Source of the DNA: Sediminispirochaeta smaragdinae DSM 11293
GTDB taxonomy: Bacteria; Spirochaetota; Spirochaetia; DSM-16054; Sediminispirochaetaceae
Assembly: GCF_000143985.1 (NCBI RefSeq)
Contig: NC_014364.1
Coordinates: forward strand, 3,658,001-3,722,000
DNA length: 64,000 nt
Reading direction: 5' to 3'
Within the stretch, counting starts at the first letter, position 1. Every line of letters begins with the position of its first letter. The notes beneath the pieces were generated by a model. It had not been told where the DNA came from. It saw only the letters and a program-made list of their open reading frames with translations, and made no database searches. Positions 1 through 64,000 of the stretch are shown in pieces. Made by a program: the position numbers and the translations under genes.

Positions 1-123
1 GTATATAGAAAGTGGAAAAGAGGGGAAAGCAGGGAAAGTGAAATAGTTGGTGCTTCAAGAGCTGGTTGGTGACAGTTATTTCCCCCTTCCTATGCAGATG
101 GTGTTTCTGAAGCGCTTACGTTC

Positions 124-396
124 CTAATATATCTCATCATGTGTTCCAACATTGATTGGAATTATTTCTTTTTCCTTTATGATAAAATCTATTGTTATTC
201 GATATATCATATTGATTGATACACTGTAATAATCTGATAGCTTACCTTCCAGCTTATGCAAGCGTAATGATGGATGCAGTGGATTTATTTCTAATAGTTT
301 CAGTGTCTTTTTATATTGATTAAGAATTTCTGGATGCTTTTTTGCAAATGTCTTCGCCCTTTTTACATAACTTTCTGTAAAAATTAGTTTATACAC
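124..396 (-). CDS. RelE/YafQ-type toxin of a type II toxin-antitoxin pair
   Basis: A 90-residue basic protein of the RelE/ParE/YafQ fold, whose members usually cleave mRNA on the ribosome. The pattern fits the family: an N-terminal FTESYVKRAKTF helix, a middle HPSLRLHKLEGKLSDYYS block and a closing YRITIDF...VGTHDEIY strand. The start codon is GTG and lies inside the last codons of the antitoxin gene (8-base overlap), so the two are translationally coupled. The exact subfamily and the catalytic residues cannot be fixed by eye. Confidence 0.85.
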   Translation of the reverse strand: MYKLIFTESYVKRAKTFAKKHPEILNQYKKTLKLLEINPLHPSLRLHKLEGKLSDYYSVSINMIYRITIDFIIKEKEIIPINVGTHDEIY

Positions 397-646
397 TTGT
401 TATTCTCTTCATGTGATCATCAATTGATTCATCATAGATTCTCCCATTTTTTATATCTTCCTCCGACTCTTTTATCGCGGCTTCTAGTTCATATTCTCGT
501 AATTGGCTGTATTCCTCTATGGATAGAACCACATATTTGTTTTTTCCGCGGACAGTGATGATGGCTTCATTATTGCGCGATGTAACCTCATCTATTATGG
601 TAACACCTTTCGTTTTCAGCTCGTTTGCCGTTATGGTATTATTCAT
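389..646 (-). CDS. Phd/YefM-family antitoxin
   Basis: An 85-residue antitoxin that should neutralise the downstream RelE-type toxin and repress the pair. The N-terminal half (TITANELKTKGVTIIDEV, then EAIITVRGKNKYVVLSIEEY) is the Phd/YefM DNA-binding fold; the acidic C-terminal tail would wrap the toxin. The ATG at 646 is preferred over an in-frame GTG at 655 because GAGGTG stands at the right distance before it. A perfect palindrome just upstream is the likely operator. Confidence 0.88.
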   Translation of the reverse strand: MNNTITANELKTKGVTIIDEVTSRNNEAIITVRGKNKYVVLSIEEYSQLREYELEAAIKESEEDIKNGRIYDESIDDHMKRITSV

Positions 647-668
647 ACGATTCACCTCGCTTACATAG

Positions 669-682
669 TACTATTAATAGTA
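669..682. promoter_or_regulatory. Palindromic operator candidate of the RelE-type TA pair
   Basis: TACTATTAATAGTA is a perfect 14-bp palindrome 22 bp upstream of the antitoxin ATG in AT-rich DNA. Phd/YefM antitoxins and their toxin complexes usually bind such palindromes to autoregulate. That it is the operator is inferred from position and symmetry. Confidence 0.55.
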
Positions 683-685
683 TTA

Positions 686-862
686 TTAATCAATCGAAAA
701 AAGACATATCACTTGCACCTTTATAATCCTTTTTATCGGAGACGTACATCCACCTAATTCATCCTTATCAATGAGTGTGAATAATTTTGCTGAACTTTCA
801 TATTCATCACGCTTTATAAGTACATCAACTATGACATCTGAATCAATAAAAGGTTTGGCCAT
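686..862 (-). pseudogene. Truncated PIN-domain (VapC-like) toxin
   Basis: An ATG-initiated frame of 58 codons starts like a PIN-domain ribonuclease: MAKPFIDSDVIVDVLIKRD, with the first acidic metal ligand in place, then ESSAKLFTLIDKDEL and TSPI. A full PIN domain has about 130 residues. Here the similarity stops after TSPI, the frame continues for about 15 unrelated residues, and it stops next to the RelE-type pair. The acidic residues of the C-terminal half are missing, so the product cannot be an active nuclease. It looks like the remnant of a second TA locus, probably cut when the neighbouring pair arrived. Confidence 0.6.
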
Positions 863-935
863 TCAAATGCCGTACGTAAAGGCAGGAAATTTGTCATATG
901 CTTCAGATGTGTGATCACATAATGGGCCGATGGCT

Positions 936-3053
936 CTAAAGGGAGCTTAAGGGGATGCGAATTTTGTAGGTAGTGCCGGAGGAGGTCCGGGATTCCACGG
1001 TGGCGGAAAGCATGTTTGCCACCTCGGTGATAATCCCCAGGCCGATAGCCGAGGGATAGTGAGTCTCTTCATCGGTATCGACCCCGTCGTCACTTACCAC
1101 CACCTCAAGGGAAGAAGAAGCCAGCTTAATGATTGTCACACTAATATGGCCCGTTTCCATATTGTGAAAGGCATGTTTGCCTGCACTGTTTACAAGTTCC
1201 TGAATCAGGATACTGACGAGAAACAGCTGCTGAATGTTCATGGTAAGATCTTCAACATAACCTTCGATCTCGATATGACGCTTTTTACTTTGAGACGAGA
1301 AGTATCGCAAAAGTTCTTCAATATAGGGACGAACGGGGACAACCCGGTAATCTGGAAATGTAAAAAGCTTATCGTAGAAAACACTCAACGAGGAAACCCG
1401 CTTCCGCGCATCTTCAAGGGCTTCATACGCAGTCTCAACCGTCAGAGCTTGTTCCTCAATCTTTAGGAGATCTGCGATAACCAGCAGCGTATACCGTATC
1501 CGATACTGGACCTCCTGAAAGAGTTGTTTATTTGTATCATTCAGCTTCTCAATCTCTCGTTCGGCGGCAAGCCTTGCCGATATATCCCTGCTTACCCCCA
1601 CAATTTCGCAGCAGCGGCAAGCCTTACCTGTAACGGCGATTGCCGTTATCTCAATATCCGCTATTGAGCCGTCCGAACGATAGTGTTGATATAACCCGAT
1701 TTGCGGTCCTTCCCGTTTTGAATCCGCCATAAGAGCATCATAGGAATCGGGAGTCAGAAGCCCTCGTATTCCAAGCTTCTTTGCGCTTTCTACCGTAAAG
1801 CCGAACACTTTTTCAACGGAAGGGCTGATATAGGATAGCGTTTCATGCTCAAGATCAATCGTCCAGACAACGGCTCCGGAAAACTCCGCGAGATACCAAT
1901 AGCGCCTGGCCTTTTCAAGTTCCTCGGATTGTGGTGAGTAGAGATCCATGATAATCGAATGAAGATAGGATCTCCCCTCGATTCTTACCGGATTGGTGAT
2001 GACAACGACTTCGCATGTACTCCCATCCGCCTTTCGATGGCAGAAGAAAAAAAAGTTCTTTCGCAGTTTGACGGCGGATCGCATTTCCGCTTTCGCCGAG
2101 GCAAAGGGAAGGATATTGATATCGGCCATCTTCATCTGACACAGAATAGCCATCGGCCATCCGTAGAATTCCGACGCTGCCCTGTTTGCATCGACAATCG
2201 AACCGTCCTCGGGATCGAGCATGAACATAGGCAAGGAGCTCTCATCAAAAAGATTGTAGTAGTGATTTTTCTCACTCACTCCGTACGGCTGAACCAAAGT
2301 CGGATTTTCAAGCTTTTTTAGATCTGTTATATCACGTAAAACGCCAAAAACGATTTCATCGCTCGCCTCGACATCCGCTATCGAGCGTATCCAGATGACC
2401 CGGCCATCGTCGGGCCTGGCTATTCGATATTCGGCCTTGTATGTCGTTTTGTCGCGAATTGCACGCTCCAATGCCTGCTCCCGCAGTATTCGATCCTCAG
2501 GCAAAACAAGCAGGCGAAACTTCGCTACGGAAAAAAGAGGAGCGGGTAAGCCGCAGATAGCCACAGCCCCTTCGGAAAAGAGAAAGTGTTCGCTATCCCT
2601 GGACATTCGCCAATGCCCCATGGCCGAAACTTCTTCGGCCCTTCGAAAATAACGGAGTGTTTGCCGCTGTTGTTCACACGCCTCGAACAGGGTAAAAGCC
2701 ATCTCGATAGAGGCCTGGAGTACAAAATAGCCTGAGTTTTTAACGACATAACCATATCTGGTAATATTCCTGACCTTTTCAACCATCTCCTGTGAGGAAT
2801 GGGAACTCAGAAAGAGAATCGGCAATTCACGTTTTTTTAGAATACGGGATGCGGTCTCTGTTCCGGATATTCCCGGCCCAAGGTCGATATCCATCAAAAT
2901 CAAATCGATTTCCGGTGTTACCGCTTCAAGAGCTGCCTCACCTGAAAAGACATGAAGCACTTCATAACCGATGGATTCCAGAAATCTTGTTTCTGCCAAG
3001 GCCGTTATCGCCTCATCCTCCACCAAAAGAAGTCGTTTTTTTCTTTCTTTCAT
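936..3053 (-). CDS. Receiver-PAS-PAS-PAS-kinase-like signalling protein with degenerate kinase motifs
   Basis: About 705 residues. Residues 1-130 form a receiver domain (LLLVEDE; phospho-acceptor Asp in LILMDIDLG; VVKNSG switch lysine). Three PAS-type segments follow, and the C-terminal 200 residues resemble a HisKA_2/HATPase kinase. The phospho-acceptor box, normally EVHHRxKNN, reads EVQYRIRYT and so lacks its histidine. The N box reads ELVNSAGKHAF and the G1 box DDGVD, also unlike active kinases. The ATG at 3053 lies 19 bp after cheW; a start at 3098 would overlap cheW. As last gene of a chemoreceptor-cheW operon it probably processes chemosensory or energy signals, perhaps without autokinase activity. 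Confidence 0.8.
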   Translation of the reverse strand: MKERKKRLLLVEDEAITALAETRFLESIGYEVLHVFSGEAALEAVTPEIDLILMDIDLGPGISGTETASRILKKRELPILFLSSHSSQEMVEKVRNITRYGYVVKNSGYFVLQASIEMAFTLFEACEQQRQTLRYFRRAEEVSAMGHWRMSRDSEHFLFSEGAVAICGLPAPLFSVAKFRLLVLPEDRILREQALERAIRDKTTYKAEYRIARPDDGRVIWIRSIADVEASDEIVFGVLRDITDLKKLENPTLVQPYGVSEKNHYYNLFDESSLPMFMLDPEDGSIVDANRAASEFYGWPMAILCQMKMADINILPFASAKAEMRSAVKLRKNFFFFCHRKADGSTCEVVVITNPVRIEGRSYLHSIIMDLYSPQSEELEKARRYWYLAEFSGAVVWTIDLEHETLSYISPSVEKVFGFTVESAKKLGIRGLLTPDSYDALMADSKREGPQIGLYQHYRSDGSIADIEITAIAVTGKACRCCEIVGVSRDISARLAAEREIEKLNDTNKQLFQEVQYRIRYTLLVIADLLKIEEQALTVETAYEALEDARKRVSSLSVFYDKLFTFPDYRVVPVRPYIEELLRYFSSQSKKRHIEIEGYVEDLTMNIQQLFLVSILIQELVNSAGKHAFHNMETGHISVTIIKLASSSLEVVVSDDGVDTDEETHYPSAIGLGIITEVANMLSATVESRTSSGTTYKIRIPLSSL

Positions 3054-3072
3054 TGCTACGTTCCCATAGCCG

Positions 3073-3519
3073 CTATGTTTCGCCGAACATCCGATCAATA
3101 TCCACTATCACGATGAACCGATCGTGCTGGTTCCCAATGCCCTTTATGAAATTCTCACCGGCTGCATCTCCCATTACCGGCTGTTCCTCGATGACGGAGT
3201 CTGAAATCTCAAGCACCTCATGGACAGCATCCGTGAGCATTCCAACGGTTTTCATCTCCGATTTCGAGATAGTTTCAAGAACGATGATGACATTATCCCC
3301 CGAGACCTTACGTGGCTGAAGGCCGAAAAGCACCCGTACATCGGAAACAGGAACACTTCTGCCTCTCACGTTTATGATACCCAGTACAGAATCATCGCTT
3401 CCGGGGAGCCTTGTTATGGGTTGCAGTTCAAGAACCTCTCGAACCGAGGCAATGGGAATGGCATATACGCTTTCATCAATGCTAAAGGTAAGATATTGAC
3501 TGCTGTTGTCTATGGGCAT
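3073..3519 (-). CDS. cheW: CheW chemotaxis coupling protein
   Basis: A 148-residue single-domain CheW that would link chemoreceptors to the CheA kinase. It shows the usual run: YLTFSIDESVYAIPIASVREVLE, then ITRLPGSDDSVLGIINVRGRSVPVSDVR, and a late GIGNQHDRFIVIVDIDRMF. The gene lies 9 bp after the chemoreceptor gene and is cotranscribed with it. A GGAGAG stands before the ATG. No CheA, CheY, CheR or CheB gene is present in this window, so it must work with components encoded elsewhere. Confidence 0.93.
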   Translation of the reverse strand: MPIDNSSQYLTFSIDESVYAIPIASVREVLELQPITRLPGSDDSVLGIINVRGRSVPVSDVRVLFGLQPRKVSGDNVIIVLETISKSEMKTVGMLTDAVHEVLEISDSVIEEQPVMGDAAGENFIKGIGNQHDRFIVIVDIDRMFGET

Positions 3520-3528
3520 AGTTCTCTC

Positions 3529-5130
3529 CTACAGATCTTCGAAATCCGCCGGAACAGCCGGAACAATGGCCGTCACCCGCTCCTCCCCTTTCTTATTTGT
3601 CTGAGAGGGGCCGTTGACCTCTTCAGTTTTTTTGAGCCGAAAAAAGGCTATGGTCTCGGATAATGCACTGGCCTGCCCCGAAAGCTCCTCTGCCATGGAT
3701 GCCAACTCCTCACTCGATGATGCATTCTGTTGTATAACGGTATCAAGTTGTACCATTGCATTGGTAATCTGATCGGCCCCTGTGCCCTGCTCCCTGGAAG
3801 CGGCGGATATCTCCTGAACGAGATCCGCCGTCTTACGGATATCGGGAACAATCTTATCAATGAGCTCTCCGGCCTGGGTCGCCGTATCAACCGTCGTCTT
3901 GGAGAGACTGCTGATTTCCGCGGAAGCATGTTGGCTACGTTCTGCCAGTTTCCGAACCTCACTTGCAACAACGGCAAATCCCTTACCTGCATCGCCTGCT
4001 CGGGCAGCCTCGATGGCGGCATTCAACGCCAGGAGATTTGTCTGCCTGGCAATCTCCTCGATGATACCGATCTTACCGGAAATCTCACGAATCGCCTGAA
4101 CGGCCTGGCCAACTGCCGTACCCCCTTTTGCCGCATCTGTTGCAGCCTGCAATGCAATCTTTTCGGTCATGGCGGCATTATCCATATTCTGTTTAATGGT
4201 GGCCCCCATCTCCTCTATCGAGCTTGATACCTCTTCGGCTCCCGAAGCCTGTTCGGCAGATCCCTGGCTTAAATTCTCAGAGGTAGAACTGATCTCTTCA
4301 CTTCCCGTCGCAACTTGAGCGGTAGCATTCTGTATATCGGCGACAATCGAGCTAAGATTTTGCACCATCAAAAGAAGCGAACGCCGTATTCCCGTAGCCT
4401 TTTCCACCGCCGATATATCAATCTCGAGATCTCCCGCAGCTACTTTATCGGCGACTTGCTCAACGAGAGCAGGTTCACCTCCAACTGTCTTCAGAACAGA
4501 ATTGGAAAGGAGAAATCCTATGGTCCCGCCCAAAAGCACAGCCGCAACAATGACACAGGCCATGAGAATGACACTGGATCGATAAAGTGCGCTTGTTTGC
4601 TCGGCAATGGAATGGGCATTATTCTCCTTTCTGTCCGTAGCATCGGTTAAGGCACTGTCCATACTATCAAATTGTGTTCGAGCGGCCTCCATGGAGAGCT
4701 TCTTGGCAGCAATGATCTTCTCCATATCATGTGAAGAGCCGAGCTCAATGACTTGCGTTGTGAGGGGGAGCCAGCTATTGTAGCCGTCAAGGGCCTTGGA
4801 AACGGCAGCCTGTCCTCCCTCGGTGACAAATCGTTTTCCGGCCTCGGCAAGAAGTTCATCTACCGTTTCCACGCTTTTCTTCCAGGCTGAGGCATACTGA
4901 TTTTTCAGTTCAAAAGAATCGGCCAACAAAAGATTCTTTTCCGCACGCACAGCATAAAGCGTATTGAGATTTGCTTCCTTTATATAGGAAAGCCCCAATA
5001 GTTCGTTTTCATACATGGTATCGGCGGCATCATTAATAACACGCATGTTTCGCAGACCGACAATTCCAACCAGCAAAGACATGAATGCAACAAGCAAAAA
5101 ACCAACCAGAAGCCTAGCCCGTATACCCAT
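3529..5130 (-). CDS. Methyl-accepting chemotaxis protein with 4-helix-bundle sensor
   Basis: 533 residues. A transmembrane helix near residues 8-28 is followed by a periplasmic helical region of about 165 residues of the 4HB_MCP type, a second membrane helix near 190-212, a HAMP-like linker and a cytoplasmic signalling hairpin. The tip is intact ([20 protein letters not shown], then [18 protein letters not shown]). No CheR-binding pentapeptide is seen at the C-terminus. The ATG at 5130 is chosen because GGGAGG lies 6 bases before it; a longer reading to 5169 has no such site. The ligand cannot be predicted. It starts the operon with cheW and the receiver-PAS protein. Confidence 0.92.
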
Positions 5131-5158
5131 TATATCCTCCCGAAATGACAACGTATAA

Positions 5159-5197
5159 CCATTAGTCATAGTATGTGTCTAATGGGAATATTGTCAA
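5159..5197 (-). promoter_or_regulatory. Promoter of the mcp-cheW operon with inverted repeat
   Basis: On the minus strand TTGACA (5192-5197) and TACTAT (5168-5173) are separated by 18 bp, a good housekeeping-sigma promoter about 40 bp before the chemoreceptor start. CCATTAG (5159-5165) and CTAATGG (5179-5185) form a perfect 7-bp inverted repeat that encloses the -10 element, so a repressor could act here. No flagellar-sigma (TAAA...GCCGATAA) match was seen. Confidence 0.55.
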
Positions 5198-5347
5198 TGA
5201 ATTTTCCAGGCAGGCATCCTTTTATTTGGGAAAAAGCGTGCCGAAGTGTAAAAGTACTAGTATTATTTTGCATACAGTAAGTAGATGAGAATGGAAGGAT
5301 TTTCCCTTATGGTGAAGTACAGAGCTGTACAAACCAAAGGAGATAGT

Positions 5348-5656
5348 ATGACAGAAACTCAGCAGATTTTTATCAAAAACCTACGCCGGATCAGAAATAC
5401 AACGGGGCAATCACAGTCTTCCGTAGCGGAAAAGTGCGGCCTTTCGACCAATTATATTGCAGGTCTGGAATCCGGTCGGAGGTTCCCCTCTCCCGCAACA
5501 ATCGATAAACTGTGTGTTGCTCTGGAAATTCGCCCCTACGAGCTGTTTTATGATCCCATGAAAGACTTTCAGCCCATTGATGCCGGAAACGCACAATATG
5601 TGGTCAAACAATATATCAAACGACGTTTAGAGGAGCTTATAAAAGAGCTCGATTAG
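5348..5656 (+). CDS. XRE-family (Cro/CI-type) transcriptional regulator
   Basis: 102 residues with a helix-turn-helix of the HTH_3 type at about residues 10-65 (FIKNLRRIRNTTGQSQSSVAEKCG, then TNYIAGLESGRRFPSPATIDKL). A short C-terminal helix with KRRLEELIKEL may dimerise. The ATG at 5348 follows AAGGAGA at ideal spacing; an in-frame ATG at 5285 has no ribosome site. It is monocistronic, transcribed away from the mcp operon and closed by a terminator. Target genes are unknown. Confidence 0.85.
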   Translation: MTETQQIFIKNLRRIRNTTGQSQSSVAEKCGLSTNYIAGLESGRRFPSPATIDKLCVALEIRPYELFYDPMKDFQPIDAGNAQYVVKQYIKRRLEELIKELD

Positions 5657-5680
5657 GCAAGGTATAGTGCACGTAATGCG

Positions 5681-5709
5681 ACCCCGGGATCTCACTCTCC
5701 GGGGTTTTC
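5681..5709 (+). terminator. Terminator of the XRE regulator gene
   Basis: ACCCCGG (5681-5687) pairs with CCGGGGT (5699-5705), followed by TTTT after the stem. It lies 25 bp after the stop codon. Confidence 0.7.
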
Positions 5710-5712
5710 CTA

Positions 5713-5778
5713 CTGTTGCGAAAATTGGTGGCGAACAAAGCCGTGGGAAGCAGAAGGAATCACCAATATTCGCAACAG
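5713..5778. repeat. 18-bp inverted repeat between converging transcripts
   Basis: CTGTTGCGAAAATTGGTG (5713-5730) and CACCAATATTCGCAACAG (5761-5778) match at 17 of 18 positions around a 30-bp spacer. It lies between the XRE terminator and the 3' end of the sugar permease operon, so as RNA it could end or protect either transcript. Each arm also resembles the promoter box seen upstream of three importer operons in this window. Confidence 0.6.
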
Positions 5779-5787
5779 AAAAGAGGC

Positions 5788-6618
5788 TTAGCCCTTTACC
5801 GAACCGGCAAGAAGCCCCCGAATAAAATACTTACCGAGGATGATGTAGATCAACAAAACCGGTAATCCTGCAATGAAGGATCCGGCCATGGGCAGATTCC
5901 AACTTACAGCCTGGCCGCCTGCCAGCTTTGAGAGGCCGACGGTAATAGGGTTTGCCTCCGGTCTTGTCAGGGTAATCCCCCAAAGGAACTCGTTCCATAT
6001 CTGGGTAAACTGCCAGATCCCGACGACAACAAAGGCAGGAGCGGAAAGAGGGATAAACATGCGAATAAGAAGAGAAAAAAACCCGCAGCCGTCGAGTCTT
6101 GCGGATTCGACTAGGGAGTTGGGGATCTGATCATAAAAGTTTCGAAAAATAAGCGTAACAATGGGAATCCCGTAAATCACATGGGCAAGAATCAAGCCGC
6201 CGAGGGAACCGTACAGGCCGATACTCCGTAAAACCTGAAAGAGAGGAATAAGAATAATCTGATAAGGTATGAACATCCCAAAGAGAAGAAAGGAGAATAT
6301 CAACTCACTTCCGGAGAAACGATTCTTCGAAAAAACGAAACCGTTGACGGCTCCTACCAGTGCCGATATAAGGGTAGCCGTTACCGCCAAAATGATGCTG
6401 TTCAGGAAATCGGGGCGAAGGAGGTCAAACGCATCCTTGTAGCTTTTCCAGTTCAGCCGTTTCGGAAGGGACCACGCCCGGGCCAAATTAATCTCAGCCG
6501 GATCTTTTAACGAGGTGATAAGTGCCATATACATGGGGACAAGGAAAAGAAGAACCCCAAGAACGAGAAAGAAATAAAGAAAAAACCTCTGCTTGGAGAG
6601 TGTATGTCGAAGGCTCAT
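5788..6618 (-). CDS. CUT1 sugar ABC importer permease (MalG-like)
   Basis: 276 residues, six predicted membrane helices, and the EAA loop that docks the ATPase (ESARLDGCGFFSLLIRMFIPL). The N-terminus, with a helix around LYFFLVLGVLLFLVPMYMALITSLK, is typical of MalG/UgpE partners. It overlaps the upstream permease by 4 bases, so translation is coupled. With the preceding permease and binding protein it forms a glucose/mannose-type importer. No ATPase gene is in the operon; a shared MsmK/UgpC-type ATPase encoded elsewhere is expected. Confidence 0.93.
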   Translation of the reverse strand: MSLRHTLSKQRFFLYFFLVLGVLLFLVPMYMALITSLKDPAEINLARAWSLPKRLNWKSYKDAFDLLRPDFLNSIILAVTATLISALVGAVNGFVFSKNRFSGSELIFSFLLFGMFIPYQIILIPLFQVLRSIGLYGSLGGLILAHVIYGIPIVTLIFRNFYDQIPNSLVESARLDGCGFFSLLIRMFIPLSAPAFVVVGIWQFTQIWNEFLWGITLTRPEANPITVGLSKLAGGQAVSWNLPMAGSFIAGLPVLLIYIILGKYFIRGLLAGSVKG

Positions 6619-7748
6619 CCCTGTCTCCTTTGTTTGTGTGAATGCATCAGATAGGGAATGACAAAGAGCGCCGCCATAATGAAGAGAATAACGGCGATCG
6701 CGGCTCCCATGGCAAATTGATTGGCCCTGAAGGTTGTCAGATACATGTTTACCGAGGGATGACCTGTATTGGCGTTGTCCGCCCCCGCCATGGCATAGAT
6801 GAGATCAAACATCTTCAGGGAAATATGAGAGAGAATGATTACGGCGCTGAGGGTAATCGGCTTGATGTTGGGGATGGCAATCTTCCAGTAATAGGTAAAC
6901 TCTCCAGCACCATCCATACGGGATGATTCACGGATACTCTCAGGTAAGCCCCTGAGCCCGGCCAGATAGAGCGCCATGGTATAACCGGAATATTGCCATA
7001 TTGCGGCGAGGAGAATTCCCAGGGTAGCCAGATTAAAGCCGTGGATCTCTTCGAAGGGAAGAAGCGGAGGGAGAAGCCATCTGCTTATAGCACAAAGGAG
7101 AAGTGAGGACGCGAAAAGAGCCGAGTGAATAACCATCTTCCGGTGGATTCTGTTACGAACGGCCCGCAAAAGCAACATAAGGAAAACCAGAGCTGCAATA
7201 AAAAAGAGAATAGAAAGGAGATGCTGCCAATTGAAGGTCAGAATAGCCTTACGGCTGCTGATCCAGAGGAATTCCCCTTTTTTCAGACCGAGGAAGGTGG
7301 GCAGCAGGTTAAGTCCTCCGTTGGGTGCTAAAAGCCATCGCCATATTGTCCCTGTAACGATAAAAGAAAGGGCCATGGGATAAAGAAAAATCGTTCGGTA
7401 GAAGCCCTCATGCCGAATTTTTCTATCAAGCAGCACCGCCAGCAAAAAACCTAAAAAAAGTGTTCCAACCAGCAGAATAACAGAGTAAAAAAACGTATTG
7501 ACCAGATCTTGTCTGAAACGGCCGTAGATGAATCCCGAAAAAAGTTGTCGATAATTGCCGAGACCAACCCAATGTTTCACAGGATGTTCCGCAAGGCCGG
7601 CCCCTTGTCCCCAGTCCGTCAGGGAAACATATATCGTGTTAAAGATAAAACCGTAAACGAAGACGGCCACTAAAACGACCGAAGGCAATAGTACGAGAAT
7701 TGCCTTAACCATGTCCGACCGGTTTTTGAGCTTTTTGCTGTGTGCCAT
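6615..7748 (-). CDS. CUT1 sugar ABC importer permease (MalF-like)
   Basis: 377 residues, longer than the usual 290-300 because of an inserted hydrophobic segment (about residues 165-235) between the early and late helices. The EAA loop reads ESSRMDGAGEFTYYWKIAIPNIKP. The ATG at 7748 is preferred to one at 7796 because the longer N-terminus (SGGPAFLFFAKRTDN) does not look like permease sequence and would cover the intercistronic region. Neighbours are the binding protein upstream and the MalG-like permease downstream. The larger size matches what I recall for glucose/mannose importers of Thermus type. Confidence 0.88.
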   Translation of the reverse strand: MAHSKKLKNRSDMVKAILVLLPSVVLVAVFVYGFIFNTIYVSLTDWGQGAGLAEHPVKHWVGLGNYRQLFSGFIYGRFRQDLVNTFFYSVILLVGTLFLGFLLAVLLDRKIRHEGFYRTIFLYPMALSFIVTGTIWRWLLAPNGGLNLLPTFLGLKKGEFLWISSRKAILTFNWQHLLSILFFIAALVFLMLLLRAVRNRIHRKMVIHSALFASSLLLCAISRWLLPPLLPFEEIHGFNLATLGILLAAIWQYSGYTMALYLAGLRGLPESIRESSRMDGAGEFTYYWKIAIPNIKPITLSAVIILSHISLKMFDLIYAMAGADNANTGHPSVNMYLTTFRANQFAMGAAIAVILFIMAALFVIPYLMHSHKQRRQG

Positions 7749-7780
7749 ATTATCCGTCCGCTTTGCAAAAAATAAGAAGG

Positions 7781-7817
7781 CCGGCCCGCCGGACAAGATA
7801 ATCGGTCGGCGGACCGG
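7781..7817 (-). promoter_or_regulatory. Intercistronic stem-loop between binding-protein and permease genes
   Basis: CCGGCCCGCCG (7781-7791) pairs with CGGCGGACCGG (7807-7817) with one mismatch. It has no T-run and sits 34 bp after the binding-protein stop codon. It may slow 3' decay of the binding-protein message or partly terminate transcription, giving more binding protein than permease. Confidence 0.6.
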
Positions 7818-7851
7818 ATATTACAACATAGACTGTGCGGCAAAGTTTCCG

Positions 7852-9165
7852 CTACTTACCTATCCCGTTCTGAATGGCAATCGCCTGACAGGCATTTGCC
7901 GCCTGCTGAGCATTTCTGCTGGTCAGGAACATTTCCATGACGGTAGAGAAATCATTCATAAAGCCTTCGTTGGCAACCACGCCGTGGGCCAGAGATCCGA
8001 CAATCCGGTCCTTGGCAAAATCCTTGGCCGCCGACTGCGAATAGACATTATACAGGCTGAGATCACTGTCGGTGCGAGCGGAAATGGATCCCTTAAGGGG
8101 ATTAAAGGTATCGGATCCCTCTTTAGAACCGCAGACCTTCAACCAGGAAAGTGTTGCATCAGGATTGTTCGTGCCCTTCGGGCATCCGAAACTATCGGCC
8201 AGAAAGATAAAAACACCGCTGGTATCGGGAGATGGGGCCCAGCCGTAGCCGGAACCGGGTTCGATATTCAGGGTGGTGGAGAGATATCCAGCCGCCCAGT
8301 CGCCCATTACGTTAAAAGCGGCATCGCCGATGACCACCATGTCGGTTGCCTGCTGCCAGGAAAGGGAAGCGGCATCCATATTGGTATAGGACAGGATCTT
8401 TCCGAACGTCTCCCACACCTTAACGACCCTGGGATCTGTCCAGGAAATCTCTCCGTTCCAGAGTGCTTCATAATCGTCGGCCCCCAGTACGCCCAGGGCG
8501 ACACTTTCCCACAGATGGTTTACCGTCCATGTTTGAGCCACCGCAAGGGGGACAACACCCTTACTTTTCAGCGTTTCGGCGACGGTAAAGAAGTCATCCC
8601 ATGTTTTCGGGGCCTCAACACCCCACTTTTTCAAGTTGTCAGGAATATACCACAGAACATTGGAACGATGGATGTTAACGGGTACCGACCAGATACCTTT
8701 ATCTGTTCCTATCAGATTGATCAGGTCCTTCGGAAAGACATCCATCCACCCCTCTTTTTCAAAGAGAGGAGTCAGATCGAGCATACGATTGGCCGCAACC
8801 CAGGTACCGATAAGCTCTTGTCCTGCATGGACCTGGAACGTTTCGGGAGGATCGCCGCCCAACATTCTGGTCTTCAGAACGGCCTTGGCATTTACACCGG
8901 AACCTCCGGTCACCGTCGCATTAATGACATTGACATTTGGGTATTTGGACTCATACACCTTGATCAACGCTTCCAACGCAGGGGCCTCGTCACCGGCCCA
9001 CCAGGAGAACAATTCCAAATCTCCCGATGGAGCCTTGTCGGTGAGAACAACCTGCTCTACATCCATGGGAGAGGCAGGGGCCTTTTCTTCCTCCTGACCA
9101 CCTGCAAACAGGCCAGCGGAAACCATCAGGCTCAGAACAATCAGTAATCCAATGCTTTTTTTCAT
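7852..9165 (-). CDS. Glucose/mannose-type ABC substrate-binding protein
   Basis: 437 residues with an N-terminal signal peptide ([20 protein letters not shown], cleavage near FA-GGQ). It is very similar, over its whole length, to the Thermus glucose/galactose/mannose-binding protein as I remember it: [72 protein letters not shown] and [14 protein letters not shown] hexose ligand is therefore likely. The ATG at 9165 follows AAGGAG by 5 bases; the GTG at 9171 is too close to that site. It is the first gene of the importer operon, under the conserved box promoter. Confidence 0.92.
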
Positions 9166-9278
9166 AGGCACTCCTTCTCAGCGTGGGGGAAAGAGTTTTC
9201 CGGGAAACCCTGGAATATTAACTTTTTCCCGGAAAAAGAAACTTATTTCCTTACCCCACAAAGATTTAATTTCATTGC

Positions 9279-9307
9279 ATTGTACCCCCGACATAAGAGC
9301 CTGTCAA
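9279..9307 (-). promoter_or_regulatory. Promoter of the glucose/mannose-type importer operon
   Basis: On the minus strand TTGACA (9302-9307), a 17-bp spacer, then TACAAT (9279-9284). The leader to the ATG is about 105 bases. The box at 9316-9337 lies 8 bp upstream of the -35 element. Confidence 0.75.
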
Positions 9308-9315
9308 ATTTTTAT

Positions 9316-9337
9316 TAGTGTTCGGAATCGTGGTGAT
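9316..9337 (-). promoter_or_regulatory. Conserved activator-like box upstream of the -35 element (copy A)
   Basis: Read on the minus strand it fits CACCAnnATTCnnAACACTA, preceded by AT. The same box lies at the same distance (8 bp) from the -35 element of the furanose importer operon (27482-27503) and 12 bp from that of the LacI/TTT operon (45412-45433). The position is that of an activator site. The protein that binds is unknown. Confidence 0.6.
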
Positions 9338-9395
9338 ATGACGGCCATTCACAACAGTGATCGGACAAGGCCTGCCGCCACGGGATTCGCAAGTA

Positions 9396-10916
9396 CTATC
9401 TGAGGGGAACCGGATGATTACGAAAGGAAGAGGGCGTAACACCGGTGATCTTCTTGAAAACCGAAGCAAACTGGTCGGGATGGTGAAAGCCGACTTCGGC
9501 GGCAAGATCACCAATTTTCACATCGGAATGCCTCAGCCTTTCCGCAGCCAGGGAAATTCTGTATCGCTGCAGGAAATCGTAAAAGGTGTAGCCGGTTTCC
9601 CGCCGAAAAAGCCTGCTGAGGTAGACCCTATGGATATCGACCCTTTCGGCCGCGCGTTCCAATGAAAGTTCCTTTGCATACTCTTTCCGAATAAGATCGA
9701 GAACAAGACGGATCTTGCGGTTGCCTACCTGAGGAAAGACAATCTTCCCTGCTTCGCCCGATAAGAGCGTATATTGGGCACGAAACCAATCGGCAATCTC
9801 CTGGAGGGTATCAGCGGCTTCCAGCTCCGCCACGGGAAGTTCTGCCGACTCATCCAAGCCGATGCGTTTCCGCTCCCGGCGAAGCAAGGACAATAGACGT
9901 CTATTTAGCTCGGAGACATAGTGATACTGCATCATTCCCGCAAGATCACGGCGATAGAGCCTTCCGATTTTTTCCGCAGCCTCCTGATACTTTTCCTGTG
10001 TCAAAAGCTCTTCGATATTTTTCATCCTTCTGTCAATCTGTTGAGGAGAAAGGTCGGCAACAGGCTCCACGAGGGCGGGCGTGATGATGCAATTGGCGCC
10101 GAAAAAAAGCCGATACGAAGCCAAATGCTTTACCTTCCGATATTCTTCCGGCAACGTTTCCGGCTCCGCGAAGGAATTGCCGAGAACCAAAGCAATTCCC
10201 TTTGCATTGCCAAGCTCATTCCGCAGCGCGACAACGCTCTCTTCCACCTCACGATCATTCCAGAGATCTCCGGTAAAAAGGATGAGGATCGTTTCATCTC
10301 CCAAGAAAACCCAATCCAGAGTTTCGGGATGCCCCACATTCATAAGCCGTTCGGTAAAGCATTCGGACTCGCGTTCGGGCCTATATCCACCGACCAACAA
10401 AAGTCTGAAAGGGGCATTATTCTTGCGGAACCGGCACCATGAATGAAAGCTAAGGGGATCTCCCTGTACTCCGAGAAGGGCCCGGCCGAAAAGATCGCTC
10501 CTCGATGGTCCGGAAATCCCCTGACTGGAAGAGGCCCGGCTATGAGGAACCGGGAGGACGCCTTTCAGCACGTGGTAGAGGCGCTGTTCATCCAGAAAAT
10601 CCTTCAGAAGGTAATCGGCAACCCCCAGTCGGATCGCCCGTCTTGCATAGGAAAAACTTTCATAGCAGCTGAGTATGACAATGGGAATATAGCAATCTTC
10701 CCTTCTCACCTGCTCGATGAATTCAAGACCGTCCATTACAGGCATGGCGATGTCCGTGAGAATCAGGTCGGGAGAAACGGAGAAGAACATCTCAAGGCCC
10801 TTCTTCCCATCCGGAGCCACTCCGCCCACGGTAAACTCCGGGCCATTCCAAAGTTCCATCCGAAGGATCCGGTCGACTGCAGCTTTTTCATCCTCGACGA
10901 TTAATACTTTATTCAT
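9396..10916 (-). CDS. YesN-type response regulator with AraC DNA-binding domain
   Basis: 506 residues. Residues 1-120 form a receiver (VLIVEDEKAAV; phospho-acceptor Asp in LILTDIAMPVMDG; LSCYES and YLLKDF). A linker of about 270 residues follows, then two AraC helix-turn-helix motifs at about 400-500 (LSLERAAERVDIHRVYLSRLF, and IGDLAAEVGFHHPDQFASVFKK). The ATG at 10916 is preferred to the GTG at 10922 because GGGAG lies 7 bases before it. Its gene overlaps the sensor kinase gene. It probably activates the adjacent hexose importer operon after phosphorylation by that kinase. Confidence 0.92.
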   Translation of the reverse strand: MNKVLIVEDEKAAVDRILRMELWNGPEFTVGGVAPDGKKGLEMFFSVSPDLILTDIAMPVMDGLEFIEQVRREDCYIPIVILSCYESFSYARRAIRLGVADYLLKDFLDEQRLYHVLKGVLPVPHSRASSSQGISGPSRSDLFGRALLGVQGDPLSFHSWCRFRKNNAPFRLLLVGGYRPERESECFTERLMNVGHPETLDWVFLGDETILILFTGDLWNDREVEESVVALRNELGNAKGIALVLGNSFAEPETLPEEYRKVKHLASYRLFFGANCIITPALVEPVADLSPQQIDRRMKNIEELLTQEKYQEAAEKIGRLYRRDLAGMMQYHYVSELNRRLLSLLRRERKRIGLDESAELPVAELEAADTLQEIADWFRAQYTLLSGEAGKIVFPQVGNRKIRLVLDLIRKEYAKELSLERAAERVDIHRVYLSRLFRRETGYTFYDFLQRYRISLAAERLRHSDVKIGDLAAEVGFHHPDQFASVFKKITGVTPSSFRNHPVPLR

Positions 10917-12675
10917 CCTCACACTCCCAAGGGATTACGATCACGACCCTTGTACCCTCATGTTCCCGGCTTTGAATATCCAATCTTCCGTTTTCGCCGT
11001 ACAAAATGGCAAGCCGTTCCCGTATGTTTCCTATACCGATCCTGTTGAAATGTCCCTTGTCGGCGGAGCTGTTCTTGCATCGCTCCAATTCCTCCCGATT
11101 CATTCCCTTTCCATCGTCGGAAACCGAGAGAAGCAAATGGTCCCCTTCCCTCCTGGAACTGAGGAGAATGACACCTTCCCTCTCTGCGGTCACTCCGATC
11201 CCGTGAAAGAGGGCATTTTCAACGATAGGCTGCAAGATAAGCCTCGGAACCAATGCCGTTCCGCACTCTTCGGAAAGATCGGTTTCCAGCCTGAAGCTGT
11301 TTCCGTAACGCAGATGCAAAATAGTGCTATAGCGCTCCACCAGATGGCACTCCTCTTCAAGGGGGATAAGATCCTCCATGCCACCAAGGACAGCGCGCAG
11401 CAGGGCATTGAAAGACTTAAGACTTTCATAAATTTCCATGTTCCCCGCCTCCTCAGCCTGGCTTCCTATGGCATTGAGGGTGTTGTGAATAAAATGGGGG
11501 TTGATCTGGGCCTGGAGGAAATCCAGTTCATACTGGATAGAACGCAATTCGGCTTCTTTCTTTTCTTCCTGCTCGTGATAGATGTTTCGTATAGATTCAT
11601 TGACGCTGTTAACCAGCCGGTTGTAGACAGAAACCAAATAGGCAATTTCACCTTCGGCTTTGATATCTATGGGTTTCAGCACCTGTTCGCTGTCGTAGGC
11701 GTGCATGGCGGAGGTAAGGGCCGATAGAGGACGGGTGATGGCACTGGCAACGGAATAGCTGATAAGAAAGGCAAAGGCAATGAACGCAAGGCCTAAAATC
11801 AAGATATAAAAAAGGGCCAGCCTGAGATTATGATTGAGGCGCTGATAGGGAACGAAACCGACGACGGACCAATGCACCAGCTGGACAGGGCGAACAAAGG
11901 TCAAATAGCGTTCCGAACCGATTTTGAGGGAAACAGGGCTCTCTCCGGAAATCCGCCCCACCCTTTCCGCCACCTGAGGATCATCGAGCAGCTTGCCGGT
12001 ACGATATATGACGGTACCATGGTTGTCAACGATACCGAGGGAGGTAAATAGACGGTCTCGGTTTTGCTGGAAGATTGTCTGGAAAAGAATCCCTTTGCGA
12101 AGAACTGAAACAAGATATCCCATCAAAAAATAGTTATCGTCAAGAAGTCTCTGATACAGGATCAGATGAGGCTGATCCCCGTCGCCATGAGGCATGGTTT
12201 CGGGAAAGGTTTCGGGCGGTGAAAAATAGTAGACATAATGGCCGGTAAGGAATCGTGAGAAATCCTCACTTTGAAGAATGGCTTTGCTATACACGATCCT
12301 TCGGTATACACCATCCAGAATTTCCATGTTTCTATTGATAAGGACCATCCGGCCGACCAACCCGGTCCCGGAGATACCCGCGGCATAATCCTTAAGAAGG
12401 GCATCCGCGTTTTTTTCTTCCATAGCGACTCCGGTAAGAAGTTTGATGATATAAGGATTATTCTTGACTTCATCGCAGCCCCGGATGATTTGCAGCAGTT
12501 GTTCCTCGATATCTCCGGATATTCGGGAAATGCGGACATCCATCTGATTCACGGCATTTTCTTTTATCTGAGAGGAAAAGATGGCGGTAATTACGGCTGA
12601 AATCAGCAGAATGATCAACAAAATCGTGAGAAAGTAACTCAGGGTCAGACGAAGAAGAATGGTACGGGATTTCAT
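10909..12675 (-). CDS. YesM-type sensor histidine kinase
   Basis: 588 residues. Membrane helix near 8-33, extracytoplasmic sensor region of about 250 residues, second helix near 285-308, HAMP linker, then a His_kinase domain with the phospho-acceptor His in QAQINPHFIHNTLN, and an HATPase_c domain (PRLILQPIVENALFHGI; DDGKGMNREEL; GIGNIRERL). All kinase motifs look intact. The gene overlaps the anchored sugar-binding protein upstream by 4 bases and the regulator downstream, so the three are one translation unit. The binding protein probably presents sugar to the kinase sensor. Confidence 0.93.
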   Translation of the reverse strand: MKSRTILLRLTLSYFLTILLIILLISAVITAIFSSQIKENAVNQMDVRISRISGDIEEQLLQIIRGCDEVKNNPYIIKLLTGVAMEEKNADALLKDYAAGISGTGLVGRMVLINRNMEILDGVYRRIVYSKAILQSEDFSRFLTGHYVYYFSPPETFPETMPHGDGDQPHLILYQRLLDDNYFLMGYLVSVLRKGILFQTIFQQNRDRLFTSLGIVDNHGTVIYRTGKLLDDPQVAERVGRISGESPVSLKIGSERYLTFVRPVQLVHWSVVGFVPYQRLNHNLRLALFYILILGLAFIAFAFLISYSVASAITRPLSALTSAMHAYDSEQVLKPIDIKAEGEIAYLVSVYNRLVNSVNESIRNIYHEQEEKKEAELRSIQYELDFLQAQINPHFIHNTLNAIGSQAEEAGNMEIYESLKSFNALLRAVLGGMEDLIPLEEECHLVERYSTILHLRYGNSFRLETDLSEECGTALVPRLILQPIVENALFHGIGVTAEREGVILLSSRREGDHLLLSVSDDGKGMNREELERCKNSSADKGHFNRIGIGNIRERLAILYGENGRLDIQSREHEGTRVVIVIPWECEDE

Positions 12676-13676
12676 TCGTGCTCTTCCTCCAAAGCCCTTC
12701 CTATATTCATGGGAATTTCCGTGTTCGGGGGTATGGGGGTACCCGCCGTCACATGGCGATAGAGTATCCCGGCTGCCTTTGCACCCATGGCAAAACCGTC
12801 CCCATAGGCCAGTACCATATTCTCCCGCGGTATCGCTGTAGGAGCGGAAGTGGGATAAAGCCCGCAGACGAGGGAGTCTTCGGCAAGATCAAGCTGACAG
12901 AGGGCGGCATATACGCCCAATGCCCCAGCGTTGTTGCCGACGAAGACCACCCAGTTCGTAATCTCGGGGTACAAGGCCAGCATGGCATGCATCTTCAATA
13001 TCGCGCCGGTAAGATCACTCTTATCGAACTCTTCCGACCATCGCTTGTAATAGCCTGAAGGTAAAAAAAGGGGATCGGTCAAGAGGCAGGCAGCCCGAAG
13101 TCGCTGTTCGATTCCGGCATCTCGTTGTGAGCCTAAAAGCAGAAAACCAACATTCCTGCGATAATCCCCCAGCCATCCCCGGGCTTCCAGCTGCCGTTTC
13201 ATCCAGTATCCGCCCTGGGTTCCCAGGGAAAGATTGTCGGGACCAATATGAGGCGCCAACTGCCGTCCACTCATATCCGTCAGCTTTTCGTCGACGGAGA
13301 TCAGGGGGATATCTGCCGAAAAGGCCTGGTCCACCAAAAGGCGGCCGAGCCGGCAGTCCGGAGTGCCCAAGGCAATTCCATCCACCTCTCTGTTGACAGC
13401 GGCACTCAAATTCGACAGAGTTCTGTTGTGGTCCATTTGATTGTCGAGGATAAGCGGGTCCGCACCAAGGTCCCTGCAGGCGGAAATGAATCCGTCCACT
13501 TCCCGACGATACCAGAGCATGTCCGTCCGTTTCACAAGGAAGGCAAGATGGCAGTCAGATTTTTCCTTCGGATCCTGAGCGATCTCGAAGAAAAGATAAA
13601 AGAGAAGGAGGGCAACAGCTGCAAAAATAACCAGCCACACGAGAAACTTTTTTGACAGTCGTCCTTCTGTGAACAT
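12672..13676 (-). CDS. Membrane-anchored periplasmic sugar-binding protein, likely sensor partner
   Basis: 334 residues. An uncleaved-looking N-terminal helix (FLVWLVIFAAVALLLFYLFF, about 11-30) is followed by a type I periplasmic binding fold of the galactose/arabinose-binding group (LAFLVKRTDMLWYRREVDGF, DGIALGTPD, IPLISVDEKLTD, WVVFVGNNAGALG). It is not next to its own permease gene but overlaps a sensor kinase gene, so it is best read as an input module that hands ligand information to the kinase. A TACAAT at 13697-13702 could be its -10 element; the matching -35 is poor. Ligand unknown, perhaps the same hexose the importer takes. Confidence 0.82.
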   Translation of the reverse strand: MFTEGRLSKKFLVWLVIFAAVALLLFYLFFEIAQDPKEKSDCHLAFLVKRTDMLWYRREVDGFISACRDLGADPLILDNQMDHNRTLSNLSAAVNREVDGIALGTPDCRLGRLLVDQAFSADIPLISVDEKLTDMSGRQLAPHIGPDNLSLGTQGGYWMKRQLEARGWLGDYRRNVGFLLLGSQRDAGIEQRLRAACLLTDPLFLPSGYYKRWSEEFDKSDLTGAILKMHAMLALYPEITNWVVFVGNNAGALGVYAALCQLDLAEDSLVCGLYPTSAPTAIPRENMVLAYGDGFAMGAKAAGILYRHVTAGTPIPPNTEIPMNIGRALEEEHE

Positions 13677-13986
13677 CGCCGGAAACCACCAGTGTTATTG
13701 TAACATGGCTTTTGAGTATGGAAGATAAATCATGATGCATATATATTTTACAAATCATTCACATGAAACATCATGTATATACTATTTATGTGACGCTATT
13801 GATTATTATAATCCGAATAGTTATAATAATGTGAAAATTAAACCTAAAGCGGAGGAGCAAAAAGGCTCTGACGTCAGGGGGCGAGAATGAAGATCCAAAG
13901 CAGCCGATTATTATCTATTTCCAAACATTATTGTAGTAGCTGTCTCATAAGCTCCCCTGAAAAAAAGCGAAACAAGGAGGGAGCGT
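13677..13986. other. Divergent intergenic region before hydG
   Basis: 310 bp of AT-rich DNA between the sensor operon and hydG. It contains several TATAAT-like hexamers near 13805-13830 in the hydG direction, but none has a convincing -35. Downstream of these is a leader of about 150 bases containing GAGC/GGCTC pairing and the palindrome TGACGTCA near 13870, then AAGGAGG before the hydG ATG. I recognise no riboswitch class. Confidence 0.5.
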
Positions 13987-15519
13987 ATGCCGCTGAGCGT
14001 AAAAGAATGGACGGCACAGGTTATCAAGCAGGACGAGATCGATAGATACCTCAAAAACGGAAGGGATTTCATCGATGAAGAAGAGATCAAGAGCTTGCTG
14101 CAGAACAACAGGAAGTCAGATAAAACGAGGGTTCGGGATATCCTCGCAAAATCGCTTGCGATTGAACGACTTGGACCGGAAGAAACCGCTGTACTTCTGA
14201 ATGTAAGAGATGATGATCTCTGGGAAGAGATGTACGAAACTGGCCTGAAGGTCAAGCAAAAGGTCTACGATAATCGTATCGTGTTCTTCGCCCCCCTCTA
14301 TTGTTCGAACTATTGTGTAAATAGCTGCCTTTACTGCGGCTTTCGTGCGGAAAACAGCCACGAAAAGCGACGGCGCCTGACCATGGAAGAGGTAAAGCAG
14401 GAGACAGAGGTAATGGTGACCGAAGGGCACAAACGGATGATGATTGTCTACGGCGAGCACCCCCTCTCCGATGTCAACTATATGTGCGATACCATCAGGG
14501 CCGCCTACGAGGTCAAAAAGCCTGCCCCCAGGGGTACGGGCTTCGGACAGATTCGAAGGATCAATGTAAATGCCGCCCCCATGTCCATAGCGGATCTTCA
14601 CAAGCTGTGGGAGGTGGGAATAGGAACCTACCAAGTCTTCCAGGAGACCTATCATAAACCAAGCTATGCATCCCTCCACCCGGCCGGAACCCTCAAGGGA
14701 AACTATCGCTGGCGCCTCTATGCACTGCACAGGGCCATGGATGCGGGTATCGACGATGTCGCCATGGGGGCCCTCTTCGGCCTTTACGATTGGCGTTTCG
14801 AGGTGATGGGACTTTTGCAGCACACCATCGATCTCGAAAATCATTTTGGAATCGGCCCCCACACCATCTCCTTTCCGAGAATGACTCCCGCCAGCGGCTC
14901 AGATTTCAGTGCAAACTCCTCTTATCTTGTCGACGATTCCAGTTTCAAGAAGCTTGTTACCGTCTTGCGTCTTGCGGTCCCCTATACGGGGCTGATCGTA
15001 ACGGCAAGAGAAGCCCCCGGCATCAAGAAAGAGGTGATCAAGGTCGGATGTACCCAGACTGACGCCTCCACCCGGATCGGGATAGGCGGCTATACAGAGA
15101 CCCTCAAGGCCCTGCAGGAGCGGGAGGACTACCCCTACGAACAGGATCAGGATATCCAGCAGTTTACCCTGGGAGAAACCCGCCGCCTCGACGCGGTGAT
15201 GAGGGAATTCGCCGAAATGGGGATGATTTCCTCCTTCTGCACCGCAGGATACCGATGCGGACGAACAGGCGACAAGATCATGGGGCTGCTGAAAAGCTGC
15301 AAAGAGGGAAAGTTCTGCAAGCTCAATGCGGTACTCACCTTTCGTGAATATCTGGATGATTTTGCCTCCCCTGCGACAAAAAAGGTCGGGGAAAAGGTGA
15401 TCGCAAAGGAAATGGAAGAGATTCGGAACGAGCCGTTTTTCAAGAAAGGGACGCTTCTTGCGACCTTCGAGGAGATGCTAAGGCGCACCGAGGCGGGAGA
15501 ACGGGATGTCTATATCTGA
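13987..15519 (+). CDS. hydG: [FeFe]-hydrogenase maturase HydG (tyrosine lyase) with altered auxiliary-cluster ligand
   Basis: 510 residues. HydG is a radical SAM enzyme that splits tyrosine to supply CO and cyanide on an iron-cysteine synthon for the H-cluster. The radical SAM motif is intact: C110-VNS-C114-LY-C117. The C-terminal auxiliary cluster motif, normally CX2CX22C, reads C418-TA-G421 followed after 22 residues by C444, so the second cysteine is glycine; a new cysteine, C424, lies three residues on. The ATG follows AAGGAGG. It starts a coupled operon with an unknown gene, aspartase and hydF. Whether it is fully active or a specialised paralogue is unclear. No hydE is in this window. 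Confidence 0.92.
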   Translation: MPLSVKEWTAQVIKQDEIDRYLKNGRDFIDEEEIKSLLQNNRKSDKTRVRDILAKSLAIERLGPEETAVLLNVRDDDLWEEMYETGLKVKQKVYDNRIVFFAPLYCSNYCVNSCLYCGFRAENSHEKRRRLTMEEVKQETEVMVTEGHKRMMIVYGEHPLSDVNYMCDTIRAAYEVKKPAPRGTGFGQIRRINVNAAPMSIADLHKLWEVGIGTYQVFQETYHKPSYASLHPAGTLKGNYRWRLYALHRAMDAGIDDVAMGALFGLYDWRFEVMGLLQHTIDLENHFGIGPHTISFPRMTPASGSDFSANSSYLVDDSSFKKLVTVLRLAVPYTGLIVTAREAPGIKKEVIKVGCTQTDASTRIGIGGYTETLKALQEREDYPYEQDQDIQQFTLGETRRLDAVMREFAEMGMISSFCTAGYRCGRTGDKIMGLLKSCKEGKFCKLNAVLTFREYLDDFASPATKKVGEKVIAKEMEEIRNEPFFKKGTLLATFEEMLRRTEAGERDVYI

Positions 15520-15811
15520 TCGGATCGGGACCCTTTTCGAGGAAAATCCGGACAGACACTCGGCCCTGCGGCAGGTGTCGGTATGGCTGGAGCGTGAGTT
15601 TGATCAACATGTATGGATCTGCTCTATTTTCGGAAAGCGGTGGGCCTACACCGTCGGGTCTTCAGAGGTGCTGACCGGCCGGAACCGCTGGGATCTTGGC
15701 TCCGGTTGGGGTCTCCTTGCCGATGAGTTGCGTCTTTCCCCTGAGCAGTGGCAGGAGCTCTGTTTGGCTCTTGCGGAATCTTTAAAAGAAAGGGTGGTAA
15801 TGCAGAAATGA
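15506..15811 (+). CDS. Small tryptophan-rich protein of unknown function in the hyd operon
   Basis: 101 residues, not recognised. Six tryptophans (SVW, HVW, KRW, NRW, SGW, EQW) and a compact run of predicted short strands and helices (WICSIFGKRWAYTVGSSE, then a helix SPEQWQELCLALAESLKERV). No signal peptide, membrane helix or cysteine cluster. The ATG lies inside the end of hydG (14-base overlap) and its stop overlaps the aspartase ATG (ATGA), so it is translated with them. That coupling suggests a role linked to HydG, the aspartase or H-cluster assembly, but nothing in the sequence proves it. Confidence 0.75.
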   Translation: MSISDRIGTLFEENPDRHSALRQVSVWLEREFDQHVWICSIFGKRWAYTVGSSEVLTGRNRWDLGSGWGLLADELRLSPEQWQELCLALAESLKERVVMQK

Positions 15812-17217
15812 CGATGGACGGAGAAACCAGACGGGAGCGGGACCTGCTCGGTGAAATGGATATTCCTCGGGATGCCTACTGGGGAATCCACAGCCGAAGG
15901 GCCGCCGTCAATTTTCCTATTTCAAAACAGTCGGTTTCTCCGGAACTGATACACGCCTACGGCATGGTGAAACTGGCCGCCTGCCAGGTAAACCGCGCCC
16001 TTGCAACCTGGGAAAGCCGAAAAGGAGAGGCCATTGAACAGGCCTGTAGCGAGGTGGCAGAGGGGAAATTCGACGAGAGTATCATTGTCGACGCTCTTCA
16101 GGGAGGAGCGGGAACATCTACCAACATGAATGTCAACGAGGTGATCGCAAACAGGGCCCTGGAAATTCTCGACCTTCCAAAGGGTTCCTATCAGGTCATT
16201 TCACCACTCGACGATGTCAATCTCCATCAATCTACCAACGACACCTACCCTACAGCCCTGCGGCTTGCGGCAATTCGTCTTATCGAAGTACTGGAAAAGG
16301 ATATTGTCGCCCTCCAGGAGGCCTTCCAGGCAAAGGAACGGGAGTTCTCCTCTATCGTGAAGATCGGGAGGACTCAGCTTCAGGATGCCGTTCTTACCAC
16401 CCTGGGGAGGGAGATGTCGGCCTATGCCGACGTCCTCTCCAGGGACCGCTGGCGTTTATACAAAACGAAAGAACGTCTGAGAGTGGTAAACCTCGGAGGA
16501 ACGGCAATCGGTACCGGACTGGGAGCCCCCAGAAGCTATATCATGCAGGTAACCGAAAGGCTTAGGGGGCTCACCGGTATCGGCTTTGCCCGGGCGGAAA
16601 ATCTGATCGACGGAACCCAGAATGCAGACGTTTTCGTCGAGGTCTCGGGCCTGTTGAAGGCCTACGCATCGACCCTAGTCAAAATCTCAAATGATCTGAG
16701 GCTTATCTCTTCCGGGCCCCAGGCGGGCTTCGGCGAAATAACGCTGCCCCCCCGCCAGGGGGGCTCCTCGATCATGCCCGGAAAAATCAACCCGGTCATT
16801 CCCGAGGCTGTGGTGCAAAGCGCTTTTATGTATATGGGATACGACCAAGCCATCACCCTGGCCGCCTCATCGGGAAATCTCGAGCTCAATCCATTTCTTC
16901 CCCTTATCGCCCACTGCCTGCTTTCCGGCATCGGCAAGCTGAGCTCGGCGAGCAAGGTCCTGGCGGAGTTTTGCGTCAAAGGGATTAAGGCCCGTAGCGA
17001 TGAAATTGGACGTCACCTTGAAGGGGCCAGCGCCATAGCCACCGCCCTCATTCCCTATATCGGCTATGAAAAAGCCGAAGAGCTCCTTCTTTTTGCAAAA
17101 GAGAAGGGTTCGACCCTCAGGGAAGCCGCGGTGGGGCTCGGGCTCCTGAGTGATGAGCAGTTTACACAGGCAATATCATCCGAGGCGGTCACCCGCCTCG
17201 GCACACCCCAGGAGTAA
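15808..17217 (+). CDS. aspA: Aspartate ammonia-lyase (aspartase/fumarase family)
   Basis: 469 residues, family-typical length. The fold signature GSSIMPGKINP lies at about 319-329; other blocks are RERDLLGEMDIPRDAYWGIHS, AGTSTNMNVNEVIANRA and the substrate-binding HQSTNDTYPTA. The opening and the GSS loop fit aspartase better than fumarase. It should convert L-aspartate to fumarate and ammonia. The ATG at 15808 overlaps the upstream stop codon as ATGA. Its place between hydG and hydF suggests that ammonia release may serve H-cluster assembly, since the bridging amine of the azadithiolate is thought to come from ammonium; this link is inference. Confidence 0.88.
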   Translation: MTMDGETRRERDLLGEMDIPRDAYWGIHSRRAAVNFPISKQSVSPELIHAYGMVKLAACQVNRALATWESRKGEAIEQACSEVAEGKFDESIIVDALQGGAGTSTNMNVNEVIANRALEILDLPKGSYQVISPLDDVNLHQSTNDTYPTALRLAAIRLIEVLEKDIVALQEAFQAKEREFSSIVKIGRTQLQDAVLTTLGREMSAYADVLSRDRWRLYKTKERLRVVNLGGTAIGTGLGAPRSYIMQVTERLRGLTGIGFARAENLIDGTQNADVFVEVSGLLKAYASTLVKISNDLRLISSGPQAGFGEITLPPRQGGSSIMPGKINPVIPEAVVQSAFMYMGYDQAITLAASSGNLELNPFLPLIAHCLLSGIGKLSSASKVLAEFCVKGIKARSDEIGRHLEGASAIATALIPYIGYEKAEELLLFAKEKGSTLREAAVGLGLLSDEQFTQAISSEAVTRLGTPQE

Positions 17218-17220
17218 GGT

Positions 17221-18465
17221 ATGACAAAGACACCGAAGGGCTTGCGCCTCCATATCGGCATCTTCGGAAAGCGCAACGCCGGCAAATCGAGCATCCTCAA
17301 CGCCCTCACGAAACAGCAGGTATCCATTGTTTCCGACCAGGCAGGAACCACCACCGATCCCGTCGAAAAGCCGATGGAGTTGTTACCCCTGGGGCCCGTC
17401 CTTTTTATCGACACGGCAGGCATCGACGACGAAGGGGCCCTCGGCGCCTTGCGGATCGAAAAAAGCCGCAGGGTAATGGACCGGCTGGATATCGCCCTGA
17501 TCGTCATAGAAGGGGAAAAGTGGGACCATTTCGAGGATCTGCTGCTTGGGGAATTCAGGAAGCGGGAAACCCCGGTTATCATCGTCATCAACAAAACAGA
17601 CCTCTACGGAAGGGAGTTCTCCGAGCTCTTCGCCAAGCTGGAGGAAAAGAAGCTTCCCTACGTCCTTGTCAGTGCCAAGGAAGAGAGCGGAATCCTGGAA
17701 TTAAAACAGCGCCTGCTCAAAAGCGTACCCGCAGATTTTGTGAATGAACAGGAGATCATCGGCGATATTGTCAGGGACGGAGAAACGGCAATTTTAGTCG
17801 TCCCTATCGACAAGGAAGCACCCAAGGGACGACTTATCCTGCCCCAGGTACAGACGATCCGCAATATTCTCGATAGCGACGCCTGCTGTATGGTGGTCAA
17901 GGAACGGGAGCTGGCTGCAGCCCTGGAGATGCTTAAAACGCCACCGAAGATCGTGGTCACCGACTCCCAGGCCTTTTTGAAGGTTGCCGCAGATACACCG
18001 GACGATATCCTCATGACCTCCTTTTCCGTGCTCTTCGCCCGCAAACAAGGCGACCTTCTGGAAATGGTCAGGGGGACTCTCGCCATCGATGATTTGAAAT
18101 CGGGAGACAAGATCCTCATAGCCGAGGCCTGCACCCATCATCCCATTGCCGAAGACATCGGTCGGGTAAAAATCCCCCGCTGGCTTACCCAGTACACCGG
18201 AGCAAAGCTTACCTTCGAGCATATCCAGGGCCATGACTTTCCCCCCGACCTCTCCTCCTACAGCCTGGTGATCCACTGCGGGGCCTGTATGACGAACCGC
18301 AGAGAGGTGCTCTCACGCATCATGACCTGCAAGGCCGCAGCTGTGCCCATCACCAATTACGGACTCACCATCGCCTACTCCCTCGGCATCTTCGAACGTG
18401 CCCTGAGGCCTTTTGATTTTGCCTACGACTACTGGAGGAACCGGAACAGAGGACAAAAGGATTGA
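17221..18465 (+). CDS. hydF: [FeFe]-hydrogenase maturation GTPase/scaffold HydF
   Basis: 414 residues. HydF carries the two-iron precursor of the H-cluster and delivers it to the hydrogenase. The N-terminal GTPase is intact: P-loop GKRNAGKS at 16-23, switch DTAG and NKTD. A dimerisation domain follows. The C-terminal cluster-binding motif is intact, C304-x-H306 and H352-C353-x2-C356. It starts 3 bp after the aspartase stop codon and ends the operon. All features look normal, in contrast to the altered HydG. Confidence 0.96.
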   Translation: MTKTPKGLRLHIGIFGKRNAGKSSILNALTKQQVSIVSDQAGTTTDPVEKPMELLPLGPVLFIDTAGIDDEGALGALRIEKSRRVMDRLDIALIVIEGEKWDHFEDLLLGEFRKRETPVIIVINKTDLYGREFSELFAKLEEKKLPYVLVSAKEESGILELKQRLLKSVPADFVNEQEIIGDIVRDGETAILVVPIDKEAPKGRLILPQVQTIRNILDSDACCMVVKERELAAALEMLKTPPKIVVTDSQAFLKVAADTPDDILMTSFSVLFARKQGDLLEMVRGTLAIDDLKSGDKILIAEACTHHPIAEDIGRVKIPRWLTQYTGAKLTFEHIQGHDFPPDLSSYSLVIHCGACMTNRREVLSRIMTCKAAAVPITNYGLTIAYSLGIFERALRPFDFAYDYWRNRNRGQKD

Positions 18466-18467
18466 GT

Positions 18468-18510
18468 CCGGCGGCGGCAACGGGGCGCAAAGCCTCATCA
18501 AGCCCGCCGG
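18468..18510. terminator. Possible stem-loop between convergent hydF and importer operon
   Basis: CCGGCGG (18468-18474) can pair with CCGCCGG (18504-18510) over a 29-base loop. There is no T-run on either side, so this is a weak candidate for the shared end of two converging operons. Confidence 0.3.
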
Positions 18511-18526
18511 TGCTCATATCCTTTGT

Positions 18527-19561
18527 TTATATTCTTCGTCTGCTCTTCAGGCTTGCGAAGATGCTCTGCAGCACGATAAAGAAGCAGAGTAATGCCGAGA
18601 GGACGATCTTGTTCCACCATGAGGAAAGTGTCCCGTTGCTGCGGATATAGGTCTCGATGGTGGCCTTGATCATCACCCCGAAGAAGCTGCCGATCGCCGT
18701 TCCCACCCCCCCGGTAAGGAGGGTTCCGCCGATCACCGTAGAGGCGATGGCCTCCATCTCAAAGCCCCTGGCCTGTTCCACAAAACCGCTCGTTGTATTG
18801 AGACAGAAGACAAATCCCGCCAGGGCCGCAAGAAAACCATTTAGTACATAGGCCCGCATCTTGATTCTGCGAACATTCAGCCCCATAAGCAGGGCAGATT
18901 GTTCGCTGCCGCCGATGGCGAAGACGCCTCTGCCGAACTTGGTGTAGCGCAGAATATACCAGACGGCTATAAGGGCCACCAGAGCGATTATTACGCTCGG
19001 ATGGATAAACGGATAGAGTTTTATCCCCCGTTTGTTTACCGTAGCCCCGAAAAAGAGATAGATATTCTTCGTCGCCATATCGAGAAAGGTTTGATTACCG
19101 GTGATGGCGATCTGGTTCACGCTGATCATGGCGGTCATCCCCCGGCAGAAGAACATCCCCGCCAGGGTCACGATAAAGGGTTGGAGCTTGAGATAGGCAA
19201 TGAGCCAGCCCTGCACGATACCGAAGAAAACGCCGAAGAGAAGAACCAAGCCAATCGAAAGCCATGCGTTCATGCCATGGTTTTGCATCATGTCCGCAAG
19301 CATCATGCAGACAAGGCCGATTACCGAACCGATGGAGATATCGATCCCGCCGGTAATGATGACAATGGTCATACCGGCCGCCGCTATGATGAGCCCGGCA
19401 TTATCGATGAGCATGTTCATCAGGGTCTGCATCTTGCCGAAGCCCTGTTCATGATAGATGAGCACACCGGCGAAATACATGATGATGAACATAACGATGG
19501 TGATGACCAAAAGAAAACTGGTTCCGCTTATTTTCCGTTTCGCTATGCCGAGGATATTCAT
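18527..19561 (-). CDS. Furanose ABC importer permease (YjfF-like)
   Basis: 344 residues, a BPD_transp_2 permease with about nine membrane helices. It contains the family block GLIIAAAGMTIVIITGGIDISIGSVIGL and the later GFVEQARGFEMEAIASTVIGGTLLTGGVGTAIGS. It overlaps the upstream permease as ATGA. The order binding protein, double ATPase, two permeases is that of the Escherichia coli ytfQRT-yjfF galactofuranose importer and of arabinose importers of the same type. Nearby ara genes make arabinose or an arabinoside a reasonable substrate. Confidence 0.92.
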   Translation of the reverse strand: MNILGIAKRKISGTSFLLVITIVMFIIMYFAGVLIYHEQGFGKMQTLMNMLIDNAGLIIAAAGMTIVIITGGIDISIGSVIGLVCMMLADMMQNHGMNAWLSIGLVLLFGVFFGIVQGWLIAYLKLQPFIVTLAGMFFCRGMTAMISVNQIAITGNQTFLDMATKNIYLFFGATVNKRGIKLYPFIHPSVIIALVALIAVWYILRYTKFGRGVFAIGGSEQSALLMGLNVRRIKMRAYVLNGFLAALAGFVFCLNTTSGFVEQARGFEMEAIASTVIGGTLLTGGVGTAIGSFFGVMIKATIETYIRSNGTLSSWWNKIVLSALLCFFIVLQSIFASLKSRRRI

Positions 19562-20643
19562 TGTGCAACTGCCTTTCTCATCTGGATTTTTTGTTTATAG
19601 ATCGACAACCATCGTTTAAACTCACTCGACTGGATCGCCACAATAAGCACCACCACAATAGCCTTGTAGACAGGCAGCTGGTCGGCGGTGACACCCATGG
19701 CATACAGACTCGTGGTAAGGGCCTGAATGGTGATGGCTCCTATGACCGAACCTGCCAAACTGAATTTCCCTCCGGCGAGGCTGTTGCCTCCCATGGCTAC
19801 GGCAAGGATGGCGTCGAGTTCCATGTAGAGCCCGATATTATTCGCATCGCAGGAGTAGATACGGCTTGCCGAGATGACTCCGGCGACAGAGGCCGTCAAG
19901 CCGCAGATCAGGTAGCAAAGAAAGGTAATAAAGACGGAATTGATACCCACAAGGCGACCCGCCCCGCTATTGATACCCACGGACTTTATGTAGAGTCCCA
20001 ACGCCGTACGCGTCAAAAGAAGATAGGCAAGCAGCACAACTCCGATGGCAATGAAGACGGGGGTCGGCACCACGACACGGGGAAGAAAGCCCCCTATGTT
20101 CTTGAAGGAATCCATGCGCACATAGAGGATCTGGCCGGGAACCATCCGTCCGTTGATCTCCCTGGCGCTGATGAGCTGGGCGATGCCCCTACCGGCGGTA
20201 AAGAGGATGAGGGTGGCGACCATTGCCTGAATCTTCATCTTCGCAACCAGAAAACCGTTGAAGGCGCCGCAGGCGAGTCCTGCGACACAAGCTGCAAGGA
20301 TGCTCAAAACCAGGGGGGTGGCATAGAAATCGTAGCTTGAGCCGAGAAGGCGAACACAAACCGCCGCGGCAAGGGCGCTCACCGCTCCGACTGAAATATC
20401 TATCCCCCCCGAGGCGATAACCAGGGTCATCCCCACGGAAAGAATAATCAGCTCACTGGCACGATTAATGATATCGACGATATAGCCGTACAAAACGCCA
20501 TTCTGGATGGAGATATTGAAAAACGCCGGGGTCTTAATAATATTAAAAAGCAGCACAAGGCAGAGTGCAAAAATGGGTAAGAACAGCTGTTTGTGGCTTA
20601 TCGCTCGTATAAAGGCCTTTATGCCTATTTGTTGCTGTCTCAT
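19558..20643 (-). CDS. Furanose ABC importer permease (YtfT-like)
   Basis: 361 residues, BPD_transp_2 family. The core block SELIILSVGMTLVIASGGIDISVGAVSALAAA is present, as is the late MELDAILAVAMGGNSLAGGKFSLAGS. The ATG at 20643 overlaps the ATPase stop codon and stands 9 bases after GGAGG; the GTG at 20649 is too close to that site. It pairs with the YjfF-like permease to form a heterodimeric channel. Confidence 0.92.
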   Translation of the reverse strand: MRQQQIGIKAFIRAISHKQLFLPIFALCLVLLFNIIKTPAFFNISIQNGVLYGYIVDIINRASELIILSVGMTLVIASGGIDISVGAVSALAAAVCVRLLGSSYDFYATPLVLSILAACVAGLACGAFNGFLVAKMKIQAMVATLILFTAGRGIAQLISAREINGRMVPGQILYVRMDSFKNIGGFLPRVVVPTPVFIAIGVVLLAYLLLTRTALGLYIKSVGINSGAGRLVGINSVFITFLCYLICGLTASVAGVISASRIYSCDANNIGLYMELDAILAVAMGGNSLAGGKFSLAGSVIGAITIQALTTSLYAMGVTADQLPVYKAIVVVLIVAIQSSEFKRWLSIYKQKIQMRKAVAQ

Positions 20644-22169
20644 GAACACGTTCCTCCGGCTATGGCAGCCATCACTTCGTTCTGAGAAAGATCGTCGTTG
20701 GCAAGCTCCCCGGTTTTTTGTCTGTCGCAGAGTATATAGAGGCGGTTTACGGTACGCAGCATCTCCTCGATCTCCGAACTGATGAAGAGCACCGTAACTC
20801 CTTCTTCTGCAAGCTTGATGATGAGTTTCTGGATCTCGGTTTTTGTTCCCACATCGATGCCCCTTGTCGGCTCATCGAGGATCAGGAACTCCGGATTGGT
20901 TATGAGCCAGCGACCGAGGATCACCTTCTGCTGATTCCCGCCGGAAAGCTGTTTCACCAGGGTCTCGGGAGAGGGTGTCTTGATATTGAGAAGCCGGATG
21001 TATCGATCGGCAAGTTCGTTCTGTTTGGCAAGAGGGAGGAGTCGAAAGATGCCGGTTTTCGCCTGCAGAGCGATGATGAGATTTTCCCTGACGGAAAGGT
21101 CGCCGATCACCCCCTCTTCCTTTCGGTCTTCGGGAAGAAAGGCCATCCCTGCCCGCATAGAGTCGATGGGAGCGTGGGCCCGCAGGCTACGCCCCTTGAC
21201 GAAGAGCTCACCCTTTTCGGGTCTTTCGGCGCAGTAAAGCAGACGGGCCAATTCGGAACGCCCGGAGCCGAGGAGACCAGCAAGGCCGATGACCTCCCCC
21301 TTTTTTATGTCGATATCGAATGGCTTAATCATGCCGGAACGGGAGAGCCCCACGGCATGAACCATAGTCGTTTCATCGCTGGAGGCCTCTCCTGTTTCGG
21401 TCTTCACGCTTCTGATTTCGGCAAGATCGTCAAAATCACGGCCAAGCATTTTGGCCACAAGCTGTACCCTGGGCAGCTCTGCGACCGGATACTGGCCCAC
21501 CAGCTCTCCGTTCCGCAGGACCGTAATCCTATCGCATACCTCATATACCTGATCAAGGAAATGGGTCACAAAGACGACACCGACCCCGTGGTCCTTTAGA
21601 TTTCGCATAACGGTAAAGAGCTTTTTCACCTCATTATCATCGAGAGAGCTTGTCGGCTCATCGAGAATGAGTACCTTGCACTGGAAATCGACGGCCCTGG
21701 CAATTGCCACCATCTGCTGTATCGCCACGGAATAATCTGCAAGGGGCTTTGTGGCATCGATATCCACCCCGACGATTTCCAGTGCACGGCTGGCACGTTT
21801 GTTCATCTCTTTCCAGTTCACAGCCCCAAAGGTGGTAAGGGGCTGGCGCCCCACAAAGAGATTTTCCGCAACGGTGATGTTGGGACAGAGGTTTATCTCC
21901 TGGTAGACTGTACTGATACCGTTTCTCTGGGCCTCTTCGGGAGAGTGGTTCACGACCGGCCGATCAAAGCCGGAAACACGAATCTCGCCGTCGTCCATAA
22001 CATAGACACCGGTCAGCACCTTAATAAGGGTACTTTTGCCGGCGCCATTCTCCCCCATGAGTGCGTGGATTTCCCCGCTTCTCAGGAAGAAATCCACATC
22101 ATTCAAGGCCTTGACTCCCGGAAAGGCTTTACTGATATGCCGCATCTCCAGAATATTTTTTTCTTCCAT
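20640..22169 (-). CDS. Furanose ABC importer ATPase with two nucleotide-binding domains (YtfR-like)
   Basis: 509 residues, two fused ABC domains as in the RbsA/MglA/YtfR group. First domain: Walker A GENGAGKST and Walker B VLILDEPTSS; its signature region is degenerate (LADYSVAIQQ), as is normal in this group. Second domain: degenerate P-loop GLLGSGRSE, signature LSGGNQQKV and Walker B FLILDEPTRGID. The ATG at 22169 is chosen; the frame stays open to a TTG at 22199, but that would run into the intercistronic stem-loop. It energises the two permeases downstream. Confidence 0.93.
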   Translation of the reverse strand: MEEKNILEMRHISKAFPGVKALNDVDFFLRSGEIHALMGENGAGKSTLIKVLTGVYVMDDGEIRVSGFDRPVVNHSPEEAQRNGISTVYQEINLCPNITVAENLFVGRQPLTTFGAVNWKEMNKRASRALEIVGVDIDATKPLADYSVAIQQMVAIARAVDFQCKVLILDEPTSSLDDNEVKKLFTVMRNLKDHGVGVVFVTHFLDQVYEVCDRITVLRNGELVGQYPVAELPRVQLVAKMLGRDFDDLAEIRSVKTETGEASSDETTMVHAVGLSRSGMIKPFDIDIKKGEVIGLAGLLGSGRSELARLLYCAERPEKGELFVKGRSLRAHAPIDSMRAGMAFLPEDRKEEGVIGDLSVRENLIIALQAKTGIFRLLPLAKQNELADRYIRLLNIKTPSPETLVKQLSGGNQQKVILGRWLITNPEFLILDEPTRGIDVGTKTEIQKLIIKLAEEGVTVLFISSEIEEMLRTVNRLYILCDRQKTGELANDDLSQNEVMAAIAGGTCS

Positions 22170-22198
22170 CGCTTTCCCCGGATTCGCTCGCGGTTGCA

Positions 22199-22230
22199 AA
22201 GAGGCAGGGATAGGATATCCCGTGCCTCTT
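22199..22230 (-). promoter_or_regulatory. Intercistronic stem-loop between binding-protein and ATPase genes
   Basis: AAGAGGCA-GGGATA (22199-22212) pairs with TATCCC-TGCCTCTT (22216-22230) with a single-base bulge. It lies 14 bp after the binding-protein stop. It is one of five such elements placed identically in this window's importer operons. Confidence 0.65.
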
Positions 22231-22244
22231 TCCGATTGCTTACA

Positions 22245-23231
22245 TCAGTATTTTCGAGTGGGCAGGACCTCGGCGGCATTCTCCTGATCGAACACCTTTT
22301 CCACCACGTACTGTATCTTGTCGACCTTCTGCCCCTTCTCGAGCTTCTGGATGATCTCCGCTACCCTCGGACCGTGCAGGGGATTACATTCCACGGCACA
22401 GTTGAGCTCTCCGGCAATCATCTTATTGAAGGCCTCGTGAACGGCATCGAAGGAAACGATGATGATATCCTTGCCCGGGACCTTTCCGACAGCCTTGATG
22501 GCATCAATGGCGCCGAAGGCCATGTTGTCGTTCTCGGCAAAGACGATGTCGATATCGGGGTAGGCCTTCAGAAAGGACTCCATAACCTCCTGCCCCTTCG
22601 CCTGGGTAAATTCACCGGTCTGTTTTGCAAGGAGATGAAGATGGGGATTGGCATCCAAACCTTCGGTAATGCCCTGGGTCCGTCCTACCTGAGCCGAAGA
22701 ACCGATGGTTCCCTGAAGGAGTACGACGTTCAAATCCTCCTGGTCGCGTCCATTCTTCTTCAGATAATCGTTGAGCCACTTTACTCCATCCTGCCCTTCC
22801 TTAAGGAAGTTTCCACCAACCCAGGCGGTGTAGAGGGAGTCGTCGGAGAGCTTCATCTGACGGTCGGAGAGAATTACGGGGATTCCGGCGGCCTTTGCCT
22901 CGCCTAGGACCGTTTCCCATCCGGTTTCCACAACCGGAGCGACAACGATGTAGTCGACATCTTGTTGGATGAAGTTTCTTATCGCCTTGATCTGATTCTC
23001 CTGCTTCTGCTGGGCGTCATCAAAGATCAGCTTGTAGCCGTTCGCTTCGGTAAACATACTTTTGAAGGATTCGGTATTTGCCGTCCTCCAATCTGATTCG
23101 GCGCCGACCTGTGCATAACCTACCACGATAAGCCCGTCATCCGCCTGAGGAGCCTCGGATTCGCCATTTGCAAATAAAAACCCACCAACGATTGTCATTA
23201 GGGCCAAAGAAAAAACCAGCAGCCTTTTCAT
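22245..23231 (-). CDS. Periplasmic furanose-binding protein (YtfQ-like)
   Basis: 328 residues with a signal peptide (RLLVFSLALMTIVGGFLFA, cleavage near FA-NGE). The mature part is a type I sugar-binding fold: VGYAQVGAESDWRTANTESF, ENQIKAIRNFIQQDVDYIVVAPV, and the ligand-side motifs IPVILSDRQ and FAENDNMAFGAIDAI. These match galactofuranose/arabinose-binding proteins. It lies between the regulator gene upstream (124-bp gap) and the ATPase gene. It delivers substrate to the YtfR/YtfT/YjfF complex. Confidence 0.92.
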   Translation of the reverse strand: MKRLLVFSLALMTIVGGFLFANGESEAPQADDGLIVVGYAQVGAESDWRTANTESFKSMFTEANGYKLIFDDAQQKQENQIKAIRNFIQQDVDYIVVAPVVETGWETVLGEAKAAGIPVILSDRQMKLSDDSLYTAWVGGNFLKEGQDGVKWLNDYLKKNGRDQEDLNVVLLQGTIGSSAQVGRTQGITEGLDANPHLHLLAKQTGEFTQAKGQEVMESFLKAYPDIDIVFAENDNMAFGAIDAIKAVGKVPGKDIIIVSFDAVHEAFNKMIAGELNCAVECNPLHGPRVAEIIQKLEKGQKVDKIQYVVEKVFDQENAAEVLPTRKY

Positions 23232-23355
23232 ACAATCTCCTCCTTGAAATAGTTGTGATGAAAAAATGGTACGGCCACTTTCGGCAGCCGTACATGAGTT
23301 ATCTTATGAAGCTTGGTGGACTTTTTTCCCGATCCTTGAAACGAGGTTTGTTTTT

Positions 23356-24963
23356 TTACTGGGCAGGTACGCTTCTTTCCGAAGGAGAAAGGCGAAATTC
23401 GCTCGGAGCGATTCCCATCGTCTTTTTAAAGATGAAACTGAAATAATGGGGATCACCATACCCCACTTCATAGGCAATATCGGCACATTTCATTCCGCTT
23501 CCGGAAAGGAGCCGCTTTGCGGCATTGATTCTTACCGAGGTCAGATACTCGATAAAGGTGATACCCGCCTCCTGGGAGAAGATGGTGCTGAAGTGATTCG
23601 GGCTCACGTTCACCTGGGCCGCAACGCAATTGAGGGAGATATCCTGACTCATATAGTGTTCATCGATGTACTGCTTTGCTTTTGCAATGAGAGCATGGTG
23701 TCTGGAGTTCAGGCGGGAATCCCGAAAGGCGATCCAGTGCTCTATGATAGACCGGAGTTCGGCGGCAAAGGAAGCACGGGAGCGGGAAGAGACGATAATG
23801 TGTTCCCGACGGAGATCGGAAGGGATGATATCGTGGGGATCGCCCTTAAACTCCTCGACGAGCATGGATATGGCCTCGATGATGTCGCCGCAGACAAGGA
23901 GGCAGTAGCTGAGGTTCGTCGCCGCCGCCCGTTCATCGAGAAGTTCCATGTAGGGAGCGAGAATATCGTCTATCTCCTCTATGCAGGCAAAGCGGAGACG
24001 TTCGGCCACGGGATCGGCATCAAGCCACAAGCATTCCGATGATCTGCACCACGGTATGTCGCCGAAAGAGAGAATGTTCTTTTTGCCGGTCAGGGACATA
24101 TAGCGTACAGCTTTTTCGGCATCGCTGTAGGAACGGGAAATCTCACCGATGTGTTCGGCTACGGTGCCGATACCGATGGAGATTCTGCAATCGCCGTTTC
24201 TCCGTTGCGCCTCAAATTGTATTGCCTGGGCAAGGGGATAGACGCGATCATCAAGGGAGTCCCTGGATATGTCCTTGATGATCATGGTTTGTTTGACCAG
24301 GCTCTGCGAGAAAAGAAGCAGATCGTTCCGACCTTTTACAAGTTCGGCGATCAGGGATTTTACAATGGTACACGCTGCATAGTTGTCGGGGCTGGTGAAG
24401 ATTTCCACGATAAGAACGAGGTACCCATTTGCGATCAGATCTATTCCGAGAGAACGAGCCTTCTCCACGGTATCGGAACCCTTGATCTGACCGGTGACAA
24501 GATTGCAGAGCCATTTCTCCCTGACCACCTCTTCGGTTGATTCGATCTTCATTCGAAGCGTCTCAATATTTGTCATCCGCTTCTGTTCCGCCTCAATCTG
24601 ATCGGTTACCTTTTTCAGGGAACTGAGCATGTCGGTCGCAGAGACGGGCTTAAGCAGATATTCCTCCACACCGATGGAGATGGCCTCTTTTGCATACTGA
24701 AATTCATCATGACCGGAAAGAATGATGATCTTCATCCAGGGCTGGTCCTTCTTCACAATCCTGGAAAGGGCAAGGCCGTCCATAAAGGGCATCTTGATGT
24801 CGGTGATGAGAATGTCGGGCTTTATATCCCGTAGAATGGAAAGGGCCATCTCCCCGTCGGGCGCCTCCCCGGCAAGGGTATAGGGGGTTCTGTCCCATGG
24901 TATACTGTTGCGGATACCTTCCCGGGTGACAATTTCGTCTTCGACAAGAAATACACTATACAT
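23356..24963 (-). CDS. YesN-type response regulator with AraC DNA-binding domain
   Basis: 535 residues. Receiver domain at 1-120 (FLVEDEIVTREGI; phospho-acceptor Asp in ILITDIKMPFMDG; LSGHDEF and YLLKPV). A long linker follows, and two AraC-type helix-turn-helix motifs lie at about 430-530 (ISLNCVAAQVNVSPNHFSTIF, CADIAYEVGYGDPHYFSFIFKK). Its ATG overlaps the kinase stop by 8 bases. It should be phosphorylated by the adjacent kinase and activate the importer genes directly downstream. Its recognition helices differ from those of the regulator at 9.4-10.9 kb. Confidence 0.93.
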   Translation of the reverse strand: MYSVFLVEDEIVTREGIRNSIPWDRTPYTLAGEAPDGEMALSILRDIKPDILITDIKMPFMDGLALSRIVKKDQPWMKIIILSGHDEFQYAKEAISIGVEEYLLKPVSATDMLSSLKKVTDQIEAEQKRMTNIETLRMKIESTEEVVREKWLCNLVTGQIKGSDTVEKARSLGIDLIANGYLVLIVEIFTSPDNYAACTIVKSLIAELVKGRNDLLLFSQSLVKQTMIIKDISRDSLDDRVYPLAQAIQFEAQRRNGDCRISIGIGTVAEHIGEISRSYSDAEKAVRYMSLTGKKNILSFGDIPWCRSSECLWLDADPVAERLRFACIEEIDDILAPYMELLDERAAATNLSYCLLVCGDIIEAISMLVEEFKGDPHDIIPSDLRREHIIVSSRSRASFAAELRSIIEHWIAFRDSRLNSRHHALIAKAKQYIDEHYMSQDISLNCVAAQVNVSPNHFSTIFSQEAGITFIEYLTSVRINAAKRLLSGSGMKCADIAYEVGYGDPHYFSFIFKKTMGIAPSEFRLSPSERSVPAQ

Positions 24964-26395
24964 GGTTTATCCTCTCCGGTAATCGAAACGAAACGGCGGT
25001 CCCCTCACGATAGACGCTGGAAATGTCCAGTTTCGTCAGACTATCGTAGTAGAGGGCAAGCCGTTTATTCACATTGTACAAGCCGTACACATCGCTGAGC
25101 ATCGAACTATCCAGCTCGACATCGATCTGCCTTCTGATCTCTTCCAGCCGTTCAGCCTTAAGCCCGATCCCGTTGTCCTCGACCCGGAAACAGAGCTTCC
25201 CATCCTCCCGCCATCCCCGGACCGTGATCATCCCCCGACCCCGTTTGTTTTTGATGCCGTGGTATAAAGCATTTTCCACCAAAGGTTGAAGCAGCAGTTT
25301 GAGCATGCTTTTATCGGCCATCTCCCCGTCGTATTCGATTGTAAAATCGAGAATATCACGATAGCGGATCTTCTGGATGGTGAGGTAGTTCTCCACATGC
25401 TCGAATTCATCCCGAACCGTGACCCACTCCTTTCCACGGTTCAAAGAGCGCCTGAAAAAGTTCGAAAAGCTGCGGGTAACCGAAATGACCTGCTCATATT
25501 CCCGTCCCTCGGCCAGCCAGATAATCGAATCGAGGGTATTGTAGAGGAAATGAGGGGTTATCTGTGCCTGCAGGGCCTTCATCTCCGATTTCTGAAGATT
25601 TTTTTGTTCCTGAATATTGGCATTGATCAGCTCTTTGATCTTCACCGCCATGATATTGAGGTTTTCAGTGAGGTTATCAAGCTCCTCCACATGGGGGGTC
25701 TCGGCCCTCGCGGACAAATTACCGGCGGCGATCTGGTTGGATAAGGCTTCCAGCTCTCTGATCGGTCTGTTGATACTGGTGGAGACCGACCTCTGGGCAA
25801 AGACGGCAAAGAGAACGACAACGGCAACGACGACGATCTGAAGCAGCGACAAAAGAGTGGCCGTCTGCTTGATACTTTCGTTGGTTCGGGACGCCGATTC
25901 GATTTCGAGCACAATAAAATCCTGCAGAATATCCGAAACAAGTTCGGCAACGCCCCTGATCTCGTCTAAAATCGCCTCATTCTCCGTCACCGGAAACCGC
26001 TTACGCATCTGATTACCGAGCCTGTCTACATAATCGGTCAGGGTGTTCATCGCTCGTCCGGCCACCTCCAGCAGCTGGCGATTTTCACGTACCTCCGTAT
26101 CCCGCATAATCGAATCAAGCTGCATGTTGATGTTTCGAATGATGCCGTACTGCTGCCCCTCATCGAAGCTCTTATTCCCTGCGACGATGTCCCACAGCTC
26201 ATTGGAAATATCACTCTTGACGATCTGATTGAGTCGATTCGTCCTGCTTACGTTGGTTATCATCCTATCGTAGCGGAGGGTTTGATACCATGAAAAGGCA
26301 AGGCTGATCATCGGGGCCACAAGCGTCAAACAGATAATGATGATGTAAGAATGACGAAGGGTCTGCTGAATGCTTCTGCTCTTCCATCGGTCCAA
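24956..26395 (-). CDS. YesM-type sensor histidine kinase
   Basis: About 479 residues. Membrane helices near 15-38 and 175-200 flank a 135-residue helical extracytoplasmic region. HAMP, His_kinase (phospho-acceptor His in QAQITPHFLYNTLDS) and HATPase_c (LLLQPLVENALYHGIK; VEDNGIGL; YGLYNVNKRL) follow. The frame stays open upstream to 26506, but that would overlap the binding-protein gene by 110 bases. A TTG at 26395, one base after that gene's stop and 7 bases after GGGGG, is the better start. It couples the sensory binding protein to the AraC-type regulator. Confidence 0.88.
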   Translation of the reverse strand: MDRWKSRSIQQTLRHSYIIIICLTLVAPMISLAFSWYQTLRYDRMITNVSRTNRLNQIVKSDISNELWDIVAGNKSFDEGQQYGIIRNINMQLDSIMRDTEVRENRQLLEVAGRAMNTLTDYVDRLGNQMRKRFPVTENEAILDEIRGVAELVSDILQDFIVLEIESASRTNESIKQTATLLSLLQIVVVAVVVLFAVFAQRSVSTSINRPIRELEALSNQIAAGNLSARAETPHVEELDNLTENLNIMAVKIKELINANIQEQKNLQKSEMKALQAQITPHFLYNTLDSIIWLAEGREYEQVISVTRSFSNFFRRSLNRGKEWVTVRDEFEHVENYLTIQKIRYRDILDFTIEYDGEMADKSMLKLLLQPLVENALYHGIKNKRGRGMITVRGWREDGKLCFRVEDNGIGLKAERLEEIRRQIDVELDSSMLSDVYGLYNVNKRLALYYDSLTKLDISSVYREGTAVSFRLPERINHV

Positions 26396-26396
26396 T

Positions 26397-27410
26397 TCAA
26401 TACCCCCGGGGAGCAACCGAAGAGAGGTCGTCATACTCCGAAAAGACGGTTTCATCGACATGCAGCAAACGAGGGATCTTTTCTCCCTGGGCCAGCCTCT
26501 TTGCAAGAGACATGATGGCGGGGCCTGTCTTCGGATTGCACTCGATTACACAATTTACCTCACCGCGCCTCAGGGCATCGATGGCCGCCTGTTCGGCGTC
26601 TATGGTAACAATCACCACATCCTTTCCGGGACGAATTCCAGCCTCACGCATGGCATCAAGAATACCCAGGGTCATCCCGTCGTTGTGAGAAAAAACCACC
26701 TCGAAATCACTGTAGACCTCAAGAAGGTTCCTCATGATCTCATAGCCCTTGGACCTGAGAAAATCACCGGATTGGGAGTGAATAATGGTAAATTCGGGGT
26801 GGTCCGCAAGGGCCTCCCTGAAGCCGGCGGCCCGACCAAGGGCAACGGAGGAGCCTTCGGTACCCGAAATTTCAATGATTCGTACCGGTTTTCCGTCGGC
26901 TTCATCCTGATTACCCAATCGTGCAAATTTCTTTAAAAGAAAAAACGCAGCCTCCCGCCCCTCCTGCTCGCTATCGGTCCCGATAAAGCCCGCATATAAA
27001 CGATCATCCTCGGTGTGGATCTTTCGATCGGTGACAAGGACGGGAATTCCTGCATCCATAGCTTCCCGCAAAATATTGTCCCACCCGTCGGCCACAATGG
27101 GAACGAAACCGATCACATCCACCTGATAGGCGATAAAGGAACGCATCGCCTTTATTTGATTTTCCTGTTTCTGTTCGGCATTCGCAAAAAGCAGCTGAAC
27201 CCCGCTCTCCTCCGCCGCCTGCTGAATAGACCCGGTATTACATTTTCTCCATGCACTTTCCGCACCAATTTGCGAAAAGCCGAGAATAATCCCTCCCTGA
27301 CCAGAGGTTGCTCCCTGATGCGTTTCGGAACGAACACACTGGGTTACAATGATGGCGCATACAGTGAAGAGCATAGCAAAAGCGATACTATACATTCCTT
27401 TTTTTGACAT
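26397..27410 (-). CDS. YtfQ-like sugar-binding protein, likely sensor partner of the kinase
   Basis: 337 residues. N-terminal hydrophobic segment (MYSIAFAMLFTVCAIIVTQC) that could be a signal peptide, an anchor or a weak lipobox. The rest closely parallels the transport binding protein at 22.2-23.2 kb: ILGFSQIGAESAWRKCNTGSI, ENQIKAMRSFIAYQVDVIGFVPI, IPVLVTDRK and FSHNDGMTLGILDAM. It is probably a duplicate recruited as a sensor: it is first in the operon, directly before the kinase, and has no stem-loop after it, unlike the transport copy. Confidence 0.87.
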   Translation of the reverse strand: MSKKGMYSIAFAMLFTVCAIIVTQCVRSETHQGATSGQGGIILGFSQIGAESAWRKCNTGSIQQAAEESGVQLLFANAEQKQENQIKAMRSFIAYQVDVIGFVPIVADGWDNILREAMDAGIPVLVTDRKIHTEDDRLYAGFIGTDSEQEGREAAFFLLKKFARLGNQDEADGKPVRIIEISGTEGSSVALGRAAGFREALADHPEFTIIHSQSGDFLRSKGYEIMRNLLEVYSDFEVVFSHNDGMTLGILDAMREAGIRPGKDVVIVTIDAEQAAIDALRRGEVNCVIECNPKTGPAIMSLAKRLAQGEKIPRLLHVDETVFSEYDDLSSVAPRGY

Positions 27411-27444
27411 TGAGAAACCCTTTCTGATGCGTGTACGTTAACCC

Positions 27445-27473
27445 ATTGTACACCTGAGATTGTGAGAACTCAA
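27445..27473 (-). promoter_or_regulatory. Promoter of the furanose sensor/importer operon
   Basis: On the minus strand TTGAGT (27468-27473), 17 bp, TACAAT (27445-27450). GTGTAC (27431-27436) and GTACAC (27448-27453) form an inverted repeat across the -10 region that could be a repressor site; GTTAAC lies between them. Confidence 0.7.
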
Positions 27474-27481
27474 GAAAATCT

Positions 27482-27503
27482 TAGTGTTCCGAATCCTGGT
27501 GGT
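27482..27503 (-). promoter_or_regulatory. Conserved activator-like box upstream of the -35 element (copy B)
   Basis: Fits CACCAnnATTCnnAACACTA on the minus strand, 8 bp upstream of the -35, the same spacing as copy A. The bases between box and -35 are also similar to those at 45.4 kb (AAGATTTTCTTG). Confidence 0.6.
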
Positions 27504-27866
27504 TGTACGATCTAAGCGCTGCGCCCCTTTTTGACATAGATGACTCACGAGGGTATGGGAGTTTTTCTGTCCGCCCCAAGATGATCCGCCGGTGTAACTG
27601 ATCCATCAACAAGATGAGATCCTTTTGAGTCGGACGACAGGTTGGGCTGCATAACGTTATAGAGCGCTTATAGGCGGCTCTCTATATGTGTTTGAGAGCG
27701 GACTTTTTTCCGCTCTTCCATCGGAGAATAAAAGTCGGACTGTTCCTTGTGCTTCGTTGAATTCATGCTCCATAGTATCCGTTGCGAAGTTTCTATACTT
27801 CAGAATTCCTGAATACGCAACGGCGGGACTCTTGTGCCCTCTTGACATCAGGAGGCGTTATATGGG
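27504..27866. repeat. Non-coding region rich in inverted repeats
   Basis: 363 bp between an operon promoter and the end of a toxin gene. It holds several hairpins: CCGTTGCG (27779-27786) with CGCAACGG (27815-27822); GAGAGCGGA with TCCGCTCTT around 27693-27716; TATAGAG with CTCTATA around 27658-27686; and TTCAG with CTGAA around 27799-27813. The ends carry GCATAAC and GTTATAT hexamer-like cores, loosely like integron recombination sites, but the span of about 215 bp is too long for a normal attC. The only open frame (63 codons, minus strand) has no recognisable product. Confidence 0.45.
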
Positions 27867-28274
27867 TTATGTTCCAACAATCACCTTTAATCCATCAGAT
27901 ACATACTGTTCTATCTTTCCATCTCTTGTTAGTAATGTATAATTATTTTGTATTGCCTGCCATATTAGCAGTCTATCAAATGGATCTTTATGATTTTCTT
28001 TTTTCGGTAGCTTATAGTATGACGCAAATATTTTGTAATCTAATTCTGCTACATGATATCCTGCCTTCATTGATGCTTCACTTATTTGTTCAGGATTTAG
28101 CCCATCTAATTCTAACTTACCTAATGAATATTTTAATGCTATCTCCCAGAAGTTTATTCCAGATATATATTTTTCATCCTCGTCATTTAAAAATATATTC
28201 AAGATTCGTTTCGTTATCTTCTCTGGTTCAAACAATGACCATAAAAGATAGTGTGTATCGATCAAATACCTCAT
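27867..28274 (-). CDS. PIN-domain toxin (VapC-like ribonuclease)
   Basis: 135 residues, full PIN length. The acidic metal-binding residues are visible: Asp in YLIDTHYLLW, Glu in NFWEIALKYS, Asp in HKDPFDRLLIWQA and Asp in LLTRDGKIEQY. Members cleave tRNA or rRNA. It overlaps the antitoxin gene by 4 bases. Base composition is clearly more AT-rich than the sugar genes on both sides, which suggests acquisition. Confidence 0.9.
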   Translation of the reverse strand: MRYLIDTHYLLWSLFEPEKITKRILNIFLNDEDEKYISGINFWEIALKYSLGKLELDGLNPEQISEASMKAGYHVAELDYKIFASYYKLPKKENHKDPFDRLLIWQAIQNNYTLLTRDGKIEQYVSDGLKVIVGT

Positions 28275-28507
28275 AAATTTATTAACTCTTCTTCTGTCAT
28301 CCCAAAATCTGGTTTAATTTCATACCGCTTATCTCGTAGTAATCCTAATTTTAGGGAGTTTCGCTTTTTATACTCTTTATAGGGAATAAGAACTGCTACA
28401 TTTTCCTTCTTTTTTCCATAGGTAATTATAATCTCTTCTCCAGAACGAACATCATCTATTACTTCTGAGAAGTGCGTTTTAAAATCGCCAACTGGTAAGG
28501 TTTTCAT
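28271..28507 (-). CDS. Phd/YefM-family antitoxin
   Basis: About 78 residues: LPVGDFKTHFSEVIDDVRSGEEIIIT, then ENVAVLIPYKEYKK is the Phd/YefM DNA-binding fold; an acidic tail (DFGMTEEELINL) should mask the PIN toxin. Two ATGs are possible, 28525 and 28507; neither has a ribosome site. The promoter TTGACA/TATATT places the transcript start at about the 28507 ATG, so the message may be leaderless and 28507 is preferred. Confidence 0.85.
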   Translation of the reverse strand: MKTLPVGDFKTHFSEVIDDVRSGEEIIITYGKKKENVAVLIPYKEYKKRNSLKLGLLRDKRYEIKPDFGMTEEELINL

Positions 28508-28513
28508 AATTTC

Positions 28514-28541
28514 AATATACTTCATTTTGTCAAGTTGTCAA
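28514..28541 (-). promoter_or_regulatory. Promoter of the PIN toxin-antitoxin pair
   Basis: TTGACA (28536-28541) and TATATT (28514-28519) with 16 bp between them on the minus strand. The expected start point falls on or next to the ATG at 28507. A second TTGACA lies 8 bp further in. Confidence 0.55.
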
Positions 28542-28758
28542 GTATTCTTCGATTTACTTCTCTTGAAGTAATCTGACTTCATCAATAGAATTTACATCAA
28601 TAGGTACGGAGACTTTTCTTTTTTTATATTCTCAATTGCGTCATCCGTCATCTGTAGCGTTTCTTTGAAATCTCGGCAGGATCTACTAACGCGATGCCAC
28701 CGCCGGCAAAAGCCCCCACTATGGTAAAGGCCCATGGCCGGGGTATATAGTAGGTAGC

Positions 28759-30120
28759 ATGAGAAATTTTGAAACATCGGAATGCTTGACGCAATTACCG
28801 GATACGAAATTTTGGGCCCTGTCCGCTGGCTGGCAAGGATTGGGAGCGGTAGTACAACGCTGGTTTGGAACGAAGTCAATGATCGTGGTCACCGATGAGG
28901 TCATAGCTGATGCTGTGGCTCCCAGCTTCAAAGAAGCCCTTCGCAGGGAAGGGCTCACCCTGACAGAACTGCTTGTGCTCAAGGGAAAGCCCCCCCTGGT
29001 CGCCGACTATCAACGTATCCAGGAGATTATTACCCAGGTACAAGGGCTTCTGACCACCCCTATGAGAGACGGGAAGAAAGGCGAAAGAGCATTATGCCAG
29101 AGTCTTCTTGTATCCCTCGGATCAGGAACGATCAACGATCTGGTCAAGTGTTCTGCAGGTACCTTAGGCGTCCCCTACCTTTCGGTTCCCACCGCACCTT
29201 CTGTGGACGGTTATTCCTCCTTCGGCGCTTCGATCCTAAAAGAGAACTTTAAGCAAACCCTTCCCTGCCCTGCACCCCGGGCGGTGTTTACGGCTCCGGA
29301 GGTATTGTCGGCCGCCCCAGTGCAACTTCGAGCCGCAGGCTACGGAGATCTTGCGAGCAAGATTACGGCGGGAAGCGACTGGGTCCTTGCCGATGCATTC
29401 GGCCTTGACCCTATAGATGAGACGGCATGGGCCTATACCCAGGAGGGGCTGATCAAACGACTGTCGGCAGCTCCCGACGACCTTGCCAATGAAATCTTTG
29501 TGGGTCTGGTTCGAACGGGTTTTGCGATGCAGATCACCTCATCCAGTCGGCCCGTTTCCGGAGCGGAACACCTAATCTCACATGTATGGGAAATGGAACA
29601 TCTGGAAATCGATGGGATAACCGTTCCTCATGGTATCAAGGTTGGTATCGGACTGCTTACCATCAGCGCCTTTACCTTCCTGGTTTTAGACCATATGAGA
29701 AACGGCATCAACCTCGATGCTCTGCCTAAGATCCCCGGCCCTGAGGTCAGAGCGCAGGAGGTTGCACAACGGTGTGCCCACCTTCCGGTGTCGGCCTACC
29801 GCGCAATCGAGGAAGTCGCCCTCTCAAAGCTTCCGACCCAAGAAACCGTCAACGAACGCTATAATTACGAGAAGAAGTGGTATAGGAATCTTGCCGACAA
29901 GATAGAGACACAACTTGTTCCTCTTGAAGAGCTCAAGGGGATGCTCGCCCGGGCCGGTTGCCTTACAAGCCCGAGGGAGCTGGGGGTCGACCGGTCACGG
30001 TTTCTTCGTACGCTCGAGATTGCACAGATGATCCGCTCGCGTTACACCGTTTTGGATTTTGCCTGGGAGACAGGATTGTTCGAGTCCTGTGCCGAGGAGA
30101 TAACAGACATGTTTTTTTAG
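28759..30120 (+). CDS. araM: AraM/EgsA-family glycerol-1-phosphate dehydrogenase-like protein
   Basis: 453 residues of the iron-dependent alcohol dehydrogenase-like fold, AraM branch. Markers are SLGSGTINDLVKCSA (nucleotide-binding glycine motif), YLSVPTAPSVDGYSS, the metal-site run SRPVSGAEHLISHVWEM with its histidines, and IDGITVPHGIKVGIG. Bacillus AraM makes sn-glycerol 1-phosphate from dihydroxyacetone phosphate and sits in the arabinose operon, as here. It lies directly before the arabinose regulator and catabolic genes; its stop codon abuts the -35 of the next promoter. Its own promoter was not identified. Confidence 0.9.
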   Translation: MRNFETSECLTQLPDTKFWALSAGWQGLGAVVQRWFGTKSMIVVTDEVIADAVAPSFKEALRREGLTLTELLVLKGKPPLVADYQRIQEIITQVQGLLTTPMRDGKKGERALCQSLLVSLGSGTINDLVKCSAGTLGVPYLSVPTAPSVDGYSSFGASILKENFKQTLPCPAPRAVFTAPEVLSAAPVQLRAAGYGDLASKITAGSDWVLADAFGLDPIDETAWAYTQEGLIKRLSAAPDDLANEIFVGLVRTGFAMQITSSSRPVSGAEHLISHVWEMEHLEIDGITVPHGIKVGIGLLTISAFTFLVLDHMRNGINLDALPKIPGPEVRAQEVAQRCAHLPVSAYRAIEEVALSKLPTQETVNERYNYEKKWYRNLADKIETQLVPLEELKGMLARAGCLTSPRELGVDRSRFLRTLEIAQMIRSRYTVLDFAWETGLFESCAEEITDMFF

Positions 30121-30150
30121 TTGACAGTAATCTTCCGGGGGTATTATAAT
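30121..30150 (+). promoter_or_regulatory. Promoter of the LacI-araBDA operon
   Basis: TTGACA (30121-30126), 18 bp, TATAAT (30145-30150): both elements are consensus, and the -35 begins at the base after the araM stop codon. Confidence 0.8.
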
Positions 30151-30158
30151 CACCTATT

Positions 30159-30174
30159 GCGTTAACGTTAACGC
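30159..30174 (+). promoter_or_regulatory. Palindromic operator, LacI type
   Basis: GCGTTAACGTTAACGC is a perfect 16-bp palindrome with a central CG, as in LacI-family operators. It covers the expected start point, 8 bp after the -10, so binding should block transcription. The regulator gene directly downstream is the obvious candidate. Confidence 0.75.
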
Positions 30175-30201
30175 GACAATACTTGCAAAGGACATCCGTG
30201 A

Positions 30202-31227
30202 ATGACCATCAAAGATATTGCAAAGCAGGCAGGCGTTTCGATCGGAACAGTCGATCGCGTGCTTCATAACAGGGGCCGCGTATCGGTAGAAACAGCAAGG
30301 AGGATCAGGGCCATTGTTAAGGAGTCTGGCTACAAACCCAATATGTATGCCAGCACCCTTTCCAGCTCCAGACACTATACCCTCGCCGCGCTTACTCCTC
30401 GTCATGATCAGGATGGGGGATTCTGGGAGCTTCCGGCGAAGGGCCTCCTCAGGGCCGAGACCGAGCTCGAACAATTCTCGATACATGTAGTTCGGTATGA
30501 GTTCGACAGATACAGCGAAGACTCGTTCAGGCAGGAGGCAGAACGAATTATCGCAGATCGTCCCGACGGTCTTATCATCGCCCCTGTTCTCCCAAGCCCT
30601 GCCCGCCGTCTCATCGACGCACTGAAAGGGAACATTCCCTACGTACTCTTCGACTCCAATCTGCCGGAGACCACGGCACTTGCCTTTATCGGGCAGGACT
30701 CCTACTGCAGCGGTATTCTCGCAGGCAAACTGATGAAACTGCTCTCTCCGAATCCTGATACGTGCGTTATTATTCAATCGGTTATCCCTGATGTCCATAT
30801 CACGGGACGAATCAACGGTTTCCTGAGCCAATATGCCGATGATGAAAAACCGCCTTTGGTGATCGAAGAACACATCGAAGATCGGAATGTTTGTACAAAG
30901 TTCATGGATACTCTCCTTAGCCAGAGACCGGAGGTGGAGGGAATCTTTGTCACAAACGCTTCCTGTCATCGTGTGGCCGAATACCTTGAGCAACGTTTTC
31001 CGCAAGGTTCTCCGATAAAGGTAATCGGTTATGATCTGATCCCCCCAAACAAGGAATGCCTGAAAAGGGGCTACATCGATTTCATCATCAGCCAGAGGCC
31101 TGAAAGACAGGGCTTCGAAGCGGTCTACACCCTTTACAGAAAGCTTGTACTAAAACGTGAACCTTCCAGCCGGATTGTCATGCCGCTGGATATTCTTACC
31201 AAAGAAAACGTTGATTTCTATCGATAG
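30202..31227 (+). CDS. LacI-family regulator of the arabinose operon
   Basis: 341 residues. N-terminal LacI helix-turn-helix and hinge (MTIKDIAKQAGVSIGTVDRVLHN, YKPNMYASTLSS) and a periplasmic-binding-like effector domain (LTPRHDQDGGFWELPAKGL, DGLIIAPVLPSP, IPYVLFDSNLPE, FVTNASCHRVAEY). By position it represses its own gene and araBDA and is released by L-arabinose or a derivative. It is not related to the GntR-type AraR of Bacillus or to AraC of enterobacteria. Confidence 0.9.
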   Translation: MTIKDIAKQAGVSIGTVDRVLHNRGRVSVETARRIRAIVKESGYKPNMYASTLSSSRHYTLAALTPRHDQDGGFWELPAKGLLRAETELEQFSIHVVRYEFDRYSEDSFRQEAERIIADRPDGLIIAPVLPSPARRLIDALKGNIPYVLFDSNLPETTALAFIGQDSYCSGILAGKLMKLLSPNPDTCVIIQSVIPDVHITGRINGFLSQYADDEKPPLVIEEHIEDRNVCTKFMDTLLSQRPEVEGIFVTNASCHRVAEYLEQRFPQGSPIKVIGYDLIPPNKECLKRGYIDFIISQRPERQGFEAVYTLYRKLVLKREPSSRIVMPLDILTKENVDFYR

Positions 31228-31259
31228 GCCTTATCACAAAGTAACATAAGGAGGAAATT

Positions 31260-32939
31260 GTGGCCGAAAAAAGCTATGTTCTCGGATTTGATTACGGGAC
31301 AGACTCGGTACGCGCCATTATTGTCGATGGTGAGAACGGAGAGGAAATTTCCAGCGCGGTAAGCTATTACAAACGCTGGAAAGAGGGTACATACTGCGAT
31401 CCCAAAAACAACCAATTCCGACAGCACCCCCGGGATTACATCGAGGGCCTGGAGGCATCGCTGAAGGAAGCCCTGAAGAAAGCCCCGGCAGGTACGGAAA
31501 AGAAAATTCGGGGAATTGCGGTTGATACCACGGGAAGCACACCGGTGGCGGTAAATAGAGAGGGGCTTCCTTTGGCCCTTACCGATGAGTTTGCAGAAAA
31601 TCCCAACGGCATGTTTATCCTCTGGAAGGACCATACGGCCGTAGCAGAGGCTGCGGAAATCAACGAGATCGCACGTAGCTGGGGAGGAATCGATTACACC
31701 AAGTTCGAGGGCGGAGTCTACTCTTCCGAATGGTTCTGGGCAAAAATTCTCCATGTGCTTCGCCGGGACGAGGCGGTACGACGTGCGGCCTTCTCCTGGG
31801 TCGAACACTGCGATTGGATCCCCGCTCTTCTTACGGGAAGAACCGATCCGCTCACCATGAAACGGAGCCGCTGTGCCGCCGGTCATAAAGCGATGTGGCA
31901 TGAAGAGTTCGGGGGGCTCCCGTCGGAGGAGTTTTTGGTCAGGCTCGATCCCCTGCTGAAGGGCCTGCGGGAACGGCTTTTCGAAAAGACCTACACCTCC
32001 GATGTTCCGGCAGGGGGACTTTCAGCGGAATGGGCGCAACGGCTGGGTCTTGAGGAAGGAACAACGGTGGCGGTCGGCGCATTCGATGCCCATATGGGAG
32101 GTGTGGGTGGGGAGATTGCCCCAGGCTCCCTGGTAAAAGTGATGGGAACCAGCACCTGCGATATGCTGATCGCCCCGAATCAAGAGATGAAAGATGTCCT
32201 GGTAAAGGGTATCTGCGGCCAGGTAGACGGTTCGATCATGCCCGGCATGCTGGGGATGGAGGCGGGACAGTCCGCATTCGGGGATGTCTACGCCTGGTTC
32301 AAAAGCCTCATTGCCTGGCCGCTGGGTCTGCTTGCAGAAACAGGCAAGATAGACAAGGCACATGCCGAGGAGCTTGCCGAGTCGGTTTCCGCACTGATCA
32401 TTCCCGAAATTGAGAAGGCTGCGGCGGAGATAGAACCGGGGCAATCGGGACTCGTTGCCGTCGACTGGCTTAACGGGCGGAGGACACCCTTTGCGGACCA
32501 GCGGCTCAAGGGTGCGGTCACCGGTCTCACCCTTGGGACGGATGCTCCGGCTCTCTACCGGGCATTTGTCGAGGCGACAGCCTTCGGCGCTCGTCGCATT
32601 GCAGAACGGTTCGAAGAGGAAGGGGCAAAAATCCGCGATGTTATTGCCATCGGAGGAGTTGCAAAAAAATCACCGCTGGTTATGCAGATCGTCGCGGATG
32701 TGATGAACCGAACCATACGGGTTGCACGAAGCGAACAAACCGTTGCCCTCGGAGCGGCAATGTTTGCAGCCGTCGCCTCGGGGCTCTATGCCAGCATCGA
32801 AGAGGCCCAAAAGGCACTCGGAAGCGGTTTTGAAGCCGAGTATAGCCCCAATCCAAACTATGTACCCGTCTACGACAAGCTCTATCAAGATTATCTGGCG
32901 ATCGGAAATTTCGTCGAAGAAGAGACAAACCAGAAATAA
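31260..32939 (+). CDS. araB: L-ribulokinase
   Basis: 559 residues, FGGY carbohydrate kinase of the AraB branch. Motifs: LGFDYGTDSVRAIIVDGENGEE at the N-terminal phosphate site, GIAVDTTGSTPVAV, SVWVEHCDW-like substrate region (AFSWVEHCDWIPALLTG), VMGTSTCDML, and the C-terminal ATP region FGARRIAERFEEEG and IAIGGVAKKSPLVMQIVAD. It phosphorylates L-ribulose to L-ribulose 5-phosphate. The start is GTG after AAGGAGG. It is 32 bp after the regulator gene and 12 bp before araD. Confidence 0.95.
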   Translation: MAEKSYVLGFDYGTDSVRAIIVDGENGEEISSAVSYYKRWKEGTYCDPKNNQFRQHPRDYIEGLEASLKEALKKAPAGTEKKIRGIAVDTTGSTPVAVNREGLPLALTDEFAENPNGMFILWKDHTAVAEAAEINEIARSWGGIDYTKFEGGVYSSEWFWAKILHVLRRDEAVRRAAFSWVEHCDWIPALLTGRTDPLTMKRSRCAAGHKAMWHEEFGGLPSEEFLVRLDPLLKGLRERLFEKTYTSDVPAGGLSAEWAQRLGLEEGTTVAVGAFDAHMGGVGGEIAPGSLVKVMGTSTCDMLIAPNQEMKDVLVKGICGQVDGSIMPGMLGMEAGQSAFGDVYAWFKSLIAWPLGLLAETGKIDKAHAEELAESVSALIIPEIEKAAAEIEPGQSGLVAVDWLNGRRTPFADQRLKGAVTGLTLGTDAPALYRAFVEATAFGARRIAERFEEEGAKIRDVIAIGGVAKKSPLVMQIVADVMNRTIRVARSEQTVALGAAMFAAVASGLYASIEEAQKALGSGFEAEYSPNPNYVPVYDKLYQDYLAIGNFVEEETNQK

Positions 32940-32951
32940 GGACAAAGATTC

Positions 32952-33647
32952 ATGGGACATTTTAGCACCATAAAAGAGGAAGCATACCTCGCAAATATGG
33001 AAATCAGCAAGCAGAAGCTCGCCATCTACACCTTTGGAAATGCAAGCTCCTTTGATCCCGATCTCGGCGTTTACGCCATCAAGCCGAGCGGGGTGCCATA
33101 CGATGAACTATCGCCGGAAAAGATGGTCGTGGTCGACCTCGAGAATAACATTGTCGAAGGAGAGCTCAGGCCGTCATCGGACACGAAGACCCATACCATC
33201 CTCTACAGGCATTTCGAGGGGATTGGCGGAATTTGCCACACCCACTCTGCCTATGCCGTGGCCTGGGCCCAGGCAAAGCGGGCCATTCCCATTTTTGGGA
33301 CTACTCATGCCGACCACCTCACCGTAGAGGTTCCCGTAACCGAAGTGATGAGTGACGAAGCCATTACCCGGGACTATGAAACAGAGACAGGCAAGCAAAT
33401 CCTTTCGGCCTTCGAAAGTATCAACTATAAAGAGGTCGAAATGGTCCTGGTTGCCTGCCACGGACCGTTCAGCTGGGGCAAAGACGCAATGAAGGCGGTC
33501 TATAACAGTGCAGTCCTCGAAGAACTTGCAAAAATGGCAACGCTTACACTGCAAATCAATCCCGCCGCAGAAGAGCTCAAACAGACGATACGGGATAAGC
33601 ATTACTACAGAAAACATGGCAAGAACGCATATTACGGACAATCATGA
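32952..33647 (+). CDS. araD: L-ribulose-5-phosphate 4-epimerase
   Basis: 231 residues, class II aldolase/adducin fold. The zinc-binding histidines are in GICHTHSAYAVAW (His-x-His) and in the late VACHGPFSWGKD. FGNASSFDP and IKPSGVPYDEL form the phosphate and substrate loops. It yields D-xylulose 5-phosphate for the pentose phosphate pathway. It lies between araB and araA with short gaps and an AAGGA ribosome site. Confidence 0.96.
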   Translation: MGHFSTIKEEAYLANMEISKQKLAIYTFGNASSFDPDLGVYAIKPSGVPYDELSPEKMVVVDLENNIVEGELRPSSDTKTHTILYRHFEGIGGICHTHSAYAVAWAQAKRAIPIFGTTHADHLTVEVPVTEVMSDEAITRDYETETGKQILSAFESINYKEVEMVLVACHGPFSWGKDAMKAVYNSAVLEELAKMATLTLQINPAAEELKQTIRDKHYYRKHGKNAYYGQS

Positions 33648-33669
33648 AGAACCATAAGGGGGAACTACA

Positions 33670-35184
33670 ATGATCGACATAGGAACGTATGAAGTTTGGT
33701 TTGTCACCGGCAGCCAGCATCTTTACGGGGAAGAGACCCTGCGGCAGGTTGCATCGGATGCGGCAAAAATCGCCGAGGGGCTGGACAGCTCACGGGAAAT
33801 CCCGATCAAGGTGAAAACAGGTCCGGTGGTAACCACCTCCGAGGAGATCAAAAGAGTCTGCCTTGAGGCAAACAACAGCACCGCCTGTGTGGGCCTGATT
33901 TTCTGGATGCATACCTTTTCACCGGCGAAGAAATGGATTGCAGGACTTTCGGCCCTGCAAAAGCCCTTTGCCCATCTCCATACCCAGCTGGGACGCGACA
34001 TTCCCTGGGCCGATATCGATATGGACTTCATGAATCTCCATCAATCGGCACATGGAGGCCGGGAGTTCGGCTTTATCGGCACCAGACTTCGAAAGAACCG
34101 GACAGTGATTGTAGGGCACTGGCAGGATGAGGATGTATGTAAACGGCTTGGTGTATGGTCTCGGGCAGCCTGTGCCTGGGCCGATTGGCACACCGGAAAG
34201 CTTGCCCGCTTCGGCGATAACATGCGGGAGGTGGCCGTGACCGAAGGAGACAAGGTCGAGGCGCAAATTCGCCTTGGTTATGCAGTCGACGGCTACGGCA
34301 TGGGAGAGCTTGTCGAACGAGTGGACGCGGTCACCGAACAGCAGATCGACACCCTTGTGGAAGAATACGAGGCAAGCTACAACCTCGCCGAGGAGCTTAG
34401 TAAAACAGGAGCCCGCAGGCAGGCCCTCCGCGACGAGGCAAAGATCGAATTGGGGATGCGATCGTTCCTGGAAGAAGGGGGATTCACCGCCTTCACAACC
34501 ACCTTTGAGGATCTCTACGGCCTGCCCCAGCTGCCGGGGCTTGCCGTTCAACATCTCATGGCAGACGGATACGGCTTCGGAGCGGAGGGAGACTGGAAAA
34601 CCTCTGCCCTCCTTCGGGCGGCAAAGGTGATGTCTTCGGGCCTTTCCGGCGGTACCTCATTTATGGAGGACTACACCTATCATCTCGAAAAGGGCAAGAT
34701 GATGATCTTGGGAGCCCATATGCTGGAGGTTTGTCCAAGCATCTCGGAGGGAAAACCGAAAGCGGAGATCCATCCGCTCTCAATCGGGGGAAAGTCCGAC
34801 CCGGTGCGGCTGGTATTCTCCCCTCCCGCAGGTTCAGCGCTGAATGCAACCCTCATCGACATGGGAGGTCGCTTTCGAATGATCATCAACGAAACCGATG
34901 TGGTAAAACAGCCCCATGATCTCCCGAAGCTACCGGTTGCCCGCGCACTATGGAAACCTAAACCGGATCTTAAAACCGCTGCGGCCGCATGGATTCTCGG
35001 AGGAGGGGCCCACCACTCGGTCTTCACCCAGGCACTGACCGCCGAATACTTCGAGGATTTCGCAGAGATGGCGGATGTCGAATTTCTGGTCATCGATGAT
35101 GAAACCACCATACGCCAGTTCAAAAACGAATTACGCTGGAACGAGGTGTACTACGCAATGAAAGGCGGTTTCGGAGGATTCTAA
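33670..35184 (+). CDS. araA: L-arabinose isomerase
   Basis: 504 residues, the normal length. Family marks: [30 protein letters not shown]-like [79 protein letters not shown] and the late [13 protein letters not shown]. It carries out the first step, L-arabinose to L-ribulose, and is the last gene of the operon. Confidence 0.97.
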
Positions 35185-35246
35185 GATTCTAAGGTCGGAA
35201 TAAAACGCTTTGAAGTCGAAAACGTATATGATCCAATAATGTGGGC

Positions 35247-35283
35247 GGGCCATTCCGGAGTCGGATTCCGGGATGGCCCTTTA
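35247..35283 (+). terminator. Terminator of the ara operon
   Basis: GGGCCATTCCGG (35247-35258) pairs with CCGGGATGGCCC (35268-35279; one G-T pair) followed by TTT. It lies 62 bp after araA. Confidence 0.75.
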
Positions 35284-35313
35284 AGACTGGGTACAGAGAA
35301 AGGATTTTCTTCC

Positions 35314-35994
35314 CTATCGATCGATAATATCCTCAAGAATTGTCCGATCAAGGAGTCGAAGTGACGGATATTTGCCGTCGACCGCTCCTGAGGCCTGCAG
35401 TTCATGCATGATTCGATTCAAATGGCGGAGCGTGGTTCCCAGAAGCGATGCAAGACTCTCTTTTTCCGGAAGCTCGATGGTCTCCTGTCTTCGAGTCGAT
35501 GCCTCGGAGAGAAGGAAAAGTGCAAGTCTGCCGGATGCAGAAAGCACATGCCCAGAAAGCAGAGAGCTGTTGCTATACAGCTTCTTTTTTAGTTCATCGA
35601 CAATGAAGCGCAGGAATCGGGGGTCCTGCGAGCCATAGGCTTCCACGGTCCGCATGGGAAGCCCCAGCATTGACACCTGGCAGGTCGATATGACGTTGCT
35701 GTGTATCGGCATGCCGCTGAACAGTTCCAGATCACCTATGGCGGCAAGAGGATTGGTCAAGGCAATGACGGCAAGTTTGCCATTCATATGATAATGGACA
35801 CACTGAAGCTGGCCCTTGACCAGAAAATAAAAAAAGCGGGCCTCGGTCTGCTCAAGATAGATATTGGTATAGGCAGGAAAATGAAAAAGGCGAAGCCGTT
35901 CCAAAAGTGGAGCGCTCAGGAAATGGTCCATCCCATAATCGGCAATATACGATTCAATTTCTTCAGCAACTGCCCTGTTTTTCTCCTCTTCCAT
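35314..35994 (-). CDS. Crp/Fnr-family transcriptional regulator
   Basis: 226 residues. Cyclic-nucleotide-binding-like beta-roll in the first 125 residues (FHFPAYTNIYLEQ, FFYFLVKGQLQC, IGDLELFSGMP) and a C-terminal winged helix-turn-helix (KESLASLLGTTLRHLNRIMHEL). No N-terminal cysteines, so it is not an FNR-type iron-sulphur sensor; its effector is unknown. The ATG at 35994 is preferred because GGAGG precedes it; the one at 36015 has no such site. A perfect palindrome 49 bp upstream may be its own operator. It ends convergently with the ara operon. Confidence 0.88.
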   Translation of the reverse strand: MEEEKNRAVAEEIESYIADYGMDHFLSAPLLERLRLFHFPAYTNIYLEQTEARFFYFLVKGQLQCVHYHMNGKLAVIALTNPLAAIGDLELFSGMPIHSNVISTCQVSMLGLPMRTVEAYGSQDPRFLRFIVDELKKKLYSNSSLLSGHVLSASGRLALFLLSEASTRRQETIELPEKESLASLLGTTLRHLNRIMHELQASGAVDGKYPSLRLLDRTILEDIIDR

Positions 35995-36042
35995 AGAGCC
36001 TCCGAATTCATTCACATAGTAACACGCATTTTTCGCCCGTAG

Positions 36043-36056
36043 AGGACATATGTCCT
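36043..36056. promoter_or_regulatory. Palindrome upstream of the Crp-type gene
   Basis: AGGACATATGTCCT is a perfect 14-bp palindrome between the Crp-type gene and a small divergent open frame. Its length and symmetry fit a Crp/Fnr-family site. Confidence 0.45.
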
Positions 36057-36090
36057 GGAAACCTCATGCGGCTCTGAATAGTGTATATGC

Positions 36091-36264
36091 ATGACGAAAA
36101 CCAATAGTGCCACGTCGGCAGAGATCGATACCAGGGAGCCGAAGCAGGGCAAGGAAACAGACAGAAGGGTGCTTTACGAGCAGATATACCGAGCAAACGC
36201 CCTTGTAGAGGCAGAAGAGGAAGCTAGCTTTTGCTTCTATCGCAGGCGATACCCAAAGCGGTAG
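36091..36264 (+). CDS. Possible small charged protein
   Basis: A 57-codon frame beginning with MTKTNSATSAEIDTREPK and ending CFYRRRYPKR. It is rich in Glu, Lys and Arg and has no recognisable domain. The ribosome site before the ATG is poor. It is divergent from the Crp-type gene and shares the palindrome at 36043-36056. It fills most of an otherwise empty 307-bp gap; it may be a real small protein or chance. Confidence 0.3.
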   Translation: MTKTNSATSAEIDTREPKQGKETDRRVLYEQIYRANALVEAEEEASFCFYRRRYPKR

Positions 36265-36301
36265 TGAGTCAATACCGTCACTGCGAAAGCTGTCGGCGCA
36301 T

Positions 36302-38410
36302 CTACTCCATTTCCGTCTCATGAATGACCGTCATAGTTTCGCGGGACAGCGTTCCGATGGCGGACACCGTTTCACTCATTCCCAGGACTGCGGTCATAAC
36401 ATCATGGTAGACCGTTTGGACCTCGGAGGAGAGGCTTTTCAGGCTCTCCAGAGAGGTAACGATCTGACTTCCTGCCGCCGACATTTCGTCCATCGTATGG
36501 ATGATTGTCAGCATGCTTTCTGCCATGTCCTCAGATCCTTCAATAACCTGCTTCATGGATTGGGTTGTCTTCTGCGATACGGATGCCGTCGTATTGATCC
36601 GTTCCAGCATCTTATCAAGTGTCTGCTGAATAACCAAAGCGTTTTCCCCGCTCATATCGGCTAATCTTCGTATCTCTTCGGCAACTACGGCAAAGCCTTT
36701 TCCCGATTCTCCCGCATGAGCAGCCTCGATCGCGGCATTCATTGAAAGGAGGTTTGTATTCGATGCTACCTGATCAATGATATCGACAAAGTCTCCAATA
36801 CCTTCGACAGATGCACTTAAACTCCCGATAGCCTCAATGGTCTCCTTCATTTCCTCATCACTGGACTGGGCGAATTCTTTCAAAGACGAGATGGATTCCC
36901 GTTTGCTACCGGACAAGACCGAAGTTTCATGTACGGACTGGATCATCTGTTCCACAGCACTTGATGATTCCTCTATTGCTTTAAACTGATCCTCGCTTTT
37001 TCGTTCGACATCCGCTGTGATCTCCTTGACATTGAGAATGAGGTGTTCTGCCTTCTCTATTTTCTCATGGAGGTTCCTTGCAAGATCTATCATCATATTC
37101 TGCTGCTTTGTCACAATTGCCTGCCGGTAGTGGTGACAATTTTCGGGTTTGTTAAGACCATTAAAGATGGCAAATGCCATGGCCTCACAGGTTCCGTAGC
37201 CGCAGGAGGCACAATTCAGAAAATCCTCTTCATTCTCTTTCAACATGCTTTTGTAGATTTGTTCAAGTTCCTCGGCATTGGGCGTTTTTAAAGAAAAATT
37301 ATTCGAAAGATCGCGGTACTTTCGCCTGTACAGTCCCTCGTTCCAGTACTGTGAGATGATCTTATCAACTTTTTTCGCCTGGACCTTCGGTTTCAGAGGA
37401 CCCTTGCCATATTTCCGGATGGCCTCGGATCTTCGTTTTTTTATAGGATACTCGATCTCGTCGGCATGTGCCTGGGAAAGCCCCGTCCCTGTTCCGCCGT
37501 TGCATCCAAGATCACAATTGAGGCAGTCCACAAGGCGCGGCTGCATCCCCTTATCAAGAACAGCCTTAAGCTCGGCAAGATACTCATACATCCCGGGAAC
37601 ACCCTCAATCTTCCTGATCCCCGAAAGGAGTTCGGGCGAAGAACGTTCCACCGTCTGCATCAGCCCTCCGGGCGTCGAAAACATGACAGCACGCTCGGCA
37701 TCCGGGCCGGTAAAGTCGACCTCCGGATAAGAAGAAAGGGTAATCCCTTTAGCCTTCATATATGCTTTCAGCATAAGGAAGGTGACATTGTAGTCTCCCA
37801 TCTTTGTTTCCGCAAATTCCCGTTTTTTTGCAATGCAGGGAGAAAGAACGGCAACGTTATGGTCTGCAAACTCTTTTCGATATTCCCGAATCATGGCAAT
37901 GGTATGAAGCATAGGGCTGTGTGCCGGCGCAAGATAAGGGATGAGCTCCGGATGATATATTTCTATGTAGGTAACAATGGCAGGACAGGGCTGGGCTATG
38001 ACAAGATCGGGATCATCCCTTTTGATATGATTGATATAGGAGGCAACGGTAAGCTCGGCCCCAAAGCTTACATCAAAAAAGGCCTCAATGCCTAAGGACC
38101 CTAAATACCCGTTCAGCCTGAGGTAAGAATCGGGGAAACTTGAAGCGACGGAAGGGGCAACGATGGCGATCATGGGCTCTTTGCGTGATAAGGCATCGAA
38201 AAAGGCCTCTGTATCGTCAACCACTGATCGCGCATTGTGCGTGCAGGCTTCTATGCATTTCCCGCACCCTATACAGAGGTCATGATGGATCGTTACGGTA
38301 GAGCCGCTTCCGTCAATGCAGTATTTAACCGGACAAGCAGCTATACAGGCATGGCAGTTTACACATTTACTTTCATCAATCTGTATTACTGGTGCAAGGC
38401 TCTGTTTCAT
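36302..38410 (-). CDS. Soluble chemoreceptor fused to an [FeFe]-hydrogenase-like H-cluster domain
   Basis: 702 residues. Order: two [4Fe-4S] ferredoxin motifs ([11 protein letters not shown] at 16-26, [11 protein letters not shown] at 46-56); an [FeFe]-hydrogenase large-subunit-like domain at about 80-340; a four-cysteine Fe-S motif at C400, C403, C408 and C425; then a methyl-accepting signalling hairpin with the tip [17 protein letters not shown]-cluster ligands are kept: C142, C192 with K195, C299 and C303. The usual TSCCPAW reads AQPCPAI, so the proton-relay cysteine is a proline. No membrane helix. It is probably a cytoplasmic H2 or redox chemoreceptor, not a turnover enzyme. The ATG at 38410 follows GGAGG by 10 bases; the ATG at 38419 is one base from it. 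Confidence 0.9.
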
Positions 38411-38502
38411 TAAGAGCATTCCTCCGCATTAGATATGTTGGCAATGCATCAAAGCATAATCTATTGGGACCGGCCATGCTAAGGTTTTTGGTAACTTTTA
38501 TT

Positions 38503-38530
38503 TTTATAAATATGGATCTACCTAACGCAA
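38503..38530 (-). promoter_or_regulatory. Promoter candidate of the H-cluster chemoreceptor gene
   Basis: TTGCGT (38525-38530), 16 bp, TATAAA (38503-38508) on the minus strand, about 90 bp before the start codon. The long leader shows no strong structure. Confidence 0.45.
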
Positions 38531-38594
38531 GAGGGAATAAATTCACTACCGCGATAACATATAGAGCAGATGTATCAGATCAGCGCCAGGTTTC

Positions 38595-39002
38595 CTACTT
38601 TCCCCGAACCATGAGCAGCGGAACGTCCGTCTCATGTTTCAGATAATCAGAGACGCTTCCGAACAAGATATCGGAAAAGGTTTTGTGGCCGTGGGTTGCC
38701 ATGGCCACAAGATCGTAGTCACCTTCCCCTATTTCCTTCACCAATTCTTTTTCGGGTTCCCCACTCAAAAGGAGTTTTTCGGCATTGATTCCGGCATCGC
38801 GGAATTGCTTGAGTACCGGATCAAGAAAACGATCGGCCTTGGCCTTTAGAGCGCGGTCCTGGTCGATGGTATGAGAGTGAACGACATGGGCAAGGGTCAC
38901 CCTGCCGTTTCCGCAACGGCTCATGTCGATGATCTTCGGAATAATGGCATGATCGACAAGGGAGCAATCCAAGAGTAACAAAATATGGGAAAAAGGACAC
39001 AT
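38595..39002 (-). CDS. Universal stress protein (UspA family)
   Basis: 135 residues with the Usp fold: ILLLLDCSLVDHAIIPKI at the start, then LAHVVHSHT, and the ATP-type end motif LVAMATHGHKTFSDILFGSVSDYLKHETDVPLLMVR (G-2x-G-9x-G-S/T). The ATG at 39002 overlaps the transporter stop codon as TGATG, so the two are cotranslated. Usp domains are often paired with transporters and may regulate them; here the partner is an Nramp metal transporter. Confidence 0.9.
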   Translation of the reverse strand: MCPFSHILLLLDCSLVDHAIIPKIIDMSRCGNGRVTLAHVVHSHTIDQDRALKAKADRFLDPVLKQFRDAGINAEKLLLSGEPEKELVKEIGEGDYDLVAMATHGHKTFSDILFGSVSDYLKHETDVPLLMVRGK

Positions 39003-40237
39003 CAGGCGGCACCTCCCGTAAGGGTCGAATAGAGAAGATAGATATTCAGGCCAATGACGAGGAGAGAGATAGCCGAAGCCAGCAGGAATTCCGGCAATTT
39101 TGTCCTGAACACCCCCATAAGAGATTTCTTTCGACACAACAACAGCAAGGGCACCAGGGTAAAGGGAAGCTGGATGCTTAAAATCACCTGGCTGAATATC
39201 AAAATCTTGTAGGTATCGATTGCCGCCACAATGATGACGAAGGAGGGAATGGCCGTTATAAAGGTCGAAATACGATACAGCAGGGTTTTCGGGTCTTCGG
39301 GTTTTCCGAGGAAGCCCGTGATGACATTGACCTCGGCCATGGAAGAGGTTACCGAAGAACCGACACCGGAAAAAACAAGGGCAACGGCGAAAAGGAAAGC
39401 GGCAAAGCTTCCCGCCAAGGGCACCAAGGTTTTCGAAGCATCCTCGATGCTGGTTACTACAACACCGTTGCCGTGAAACACCCTTGCGGCGACTATGATC
39501 ATTGCTGCGTTCACGACCAGACCAAGCAGCAGTGCGGAGAGGGTATCGATATGTTCATATTTCAAAAGAGAAAGCTTTTTCTCATCGTTTATTCCCCACT
39601 CCCTGGAGTGGATAACATTCGAATGGAGGAAGATATTATGAGGCATCACCACCGCGCCCAACATTGCCATGGCGATATAGATGCTGGAGGAATCAAGACG
39701 GGGAATCACAAGGGCCGGAAAGACCTCATGCCATACCGGTTTGACGATGGCAAGTTCCGCAACATAGCACAAGGCAATAATCCCCAGAAAAGCAACGATG
39801 ATCTTCTCCAGCTGGTGATAACGCTGCCCCACGATCAGAAAAACCTCGAGGAAGACCGTCACAAGAGCCCCCAGCCAGAGAGGCAGTCCCAAAAGCAGAT
39901 TGAAGCCGATCGCACCGCCCAAAAGTTCGGCAACATCGGTTGCGACACAGGCGGCAACGATCGAAATCCCCAGAAAAAAAGATACGGGTCGGGGAAAGCC
40001 ATCACGAATATTGACCGCCAGAGACTTTCCCGTTGCAATGCCCAACTTCGCAGCCATATTCTGCACAACAATAAGCATCAGGGTGCTTAAAGAAATCACC
40101 CATAAAAGGCTATAGCCGAAGCGGGATCCACCCTCTATATTGGTGGCCCAGTTGCCGGGATCAATAAAGCCTACAGTCACAAGAAACCCCGGTCCCAGAA
40201 AGGCAAGAATTGTTTTGAATCGCTTTTTGATGCCCAT
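39002..40237 (-). CDS. Nramp-family divalent metal transporter
   Basis: 411 residues, eleven predicted membrane helices. The metal-binding motifs of the family are intact: DPGN in the first helix (VGFIDPGNWATNIEGG) and MPH in the sixth (GAVVMPHNIFLHS). These indicate proton-coupled uptake of Mn2+ or Fe2+. The start follows GAGGTAGCT. It is the first gene of a two-gene unit with uspA. A CATAAT near 40255 could be a -10 element; no clear MntR or Fur box was recognised. Confidence 0.92.
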   Translation of the reverse strand: MGIKKRFKTILAFLGPGFLVTVGFIDPGNWATNIEGGSRFGYSLLWVISLSTLMLIVVQNMAAKLGIATGKSLAVNIRDGFPRPVSFFLGISIVAACVATDVAELLGGAIGFNLLLGLPLWLGALVTVFLEVFLIVGQRYHQLEKIIVAFLGIIALCYVAELAIVKPVWHEVFPALVIPRLDSSSIYIAMAMLGAVVMPHNIFLHSNVIHSREWGINDEKKLSLLKYEHIDTLSALLLGLVVNAAMIIVAARVFHGNGVVVTSIEDASKTLVPLAGSFAAFLFAVALVFSGVGSSVTSSMAEVNVITGFLGKPEDPKTLLYRISTFITAIPSFVIIVAAIDTYKILIFSQVILSIQLPFTLVPLLLLCRKKSLMGVFRTKLPEFLLASAISLLVIGLNIYLLYSTLTGGAA

Positions 40238-40328
40238 AGCTACCTCGGCATCATTATGCTCTTAACATAGAGATTAGTGAATAGTAGTCTCCTCACGATT
40301 CGCTTTATCTTCACCAGATCCCATCAGC

Positions 40329-41834
40329 TCATACCCCGGCCTTAGATTCAATTCTCGAATTAATTTTCCGATTTCGTATTGAGAAAATAATGGTCGACCC
40401 AAAGGCAATCAGCAAAAACGCCAGACTGATGGGTCTGGTTACAAAGATAGACAGGCTGCCGTCAGACAGAATCAGGGCTCTCCTGAAATTCATTTCGGCA
40501 AGAGGACCGAGAACTATCCCAAGAAGAATAGGCACAAGTTGAAAATCAAGACGCCTTAGAAAATAGGCCAGTATCCCGAAGATATAAATGTAATAGACAT
40601 CGTAGATACTATTATTGGTTGAGTAGGCGCCTGCAGTACAAAAAACAAGAACGATACATGCAAGGATCTCAAAGGGAATTCTGGTAATATGCGCATAGTA
40701 TCTTGTAAGTACGCGACCGACGATCAATAAAGAAATGTTAACGATTATCAGGCCAATCATGATTGCATACAGGATATTCCCCTGTTCCTTGAATAACATC
40801 GGCCCGGGAACCATGCCGTGAATCATGAAGGCTCCCATGAGTATCGCAGTCGCGCCATCGCCGGGTACCCCAAGGGTAAGCATTGGAATCATGGTGGCAC
40901 CACATGCACCGTTGTTTGCCGATTCAGAAGCGGCGACCCCTTCGATTTCCCCCTTTCCAAAGGTTTCGGGATGAGAAGAACTCTGCTTTGTTTGATTGTA
41001 AGAGATAAATCCGGCAAGCCCACCGCCGGTCCCCGGAGTCGCACCAATGATAACCCCAATGAGGGTCCCAATAGTAATTGGCCTTCTGCATCTCTTATAC
41101 TCTTCCCTGGTTACCACACATTTGGTAATTGAATCGGCATCAACAACCTTACGGTCTGTCTTCGGATTGTACTTAGACTTCATGAGAATCTCAGAAATTG
41201 CAAATAAACCTATCAAAGCAATAATGAGGTCGATTCCCCGTCTGATATTGATATTTCCAAAGGTGAACCTCACGGCCCCGCTGATATTGTCCATGCCGAT
41301 CGTCGAGACAAAAATTCCTATACAAGCACCCATGAGCCCTTTGAAGATATTCTTGTTGGATACACCGGCGATAACGGAGAGGCCAAATACGGACAAGGCA
41401 AGATACTCCGCAGGTCCGAAGAGAAGGGTTATCTTTGCAATTTGAGGAGCAGCGAAGAGAAGAACGAAGGCACTCACCAAGCCGCCGATAACAGACGCAT
41501 GCAAAGCCATGGAAAGAGCCTTGTAGCCCTCCCCCCTTTGCGTCATCGGATAGCCGTCGAACAGGGTAGCGGCATTTGCCGAGGTCCCGGGCGTGTTTAT
41601 CAGGATGGCAGTGATTGATCCACCGTAGGTACCGCCGACATATATCGCCAGTAGGATAATGATCGCAACGGAAGGTTCCATACCGTAGGTCAACGGAATA
41701 CAAAGTATGATTCCAAGATCGGAAGTAAGCCCCGGAATAGCGCCGACAATAATTCCTATCACAAGGCCGACGGGAATGGCAAGGAGGACCTGCCAGCTTG
41801 CCAGTGTATGCAATCCATCCAAGAAAATTTCCAC
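40329..41834 (-). CDS. tctA: Tripartite tricarboxylate transporter large membrane subunit (TctA)
   Basis: 501 residues, about twelve membrane helices. TctA marks: GLVIGIIVGAIPGLTSDLGI near the start, YVGGTYGGSITAILINTPGTSANAATLFDGYPM, and GTLIGVIIGATPGTGGGLAGFISYNQTK with GVAASESANNGACGATMIPML. It lies 13 bp after tctB. With TctB and TctC it forms a secondary carboxylate importer driven by an ion gradient. Confidence 0.95.
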   Translation of the reverse strand: MEIFLDGLHTLASWQVLLAIPVGLVIGIIVGAIPGLTSDLGIILCIPLTYGMEPSVAIIILLAIYVGGTYGGSITAILINTPGTSANAATLFDGYPMTQRGEGYKALSMALHASVIGGLVSAFVLLFAAPQIAKITLLFGPAEYLALSVFGLSVIAGVSNKNIFKGLMGACIGIFVSTIGMDNISGAVRFTFGNINIRRGIDLIIALIGLFAISEILMKSKYNPKTDRKVVDADSITKCVVTREEYKRCRRPITIGTLIGVIIGATPGTGGGLAGFISYNQTKQSSSHPETFGKGEIEGVAASESANNGACGATMIPMLTLGVPGDGATAILMGAFMIHGMVPGPMLFKEQGNILYAIMIGLIIVNISLLIVGRVLTRYYAHITRIPFEILACIVLVFCTAGAYSTNNSIYDVYYIYIFGILAYFLRRLDFQLVPILLGIVLGPLAEMNFRRALILSDGSLSIFVTRPISLAFLLIAFGSTIIFSIRNRKINSRIESKAGV

Positions 41835-41847
41835 TTTGGATCCTCCT

Positions 41848-42312
41848 TCAAGGCAATGAGATATGTAACATGGTGGAAAACAGGAAATAGACTATGCCGA
41901 CGACCGAAAGTGGAATTGCATAGTAAAACCATGTACGTGCCCCATAGTAACGAAGCACCGCAAACACCATACAAATAGTGGACGGTATGAAACCGAAGAA
42001 TTTAAACAAAAAAACGAAGCCGATGATGATGAGAATATAGACGGAACTTCTTACCACATCTCGGTATTCCCTGGTATTCCGATACTCCTTATCCAGCTCT
42101 ATCTCTCGCTTCGGAATAAAAAATAAGCCCTGAATAAGCAGAATGAACGAAAAAATGAATAACCCGCCAATTGCTATCCTGGGAAAGGTCTGGGCATTAA
42201 TAGCCGTAGTCTCCATCGTCTTGACCTGGGAAGGAATCAAGAACCAAAAGAGTCCGGAAACTACGGTAAAAAGCCCTCCGGCTATCATCTCTGCATTAAA
42301 TTTTATCTTCAT
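41848..42312 (-). CDS. tctB: Tripartite tricarboxylate transporter small membrane subunit (TctB)
   Basis: 154 residues, four membrane helices in the TctB pattern (AEMIAGGLFTVVSGLFWFLIPS, FPRIAIGGLFIFSFILLIQGLFF, VYILIIIGFVFLFKFFGFIP, FYYAIPLSVVGIVYFLFSTMLHISLP). It lies between tctC and tctA, as is usual. Confidence 0.92.
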   Translation of the reverse strand: MKIKFNAEMIAGGLFTVVSGLFWFLIPSQVKTMETTAINAQTFPRIAIGGLFIFSFILLIQGLFFIPKREIELDKEYRNTREYRDVVRSSVYILIIIGFVFLFKFFGFIPSTICMVFAVLRYYGARTWFYYAIPLSVVGIVYFLFSTMLHISLP

Positions 42313-42333
42313 AAGAAAATATTTCCATTTAGC

Positions 42334-42364
42334 ATGTTGCCGGAGGATGGTCCACCGGCAACAT
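42334..42364 (-). promoter_or_regulatory. Intercistronic stem-loop between tctC and tctB
   Basis: ATGTTGCCGG (42334-42343) and CCGGCAACAT (42355-42364) form a perfect 10-bp stem with an 11-base loop, 7 bp after the tctC stop codon. No T-run. Confidence 0.7.
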
Positions 42365-42371
42365 AATCTGT

Positions 42372-43343
42372 TTATTTGATGAGATCGATGTATTCCTTCA
42401 TTGCCCCTGTCTGAAGCCTTATATTCTCGAGGATCTGATCCTCAGTTGCTTCCCACGCTTCCATTCCGAGATCTTTCATGAATTTTTGGAAAGTCGGATC
42501 AGCATAGACGTCTCGGATAAATTGGGTAAGTACTGCTTGTTTGGCAGGATCAACGCTATTTCTTACCGCAAAATAATCCATTCCGATAAATTCCGCATCG
42601 ACTCCCTGGGATTTAAATGAGGGAATGTGGCCGATCCCCTCCACATCAATGCCTTCAGGGATAAAAGTGCCAAGACAAGCCAGCTCTCCGCTTTTCACAT
42701 AGTCCCTATATACCGGGGGGCTGCCGATTGCGATATCAACGTGGCCGCCGATAAGTGCATTGATCGCATCCTGGCCACCATTGTAGGGTACTGCTTGCGC
42801 ATCAATGCCGAGCTTTTTAAAGAGCACAGCTATCATCGTATAGCTATCATTACCCGGTCCCCCGGTGGTCGCATACTTGATTCTCTTCCCGTTCTTGGCG
42901 GCTGTTATGAGTTCATTCAAATTGTGGATCTTACTGTAGGAAGGATTGCTAAGAACAACAAATTCGACTATCCGCATACCGATAAGCGGGGTAATGTCGT
43001 CAATGGTATAGGTAACATCCTGAAAGGCCGGGGTTAGGGAAAAAAGAGGACCGTTTGAGACCACCATTGTGTATCCGTCGTCCTTGGCAAGCATAAGCTC
43101 GTTCATCGCAATAGTACCGGCACCACCCGTCTTATTTTCCACAATCACAGGGACACCAAGATACTCTTCTCCATAGGATGCAACCTTCCTCGCGATGGTG
43201 TCCGGCCCCCCGCCAAGACTCCAGGGCATGATGATAGTCACCTGCTTACTGGGGAAGGCTTTTTCTTTTTCTGCCTGGCCTTCTGCAAAAAGGCTGCCAA
43301 AAGCGAAAAACAAGACACACATCAAAGCCAATACTCTTTTCAT
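42372..43343 (-). CDS. tctC: Tripartite tricarboxylate transporter binding protein (TctC/Bug family)
   Basis: 323 residues with a signal peptide (VLALMCVLFFAFGSLFA, cleavage near FA-EGQ). Bug-family features: PSKQVTIIMPWSLGGGPDTIAR, VPVIVENKTGGAGTIAMNEL, YATTGGPGNDSYTMIAVLFKKLGI, AQAVPYNGGQDAINALIGGHVDIAIGSP. The ligand is probably a carboxylate, but Bug proteins vary widely. Its ATG overlaps the stop codon of the metallo-hydrolase gene. Confidence 0.93.
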   Translation of the reverse strand: MKRVLALMCVLFFAFGSLFAEGQAEKEKAFPSKQVTIIMPWSLGGGPDTIARKVASYGEEYLGVPVIVENKTGGAGTIAMNELMLAKDDGYTMVVSNGPLFSLTPAFQDVTYTIDDITPLIGMRIVEFVVLSNPSYSKIHNLNELITAAKNGKRIKYATTGGPGNDSYTMIAVLFKKLGIDAQAVPYNGGQDAINALIGGHVDIAIGSPPVYRDYVKSGELACLGTFIPEGIDVEGIGHIPSFKSQGVDAEFIGMDYFAVRNSVDPAKQAVLTQFIRDVYADPTFQKFMKDLGMEAWEATEDQILENIRLQTGAMKEYIDLIK

Positions 43344-44311
43344 ACGTCATCTCCTTGTTCTGTTTTTGACCAGTCAAATCTGACTGATATTTCTCTGTCA
43401 TCAAGCCCAAGCAGGATTGCCTGGAAACCAGCATCAACGGCGAAATACGGAGTATATGAAACCTCATCGGTGAACAAAAACCGGAATTTCTTTCCGGAAT
43501 CCGATAGTCTGTCGTAGACACTCCGGTTGGCACTATTGTTTCGTTTATCCGAGGAAGAACAGGTAACGATCAGACCACCGGTCAGATATTCTATAAGGGT
43601 CTCATCAATACTGTCCTCCTGGCCATGATGAGGCAATTTGAGAACGTTCCCATTTTTAGCAAAAAGCAATGTTTCCTTCCTCCAATTCGAAGGACAGTTA
43701 TCCGCGGCAAGCAAAACACCTTTGTCTTTGTACGCTATCCCTATGACCAAGCTATAGGCGTTTGAACGTTCGTCAAGCTCGATGAGCTTATCGAGTACAG
43801 CATCGCTGTTCTCACGAAACACCTGCTCAACTTTCGCAGAATAGGCCGCCAGGGAAGCCCGTGACGGTTCAAGGACCCTAAGCACGGCCCCCTGGAATTC
43901 GATACAATCGCCGCTGGCGATCACTCGCTTTTCTACCGATGAGGCAAGTATTTCCTTGAAGGCATTCAGAGCCCGTGTATACAGTACGATGTTCCGCCTT
44001 TTCTCAGAAACAAGGGAGATGGTTTCCTTCCCTGCAATCGAGGGCAGGTACGGGACATAGACCACATCAACCTCAACGGCTTTAAGAACATCCGTCACTC
44101 CACAGACATGATCCTCATGAATATGGGTAAGAATGACGAAATCCAACTTCCCTATATTATTCTTTTTCAGGTAATCAAATAGACGAATTCGGTTCGCCCC
44201 TGTCGCATACTCTTCCTCCAAAGAACTTCCACCATCAATTAAAGCAGCATGCCCATTGTCCCTAAGCAGTATGGCATCTCCATACCCAACATTTACAAAC
44301 GTTATCTCCAT
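43340..44311 (-). CDS. Metallo-beta-lactamase-fold hydrolase (ComEC C-terminal-like)
   Basis: 323 residues. Motifs of the fold are present: IDGGSSLEEE, the metal site LTHIHEDHVCGVTDVL (HxHxDH), ADNCPSNW and LKLPHHGQEDS. The arrangement resembles the soluble hydrolase domain found at the end of ComEC proteins. There is no signal peptide, so it is likely cytoplasmic. It sits between the LacI regulator and the tct genes, overlapping tctC, so it may hydrolyse the imported compound (for example a lactone or ester). The substrate is unknown. Confidence 0.82.
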   Translation of the reverse strand: MEITFVNVGYGDAILLRDNGHAALIDGGSSLEEEYATGANRIRLFDYLKKNNIGKLDFVILTHIHEDHVCGVTDVLKAVEVDVVYVPYLPSIAGKETISLVSEKRRNIVLYTRALNAFKEILASSVEKRVIASGDCIEFQGAVLRVLEPSRASLAAYSAKVEQVFRENSDAVLDKLIELDERSNAYSLVIGIAYKDKGVLLAADNCPSNWRKETLLFAKNGNVLKLPHHGQEDSIDETLIEYLTGGLIVTCSSSDKRNNSANRSVYDRLSDSGKKFRFLFTDEVSYTPYFAVDAGFQAILLGLDDREISVRFDWSKTEQGDDV

Positions 44312-44319
44312 ATCCTTCC

Positions 44320-45315
44320 CTATGATGTAGCCCTGACAAGCAAGGTTGTTTCCGAAAGTATGACCTCTTTCTCAGCCGCTTTGCCCTCAATAATCTCAAT
44401 GAGCCGCTCGGAAGCAACCTTTCCTATTTCAAGCTTGTTGATCCTTACGGTTGAAAGCTCCGGTTCGACTATTTCGCTGTAGTCGCTATCGTCGAAACCG
44501 ACTATTGCCAGATCCTCCGGAAGCTTGTAACCGGCGCGCAATGCAACCTTCATCGCCCCAATCGCAATTACATCATTTGTTGCAAAGATGGCAGTCGGCT
44601 CTCTTTTCTGGGCAAGTAGCTGCGTAGTACATTCCATTGAAGCCTCGAGACTCGGTTCCACACGCTTCACAAACCGCTCGTCAATCTCAAGGCCGTGCTT
44701 CTTCATGGTGTCGACAAAGGCACGGTATCTGGCGTTGTAGACGTTAGGAGAAAAATTACCTGATATGATTGCAATATCCACGTGTCCCCGCTGGATCAAA
44801 TGCTCAACAGCCTGAACTGTACCATTGTAGTTATCAACCGCCACACAGACAAGATCATCCATATCAATGATATTGTTCAAAAGGACAACCGGTATATTTT
44901 GGCTTTTGAAACTTTCGATCGTCGCCTTATCGGTTTGGCCGCAGATAATCACTCCATCCATCTGCTTTTTCATATATACTTGCCCTGTAGAAATATGGAT
45001 ATCACTTTCCGATGCTATGAATACCGAATACCCCTTCTCCTTGCAGGTCCGCAAGACGCCTTCGAATACCGGGGAATAAAACGGGTTTAAGACAACAGGA
45101 TATTGCTGGTCGGCAACAATAAAACCGATATTGTCGGTTTTTTTCCTGACCATGGCTCTGGCAATGGCATCAGGAGTGTAGTTGATCTCTTTTGCCGCTT
45201 TATAAATGATGGTTCGGGTCTTCTCTGAAACCTTCTCGGGTGAAGCGAAAGCACGGGAAATGGTAGTTTTTGAATAGCCGCAAAGCTTAGCAACATCCAA
45301 TATTGTCGCCCCCAT
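44320..45315 (-). CDS. LacI-family regulator of the TTT/metallo-hydrolase operon
   Basis: 331 residues. Standard LacI helix-turn-helix (ATILDVAKLCGYSKTTISRAFASPEKVSEKTR, YTPDAIARAMV hinge) and effector domain (IGFIVADQQYPVVLNPFYSPVFEGVL, DGVIICGQTDK, IAIISGNFSPN, AIFATNDVIAIGAMK, LAIVGFDDSDYSEI). It is the first gene of the operon and lies directly after an 18-bp palindrome that should be its own operator. The effector is unknown. Confidence 0.93.
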   Translation of the reverse strand: MGATILDVAKLCGYSKTTISRAFASPEKVSEKTRTIIYKAAKEINYTPDAIARAMVRKKTDNIGFIVADQQYPVVLNPFYSPVFEGVLRTCKEKGYSVFIASESDIHISTGQVYMKKQMDGVIICGQTDKATIESFKSQNIPVVLLNNIIDMDDLVCVAVDNYNGTVQAVEHLIQRGHVDIAIISGNFSPNVYNARYRAFVDTMKKHGLEIDERFVKRVEPSLEASMECTTQLLAQKREPTAIFATNDVIAIGAMKVALRAGYKLPEDLAIVGFDDSDYSEIVEPELSTVRINKLEIGKVASERLIEIIEGKAAEKEVILSETTLLVRATS

Positions 45316-45347
45316 GCCGACTTCTCCTGATGAATATAAGGTTTCAC

Positions 45348-45365
45348 AATGAGAACGTTCTCATT
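45348..45365 (-). promoter_or_regulatory. LacI operator of the TTT operon
   Basis: AATGAGAACGTTCTCATT is a perfect 18-bp palindrome with central CG. It begins 6 bp after the -10 element and covers the expected start point, 32 bp before the LacI start codon. Confidence 0.75.
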
Positions 45366-45371
45366 ACATGC

Positions 45372-45399
45372 ATTGTATCATGGATATGGGAAAGCGCAA
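45372..45399 (-). promoter_or_regulatory. Promoter of the LacI-TTT operon
   Basis: TTGCGC (45394-45399), 16 bp, TACAAT (45372-45377) on the minus strand. The weak -35 would suit an activated promoter. Confidence 0.65.
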
Positions 45400-45411
45400 G
45401 AAAATCTTGAG

Positions 45412-45433
45412 TAGTGTTTCGAATATTGGTGAT
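45412..45433 (-). promoter_or_regulatory. Conserved activator-like box upstream of the -35 element (copy C)
   Basis: Fits CACCAnnATTCnnAACACTA on the minus strand, 12 bp upstream of the -35 (8 bp in copies A and B). AAGATTTTCTTG between box and -35 matches copy B. Confidence 0.6.
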
Positions 45434-45446
45434 CATAGGATCCCTC

Positions 45447-45512
45447 TTGACCTTTTTTCTTTCACCACATATTGTACCACATGGTTAAACAATAAAGTTT
45501 AACCATGTGGTA
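45447..45512 (+). promoter_or_regulatory. tetR promoter with a long perfect operator
   Basis: TTGACC (45447-45452), 17 bp, TATTGT (45470-45475). TACCACATGGTTAAAC (45475-45490) and GTTTAACCATGTGGTA (45497-45512) are perfect 16-bp inverted arms around 6 bp. The operator begins at the -10 and covers the start point, so the TetR protein should repress its own operon. Confidence 0.8.
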
Positions 45513-45527
45513 AACACGGAGGTACAC

Positions 45528-46172
45528 ATGTTCACATTATCTTCCGATAACGAGCCGTCGAAAGAGGAGCTCATCCTTGAGGCGGCCATGAAGGTTTTCA
45601 TCGAAAAAGGATGGAGCGGAGCAAGAATGCAGGAAATTGCAGATCGGGCGGGAATCAATAAAACCCTTCTCCACTATTATTTCCGTTCAAAGGAAAATCT
45701 CTACAGACGGATTCTTCAGCAGGTCCTCACCTTTTTCTTTCGGCAGGCCAGCATCAACTACGATGAGGCTGATGACTTTGAGAGCTTTCTGAGGAAGGCG
45801 ATTGCGGCAATTATCGACACGGCGAACGACAACCCACAGTTGCCTATATTCATCATGCAAGAACTTTCCCGTGGTGGCGCAACAGTGCGCGAGGTGCTGA
45901 GGGATGTTGTCGACCGAGAAGAGATGGTCCTACCCGAATTATTGATGTCGCGCGTTAGCCAGGCACTTGCGACCGGAACAATACGTCGGATCGATCCCAT
46001 TCAATTCCTTCTCACCCTGATTGGAGGCTGTATCTACTTCTTTGTTGCCGAGCCTATCGCCATGGAGATCATTAAAAAACAAGATAGCGTCGGGGCGTTC
46101 GATCGGGCGGCCTTCATCGAAGAACGCAAGGAGGAAATTTTCAATGTTCTCTACTACGGTATCAAGGCGTAA
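45528..46172 (+). CDS. TetR-family regulator of the efflux operon
   Basis: 214 residues. Helix-turn-helix at about 15-60 (LILEAAMKVFIEKGWSGARMQEIADRAGINKTLLHYYFRSKENLYRR), then a TetR ligand domain with a TetR_C-like end. The ATG at 45528 follows GGAGG (45518-45522). It likely senses an exported compound and derepresses the six genes downstream. Confidence 0.93.
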   Translation: MFTLSSDNEPSKEELILEAAMKVFIEKGWSGARMQEIADRAGINKTLLHYYFRSKENLYRRILQQVLTFFFRQASINYDEADDFESFLRKAIAAIIDTANDNPQLPIFIMQELSRGGATVREVLRDVVDREEMVLPELLMSRVSQALATGTIRRIDPIQFLLTLIGGCIYFFVAEPIAMEIIKKQDSVGAFDRAAFIEERKEEIFNVLYYGIKA

Positions 46173-47493
46173 GGCGGGTCTAAAACCGGCCTTCATGCGA
46201 TGCAGACCGCCTGTTTCAATAGTACTCGGCATCTTTTTTTGTACCGTTATTACAAGTTTTGCCCAGACACCACAAGAGGCGATTGATCTTGCCCTTGCGC
46301 ATGATAACGATATTGCGGCCGCTCGGGCAGGCAGGGTAGCAGCCGAATACGGAGCACAGGCAGCTGCTTACGACCGGCTCCCACAGCTGAGCCTCGGCAG
46401 CAGCTATCAATACAGGGCCCCGGACAATGAACTCGATCTTACTCTGCCTACAGGCAGTACGACGATAAACCTTTCCCGGAAACACAATATGGAACTATCG
46501 GCAGGCCTTCACTGGCTTCTTTTTTCCGGTTTTGCCGTAGAATCGAACATCGAGCAGCAGAGGTTGCAAAGCCTGCTTGCCGACAATGCGCTCCAATCGA
46601 CGGAACTCGATGTTGCCTTCAAAACGATAAGCGCCTACCGAAATGTTCAGGCTACCCAGTTACAGCACAGCTCCCTTGCCTCTGGAAGAGAGCGGGCAAG
46701 AATTCAATTTGAGCAGGTGGAACATCTGAGGGAGCAAGGTATGGCAAACGAAGTCGATCTGCTATCCCTCAAATTGGCGCTTTTAGACTACGACCGCCAG
46801 CTTATGGAAACCGCTGCAAACATCGACAATGCCCGCCTGACCCTTGAAACGCTAACAGGCAGCAAGACATTCACCGTCCGACAGCCGCCCGCACAGCTCC
46901 CTTCTCTGGTGGTTCCAGAACTGCACATCGAACAGCTGTATCAGATGCAGGCGTTTCGCATCCGCCAGGAGATGGCAAGAAACCAGCAACGACTCACAGA
47001 CTCCGCGAGGCTACCCACATTTTCGGTGGATTCCCTACTCCATTATGGAAAACCAGGAACGAATTCCGTCGAAGACGAGTGGATGTTCTACGGCACAATA
47101 GGGCTTTCGCTAAACTGGTCGTGCAACTGGGGAGGCAACAGGCTTGCATCGGCCGGTGCAAGAGCGGCAGTAACCCAGGCTGATGCAAATAGCCGGGCAG
47201 TCAGACAGCAGTTGGAGCAGCTGTACAAAGAGGAAGTCCGCCGCTACATCAGTATGGACAGTGAGCTCGCCATACTGAAACAAGCCTTTGACGTTACTTC
47301 GAAAAAGATGGAGATCATCCAAGTACAATACAAGGAAGGAATGGCTTCGGTAACGGACTTCAACGATGCGAACCTTGCTCTCACCCAGGCTGAACTTCGC
47401 TACCGCAGTCAGATCCTTGCAATTCTGCTGGAATTGAATCGTATCGAGCTGTTAAGCGGAAAACCAATCGAACAATGGAGCGTTTCACAATGA
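46144..47493 (+). CDS. TolC-family outer-membrane efflux protein
   Basis: 449 residues: a signal peptide (SIVLGIFFCTVITSFA) and two OEP repeats of long alpha-helical hairpins with short strands (AIDLALAHDNDIAAARAGRVAAEYGAQAAAYDRLPQLSLGSSYQY; second repeat around TIGLSLNWSCNWGGNRLASAGARAAVTQA). The ATG at 46144 has AAGGAGG 9 bases before it and overlaps tetR by 29 bases; an ATG at 46195 would give a shorter leader but lacks a good ribosome site. It forms the outer-membrane exit duct of the pump. Confidence 0.87.
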   Translation: MFSTTVSRRKAGLKPAFMRCRPPVSIVLGIFFCTVITSFAQTPQEAIDLALAHDNDIAAARAGRVAAEYGAQAAAYDRLPQLSLGSSYQYRAPDNELDLTLPTGSTTINLSRKHNMELSAGLHWLLFSGFAVESNIEQQRLQSLLADNALQSTELDVAFKTISAYRNVQATQLQHSSLASGRERARIQFEQVEHLREQGMANEVDLLSLKLALLDYDRQLMETAANIDNARLTLETLTGSKTFTVRQPPAQLPSLVVPELHIEQLYQMQAFRIRQEMARNQQRLTDSARLPTFSVDSLLHYGKPGTNSVEDEWMFYGTIGLSLNWSCNWGGNRLASAGARAAVTQADANSRAVRQQLEQLYKEEVRRYISMDSELAILKQAFDVTSKKMEIIQVQYKEGMASVTDFNDANLALTQAELRYRSQILAILLELNRIELLSGKPIEQWSVSQ

Positions 47494-48377
47494 TCATACA
47501 GGCTTCAAAGCGAATACTTACCGTCCTCTTGCCCCTGATGCTTATAGCCGGCTGTGGGAACGGAAATGAAGAACAGAGTTTTAGCGGACAGACCGACAGC
47601 GACACGATTGTACTCTCCTCCCAGAGTGCGGGTATCATTACATCGGTCCTCGTCGACGAAGGCACCAGCGTCGAAAAGGGGGATCTCCTTGCCGAGATCG
47701 ACACCGAAAGGTTGGAGCTGCAGCGCCAGCAGCAGGCGGCCCAGCTCGATGGTATCGAGGCCCGAATACAGGCCGCCCTCTCCCAGATCGATCAAGCCAA
47801 GGAGGAACTATCACTCAGCGAGGAGACCCTTGCCAAAACCGAAAAGCTTCTGCCGCAGGGGGGAGCAACTCAGCAGAGAAGGGACGAGCTGGCCACCCAG
47901 GTAGGGGTCGGCAGGTCGAAGATACGGGGGCTTAAGGCCAACTACGACCTGCTGCAGGCACAGAAGAAAGAACTTCTTGCCGGCATGAAACTCACCAACA
48001 TAGCCATCCGCGACTCGTCGATAAGCGCCCCCATAGACGGAGTGGTCCTGAATCGCTTTCATGAAGCAGGAGAGCTGGCCGCCACAGGAACGCCTCTTTT
48101 CGAACTTGCCGATCTCTCCTCGCTTACCGTTAAGATCTATGTCCCCCTTGCCCAGCTGCCGGCGCTTCGCATCGGAAGCGAGGTTTCGATCATGGTGACG
48201 GGAAGCGAAAAAAGGTTGACGGGCAAGGTCGAACAGATAGCCGACGAGTCGGAATTCACCCCAAAGACGATTCTTACCAAGGAAACCCGCGAAACCCTGG
48301 TCTACGAGGTAAAGATTAGTGTTCCGAATCCTGGTGGTCTGCTGAAGATAGGAATGCCGGTAGATGTGTACCTCTGA
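47490..48377 (+). CDS. HlyD-family periplasmic adaptor, predicted lipoprotein
   Basis: 295 residues. Lipobox LIAGC at about residue 20 predicts lipid anchoring. A split biotinyl-lipoyl domain (SQSAGIITSVLVDEGTSVEKGDLLAEID ... SISAPIDGVVLNRFHEAGELAATGTPLFELAD) encloses a coiled-coil hairpin (about 70-150), and a beta-barrel domain ends in GLLKIGMPVDVYL. The start overlaps the tolC stop as ATGA. It joins the ABC-2 transporter to TolC. A 23-bp stretch near its 3' end is identical to the promoter box at 27.5 kb. Confidence 0.92.
   Translation: MIIQASKRILTVLLPLMLIAGCGNGNEEQSFSGQTDSDTIVLSSQSAGIITSVLVDEGTSVEKGDLLAEIDTERLELQRQQQAAQLDGIEARIQAALSQIDQAKEELSLSEETLAKTEKLLPQGGATQQRRDELATQVGVGRSKIRGLKANYDLLQAQKKELLAGMKLTNIAIRDSSISAPIDGVVLNRFHEAGELAATGTPLFELADLSSLTVKIYVPLAQLPALRIGSEVSIMVTGSEKRLTGKVEQIADESEFTPKTILTKETRETLVYEVKISVPNPGGLLKIGMPVDVYL
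48316..48338. repeat. 23-bp copy of the promoter box inside the HlyD-family gene
   Basis: Positions 48316-48338 are identical to 27481-27503, which holds copy B of the conserved box. Here the bases encode SVPNPGG, a conserved HlyD segment, and no promoter elements lie at the expected distance. Confidence 0.6.
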
Positions 48378-49314
48378 AAAAGAAGCAACGGCCGCCCTCG
48401 AAGCCCGGGCCGTTTCAAAAGGGTACGGAGCGATCAAGGCACTCAGCAGGGTCTCCTTTTCCGTAGAAAAAAGCACAATCTTCGGTCTGATCGGCCCGGA
48501 CGGAGGGGGAAAGACCACCCTCATACGTGCATTCGTCTCTTTACTCACCCTGGACGAAGGAGAACTCTACTTTCAGGGAAGGAGGGTGAATAAAAGTGCC
48601 GACTTCGTCCGATCTCATGTCGGTTACATGCCGCAGCGTTTCAGCCTCTATCAGGATCTGAGCGTGGAAGAAAATCTGCGCTTCTTCGGTCGGCTTTTCG
48701 GAGTCGAACGGAGAGATCTTGAAAAACGCATTCAAAGGCTGTACGAATTCTCCGGTCTCGGAAGTTTTACGAAACGCAGGGCAGGCGCCCTCTCCGGCGG
48801 GATGAAGCAAAAGCTCGCCCTCTCCTGCATGCTGGTCCATGCTCCGGAGATTATCATTCTTGATGAGCCTACCTTTGGCGTCGACCCTGTTTCGCGGAAC
48901 GATTTCTGGGCGATCCTTACCTCGCTGCGCGATGAGGGCACGACTATCCTCGTCAGTACCGCATACATGGACGAGGCCTATCTTTGCGACATGGTGGGCC
49001 TGATGTTCGGCGGAAAGCTTCTGGCAGTCGATGAACCGAATAGGCTCAAATCCTATTACGAGGTTCCCCTCTACCGTGCAGAAGGAGCTAAAGCACATCA
49101 AATCTACCGGTTTCTCGACGAAAGCGGTCTCTGCGACCAGTGTAATCTATTCGGCGACGGTGTTCACTTTACCTTGAAGAAGGCTGAGGATTCGAAGCAT
49201 ATCGAAACGCTCATCCAAAGCACTTCGTATACGGTCGACAATATCGTTCGGATAGAACCGGGGATTGAGGACCTGTTTCTCCTCCTTATGGAAACGAAAG
49301 GAAGTTATACATGA
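48364..49314 (+). CDS. ABC-2 exporter ATPase (first of two)
   Basis: 316 residues, one ABC domain plus a C-terminal extension of about 80 residues. Walker A reads GPDGGGKT in place of the usual GPNGAGKT, Walker B IIILDEPTFGVDP and signature LSGGMKQKL. The substitution keeps the GxxxxGKT pattern, so it should bind ATP. It overlaps the adaptor gene by 14 bases. This and the next gene correspond to the two halves of fused YbhF-type ATPases, here as separate genes. Confidence 0.92.
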   Translation: MCTSEKEATAALEARAVSKGYGAIKALSRVSFSVEKSTIFGLIGPDGGGKTTLIRAFVSLLTLDEGELYFQGRRVNKSADFVRSHVGYMPQRFSLYQDLSVEENLRFFGRLFGVERRDLEKRIQRLYEFSGLGSFTKRRAGALSGGMKQKLALSCMLVHAPEIIILDEPTFGVDPVSRNDFWAILTSLRDEGTTILVSTAYMDEAYLCDMVGLMFGGKLLAVDEPNRLKSYYEVPLYRAEGAKAHQIYRFLDESGLCDQCNLFGDGVHFTLKKAEDSKHIETLIQSTSYTVDNIVRIEPGIEDLFLLLMETKGSYT

Positions 49315-50066
49315 TAGAGGGAAAAAACATGGAGGAAAGATCCGCCGTCGATGTCGACGGGCTGACACGTCGCTTCGGCGATTTCATTGCGGTAAATGGA
49401 ATTTCCTTCCAGGTTGCGAAGGGAGAAATCTTCGGATTCCTCGGTGCGAACGGAGCAGGCAAGACAACGACCATTCGTATGCTTTGCGGCTTACTCTCGC
49501 CCACCGGCGGAAGCGGAAGGGTCGCCGGTTTCGATATCAGCAGTGAGTACGAGAAGATAAAGGAACGTATCGGCTACATGAGCCAGAAATTCAGTCTATA
49601 CGAAGACCTCACGGTCATGGAGAATATCGAATTCTACGGTGGAATCTACGGCCTCGGCCGCAATGAAGTGATCGAACGGAGTAGAGAACTTTTTGCGATT
49701 ATCGGCCTTAACGAACATGCGGACCAACTGGCAGCCTCCCTGCCCATGGGATGGAAGCAACGCATGGCATTGTGCGCCAGCCTGCTTCATGATCCGGACA
49801 TCATTTTTCTCGACGAGCCGACAAGCGGTGTCGATCCCGTGGCACGGCGTAGCTTTTGGCTGCTCATCTATCAGCTTGCAGAAACCGGTAAAACGATATT
49901 CGTCACGACACACTATATGGATGAGGCGGAGTATTGTAATCGCCTGGCGATCATGAAGCGGGGTGAGATTATCGAATTGTCGGGCCCGCAGGAGTTGAAG
50001 AAACGTTACGGAGTAGGTTCCATGCAGGAAGTATTTCTCGAAGCCGTACGGGAGAAAAAGATATGA
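49311..50066 (+). CDS. ABC-2 exporter ATPase (second of two)
   Basis: 251 residues. Walker A GANGAGKTT, Q-loop YMSQKFSLYEDLT and Walker B IIFLDEPTSGVDP are normal. The region before Walker B reads ASLPMGWKQRMALCASLLHDP, so the signature LSGGxxQR is altered to LPMGWKQR. The ATG at 49311 overlaps the upstream stop as ATGA, with GGAAG before it. It would pair with the first ATPase as an asymmetric heterodimer. Confidence 0.92.
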   Translation: MIEGKNMEERSAVDVDGLTRRFGDFIAVNGISFQVAKGEIFGFLGANGAGKTTTIRMLCGLLSPTGGSGRVAGFDISSEYEKIKERIGYMSQKFSLYEDLTVMENIEFYGGIYGLGRNEVIERSRELFAIIGLNEHADQLAASLPMGWKQRMALCASLLHDPDIIFLDEPTSGVDPVARRSFWLLIYQLAETGKTIFVTTHYMDEAEYCNRLAIMKRGEIIELSGPQELKKRYGVGSMQEVFLEAVREKKI

Positions 50067-51166
50067 AGAGTTCGATTCCGGCGATCGTCGGGAAGGAGAT
50101 TGTCCACATTCTCAGGGACAAGCAAAGTCTTTTTATGGTTCTTACCATGCCTGTCCTCATGTTGCTGCTGTACGGCTACGCCATCACCCTCGACATGCAA
50201 CGTATCAATATCATGGTCGTCGACAATTCCGGCACGCCACAGAGCCGGGAGCTGATCCGCCACGTTTCTTCAACCGATTTCTTCCGGATAAGCAAGGTGG
50301 ACAGCGGCATTCACGACATCAATACCCTGTTTCAAAGCAGGATGGCCCAGTGTGTTCTTTTTATCCCCGGCGATTACGCCGAAAGCATAATTTCAGGCCG
50401 ACAGGCAGACCTTCAACTCGTGATCGATGCAAGCGATCCCAATGCGGCAAGCTTCATCCAGAATTACATGGGAAAGGTGACCGCAGAGGAGATGATAAGG
50501 CGTAACGGAACAGAGGCAGGACTCTTTTCCATAGAGCCGAGGATCTTCTACAACCCGGATATGCGGTCGGCACCATTCTTCATTCCCGGACTTATCGCCC
50601 TCATCCTTATCCTGATAAGCGCCCTTCTGACAAGCATCGCCATCGTACGGGAAAAGGAGAGCGGGACCATGGAGCAGCTTTTAGTCAGCCCGGTAAAGCC
50701 GTCTCAGATCATCATCGGCAAGGTCCTCCCCTACACCCTCCTCGGCTTTGTCGATGGGCTCATTATCCTGGTTCTCGGCAGCCTCCTTTTCGATGTTCCG
50801 ATTCAGGGATCCTTCCTGCTTGTCGCCTGTATGATGTTGATCTATGTCGTAACAGGACTCAGTCTCGGCATACTGGTATCGACGATCTCCCAAAGTCAAT
50901 CGGTGGCGATGCTTGCGGCCATCACCCTGACCATCCTTCCTTCCATGCTGATGAGCGGCTTTATCTTTCCCATCAGCAGCATGCCCCGGGCATTTCAATA
51001 CTTCAGCAGGATCGTACCGGCAACCTATTTTATCGAGATCATTCGGGGAATCGTTCTGAAGGGAAACGGCATCGCACAAATCTATCGGCAGGCAGCCGTG
51101 CTGCTTGGCATAGATATCTTTCTCATCACGGTAAGTATCAGAGCATTTCGAATTCGCTTGGAGTAG
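50063..51166 (+). CDS. ABC-2 family export permease (YbhS-like)
   Basis: 367 residues, ABC2_membrane_3 layout: one N-terminal helix (MVLTMPVLMLLLYGYAITL), a large extracytoplasmic domain of about 150 residues, and five C-terminal helices including FFIPGLIALILILISALLTSIAIVREKESGTMEQLLVSPVKPSQIIIGK. The last block is the family signature. It is translationally coupled on both sides. Confidence 0.93.
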   Translation: MKSSIPAIVGKEIVHILRDKQSLFMVLTMPVLMLLLYGYAITLDMQRINIMVVDNSGTPQSRELIRHVSSTDFFRISKVDSGIHDINTLFQSRMAQCVLFIPGDYAESIISGRQADLQLVIDASDPNAASFIQNYMGKVTAEEMIRRNGTEAGLFSIEPRIFYNPDMRSAPFFIPGLIALILILISALLTSIAIVREKESGTMEQLLVSPVKPSQIIIGKVLPYTLLGFVDGLIILVLGSLLFDVPIQGSFLLVACMMLIYVVTGLSLGILVSTISQSQSVAMLAAITLTILPSMLMSGFIFPISSMPRAFQYFSRIVPATYFIEIIRGIVLKGNGIAQIYRQAAVLLGIDIFLITVSIRAFRIRLE

Positions 51167-51169
51167 ATC

Positions 51170-52279
51170 ATGAGACGAATCATCGCGGTCGTACGGAAAG
51201 AGTTCAGGCAGATCCGCCGAACCAAGGCATATATCGGCATTATTTTTATCGCACCCTTCATGCAATTGCTGATTATGGGATCGGCCATCACCAATGAGGT
51301 AAAACATATTCCTTCAGCGGTTTTGGATCTTGATCGCTCTCCGCACAGCAGAGAGGTGATCGAAGCGTTTAAGGCAGTGAATCTTTTCGATTATCTCGGT
51401 GAGGTCCAGTCACGGCTGGAGGCAACAGCAGAGATGGACGATGGCCGCCTCAAGCTTGTGCTCGTAATCCCCCGGCATTTTGAGCGTGATCTCTCCAGGG
51501 GGATACGGCCCGGCATTCAGGTCCTTATCGACGGGGTGGATGGTAACTCGGCGGGAATCACTCTAGGATACATCAATTCGGTACTTGCGAAGGTCCAACA
51601 TGATTGGGCACTCCACACAGCAGGACAAGGCGCCGCGTCCATCAATCTGATCCCGCGCATGCTCTATAATCCCAATCTCGACAGCACCCTCAACTTCGTT
51701 CCCGGTCTCATCGGTATCCTTCTGGTCATGATGACAACCATGCTTACCGCCCTCAATATCGTTCGGGAAAAAGAGATCGGAACACTGGAGCAGCTCATGG
51801 TGACCCCGCTGGAAGGGTGGCAGCTGATCATCGGTAAGATCATTCCCTTTACCGTCCTGGGCTTCCTGCAGTTTACCATCGGTGTGCTTGCCGCCCGGAT
51901 CATCTTCGCAATCCCATTACGCGGCAGCCTGCCCCTCCTCTATGCGATGGTCGGCCTCTTTTTTCTCTCGACCATGGGGCTGGGGATTTTTGTTTCGACC
52001 ATAACGCAAACCCAGCAGCAGGCGATGTTCGTCGCCTATTTCATCATCATTTTTATGCTTCTGCTTTCCGGATTTTTTGTTCCGATTCAAAACATGCCGA
52101 TATTCGTCCAGTACCTCACCTTGATTAATCCTCTACGCTACTTCATAAATGTCCTTCGGGAAATCTACCTTAAGGCGACCCCCTTCCGTTACCTCTGGAG
52201 AGAGGCAGCAGCAATGGGCGGCATAGGACTTACCTTGCTCATCGGAGCCGCCCTGCGCTTTCATAAGAGGTTGGGGTGA
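51170..52279 (+). CDS. ABC-2 family export permease (YbhR-like)
   Basis: 369 residues, a paralogue of the previous permease with the same layout: FIAPFMQLLIMGSAIT helix, periplasmic domain, then FVPGLIGILLVMMTTMLTALNIVREKEIGTLEQLMVTPLEGWQLIIGK. The two should form a heterodimeric channel fed by the two ATPases. It ends the efflux operon. The 179 bp after it, before the convergent SorC-type gene, show only a weak GATAGT/ACTATC hairpin and no clear terminator. Confidence 0.93.
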   Translation: MRRIIAVVRKEFRQIRRTKAYIGIIFIAPFMQLLIMGSAITNEVKHIPSAVLDLDRSPHSREVIEAFKAVNLFDYLGEVQSRLEATAEMDDGRLKLVLVIPRHFERDLSRGIRPGIQVLIDGVDGNSAGITLGYINSVLAKVQHDWALHTAGQGAASINLIPRMLYNPNLDSTLNFVPGLIGILLVMMTTMLTALNIVREKEIGTLEQLMVTPLEGWQLIIGKIIPFTVLGFLQFTIGVLAARIIFAIPLRGSLPLLYAMVGLFFLSTMGLGIFVSTITQTQQQAMFVAYFIIIFMLLLSGFFVPIQNMPIFVQYLTLINPLRYFINVLREIYLKATPFRYLWREAAAMGGIGLTLLIGAALRFHKRLG

Positions 52280-52458
52280 AATCTGATTCTTCGCCATTAA
52301 CTGCATGATAGTATAATGCACTATCTACCGGGAAAGTACTCTCCACCAGACGTGAAAAATATTTCAAATATGATGCAGAAAACAGAGAGAGAAAACCATA
52401 TTGGGCTGATACGTTACATTTACCTATAAGCGAGTTTCGAAGCGTTTCATAATACCTT

Positions 52459-53397
52459 TTACGGTGCCGTTCCAAGAATTCCCAACGCGGTTTTTTTATC
52501 TGTCACAAGAATATCAATAAATCCACCTTTTAAAGCAGCCTTAATCGCCGACACCTTATCCTTACCACAGGCAAGAGCAATAACATTCTTAACAGATCTC
52601 AATGCCGCTACAGAAAATGCAATAACTCGTCGATTTAAACTGCATTCAATAACGGCCCCTTCACTATTGAGTTGCTGGCCACAGATTGTACAAACAGCCT
52701 TTGGAGAAATGATGTTATCAGCATCACCTTTGTCCAAAAGCCCCTGTTCATATAAGGCATTTATTTCGTAATGATTTGAACCAATTCCAATGATTGCTAT
52801 GTCGATCTTATACATCATTTGCAGAGTTTCTTGTACTTCGGGTTCTGCAACAAGCATCTCTTTCAACTGCTCGTTTTTTACAAGAAACGGTGCATGTATG
52901 AGGTAAGCTTTTGCCCCAAGTTTAGTGGCAAGCGTGTCGACAAGATTGATGCCATCGGTTTTAAAGGGCCTTGCCTGGCTACCGCCAACCAGCTGAACCA
53001 CACTAACATTTTGATGATAAGAAGTCGGCATATTGGAAACAAAATGATAAAGTGTAGTTCCTAAAGAAATGCCGATGCCTGCTCCATCTTCAAGAAGTCT
53101 ATCGACGATGGCAGCTCCACTTTTACCCACCTGAATCATTGCCTCTTCATTGTTTATGGTATCGGGAATGACTGTCACATCTTTGAGGTTGAAGCGGCTT
53201 TTCAAATCAAGAGCAAGAAACGTTTCATAGGATGATTCATTATTGATTTTTATCTCAACAATCTTCTTTTCCCTGCAAAGTCGTAGCATCCGTGCAATAT
53301 TGGCTCTGGAAGTATTCATCTCTTTGGCAATATCTTTCTGTGAAATATTATCCACGTAATACATATATGCAACTTTCACAAGCTGATCGTTGTTCAT
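52459..53397 (-). CDS. SorC/DeoR-type sugar-responsive regulator
   Basis: 312 residues. N-terminal helix-turn-helix (LVKVAYMYYVDNISQKDIAKEMNTSRANIARMLRLC) and a sugar-phosphate-binding domain of the SorC family (AAIVDRLLEDGAGIGISLGTTLYHF, VVQLVGG, IAIIGIGS, NRRVIAFSVAALRSVKNVIALACGKDKVSAIKAAL). It is the last gene of the sugar operon and overlaps the kinase gene as ATGA. Its effector is probably a phosphorylated intermediate made by the kinases of the operon. Confidence 0.9.
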   Translation of the reverse strand: MNNDQLVKVAYMYYVDNISQKDIAKEMNTSRANIARMLRLCREKKIVEIKINNESSYETFLALDLKSRFNLKDVTVIPDTINNEEAMIQVGKSGAAIVDRLLEDGAGIGISLGTTLYHFVSNMPTSYHQNVSVVQLVGGSQARPFKTDGINLVDTLATKLGAKAYLIHAPFLVKNEQLKEMLVAEPEVQETLQMMYKIDIAIIGIGSNHYEINALYEQGLLDKGDADNIISPKAVCTICGQQLNSEGAVIECSLNRRVIAFSVAALRSVKNVIALACGKDKVSAIKAALKGGFIDILVTDKKTALGILGTAP

Positions 53398-53918
53398 TCC
53401 CTTTCCTTTATGTAATTATTGATAATACTCAGGTTCTTTTCAACGGAATGTCCTGTATCAACGGCAAGATAATCGCCTATAAGAGGTTCAAATTCCTCTT
53501 TCAGGCTTTGGTAACGATGAAATGTACGTCGATCTTTTCTGTCGATAATGCCTTCACCGCCAAGGCGCACCTTAACGATTTGATCATCGACATAGCAAAG
53601 AACAAAAATGATTTTCTGCGACAGGGTTTCTGCCAAGCTCTTTATTGCTTCCCGTTGTGTACGCTTGGAAAAGGGCCTGCCATCCATGATAAAAACACGC
53701 GTTGGATCCTTCTTTGCAAGATAGGTCAAAAGCTCACCAGCCACCAAACTGGCAAATTGGTTTTGCTCATCACTGTAATCCAGTTCAGCATTTTCAAACA
53801 TCCTGTCACGCAAAATATCACGATTTATTACTCTATAGCTATACCGTTTTGAAAGCTCATCAGCAAGGTAGCTTTTCCCAACGGCTGGTAGACCACAGAA
53901 AACAACAATCATATTCAC
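53394..53918 (-). CDS. Small P-loop kinase of unknown substrate
   Basis: 174 residues. Walker A GLPAVGKS at 9-16, a later DGRPFSKRTQRE and a lid-like arginine-rich segment (RKDRRTFHRYQSL) give the AAA_33/zeta-like small-molecule kinase pattern. Such proteins phosphorylate nucleosides, sugars or other metabolites. Here it sits between a class II aldolase gene and the regulator gene, so a sugar or sugar phosphate is a reasonable substrate, but this is inference. Confidence 0.72.
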   Translation of the reverse strand: MNMIVVFCGLPAVGKSYLADELSKRYSYRVINRDILRDRMFENAELDYSDEQNQFASLVAGELLTYLAKKDPTRVFIMDGRPFSKRTQREAIKSLAETLSQKIIFVLCYVDDQIVKVRLGGEGIIDRKDRRTFHRYQSLKEEFEPLIGDYLAVDTGHSVEKNLSIINNYIKERE

Positions 53919-53927
53919 ATCCTACCA

Positions 53928-54776
53928 CTATGCTCTGCCGGCAGAGCCGAAAAGCTCCATTCTGTTGCCAACTCTTTCCGCAATCTCATTCCGCATGGCT
54001 TTGAAGGCGATGCGGGGATCCCCTGGTGCAGAGGCCTCATTAGGATAAAGAGAAAGGAAGGTATCGGTAATGGCCCTTCTAAGCAAGGTATCAATATTGA
54101 TCTTCGATACCCCCATGCTGATAGAGATCATAATATCAGGGTCAGGCACACTGGTACCTCCATGCATAACAATAGGGACTTGGGATTTATCAGCGATTTC
54201 CTTCAGCAGTTTGATATCGGGGTTGGAGTAACCGGACAATCTACCGGGAGTATTTCCAAAGGAGAAGGCCAGATAATCAATATCCGTCGATTCAACAAAA
54301 ATCTTAACCTCTTCAGGATTTGTTTTTTCCTGAGATTCATCGCCGGTTTCTTCATCCCAGGTAACGCCGATCTGTGCCTCAACACCGATCCCATGGCTCT
54401 TGCAGAAATGAACAACAGGAATGACCTGCTCAATATTCTCCTTCAGAGGCAGGGTTGAAGTATCAATCATAACCGACTTGAACCCAATGTTGACACAGTT
54501 TTTAACCGTCTCAAAATCTTTTCCATGATCAAGATGAAACCATAAAGGGATGTCGGCAACCTTTTCGGCAGTACGAACCAAGCCCTCGATGTATGAATAT
54601 CCAAGATGGCGGATGGTTCCATTGGAAATTCCCAAAAGAACCGGAGAGCGTTTTTCTTCAGCGGCGGAAATCACTCCCATCATTGTTTCTAAATTAGATA
54701 TATTGAATTGACCTATAGCCCAGTGCTCATGATACGCCCTTTTGATCATTTCCTGAATTCGATTCTCATTTGACAT
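53928..54776 (-). CDS. Class II fructose/tagatose-bisphosphate-type aldolase
   Basis: 282 residues, the usual length for the GatY/FbaA family. Zinc and substrate residues are visible: WFHLDHGKDFETV, VMIDTSTLPLKENIEQV, HGIGVEAQIGVTW, DYLAFSFGNTPGR and the second metal histidine in VMHGGTSVPD. It cleaves a ketose bisphosphate into two trioses. The ATG at 54776 follows AAGGAG and overlaps the ROK gene by 11 bases; an upstream start at 54800 lacks a ribosome site. Confidence 0.9.
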   Translation of the reverse strand: MSNENRIQEMIKRAYHEHWAIGQFNISNLETMMGVISAAEEKRSPVLLGISNGTIRHLGYSYIEGLVRTAEKVADIPLWFHLDHGKDFETVKNCVNIGFKSVMIDTSTLPLKENIEQVIPVVHFCKSHGIGVEAQIGVTWDEETGDESQEKTNPEEVKIFVESTDIDYLAFSFGNTPGRLSGYSNPDIKLLKEIADKSQVPIVMHGGTSVPDPDIMISISMGVSKINIDTLLRRAITDTFLSLYPNEASAPGDPRIAFKAMRNEIAERVGNRMELFGSAGRA

Positions 54777-55671
54777 TAGCTTCTCCTTGTTGTAGTGCAT
54801 TCATAATGGTTATTGCGGCTCCAAGAATCGGCCCTTTGGCTCCGAATCGCCCCTTTTGAATTGAAACGTTTCTTACGATTGAAAAAAGATATTCTTTGGT
54901 TTTTTTAGTGAGTCTATCCATATTAGGCCACTCTTGAGAGACTGCCCCACCTCCGATAATGGTGTATGTATAATCCAGAAGGGTATAGGCATACGACAAT
55001 GCCAATGCCAGTTTGTCCTCTCCTTCTTCGAGAAGATTCTGACAATTCTTATCCCCCCGACTGGCAAGGAATTCTATTTCCTTCCCATCATAGAGATAAC
55101 CGGTTTTTCGGCTCAGGCCTCCCCCTGAAGAATGTGCAGCAAGACATCCGCGTTTTCCGCAGGAACATTCCCCATCTTCAGAACAATGGAGATGGCCGAT
55201 GGCTGTGGCACCGTTATCGAGTCCCTTCCATATCGACCCCTGAAGCAAAAAAACATGGCCGATACCGGTGCCGATGGAAAGATACAGAAAGGTATCAAGG
55301 TCTTTCCCTACTCCGATACGCCATTCGGCTATGGCTCCACACACCGAATCGATCTCAATAACAACAGGAAGACGGAAATAACCTTCAAGCTGTTTTGCGA
55401 GATTAAGATCCTGTAATTTCGTGTTAAGGCTCTTTCGAATCAAGCCATCCTTTTCCACCGTTCCGGCAATGGAAATACCAATACCGGAGACTTCATTACC
55501 GACCATCTTACTTTTCTCCAGCACCGGCATTAAAAGATCAATAATACGTTCTGTCGATAAAACATCGGTGGCGTTGATATGCAGATATGTCTCAAATGAA
55601 GAATTAAATGAATCGTCGAAACAGGCTACCTTGGCCGCCGTTCCTCCAATGTCCAAAGCTATTACATGCAT
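54766..55671 (-). CDS. ROK-family sugar kinase
   Basis: 301 residues. N-terminal ATP site DIGGTAAKVA, second phosphate loop LSIGTGIGHVFLLQG and the zinc motif GHLHCSEDGECSCGKRGC. The usual ROK consensus CLExxxSG reads CLAAHSSG, so the glutamate is replaced. It likely phosphorylates a hexose or amino sugar brought in by the two permeases downstream in coordinates (upstream in the operon). It sits 1 bp after the permease stop codon. Confidence 0.9.
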   Translation of the reverse strand: MHVIALDIGGTAAKVACFDDSFNSSFETYLHINATDVLSTERIIDLLMPVLEKSKMVGNEVSGIGISIAGTVEKDGLIRKSLNTKLQDLNLAKQLEGYFRLPVVIEIDSVCGAIAEWRIGVGKDLDTFLYLSIGTGIGHVFLLQGSIWKGLDNGATAIGHLHCSEDGECSCGKRGCLAAHSSGGGLSRKTGYLYDGKEIEFLASRGDKNCQNLLEEGEDKLALALSYAYTLLDYTYTIIGGGAVSQEWPNMDRLTKKTKEYLFSIVRNVSIQKGRFGAKGPILGAAITIMNALQQGEANVK

Positions 55672-55672
55672 A

Positions 55673-56503
55673 CTACCCCTCTTTTAAACCAGTCATAGAA
55701 ATGCTAGAAACAAAATTGTTCTGAAAAATCAGGAATAAGATGATCAGAGGCACGCTTCCAAACACAGCAATGGCCATTATTTGGTTATAGGAGACAATCG
55801 AACTATTCTCGAATAAGGCCATTCCCAACGAGAGAGTTCGTTTCATATCATCACTGATTGAAAGAAGGGGCCAAAGATAATTGTTCCAGGTCATAACAAA
55901 CGAAAAGATACCAACCGAGGTAAGGGCGGGAACTATGAGGGGCAATATTATTTTGCTGTATATGGTAAACCCGTTTGCGCCATCAATAATCGCAGAATTA
56001 TAGATGTCTGCAGGAAATGTTTTCAGATATTGTTTTATGATAAAGATTCCAAGAGGAAACATCATCATGGGAATAATAAGACCTGCATATGTATCGAGAA
56101 GCCCCATCTTGTTAATCATTAAATACAGAGGAACAGCAATAACTTCAACAGGGATTATTAATGAAGAGAGGACTATCAAATAGAGCATTTTCTTGCCGGG
56201 AAATGAATAGTAGGTAAAACCGACAGCGGCCAGCGAACCGAAGAAGCAGGAAACGAACAAACTCACTGTCGAAGCAAACAAAGAATTTAGCGTATATATA
56301 AAAAAAGGTCGTGCATGAAGAGCTGTACTATAATTTTTCCATAGTAAAACACGTGGCATGAGTTTAATCGGTGTTGAGAAAACCTCATCAGGTGCCTTTA
56401 AGGACGTTGAAACCATCCAGAAAATAGGGAAAATCGTGACAACTACAAAGATCAATAATATGAAATACGCATATGCAGTATGTCGATATTTTTTAACCAT
56501 CAT
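55673..56503 (-). CDS. CUT1 sugar ABC importer permease (MalG-like)
   Basis: 276 residues, six membrane helices, with the EAA loop YNSAIIDGANGFTIYSKIILPLIVP. Two adjacent ATGs (56503 and 56500) overlap the stop codon of the partner permease after GGGAGAGGA. With that permease it should form a sugar channel, but the matching binding-protein gene is broken. The ATPase is not in the operon. Confidence 0.92.
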   Translation of the reverse strand: MMVKKYRHTAYAYFILLIFVVVTIFPIFWMVSTSLKAPDEVFSTPIKLMPRVLLWKNYSTALHARPFFIYTLNSLFASTVSLFVSCFFGSLAAVGFTYYSFPGKKMLYLIVLSSLIIPVEVIAVPLYLMINKMGLLDTYAGLIIPMMMFPLGIFIIKQYLKTFPADIYNSAIIDGANGFTIYSKIILPLIVPALTSVGIFSFVMTWNNYLWPLLSISDDMKRTLSLGMALFENSSIVSYNQIMAIAVFGSVPLIILFLIFQNNFVSSISMTGLKEG

Positions 56504-57363
56504 TCCTCTCCCATTATCTTGAGTTGAAAAATTCCGATACATAAAATAATCAGGAAAAAAAGTATCGAAACGGCACAGCCCCTTCCCATCCTCGTATAGC
56601 TAAAAACTGTTTTGTAGATAAAAAGCGATAGAACCTCTGTCGAACTTGCAGGTCCCCCTTGAGTCATAATTTGCTGAAGAGAAAAGGTCTTAAATCCATT
56701 AAAGATAGAAATAACCATCACCATTGCAATGGTCGGCTTCATGACCGGGACTGTAATAAAAAACAATTGTTTGAAACGTGACGCTCCATCAATTTCCGCT
56801 GCATCGTAGTACGCCTTTGGAATACTCTGCAAACCAGCAAGCAGCAATACCATATAATAACTTACAGCATGCCACCAACTTGTTATGATAAGTGCAAGTG
56901 GAGCATATTTCACATCAGTGAGCCACGGGATTGCTTTGCCGAATAGCGGAAGCATTATCGAACTATTGATGAACCCATTGTAATTGAGAATCAGTTTCCA
57001 TATCAGGGTAATGGAAACAAGTGGCAGTACCGTTGGCAAAAAGATCAATGTTCTGAACACGGACGATCCCCTGGTAATTTCTTCAAGACAATAGGCGGCG
57101 ACAAAAGAAAGAAACCAGACGGGAATTACCGTGCCAAAAACATATATAAAAGAAACTCGTAGCGAGTTATAGAAATCTGGTGATTTGAATACATCAATAT
57201 AGTTTTTAAATCCAATGAATACGGGTTTGCTTAACAAGTCATAATCGGTAAAGCTATAAACAAATGAGTTAACCATCGGATAGACATAGAACAAAATAAT
57301 CAATAATAAACCTGGCGCTACAAAAAAAAGACCAGTAATAGATTTTGTATTCCTTCCCAGCAT
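56500..57363 (-). CDS. CUT1 sugar ABC importer permease (MalF-like)
   Basis: 287 residues, six membrane helices, with the EAA loop YDAAEIDGASRFKQLFFITVPVMKP. The N-terminal helix GLFFVAPGLLLIILFYVYPMVNSFVYSFTDYD is typical of UgpA/MalF partners. It follows the truncated binding-protein gene and an intercistronic stem-loop. Confidence 0.92.
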   Translation of the reverse strand: MLGRNTKSITGLFFVAPGLLLIILFYVYPMVNSFVYSFTDYDLLSKPVFIGFKNYIDVFKSPDFYNSLRVSFIYVFGTVIPVWFLSFVAAYCLEEITRGSSVFRTLIFLPTVLPLVSITLIWKLILNYNGFINSSIMLPLFGKAIPWLTDVKYAPLALIITSWWHAVSYYMVLLLAGLQSIPKAYYDAAEIDGASRFKQLFFITVPVMKPTIAMVMVISIFNGFKTFSLQQIMTQGGPASSTEVLSLFIYKTVFSYTRMGRGCAVSILFFLIILCIGIFQLKIMGEE

Positions 57364-57383
57364 GCATTGCCCCTATCTATATT

Positions 57384-57411
57384 CCACTGGGGAAAATAAA
57401 CTCCCCAGTGG
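57384..57411 (-). promoter_or_regulatory. Intercistronic stem-loop after the binding-protein remnant
   Basis: CCACTGGGG (57384-57392) and CCCCAGTGG (57403-57411) form a perfect 9-bp stem with a 10-base loop. It is still present although the gene before it is truncated. Confidence 0.7.
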
Positions 57412-57425
57412 TTTTAAGCATATAG

Positions 57426-57851
57426 CTATTTCTTTCTAATTAAGCGAATCTCTTCAGCACACTGATCAAAAGCATCCTGAACGGACATTCTTCCACTGGA
57501 AAAGTTTTCGATTGCCTTTTTGACTGCTTCCGATTCCTCTGTAAAAGTAGGGGAAGACCACACATACTGGCCATAAGCATAATCATGAACAAAGGCCGGC
57601 ATGAATTTCGATTCTTTCACCGAAGGAACATCTTGCCACTCTTTTCGGCAGGTAATATAACCAGCAGCAGCAAAGAGCCCATCAGTATCGGATGTTAAGA
57701 AATTCAGGAAGTCCCACGCTTCTCTCTGATGCTTACTGCTCGAGCTCACACCGATTGCATAAGACTGAAGAAGCGTTACCGGGTGTTGAGGATCTTTTTT
57801 AGGAGGTATTGAATTTAAGGAAATTTTAAATACAAAAAGTAAAAACGGTGA
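57426..57851 (-). pseudogene. 5'-truncated ABC sugar-binding protein gene
   Basis: The last 130 or so residues of a family 1 solute-binding protein are intact: PPKKDPQHPVTLLQSYAIGV, then SKHQREAWDFLNFLTSDTDG and a normal C-terminal helix set to IRLIRKK. Full proteins have about 420 residues. Going upstream the frame runs into unrelated AT-rich sequence and a stop codon at 57852, and no signal peptide exists. The first two thirds of the gene have been deleted, with the breakpoint near 57810, next to a LacI gene from another operon. Confidence 0.75.
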
Positions 57852-57967
57852 TTAGCTTTGGAAATTTTCTATTCGATTTTTAAATTTCTTTTAATCTGGT
57901 ATAAAATTGTCTTTCGGTGTCAAACATTAAGCCAATAGGATTTTGTATTTACGATAAGAATAAATAT

Positions 57968-58987
57968 TTAAAGTTCATCACCAGAAAAGAGTTTGGTAGT
58001 CTCCCGTATAATCAGTTGGTTCACAAGAGGCTTCCTATCGGAAGGCTGAAAACCTTCATTTAACTTCTTCAAAAGATGGTTCATTGCCTCTTCTCCCATT
58101 TCCCGATAAGGATGTCGAATCGTAGTTAACGGAGGATTTGTTATGGATGCAAGAAGAATATCATCAAAACCGACTAGTGAAATATCATCAGGAATACGTA
58201 CGCCATACCGAAAAGCATTACGCATAAAACCAAGTGCCATAAGATCGCTTGCAGCGAAGATAGCCGTTGGTCGCTTTTGAGGCGCCATATCAAATATCTG
58301 CTGAAAAGCCCGTTCACCAGTCTCAAAAGAGAAGTCGCCCTTCAGCACTAAGGCCGGGTCAAAGGGAATTCCATAGTGTGAAAGAGCATCCTCATAGCCA
58401 TGTTGTCGTGACCGGCTATTGTAAATATGACTTTCACCAGAAAGAAAAGCAATACGACGATGACCGAGGGTGATAAGATGTTCTACAGCAAGAAATGCCC
58501 CTTTGTTTTGGTAAAGATAAACTTTGTCGATTGACTTTGATCTGATATGTTTGTCAACAACAACTAAGGGAATACGCTTCGCATACGCTGCTATTTTCTT
58601 TTCAGAGATTTTTGGTAATACTAGAATAATTCCTTCAGCCATACGCCCACGAGCTGCTTCAATATGTTCACATTCCAACGTCTCTTTCCAATAAGCGCTA
58701 CTTAAGATTATGTTGTAACTTGCACTCTTGGCAACTCGTTCCACCCCTTTTGTTAAATCAGCATAAAAAGGGTTTGAGATATCAGGAACTATCACATATA
58801 CAAAAGAGCTTTTCCTATTAATCAGACTACGTGCCAGAAGGTTCGGCTGATAGTTCAAAGCTTTGATAGCGGCTTCTACTTTCTTCCGAGTTTGCATCGA
58901 GACATAGCCTGAATTATTGATAACTCGGGACACGGTCATCGTCGAAACCCCTACACGCTCTGCAATATCCTTAATTGTTGCAACCAT
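57968..58987 (-). CDS. LacI-family regulator
   Basis: 339 residues: helix-turn-helix and hinge (ATIKDIAERVGVSTMTVSRVINNSGYVS, YQPNLLARSLIN) and effector domain (VIVPDISNPFYADLTKGVERVA, EGIILVLP, IPLVVVDKHI, AIFAASDLMALGFM, ISLVGFDDILLASI). It lies between the dehydrogenase/Rbs operon, which ends at a terminator, and the broken binding-protein gene. It may control either. The start follows GGAAGT. Confidence 0.92.
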   Translation of the reverse strand: MVATIKDIAERVGVSTMTVSRVINNSGYVSMQTRKKVEAAIKALNYQPNLLARSLINRKSSFVYVIVPDISNPFYADLTKGVERVAKSASYNIILSSAYWKETLECEHIEAARGRMAEGIILVLPKISEKKIAAYAKRIPLVVVDKHIRSKSIDKVYLYQNKGAFLAVEHLITLGHRRIAFLSGESHIYNSRSRQHGYEDALSHYGIPFDPALVLKGDFSFETGERAFQQIFDMAPQKRPTAIFAASDLMALGFMRNAFRYGVRIPDDISLVGFDDILLASITNPPLTTIRHPYREMGEEAMNHLLKKLNEGFQPSDRKPLVNQLIIRETTKLFSGDEL

Positions 58988-59109
58988 TGATTAGTACTTC
59001 CATAACGTAATCATTTTATTAAAAGTATACTATTTTCAAAGCAAAATGAGAAGTAAAAATGTTAACCTTAACTCTTTCTTAAAGTATATGTTGAATAGTG
59101 ATTATAATC

Positions 59110-59156
59110 GAAAAAAAGTAGGATCTTACACAAAGGGAAAAGCATCAAGACCCTAC
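59110..59156 (-). terminator. Terminator of the Rbs-type importer/dehydrogenase operon
   Basis: On the minus strand GTAGGGTCTT (59147-59156) pairs with AAGATCCTAC (59118-59127; one G-T pair), followed directly by seven T. It lies 17 bp after the alcohol dehydrogenase stop codon. Confidence 0.85.
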
Positions 59157-59172
59157 TTAGATTTCTCAAATT

Positions 59173-60222
59173 CTATGCGTCCTCAGGCATAATAATGATC
59201 TTTAAACCTTCACCCTTTCTCAGTTTGTCTATTCCTTCGTGAATTCTAGAAAGTGGCAATGTGTGGGAAACAACTTTTTCCAGTGGCAGTTTACCACTTT
59301 CCATGATACGGACTGTTTTTTCAAAAGATTGCTTTCCAATAAATGCCCCATAGATCTCAACTTCTTTTTTTAGCATAACACCTACGGGAATTGCAGGCTT
59401 TACGGTTTCATCATGACCAAATTGAAGCACTTTTCCACCAGCCCTTACCAACATAATTGCCAATGGCAAAAGAGGGCCAACTGCTTCAATACAAACATCG
59501 GCGCCTTTTCCCATTTCCCGAGCTACAACTTCACTGATATCTTCCTGTTTAGGATCAACCACAATATCCGCACCGCAGCCAATAGCTGCTTCACGTCTGA
59601 ATTTAGCAGGCTCTGAAACAATGATCTTTGATGCACCATTAGCCTTCATAAGCATTGTAAACAATAAACCGATAGGGCCTGCACCCAAAATGACTACATA
59701 TTGTCCCGGTGTAACTTTCAATTTCTCAGTGGCATTGACCACACAAGAAAGTGGCTCTGCCAATGCTGCAATCTTTACAGGTACTTTTGGATCAATTTTA
59801 TACAGCGACTGCCTGGGAACGATAACATATTTTGTGTAAGCACCAGGTGAAAAAATACCTATAGTATTTGGATGGCCAGGTTCTTCACATTCTTCGTATA
59901 AGGGAATACAGTTATCGGGATATCCTCTTCGACATTCATCACAAACTCCGCACCCCGGGTGTGGATCAATGAGAACTCGTTCCCCAACTGAAAAACCTTG
60001 AACTTCGCTTCCCAATTCTACTATTTCTCCAGTGAATTCATGCCCCAGTATATTATTGAGTTTCGCCGGATGTGCAGGAGGAACTTGCAGAATATGTAAA
60101 TCTGTTCCACAAATTCCGACCCCCTTAACGCGGATGAGCGCATCGGTAGCTTTAGTCAACTTTGGTTCAGAGACATCCTTTATTGTTAGCTTACCATTAC
60201 CTTCGAAAACTGCTGCTTTCAT
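59173..60222 (-). CDS. Zinc-dependent medium-chain alcohol/polyol dehydrogenase
   Basis: 349 residues, MDR superfamily. Catalytic zinc region VGICGTDLHIL and GHEFTGEIVELG; structural zinc cysteines in GCGVCDECRRGYPDNC; nucleotide site VVILGAGPIGLLFTMLM with SEPAKFRR after it. It resembles sorbitol or threonine dehydrogenases. In this operon it probably oxidises a polyol or sugar delivered by the Rbs-type importer. It is the last gene before a strong terminator. Confidence 0.9.
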   Translation of the reverse strand: MKAAVFEGNGKLTIKDVSEPKLTKATDALIRVKGVGICGTDLHILQVPPAHPAKLNNILGHEFTGEIVELGSEVQGFSVGERVLIDPHPGCGVCDECRRGYPDNCIPLYEECEEPGHPNTIGIFSPGAYTKYVIVPRQSLYKIDPKVPVKIAALAEPLSCVVNATEKLKVTPGQYVVILGAGPIGLLFTMLMKANGASKIIVSEPAKFRREAAIGCGADIVVDPKQEDISEVVAREMGKGADVCIEAVGPLLPLAIMLVRAGGKVLQFGHDETVKPAIPVGVMLKKEVEIYGAFIGKQSFEKTVRIMESGKLPLEKVVSHTLPLSRIHEGIDKLRKGEGLKIIIMPEDA

Positions 60223-60271
60223 TTTGTTTCTCCTTGTTTACCAATAATCTATACAAAGGCACATTAATAAC

Positions 60272-61051
60272 TTAATGTAATTCCATTCCACCACACACAT
60301 TCAAAGAAACGCCAGTTATGAAATTTGCTTCATCTGACGACAGAAAAGAAACAGCATTTGCTATATCCTCAGGCTTTGCTAAGCGCCCCAATGGAGTTCT
60401 ACTTAAAAACTTAGCATTAAGCTCTTCTTCATATGATCTATTATTCAATTTAGCGGTACCAGCTATACTATTTCTTATTAATTCAGTCTCTACTGGCCCA
60501 GGACATATTACATTAGCTGTTATATTTTTTGGTCCAAGCTCTAAAGCTATAGATTGTGTAAATCCAATGATTCCAAATTTACTCGCACAATACGGACTCG
60601 TAAAGGTTTCTCCAGTTTTCCCCGCGATAGAAGAAATATTTATAATTTTTCCACTTTGCTGCTTAAGCATTTGTTTTACAACCGCCTGAGTCACCAAAAA
60701 AACTCCTTTGAGATTAAGATCCATAATCCTTTCCCAATTTTTTACATCGTAATCTTGGATTCTCCCCTTTATATCAGTGCCTGCATTATTTACTAGAACA
60801 TCAATAGTCCCCCATGTATCTACGACGAGCCTGATTACATCCTCAAGGTCATTTTTTAGTGTTACATCCACTCTAAAAGCCTTGGCAACTCTTCCCTCGT
60901 TTGTAATTAAAGTAACTGTTTCTTCTGCAGCAGAAGAATTAACATCCACTACCGCAACATATGCTCCTTCGACAGCAAGTTTCTGGCTTATGGCGCGGCC
61001 AATACCACTTCCTGCACCAGTAACAAAAGCAACTTTATTTTTTAGGCGCAT
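60272..61051 (-). CDS. Short-chain dehydrogenase/reductase
   Basis: 259 residues, classical SDR. Cofactor motif VTGAGSGIGRAI, VLVNNAGTD, catalytic Ser in INISSIAGKTG and YCASKFG (Tyr-x3-Lys). PGPVETELI and the C-terminal SSDEANFITGVSLNVCGG are family-typical. Its substrate is probably the same polyol or sugar pathway as the zinc dehydrogenase next to it; the two could act in sequence or as an epimerising pair through a keto intermediate. Confidence 0.92.
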   Translation of the reverse strand: MRLKNKVAFVTGAGSGIGRAISQKLAVEGAYVAVVDVNSSAAEETVTLITNEGRVAKAFRVDVTLKNDLEDVIRLVVDTWGTIDVLVNNAGTDIKGRIQDYDVKNWERIMDLNLKGVFLVTQAVVKQMLKQQSGKIINISSIAGKTGETFTSPYCASKFGIIGFTQSIALELGPKNITANVICPGPVETELIRNSIAGTAKLNNRSYEEELNAKFLSRTPLGRLAKPEDIANAVSFLSSDEANFITGVSLNVCGGMELH

Positions 61052-61069
61052 AACGATTCCTCCTTATTT

Positions 61070-62041
61070 CTATACATGCTTATTTCTTCTTTCATCAAGC
61101 AAGACGGCTAAGACAATTACGGCTCCACGAACAACCATTTGACTAGCGGGATCAATCTGAAGCATAGTCATACTATTAGTTAGAACTCCCATAATAAGAG
61201 CACCAATAAGTGTGCCGATTGCGGTACCAATTCCACCAGAGAAACTTGCACCGCCAAGGACAACTGCCGTAATAGCTTGCATCTCCCATCCACTTCCAAC
61301 TCCAGGCTGACCTGAAAGCGTTCGTGAAGCTACCAAGATAGCTGCAATTCCCGTAAATAATCCAGATAATGTGTAAATCAGAATTTTCGTTTTCTTAACA
61401 TTTACGCCAGAGACCTCTGCTGCAACCTGACTACTTCCTATAGCAAAAATATATGTCCCAAATTTTGTTTTGTGTAAAATAATGTACCCAATAATATAAG
61501 CAACAATAAGTATAAAAACCAAAATAGGAATTCCCAGGAAATCCCCTCCACCAATAAAATCAAACGAGCTTGAGAAACCAGTAATTGGTCGACCTTTAGA
61601 TACAATAAGTGCAACACCTCGTGCTGCAGACATCATACCCAATGTAGCAATAAAGGGAGGAATTTTACCATAAGATACCGAGATACCTGTCACTGCACCA
61701 GCTAAACTTCCTGTTAGTATACCAGCAATGATTGGCACAATTATTGGATAAAAAGTACCAGTAGAATTTACTTGAGCAAACTTAGCCAAAATGACTGCAG
61801 ACATTGCAATAACAGATCCACCCGATATATCAATGCCACCAGATATAATAGTAAAGGCAACGCCAATCGCCATAATTGCTACAGGGGTCTGTTGCCGCAG
61901 AATATTTGTTAAATTTCGGACAGTAAGAAATCCTGGTTTCAAAAAAGTCATTATGATCATCATAGCCAATAAAATCAGCACAGTTCCATATTTTTCAAAT
62001 GCTATTCGCCAAAAGCCCTTTGAAAGGTATCTATTTCCCAT
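61070..62041 (-). CDS. Rbs-type sugar ABC importer permease
   Basis: 323 residues, BPD_transp_2 family with the core blocks PVAIMAIGVAFTIISGGIDISGGSVIAMSAV and EMQAITAVVLGGASFSGGIGTAIGTLIGAL. The ATG at 62041 is chosen with AAGGAG 10 bases before it; the frame stays open to 62080. It would form a homodimeric channel with the double ATPase upstream. Confidence 0.92.
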   Translation of the reverse strand: MGNRYLSKGFWRIAFEKYGTVLILLAMMIIMTFLKPGFLTVRNLTNILRQQTPVAIMAIGVAFTIISGGIDISGGSVIAMSAVILAKFAQVNSTGTFYPIIVPIIAGILTGSLAGAVTGISVSYGKIPPFIATLGMMSAARGVALIVSKGRPITGFSSSFDFIGGGDFLGIPILVFILIVAYIIGYIILHKTKFGTYIFAIGSSQVAAEVSGVNVKKTKILIYTLSGLFTGIAAILVASRTLSGQPGVGSGWEMQAITAVVLGGASFSGGIGTAIGTLIGALIMGVLTNSMTMLQIDPASQMVVRGAVIVLAVLLDERRNKHV

Positions 62042-62111
62042 TTCCTCATTACTCCTTGCTCTAAGGTGTCTAAACTGCAAATTGCTTAATATCGGTCAAT
62101 TAATCAATAAA

Positions 62112-63620
62112 CTAACTATTTTCAATACCAGTACATAATTGCATTATTTTTTCTTGAGAAGCCTTTCCAGCTTCAAGAAATCCGGCAACTTTTCCTGAAC
62201 TAACAACCATAATTCTATCGCTCATTGCCAAAATCTCAGGCATTTCTGAAGAAATCATAATGATAGCCGTTCCTTTTTTTGCCAGGGCAACAAGTAATCT
62301 ATGGATTTCAGCCTTTGCCCCTACATCTATCCCGCGCGTCGGTTCATCAACTATTAATACTTCAGGCTCAGTTAATAGCCATCTCCCGACAAGAACCTTT
62401 TGCTGATTTCCACCAGAAAGATTGCGAATTTTCTGATCTATTGAAGAAGCCTTTACTGAAAGCTGGTCTACTATTCTATTTACAGATTCTTCAGCTTTTC
62501 GTTGGCTAACAAATAGCGAATGACTATATCGTTGTATTGAAGCAATATAGGTATTAACAGATACGCTTAGAGGCAAAAAGCATCCACTACTCTTTCTATC
62601 TTCCGTTAAGAAAGCAAGCTTATTTCTAATTGCACTAAAAGGTGAAGTGATATCAACGGGTTTTCCATGCAAGTATATAGTACCTGATGTCTTTTTCCTT
62701 ATACCGAATATCGTTTCCATAATCTCTGATCGTCCTGCACCCATAAGACCAGCAACACCAAGAATTTCCCCTCTCCGCACAGAAAAGTTAATATTCTTAA
62801 ATTCATCTTTTCGTGTAAGGTTCTCTATTCGCAGAACATCTTCTCCAATTGGAACAACCTCTTTCGGAAATAAGTCAGACAGTTCTCGTCCAACCATTTG
62901 ATGAACAACTTCTGTCGGATTTGTTTCAGAAGTAGCGATTGTCTCAATATGCTTGCCATCACGAAATACCGAAATACTATCAGTAATTGCAAAGATTTCA
63001 TCTAATTTATGAGTTACATAAATGATTGTCTTCTTCTTTAGAACCAACTCTTTAATTATGCAAAATAATTTATTAACATCTTGGTCAGCAATTGCCGAAG
63101 TAGGTTCATCCATAAGTATTAATTCTGCATTATATGAAATAGCTTTTGCAATCTCACACATTTGTTGCTTTGCAACACTCAACTTCTTCATTGGCATATG
63201 AGGATCAATATCCGTAATGCCTAATTTCCTTAGCAACAAATTTGTTTGCTCTACCATTTTCTTTGTATCAAGTATTCTACTTTTTCTATTTACAATCTCT
63301 TTCCCCAAGAAAATATTTTGGGAAACTGTCAAATCAAGTGCAGAACTAAGCTCTTGATGAATCATAGCAATGCCCGACTGCAAAGCGTTATTTGGATTAG
63401 TAAAATTCACTTCATTGCCATTAAAGACAATCTTGCCAGAATCCTGACGATATAGGCCAAGAATAATTTTCATCAAAGTCGATTTTCCTGCGCCATTTTC
63501 GCCAACAAGCGCATGAACCGTCCCTTTTTCTACTTTTAGATTTACATGATTTAAGGCTGTGACCCCTGAGAATATTTTTGTTATATCTTGCAGCTCTAAA
63601 ATGTAGCTATCATTCGTCAT
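62112..63620 (-). CDS. Rbs-type sugar ABC importer ATPase with two nucleotide-binding domains
   Basis: 502 residues. First domain: Walker A GENGAGKST, degenerate signature KLSVAKQQM and Walker B ELILMDEPTSAI. Second domain: degenerate P-loop GLMGAGRSE, signature LSGGNQQKV and Walker B VLIVDEPTRGID. This is the RbsA/XylG group layout. Codon use is AT-rich compared with the paralogue at 20.6-22.2 kb. Confidence 0.94.
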   Translation of the reverse strand: MTNDSYILELQDITKIFSGVTALNHVNLKVEKGTVHALVGENGAGKSTLMKIILGLYRQDSGKIVFNGNEVNFTNPNNALQSGIAMIHQELSSALDLTVSQNIFLGKEIVNRKSRILDTKKMVEQTNLLLRKLGITDIDPHMPMKKLSVAKQQMCEIAKAISYNAELILMDEPTSAIADQDVNKLFCIIKELVLKKKTIIYVTHKLDEIFAITDSISVFRDGKHIETIATSETNPTEVVHQMVGRELSDLFPKEVVPIGEDVLRIENLTRKDEFKNINFSVRRGEILGVAGLMGAGRSEIMETIFGIRKKTSGTIYLHGKPVDITSPFSAIRNKLAFLTEDRKSSGCFLPLSVSVNTYIASIQRYSHSLFVSQRKAEESVNRIVDQLSVKASSIDQKIRNLSGGNQQKVLVGRWLLTEPEVLIVDEPTRGIDVGAKAEIHRLLVALAKKGTAIIMISSEMPEILAMSDRIMVVSSGKVAGFLEAGKASQEKIMQLCTGIENS

Positions 63621-63695
63621 TGGAAAAACTCCTTAATAGCAACTCACAATTCCATCAACAGAACATGTCGGCAAAGGACACATGAAACATCAATG

Positions 63696-63718
63696 CGCCC
63701 CCTCTCCAGAAGGGGGCG
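63696..63718 (-). promoter_or_regulatory. Intercistronic stem-loop between binding-protein and ATPase genes
   Basis: CGCCCCC (63696-63702) and GGGGGCG (63712-63718) form a perfect 7-bp GC stem in AT-rich DNA, 20 bp after the binding-protein stop codon. Confidence 0.65.
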
Positions 63719-63738
63719 GAAGACAATTACTATTGTAT

Positions 63739-64000
63739 TTATTTATTGTAAATTGCCAAATACTCATCGACATTTGCAGGCATAACCAATTTGTCAGAAA
63801 TCACAGAATTCTCAGCCTTCCCAGTTTTAATGAGCTCCATTGCCGTTTCAAGTGACTTTACGGCTAATGCTTTTGCATCAGCGTACATAGTGATATCAAG
63901 TCTTCCCTCTTTCATAAATGCAAGACCATTCGGAGTTGCATCAATGCCCGCCACTATATATTGATCTCTAACGCCAGCAGCCTCTAACGCAAGAACTGCA
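63739..64000 (-). CDS. Rbs-type periplasmic sugar-binding protein, C-terminal part
   Basis: The C-terminal 86 residues of a type I sugar-binding protein; the frame is open to the window edge, so the start lies beyond it. Visible: AVLALEAAGVRDQYIVAGIDATPNGLAF, then GRLDITMYADAKALAVKSLETAMELIKTG, ending in DEYLAIYNK. The GIDATPNGL turn is the ligand-side loop of ribose/xylose-type proteins. It is upstream of the Rbs-type ATPase and permease and should be their binding protein. Confidence 0.88.
   Translation of the reverse strand, partial: AVLALEAAGVRDQYIVAGIDATPNGLAFMKEGRLDITMYADAKALAVKSLETAMELIKTGKAENSVISDKLVMPANVDEYLAIYNK

Follow-up and report, generated by a model that had tools for sequence, protein, structure and literature searches.

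A large clade of HydG maturases with a CX5CX19C auxiliary-cluster motif, represented in Sediminispirochaeta smaragdinae

The hydG locus of S. smaragdinae

We analyzed a stretch of 64,000 nucleotides from the genome of Sediminispirochaeta smaragdinae DSM 11293 (contig NC_014364.1, positions 3,658,001 to 3,722,000; hereafter the window), which contains a run of forward-strand genes around hydG, coding for an [FeFe]-hydrogenase maturase. The genes of this run and the HydG residues relevant to its metal clusters are the following:

13987..15519, forward: hydG, [FeFe]-hydrogenase maturase of the CX5CX19C type, 510 aa (HydG profile and AF2 model)
14314..14337, forward: radical-SAM motif C110-X3-C114-X2-C117, intact in the sequence (Cys in all covering rows of our alignments, at least 283 rows for each position)
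14860..14862, forward: H292 within GPHTIS, a motif that lines up with its counterpart in solved HydG (His in 296/296 covering rows)
15238..15240, forward: C418, first cysteine of the auxiliary-cluster motif (Cys in 299/299 rows)
15247..15249, forward: G421 (codon GGA), aligned with the site of the second cysteine in canonical HydG
15256..15258, forward: C424, candidate replacement ligand
15316..15318, forward: C444, last cysteine of the motif (Cys in 298/298 rows)
15506..15811, forward: ORF of 101 aa from a family of small GAF-like proteins; it shares its first bases with the 3' end of hydG and its last ones with the start of aspA (ATGA at 15808)
15808..17217, forward: aspA, aspartate ammonia-lyase (NF008909, 617.8 bits against a cut-off of 510; probable start at ATG 15808, mechanical ORF start at 15748)
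17221..18465, forward: hydF, maturation GTPase (TIGR03918, 564.8 bits against a cut-off of 325.55)

The available sections of one study (PMC11736057) describe linkage of aspA with hyd genes, tie hyd operons to ammonia-lyases and give AspA as the ammonia source for the dithiomethylamine bridge. The position of aspA between hydG and hydF in S. smaragdinae fits this published linkage, the extra element being the 101-aa ORF between hydG and aspA. Elsewhere in the window, the reverse strand at 37493-38176 encodes a further [FeFe]-hydrogenase-like domain (PF02906, 108 bits); a search for three H-cluster motif patterns found none of them there.

Family assignment of the HydG protein

The 510-aa protein scores 441.5 bits with the curated HydG profile TIGR03955 (an NCBIfam equivalog), well over the cut-off of 312.15. 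The next-best family is ThiH (2-iminoacetate synthase; TIGR02351), with 236.7 bits; as this falls under the curated cut-off of 380, we rejected an identity as ThiH. An AF2 model, with a mean pLDDT of 92.1 and its weakest part in the motif loop (65 for the block 421-430), finds its best structural match in HydG 4wcx from T. italicus (Z 51.7, 1.5 Å over 452 residues, covering model residues 21-510), followed by the C. hydrogenoformans HydG 4rtb (Z 41.5) and then by ThiH (Z 40.6), with which it shares the radical-SAM tyrosine lyase fold. The ThiH chains comprise about 365 residues and align with the model only up to residue 433, whereas the model has the complete HydG fold, including the C-terminal domain. 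With the canonical HydGs of T. italicus and C. hydrogenoformans, both of the CX2CX22C form, the S. smaragdinae protein thus shares the full-length fold, the radical-SAM motif, the histidine of the GPHT motif and the first and last cysteines of the auxiliary-cluster motif. We take H292 to be the counterpart of the dangler-iron histidine, H265 of T. italicus HydG.

The first-pass annotation of this DNA had raised the prospect of another role for the enzyme. A non-maturase paralogue, for instance a ThiH-like tyrosine lyase, would accord with ThiH being the next-best family, but the above-threshold HydG score, a closest structural neighbor that is HydG through the C-terminal domain, the presence of hydF within the same gene run and the hyd genes that keep company with other members of its clade (see below) render it extremely improbable. 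The proposal of another role is also left without support by the genome, which encodes HydE, HydF and hydrogenases and no second HydG.

An altered auxiliary-cluster motif

The C-terminal motif reads C418-T-A-G421-Y-R-C424-G ... C444, that is, C-X5-C-X19-C. In a gap-free alignment from C418 to C444, G421 and C424 face the segment CTACYRMGRTG of the T. italicus HydG of known structure (4wcx); of the cysteines of the canonical subgroup (CX2CX22C, with Cys at +0, +3 and +26), the one at +3 is replaced by G421, and C424 is present instead. These results bear out the first-pass annotation, which had correctly located the region and described a normal radical-SAM motif, a glycine in place of the second cysteine and an additional cysteine three residues beyond it. 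The same residues are specified by other, synonymous codons in a genus mate (G001, 99% identical) and in a more distant relative (G008, 79%); sequencing or assembly error was rejected on this ground and, with the residues recurring in more than 100 other proteins, its likelihood is negligible. Genome G008 encodes two HydGs, a CX5CX19C and canonical pair (L005/L023), with 79% and 43% identity, respectively, to the S. smaragdinae protein. Judged by its conservation in well over 100 other proteins, the G421/C424 arrangement is not a product of chance.

Phyletic spread and alternation of C421 and C424

A pattern scan of genome contigs with CTAGYR-x-GRTG, in which Gly421 is fixed and position 424 is free, recovered at least 118 stretches. 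All of the 118 matches listed encode the motif, with the residue at 424 being Cys in 113, Glu in two and Gln, Ile and Ala in one each. They are distributed across 19 phyla, including one archaeon of the Archaeoglobaceae, with 9 of the 118 lacking a phylum. As a motif-independent sample, we used the organism's own phylum, in which 127 of 392 genomes yielded 128 HydG matches: 110 of these were taken, 108 of them covering the motif, while nine of the remainder belong to a separate homologue set and nine were left out. In this sample 85 proteins have C421 (with C424 in just one of them) and 23 lack it (with C424 in 18); among the latter, position 421 is occupied by Gly in 19 and by Asp in four. 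A set from the Bacillota contributed 49 distinct rows, drawn from matches listed best first among 213 genomes with a match and hence biased towards canonical HydG. In the alignment that includes these sets, from which three ThiH rows were excluded, the only residues other than Cys at 421 are Gly and Asp. Across 299 distinct rows covering 418, 421 and 424, a set enriched by the Gly421 pattern search, C424 occurs in 138 of the 150 that lack C421 and in 1 of the 149 that have it.

In a 57-row tree computed with the motif columns omitted, the rows without C421 all fall in one clade with bootstrap/SH-aLRT support of 100/100 (37 of the 57 rows), and the S. smaragdinae protein lies inside it. The same clade was recovered in a 103-row tree with ThiH as the outgroup. 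In the clade alignment, 55/55 members match TIGR03955 at E <= 1e-20. The tree requires three changes at position 421 and seven at 424, the former count being too small for a formal paired test. Four clade members in the trees retain C421: L166 and L169 are without C424, L008 has Ser424 followed by a cysteine at 425, and L282 (CTSCYRCK) carries C421 and C424 together. L282 looks like a bridge state between two ligand positions, and the alternation as a whole fits two alternative positions connected by such a state. Alignment with other HydGs, a check proposed in the first-pass annotation, thus finds G421 and C424 together, concentrated in one clade, with C424 and C421 nearly exclusive of one another. 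More than 100 HydG proteins, presumed active, have the same arrangement at the sequence level; it is the rule in a large, old branch of HydG reaching over many phyla, and not a lesion.

HydGs with neither cysteine

Twelve of the 299 rows lack both C421 and C424. Nine of them (L163, L346, L347, L307, L291, L100, L316, L320 and L298) are the one HydG match of their genomes, and all nine of these genomes have a hydrogenase match, at E 2.8e-95 or better. Thus, C424 is not indispensable across the clade, and a ligand role for it is not forced. The remaining three (L055, L065 and L086; CTAGYR[E/Q]G) share their genomes with a C421-type HydG, and are possibly duplicates with another or a fading role. 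Asp421 is found in two of the twelve. All twelve have at least one more cysteine after residue 330, at 438, 433, 409 or 355 among other positions, none being common to all. The ligand set of the HydG auxiliary cluster seems able to drift.

Genomic context of S. smaragdinae HydG and its relatives

The S. smaragdinae genome, a single contig of 4,653,970 bases, has one HydG above the cut-off. A search of this genome for a second HydG, as the first-pass annotation had advised, found none; the other, weak match is HydE, and rescue by a second HydG was accordingly rejected. HydE is itself above its cut-off, and together with HydF and [FeFe]-hydrogenase it gives a genome with the full hyd set. Seven matches to the [FeFe]-hydrogenase domain PF02906 were obtained; of these, two carry the complete set of three H-cluster motif patterns and one more carries two. 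No match to the [NiFe] large subunit (PF00374) was found in the genome. Strain SEBR 4228T is described as forming traces of H2 from glucose (PMC3035371). If this H2 stems from the [FeFe]-hydrogenases of the genome, then its sole HydG works; traces of H2 are nevertheless weak evidence for HydG function.

For the wider clade, the short DNA around the 118 loci listed encodes at least one of HydE, HydF and HydA in 62 cases. We further examined 50 genomes hand-picked from these loci with a preference for odd and named ones, many being metagenome bins of unstated completeness. HydG was detected in all 50 (47 above the cut-off, three fragmented), the HydA domain in 45, HydE above the cut-off in 45, and HydF in 40 above the cut-off and in seven more as full-length proteins. 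A second HydG above the cut-off is present in 6 of the 50 (one of them split), and none was seen in the other 44. The gene company across the clade is that of a working maturase.

The seven additional HydF proteins (from G047, G052, G062, G063, G081, G085 and G090) score 290-319 bits, just below the cut-off of 325.55, and the curated HydF model may miss a subgroup of the family.

Proposed ligand shift and alternative readings

We favor the reading, at a probability of roughly 0.7, that S. smaragdinae HydG is a working enzyme in which the third ligand of the auxiliary cluster has moved from 421 to 424. Tyrosine would be cleaved at the radical-SAM cluster, and the Fe(CO)2(CN)-cysteine unit would be assembled at the C-terminal auxiliary iron-sulfur cluster. 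At the latter, the third protein ligand would be provided from +6 (C424, CX5CX19C) in place of +3 (the C421 position, CX2CX22C), such that the [4Fe-4S] cube would be held by C418, C424 and C444, with the fourth iron remaining available to the cysteine-bound dangler iron. Both iron binding by C424 and unchanged chemistry are predictions from sequence comparison. Takeover by C424, raised in passing in the first-pass annotation, is the best-supported view.

Alternatively, the enzyme may work without C424 as a ligand, with a third ligand besides C418 and C444 that is variable or not a cysteine, and with C424 conserved for some other reason. This would agree with the nine single-HydG genomes that have hydrogenases despite the loss of both cysteines, and with the restriction of position 421 to Gly or Asp where it is not Cys, as Asp could bind iron. 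Against it, the distribution of C424 between rows with and without C421 is the pattern expected of alternative ligands, and we consider it unlikely.

A third possibility is that the auxiliary site is disabled without C421, leaving a degenerate HydG or one that acts only as a tyrosine lyase; a crippled enzyme was indeed what the first-pass annotation had expected. The C-terminal cluster of HydG is described as essential on the basis of mutation in the sections of the 2022 survey available (PMC9431212), with mutation at the cluster site of the canonical C. acetobutylicum HydG reported to abolish maturation (King 2006, cited in PMC9431212), and the three GE/GQ proteins mentioned above coexist with a second, C421-type HydG. 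However, the arrangement is usual in a large clade whose members retain C418, C444 and H292 throughout; the S. smaragdinae protein is the only HydG of a genome with HydE, HydF and hydrogenases, as are most of those in the hand-picked relatives (44 of 50 without a second copy); and H2 traces are known from a species with no [NiFe]-hydrogenase match. That the enzyme is crippled is hence very unlikely, its activity being presumed from these observations.

A small companion gene

The 101-aa ORF of S. smaragdinae gave no match in Pfam or NCBIfam. Using iterated profiles on the fetched DNA, and counting loci for which 450 bases or more downstream of hydG were covered, we found relatives at 34 of 115 loci without C421 as against 0 of 76 C421 loci, the latter coming mainly from two phyla; there were no doubtful intermediates. 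Members lie nearly always directly behind hydG, the exception being L049 and its duplicate L183, where the gene is 638 bases further on. On a 112-row HydG tree, in which 29 rows bear the gene, its presence changes 15 times. Most members have in common the motif G-x-R-W-[SA]-[YF]. Scans of the family against Pfam and NCBIfam returned only scattered weak matches of single members, and its profile retrieved nothing of note from the PDB sequences. The AF2 model of the S. smaragdinae protein (pLDDT 89.2) is a small alpha-beta domain; Foldseek returned no match to it at E <= 0.001, and a second structural comparison placed GAF-type domains on top, with Z up to 9.9. The modeled fold is thus suggestive of a GAF-like protein. 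When the ORF was compared across the genus (two genomes), 4 codon changes were synonymous and 11 non-synonymous; this pair thus shows no sign of strong purifying selection. A literature search for HydG together with GAF domains brought up no paper that appeared related by its title.

The protein could be a regulator or a partner of the C421-less type of HydG, both being possible. A more far-reaching and rather doubtful scenario would have the third ligand evolutionarily mobile, moving from 421 mostly to 424 and elsewhere to other cysteines or Asp421, with the clade recruiting as a partner the tiny GAF-like protein encoded right after hydG, which would dock to or sense the modified site of the cluster.

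Relationship to known HydGs and implications

To our knowledge, every HydG with a solved structure has the CX2CX22C motif. The S. smaragdinae protein differs from these canonical HydGs in having Gly at the second cysteine position and Cys three residues on, and in belonging to a clade apart from the sampled C421 sequences. The CX5CX19C motif itself is already in print: a 2022 survey reads C-x(5)-C-x(19)-C as the cluster-binding sequence of HydG CLAU_RS03260 from C. autoethanogenum (PMC9431212), the same spacing as in S. smaragdinae, known there from the reported motif. In its available sections, that survey gives it for one species by motif reading, with no clade or alternation with C421, and notes that the cluster-binding sequence varies among HydG proteins (Duffus 2012, cited in PMC9431212). 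Our literature searches found no account of the clade, its range of phyla, the alternation with C421 or the proteins with neither cysteine.

A large clade with a probably shifted ligand, together with sub-lineages that have neither cysteine, offers natural variants for examining the ligand needs of the cluster that forms CO and cyanide. Moreover, a genome survey that relies on CX2CX22C alone risks scoring HydG as missing or defective.

Follow-up and report, generated by a model that had tools for sequence, protein, structure and literature searches.

A putative cytoplasmic chemoreceptor with a sensory-type [FeFe]-hydrogenase input domain in Sediminispirochaeta smaragdinae

Results

A hydrogenase-type domain is fused to a chemotaxis signalling hairpin

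The window analysed here, a 64-kb stretch of the single-contig S. smaragdinae genome (4,653,970 bp), carries a gene in which an [FeFe]-hydrogenase H-domain is fused to a methyl-accepting chemotaxis protein (MCP) hairpin, as well as two genes for H-cluster maturases (Table 1). We placed the start of the receptor gene at ATG 38410 because GGAGG lies at a spacing of 10 nt from it, versus 1 nt for an alternative ATG at 38419, which was rejected. A plus-strand reading of the same interval is interrupted by stops and was also rejected; the first-pass annotation had named no strand. A weak scan found no promoter-like site upstream of the gene.

Table 1. Features of the receptor gene and of the maturase genes in the window (residue numbers refer to the receptor)
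Feature	Position	Strand	Description and evidence
hydG, H-cluster maturase	13987..15519	plus	TIGR03955, 441.5 bits vs cut-off 312
Aspartate ammonia-lyase-like gene between hydG and hydF	15748..17217	plus	PRK12273, subfamily model, 617.8 bits vs cut-off 510
hydF, H-cluster maturase	17221..18465	plus	TIGR03918, 564.8 bits vs cut-off 325.6
[FeFe]-hydrogenase H-domain/MCP fusion gene	36302..38410	minus	702 aa; ATG 38410, stop 36302; ORF, RBS spacing, Pfam
MCP signalling hairpin, residues 426-702	36305..37135	minus	Tip near 566; Pfam, AF2 helices
Hairpin tip, residues 558-570	36701..36739	minus	Alignment
C-terminal Fe-S domain PF04060, residues 398-426	37133..37219	minus	Pfam E 4e-6, above its cut-off
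H-cluster domain Fe_hyd_lg_C, residues 79-306	37493..38176	minus	Pfam E 8e-31; fold match
L3 motif D295-C296-L297-N-C299-D-L-G-C303	37502..37528	minus	C299 and C303 ligands
L2 motif S190-P-C192-I-A-K195	37826..37843	minus	C192 ligand; K195 CN-binding Lys
L1 motif Q140-P141-C142-P143 (canonical S-C-C-P)	37982..37993	minus	C142 cluster ligand; P141 replaces proton-relay Cys
Two [4Fe-4S] ferredoxin motifs, residues 8-62	38225..38389	minus	Pfam Fer4 x2; invariant in alignments
GGAGG, likely ribosome-binding site	38421..38425	minus	10 nt 5' of ATG 38410; inferred from sequence

The first-pass annotation had described a cytoplasmic protein with two ferredoxin clusters, an H-domain, a four-cysteine Fe-S motif and a full MCP hairpin, and Pfam matches and alignments bear out each of these parts. 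The ferredoxin ligands are C16, C19, C22 and C26, followed by C46, C49, C52 and C56, and the fourth Fe-S motif (C400, C403, C408, C425) has the spacing Cx2Cx4Cx16C, which is also present in hydrogenases of groups C and D (PMC8163306). The Pfam MCPsignal match covers residues 511-666 (E = 2.5e-29), and the hairpin tip is canonical and conserved in the alignment; by analogy with Tsr, it would be the region that contacts CheA and CheW. The cytoplasmic location is upheld by a search for membrane helices, which found none in the protein, the top 19-residue Kyte-Doolittle mean being 1.23. Chance similarity was excluded by the E-values of the Pfam matches (1e-29 to 1e-31) and the invariant ligands.

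The H-cluster ligands are retained and the proton path is replaced

In an alignment to canonical hydrogenases, C142, C192, C299 and C303 coincide with the four H-cluster ligands and K195 with the CN-binding lysine, and a proline stands at the position of the proton-relay cysteine, all as first annotated. Comparison with a canonical paralogue of the same genome (L002) showed that the group A proton path is replaced, C299 corresponding to P141, E279 to Y125, E282 to H128, R286 to D132 and S319 to A161. Position numbers are those of CpI, anchored on the TSCC motif. Two further active-site residues differ, Met353 of CpI being Ser (S190) and Met497 being Leu (L297) in the receptor. This Ser353/Leu497 pair has been reported for TamHydS (PMC8163306). 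A bound [2Fe] subsite and H2 turnover in the receptor are putative.

The hairpin begins at the last Fe-S ligand in the structure model

An AlphaFold2 (AF2) model built from 68 sequences has a pLDDT of about 97 over the ferredoxin and H-domain part and about 95 across the Fe-S domain; most of the MCP arms, with block means of 48-79, are modelled at low to moderate confidence. When the model was compared with PDB structures by VIA-align, the ferredoxin and H-domain part matched CbA5H (8zqd) with Z 34.0 and CpI (4xdc) with Z 30.8 and an rmsd of 2.9 A over 349 residues; the structural check proposed with the first-pass annotation was made at this level, that of the fold. The MCP part is modelled as a pair of long helices that run antiparallel (426-565 and 567-701). 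In the model, the receptor coiled coil begins directly after C425, the last Fe-S ligand, with no HAMP domain and no linker. C425 and the tip lie 141 residues apart in this receptor and in many relatives, and 8 of the 17 distinct lengths equal 1 modulo 7 (binomial p 0.001), which fits a rigid, heptad-phased join; the pattern is not specific to it, because MCP length classes in general differ by heptads. Short MCP hairpins, with arms of about 80-97 residues, were seen in L020, L040, L047, L056 and other relatives, possibly with a different array geometry.

The receptor belongs to a widespread family beside group C

A scan of genomes yielded 80 loci with identities of about 46-74%, and these, together with the Spirochaetota matches, gave a family set of 123 rows (about 115 distinct) from about a dozen phyla. 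The motifs QPCP, SPC..K and DCLNC..GC are common to nearly all rows. The H-cluster ligands are invariant in every row that has a residue there (118-123 of 123), as are the ligands of the three accessory Fe-S clusters across the family alignments; K195 is conserved in 120 of 123 rows, P141 in 118 of 123, and the A-P-(S/A) segment is retained. Two extra cysteines are clade-specific: C31, in the ferredoxin region, occurs in 119 of the 122 rows with a residue there, and C296, within the L3 motif, in 117 of 118, both being absent from all seven outgroup proteins compared.

The first-pass annotation had called two things unusual, the domain order and the change in the first motif. This view did not survive: about 115 relatives share both, which is why we do not regard the architecture as unusual, about 10% of the sensory sequences in HydDB have Pro at this position of the first motif (PMC10055695), and the architecture is already a class in HydDB, C2 (PMC5037454).

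We placed the receptor among [FeFe]-hydrogenases in a tree of 55 rows, in which the receptor clade has a support of 100/99 and is sister to the group C rows L005, L091 and L096, including R. albus HydS (95/85). The phylogenetic comparison with groups C and D suggested with the first-pass annotation hence places the clade beside group C; for group D, the comparison is with the D-like paralogue L007, which falls outside group C plus the receptor clade on a long branch, in a tree that holds no true TamHydS row. Both L005 and L007 come from S. smaragdinae itself, which has seven Fe_hyd_lg_C proteins in all: the group C-type protein (L005:1273-2997) has the L1 motif STACP and a PAS-like region after its Fe-S domain, and the group D-like protein (L007:1258-2598) has the L1 motif SSFCP.

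The MCP hairpin is the C-terminal end of most family members, in roughly ten phyla, and a PAS-histidine kinase takes its place in a minority. A division of these relatives into two clean clades was rejected, since the tree calls for at least three output changes; the output domains have thus probably been swapped more than once, in a part of the tree with few well-supported branches. One locus (L022), on a contig named Alphaproteobacteria, is almost equal to the Bacteroidales locus L020 and probably comes from a misnamed bin.

Relatives lie among che and maturase genes

In S. smaragdinae, which has about 29 MCP loci, no catalytic hydrogenase or che genes lie beside the receptor gene in the window, and none of its neighbours there (Nramp and Usp genes upstream, a YeiL-like Crp gene downstream) indicates H2 metabolism. 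Two minus-strand ORFs among these neighbours, that of the Nramp transporter (39002-40237) and the UspA-like one (38595-39137), share about 135 bases, read in different frames; the UspA-like ORF probably has a later start. Among relatives, a Rifleibacterium contig (L009:2885-11240) has CheA, the receptor, CheW, CheB and CheR in one gene run, confirmed by Pfam. The receptor gene adjoins CheB and CheR in contigs of Brevinematales and Chitinispirillum, and CheW and CheR in one of Bacteroidales. The receptor is predicted to be reversibly methylated and to control CheA, and the CheR and CheB neighbours of some relatives give this indirect support.

HydE is encoded outside the window, at position 3173724 of the genome, so that HydE, HydF and HydG are all present. 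In another genome (G286, L185:2068-8042), hydE, the receptor gene on the opposite strand, hydG and hydF lie together. Across 247 Spirochaetota genomes, HydG was found in 30 of the 44 with the receptor versus 52 of the 203 without it (odds ratio 6.2, p 2e-7, the p value being uncorrected for kinship). In a first mixed set, mostly of MAGs, a gap in HydG may reflect assembly loss. Ten Spirochaetota genomes with the receptor, 97-99% complete (G113, G136, G188, G203, G207, G241, G247, G265, G271 and G282, two of them in 2 contigs), had no HydE, HydF or HydG over the cut-off, and an eleventh (G295) had HydF only. These genomes represent either a true absence, with maturation by other means, or a data gap. 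All eleven also hold another Fe_hyd_lg_C protein, with TSCC or TTCC as its first motif. Of the 27 genomes checked for a further Fe_hyd_lg_C protein, 27 have one. We did not accept that a receptor without HydG means a receptor without an H-cluster: because TSCC-type hydrogenases of group A or B share those genomes, the absence of maturases concerns [FeFe] proteins generally and not the receptor alone.

Discussion

A candidate H2 chemoreceptor

We consider it fairly probable that the protein works in the cytoplasm as a chemoreceptor, taking its input from a sensory [FeFe]-hydrogenase module of group-C type and responding to H2 via the H-cluster. HydE, HydF and HydG of the cell would mature the H-domain, and the H-cluster would bind H2 and split it slowly. 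With the usual proton path removed, the state of the H-domain would track H2, or the ferredoxin redox level set by H2, and would not serve fast turnover; the first-pass preference for a sensor over a fast enzyme agrees with the replaced path, with the position of the clade beside group C and with the che and maturase genes around relatives. A change of charge or shape would then cross the Fe-S domain, with C425 as its last ligand, and enter the MCP coiled coil, which at the hairpin tip would set the activity of CheA and hence swimming direction. The C-terminal cluster of TamHydS is not redox-changed by H2 (PMC13104023), and for this reason we favour a change of shape over electron flow; by analogy, signalling by the redox state of the C-terminal cluster of the receptor is doubtful. 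Like this mode of coupling, the occupancy of the site by an H-cluster, H2 as the stimulus and the sign of the response are what we infer.

The receptor could instead sense redox state as such: its ferredoxin clusters would equilibrate with the ferredoxin pool, CheA would be informed of oxygen stress or reductant pressure (energy taxis), and the H-domain, whether or not it holds the [2Fe] subsite, would act chiefly as an electron sink and scaffold. The invariance of all three accessory clusters, the loss of the proton path and the near-complete genomes without maturases are compatible with such a sensor. Retention of all H-cluster ligands, of K195 and of the A-P-(S/A) segment, the association of HydG with the receptor among Spirochaetota and the linkage to hydE, hydG and hydF in G286 count against it, and we hold it to be unlikely.

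The same maturase-negative genomes would be explained if the hydrogenase-fold site of the clade held no H-cluster, or could not be supplied with one in some lineages, and had become, with C31 and C296, a different Fe-S sensor driving CheA, to which we give a low probability. That the receptor is altogether a [4Fe-4S] protein, in which the fold was kept, the organometallic site lost and C31 and C296 put to other cluster chemistry, seems to us quite improbable: the near-invariance of the two cysteines in the clade and their absence from the outgroup would suit it, as would the ten genomes, but [FeFe] hydrogenases of catalytic type, their TSCC motifs intact, are present in those genomes, and the ligand set is strictly conserved, K195 nearly so. 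An output other than swimming, in which the hairpin of some or all members serves a chemosensory-type pathway with an output such as development or a second messenger, is very improbable. The self-contained Rifleibacterium operon, the short hairpin arms of some relatives and the kinases that replace the MCP in a minority speak for it; the canonical tip and the many MCP loci of S. smaragdinae, with no dedicated che cluster beside the receptor gene, speak against it.

Taxis toward H2 has reportedly been seen in the methanogen Methanococcus maripaludis. We found no H2 chemoreceptor in the literature searched, nor an experiment on any family member, and the H2-responsive receptor proposed here would make the family a concrete candidate in about a dozen phyla. 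The che operon of Rifleibacterium would allow the signal from H2 to CheA to be rebuilt in vitro. The work on TamHydS leaves open how a sensory hydrogenase transmits its signal, and the direct join between Fe-S domain and receptor helix offers an answer that can be tested.

Relation to known systems

HydDB defines an [FeFe] group C2, named in 2016 as "Chemotactic (putative)", in which a sensory-type H-domain is coupled to a methyl-accepting chemotaxis protein and H2 sensing is proposed (PMC5037454). An H-domain of the group C lineage and an MCPsignal domain are found in one chain in the receptor, and no clear difference from C2 was found; by the definition of the class and the position in the tree, the receptor would be of the C2 type. 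The idea is older: Warnecke et al. (2007), as cited in PMC4704652, hypothesised that sensory hydrogenases orient termite-gut cells in H2 gradients, and Ballor, Paulsen and Leadbetter (2012) dealt with H2 sensors of termite-gut treponemes, judging by the title as cited in PMC4070709. Together with C2, this agrees with the statement of the first-pass annotation that sensory [FeFe]-hydrogenases linked to kinases or receptors had been proposed before. The treponeme proteins resemble the present one as sensory H-domain proteins proposed for orientation in H2 gradients. The abstract of the 2012 paper is said to mention chemotaxis.

TmHydS and RaHydS of group C share with the receptor the two ferredoxin motifs, the H-domain and the Cx2Cx4Cx16C domain, and in TmHydS the C299 of CpI numbering is likewise lost. 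They differ in carrying a PAS domain where the receptor has an MCP; TmHydS has Ala at position 299 (PMC10407848) and Gly in place of M353, where the receptor has Pro and Ser, and RaHydS lacks both C31 and C296. TamHydS (group D, M2e) is similar in the changes of M353 to Ser and M497 to Leu, the Cx2Cx4Cx16C domain and the lost proton path (PMC8163306), but has no output domain and Ala at 299. The receptor shares with group D (M2e) the change of Met353 to Ser or Thr (here Ser) and the lack of a PAS domain, and it has none of the residues of the group A catalytic proton path (C299, E279, E282 and S319).

In conclusion, given the C2 class, the 2007 proposal on H2 gradients and the record of Pro299, the receptor belongs to a kind that is already described, with a putative function. 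What is added here is the clade signature of two extra cysteines, the linker-free join of Fe-S domain and receptor, the linkages to che operons and maturases, and the maturase-negative genomes.
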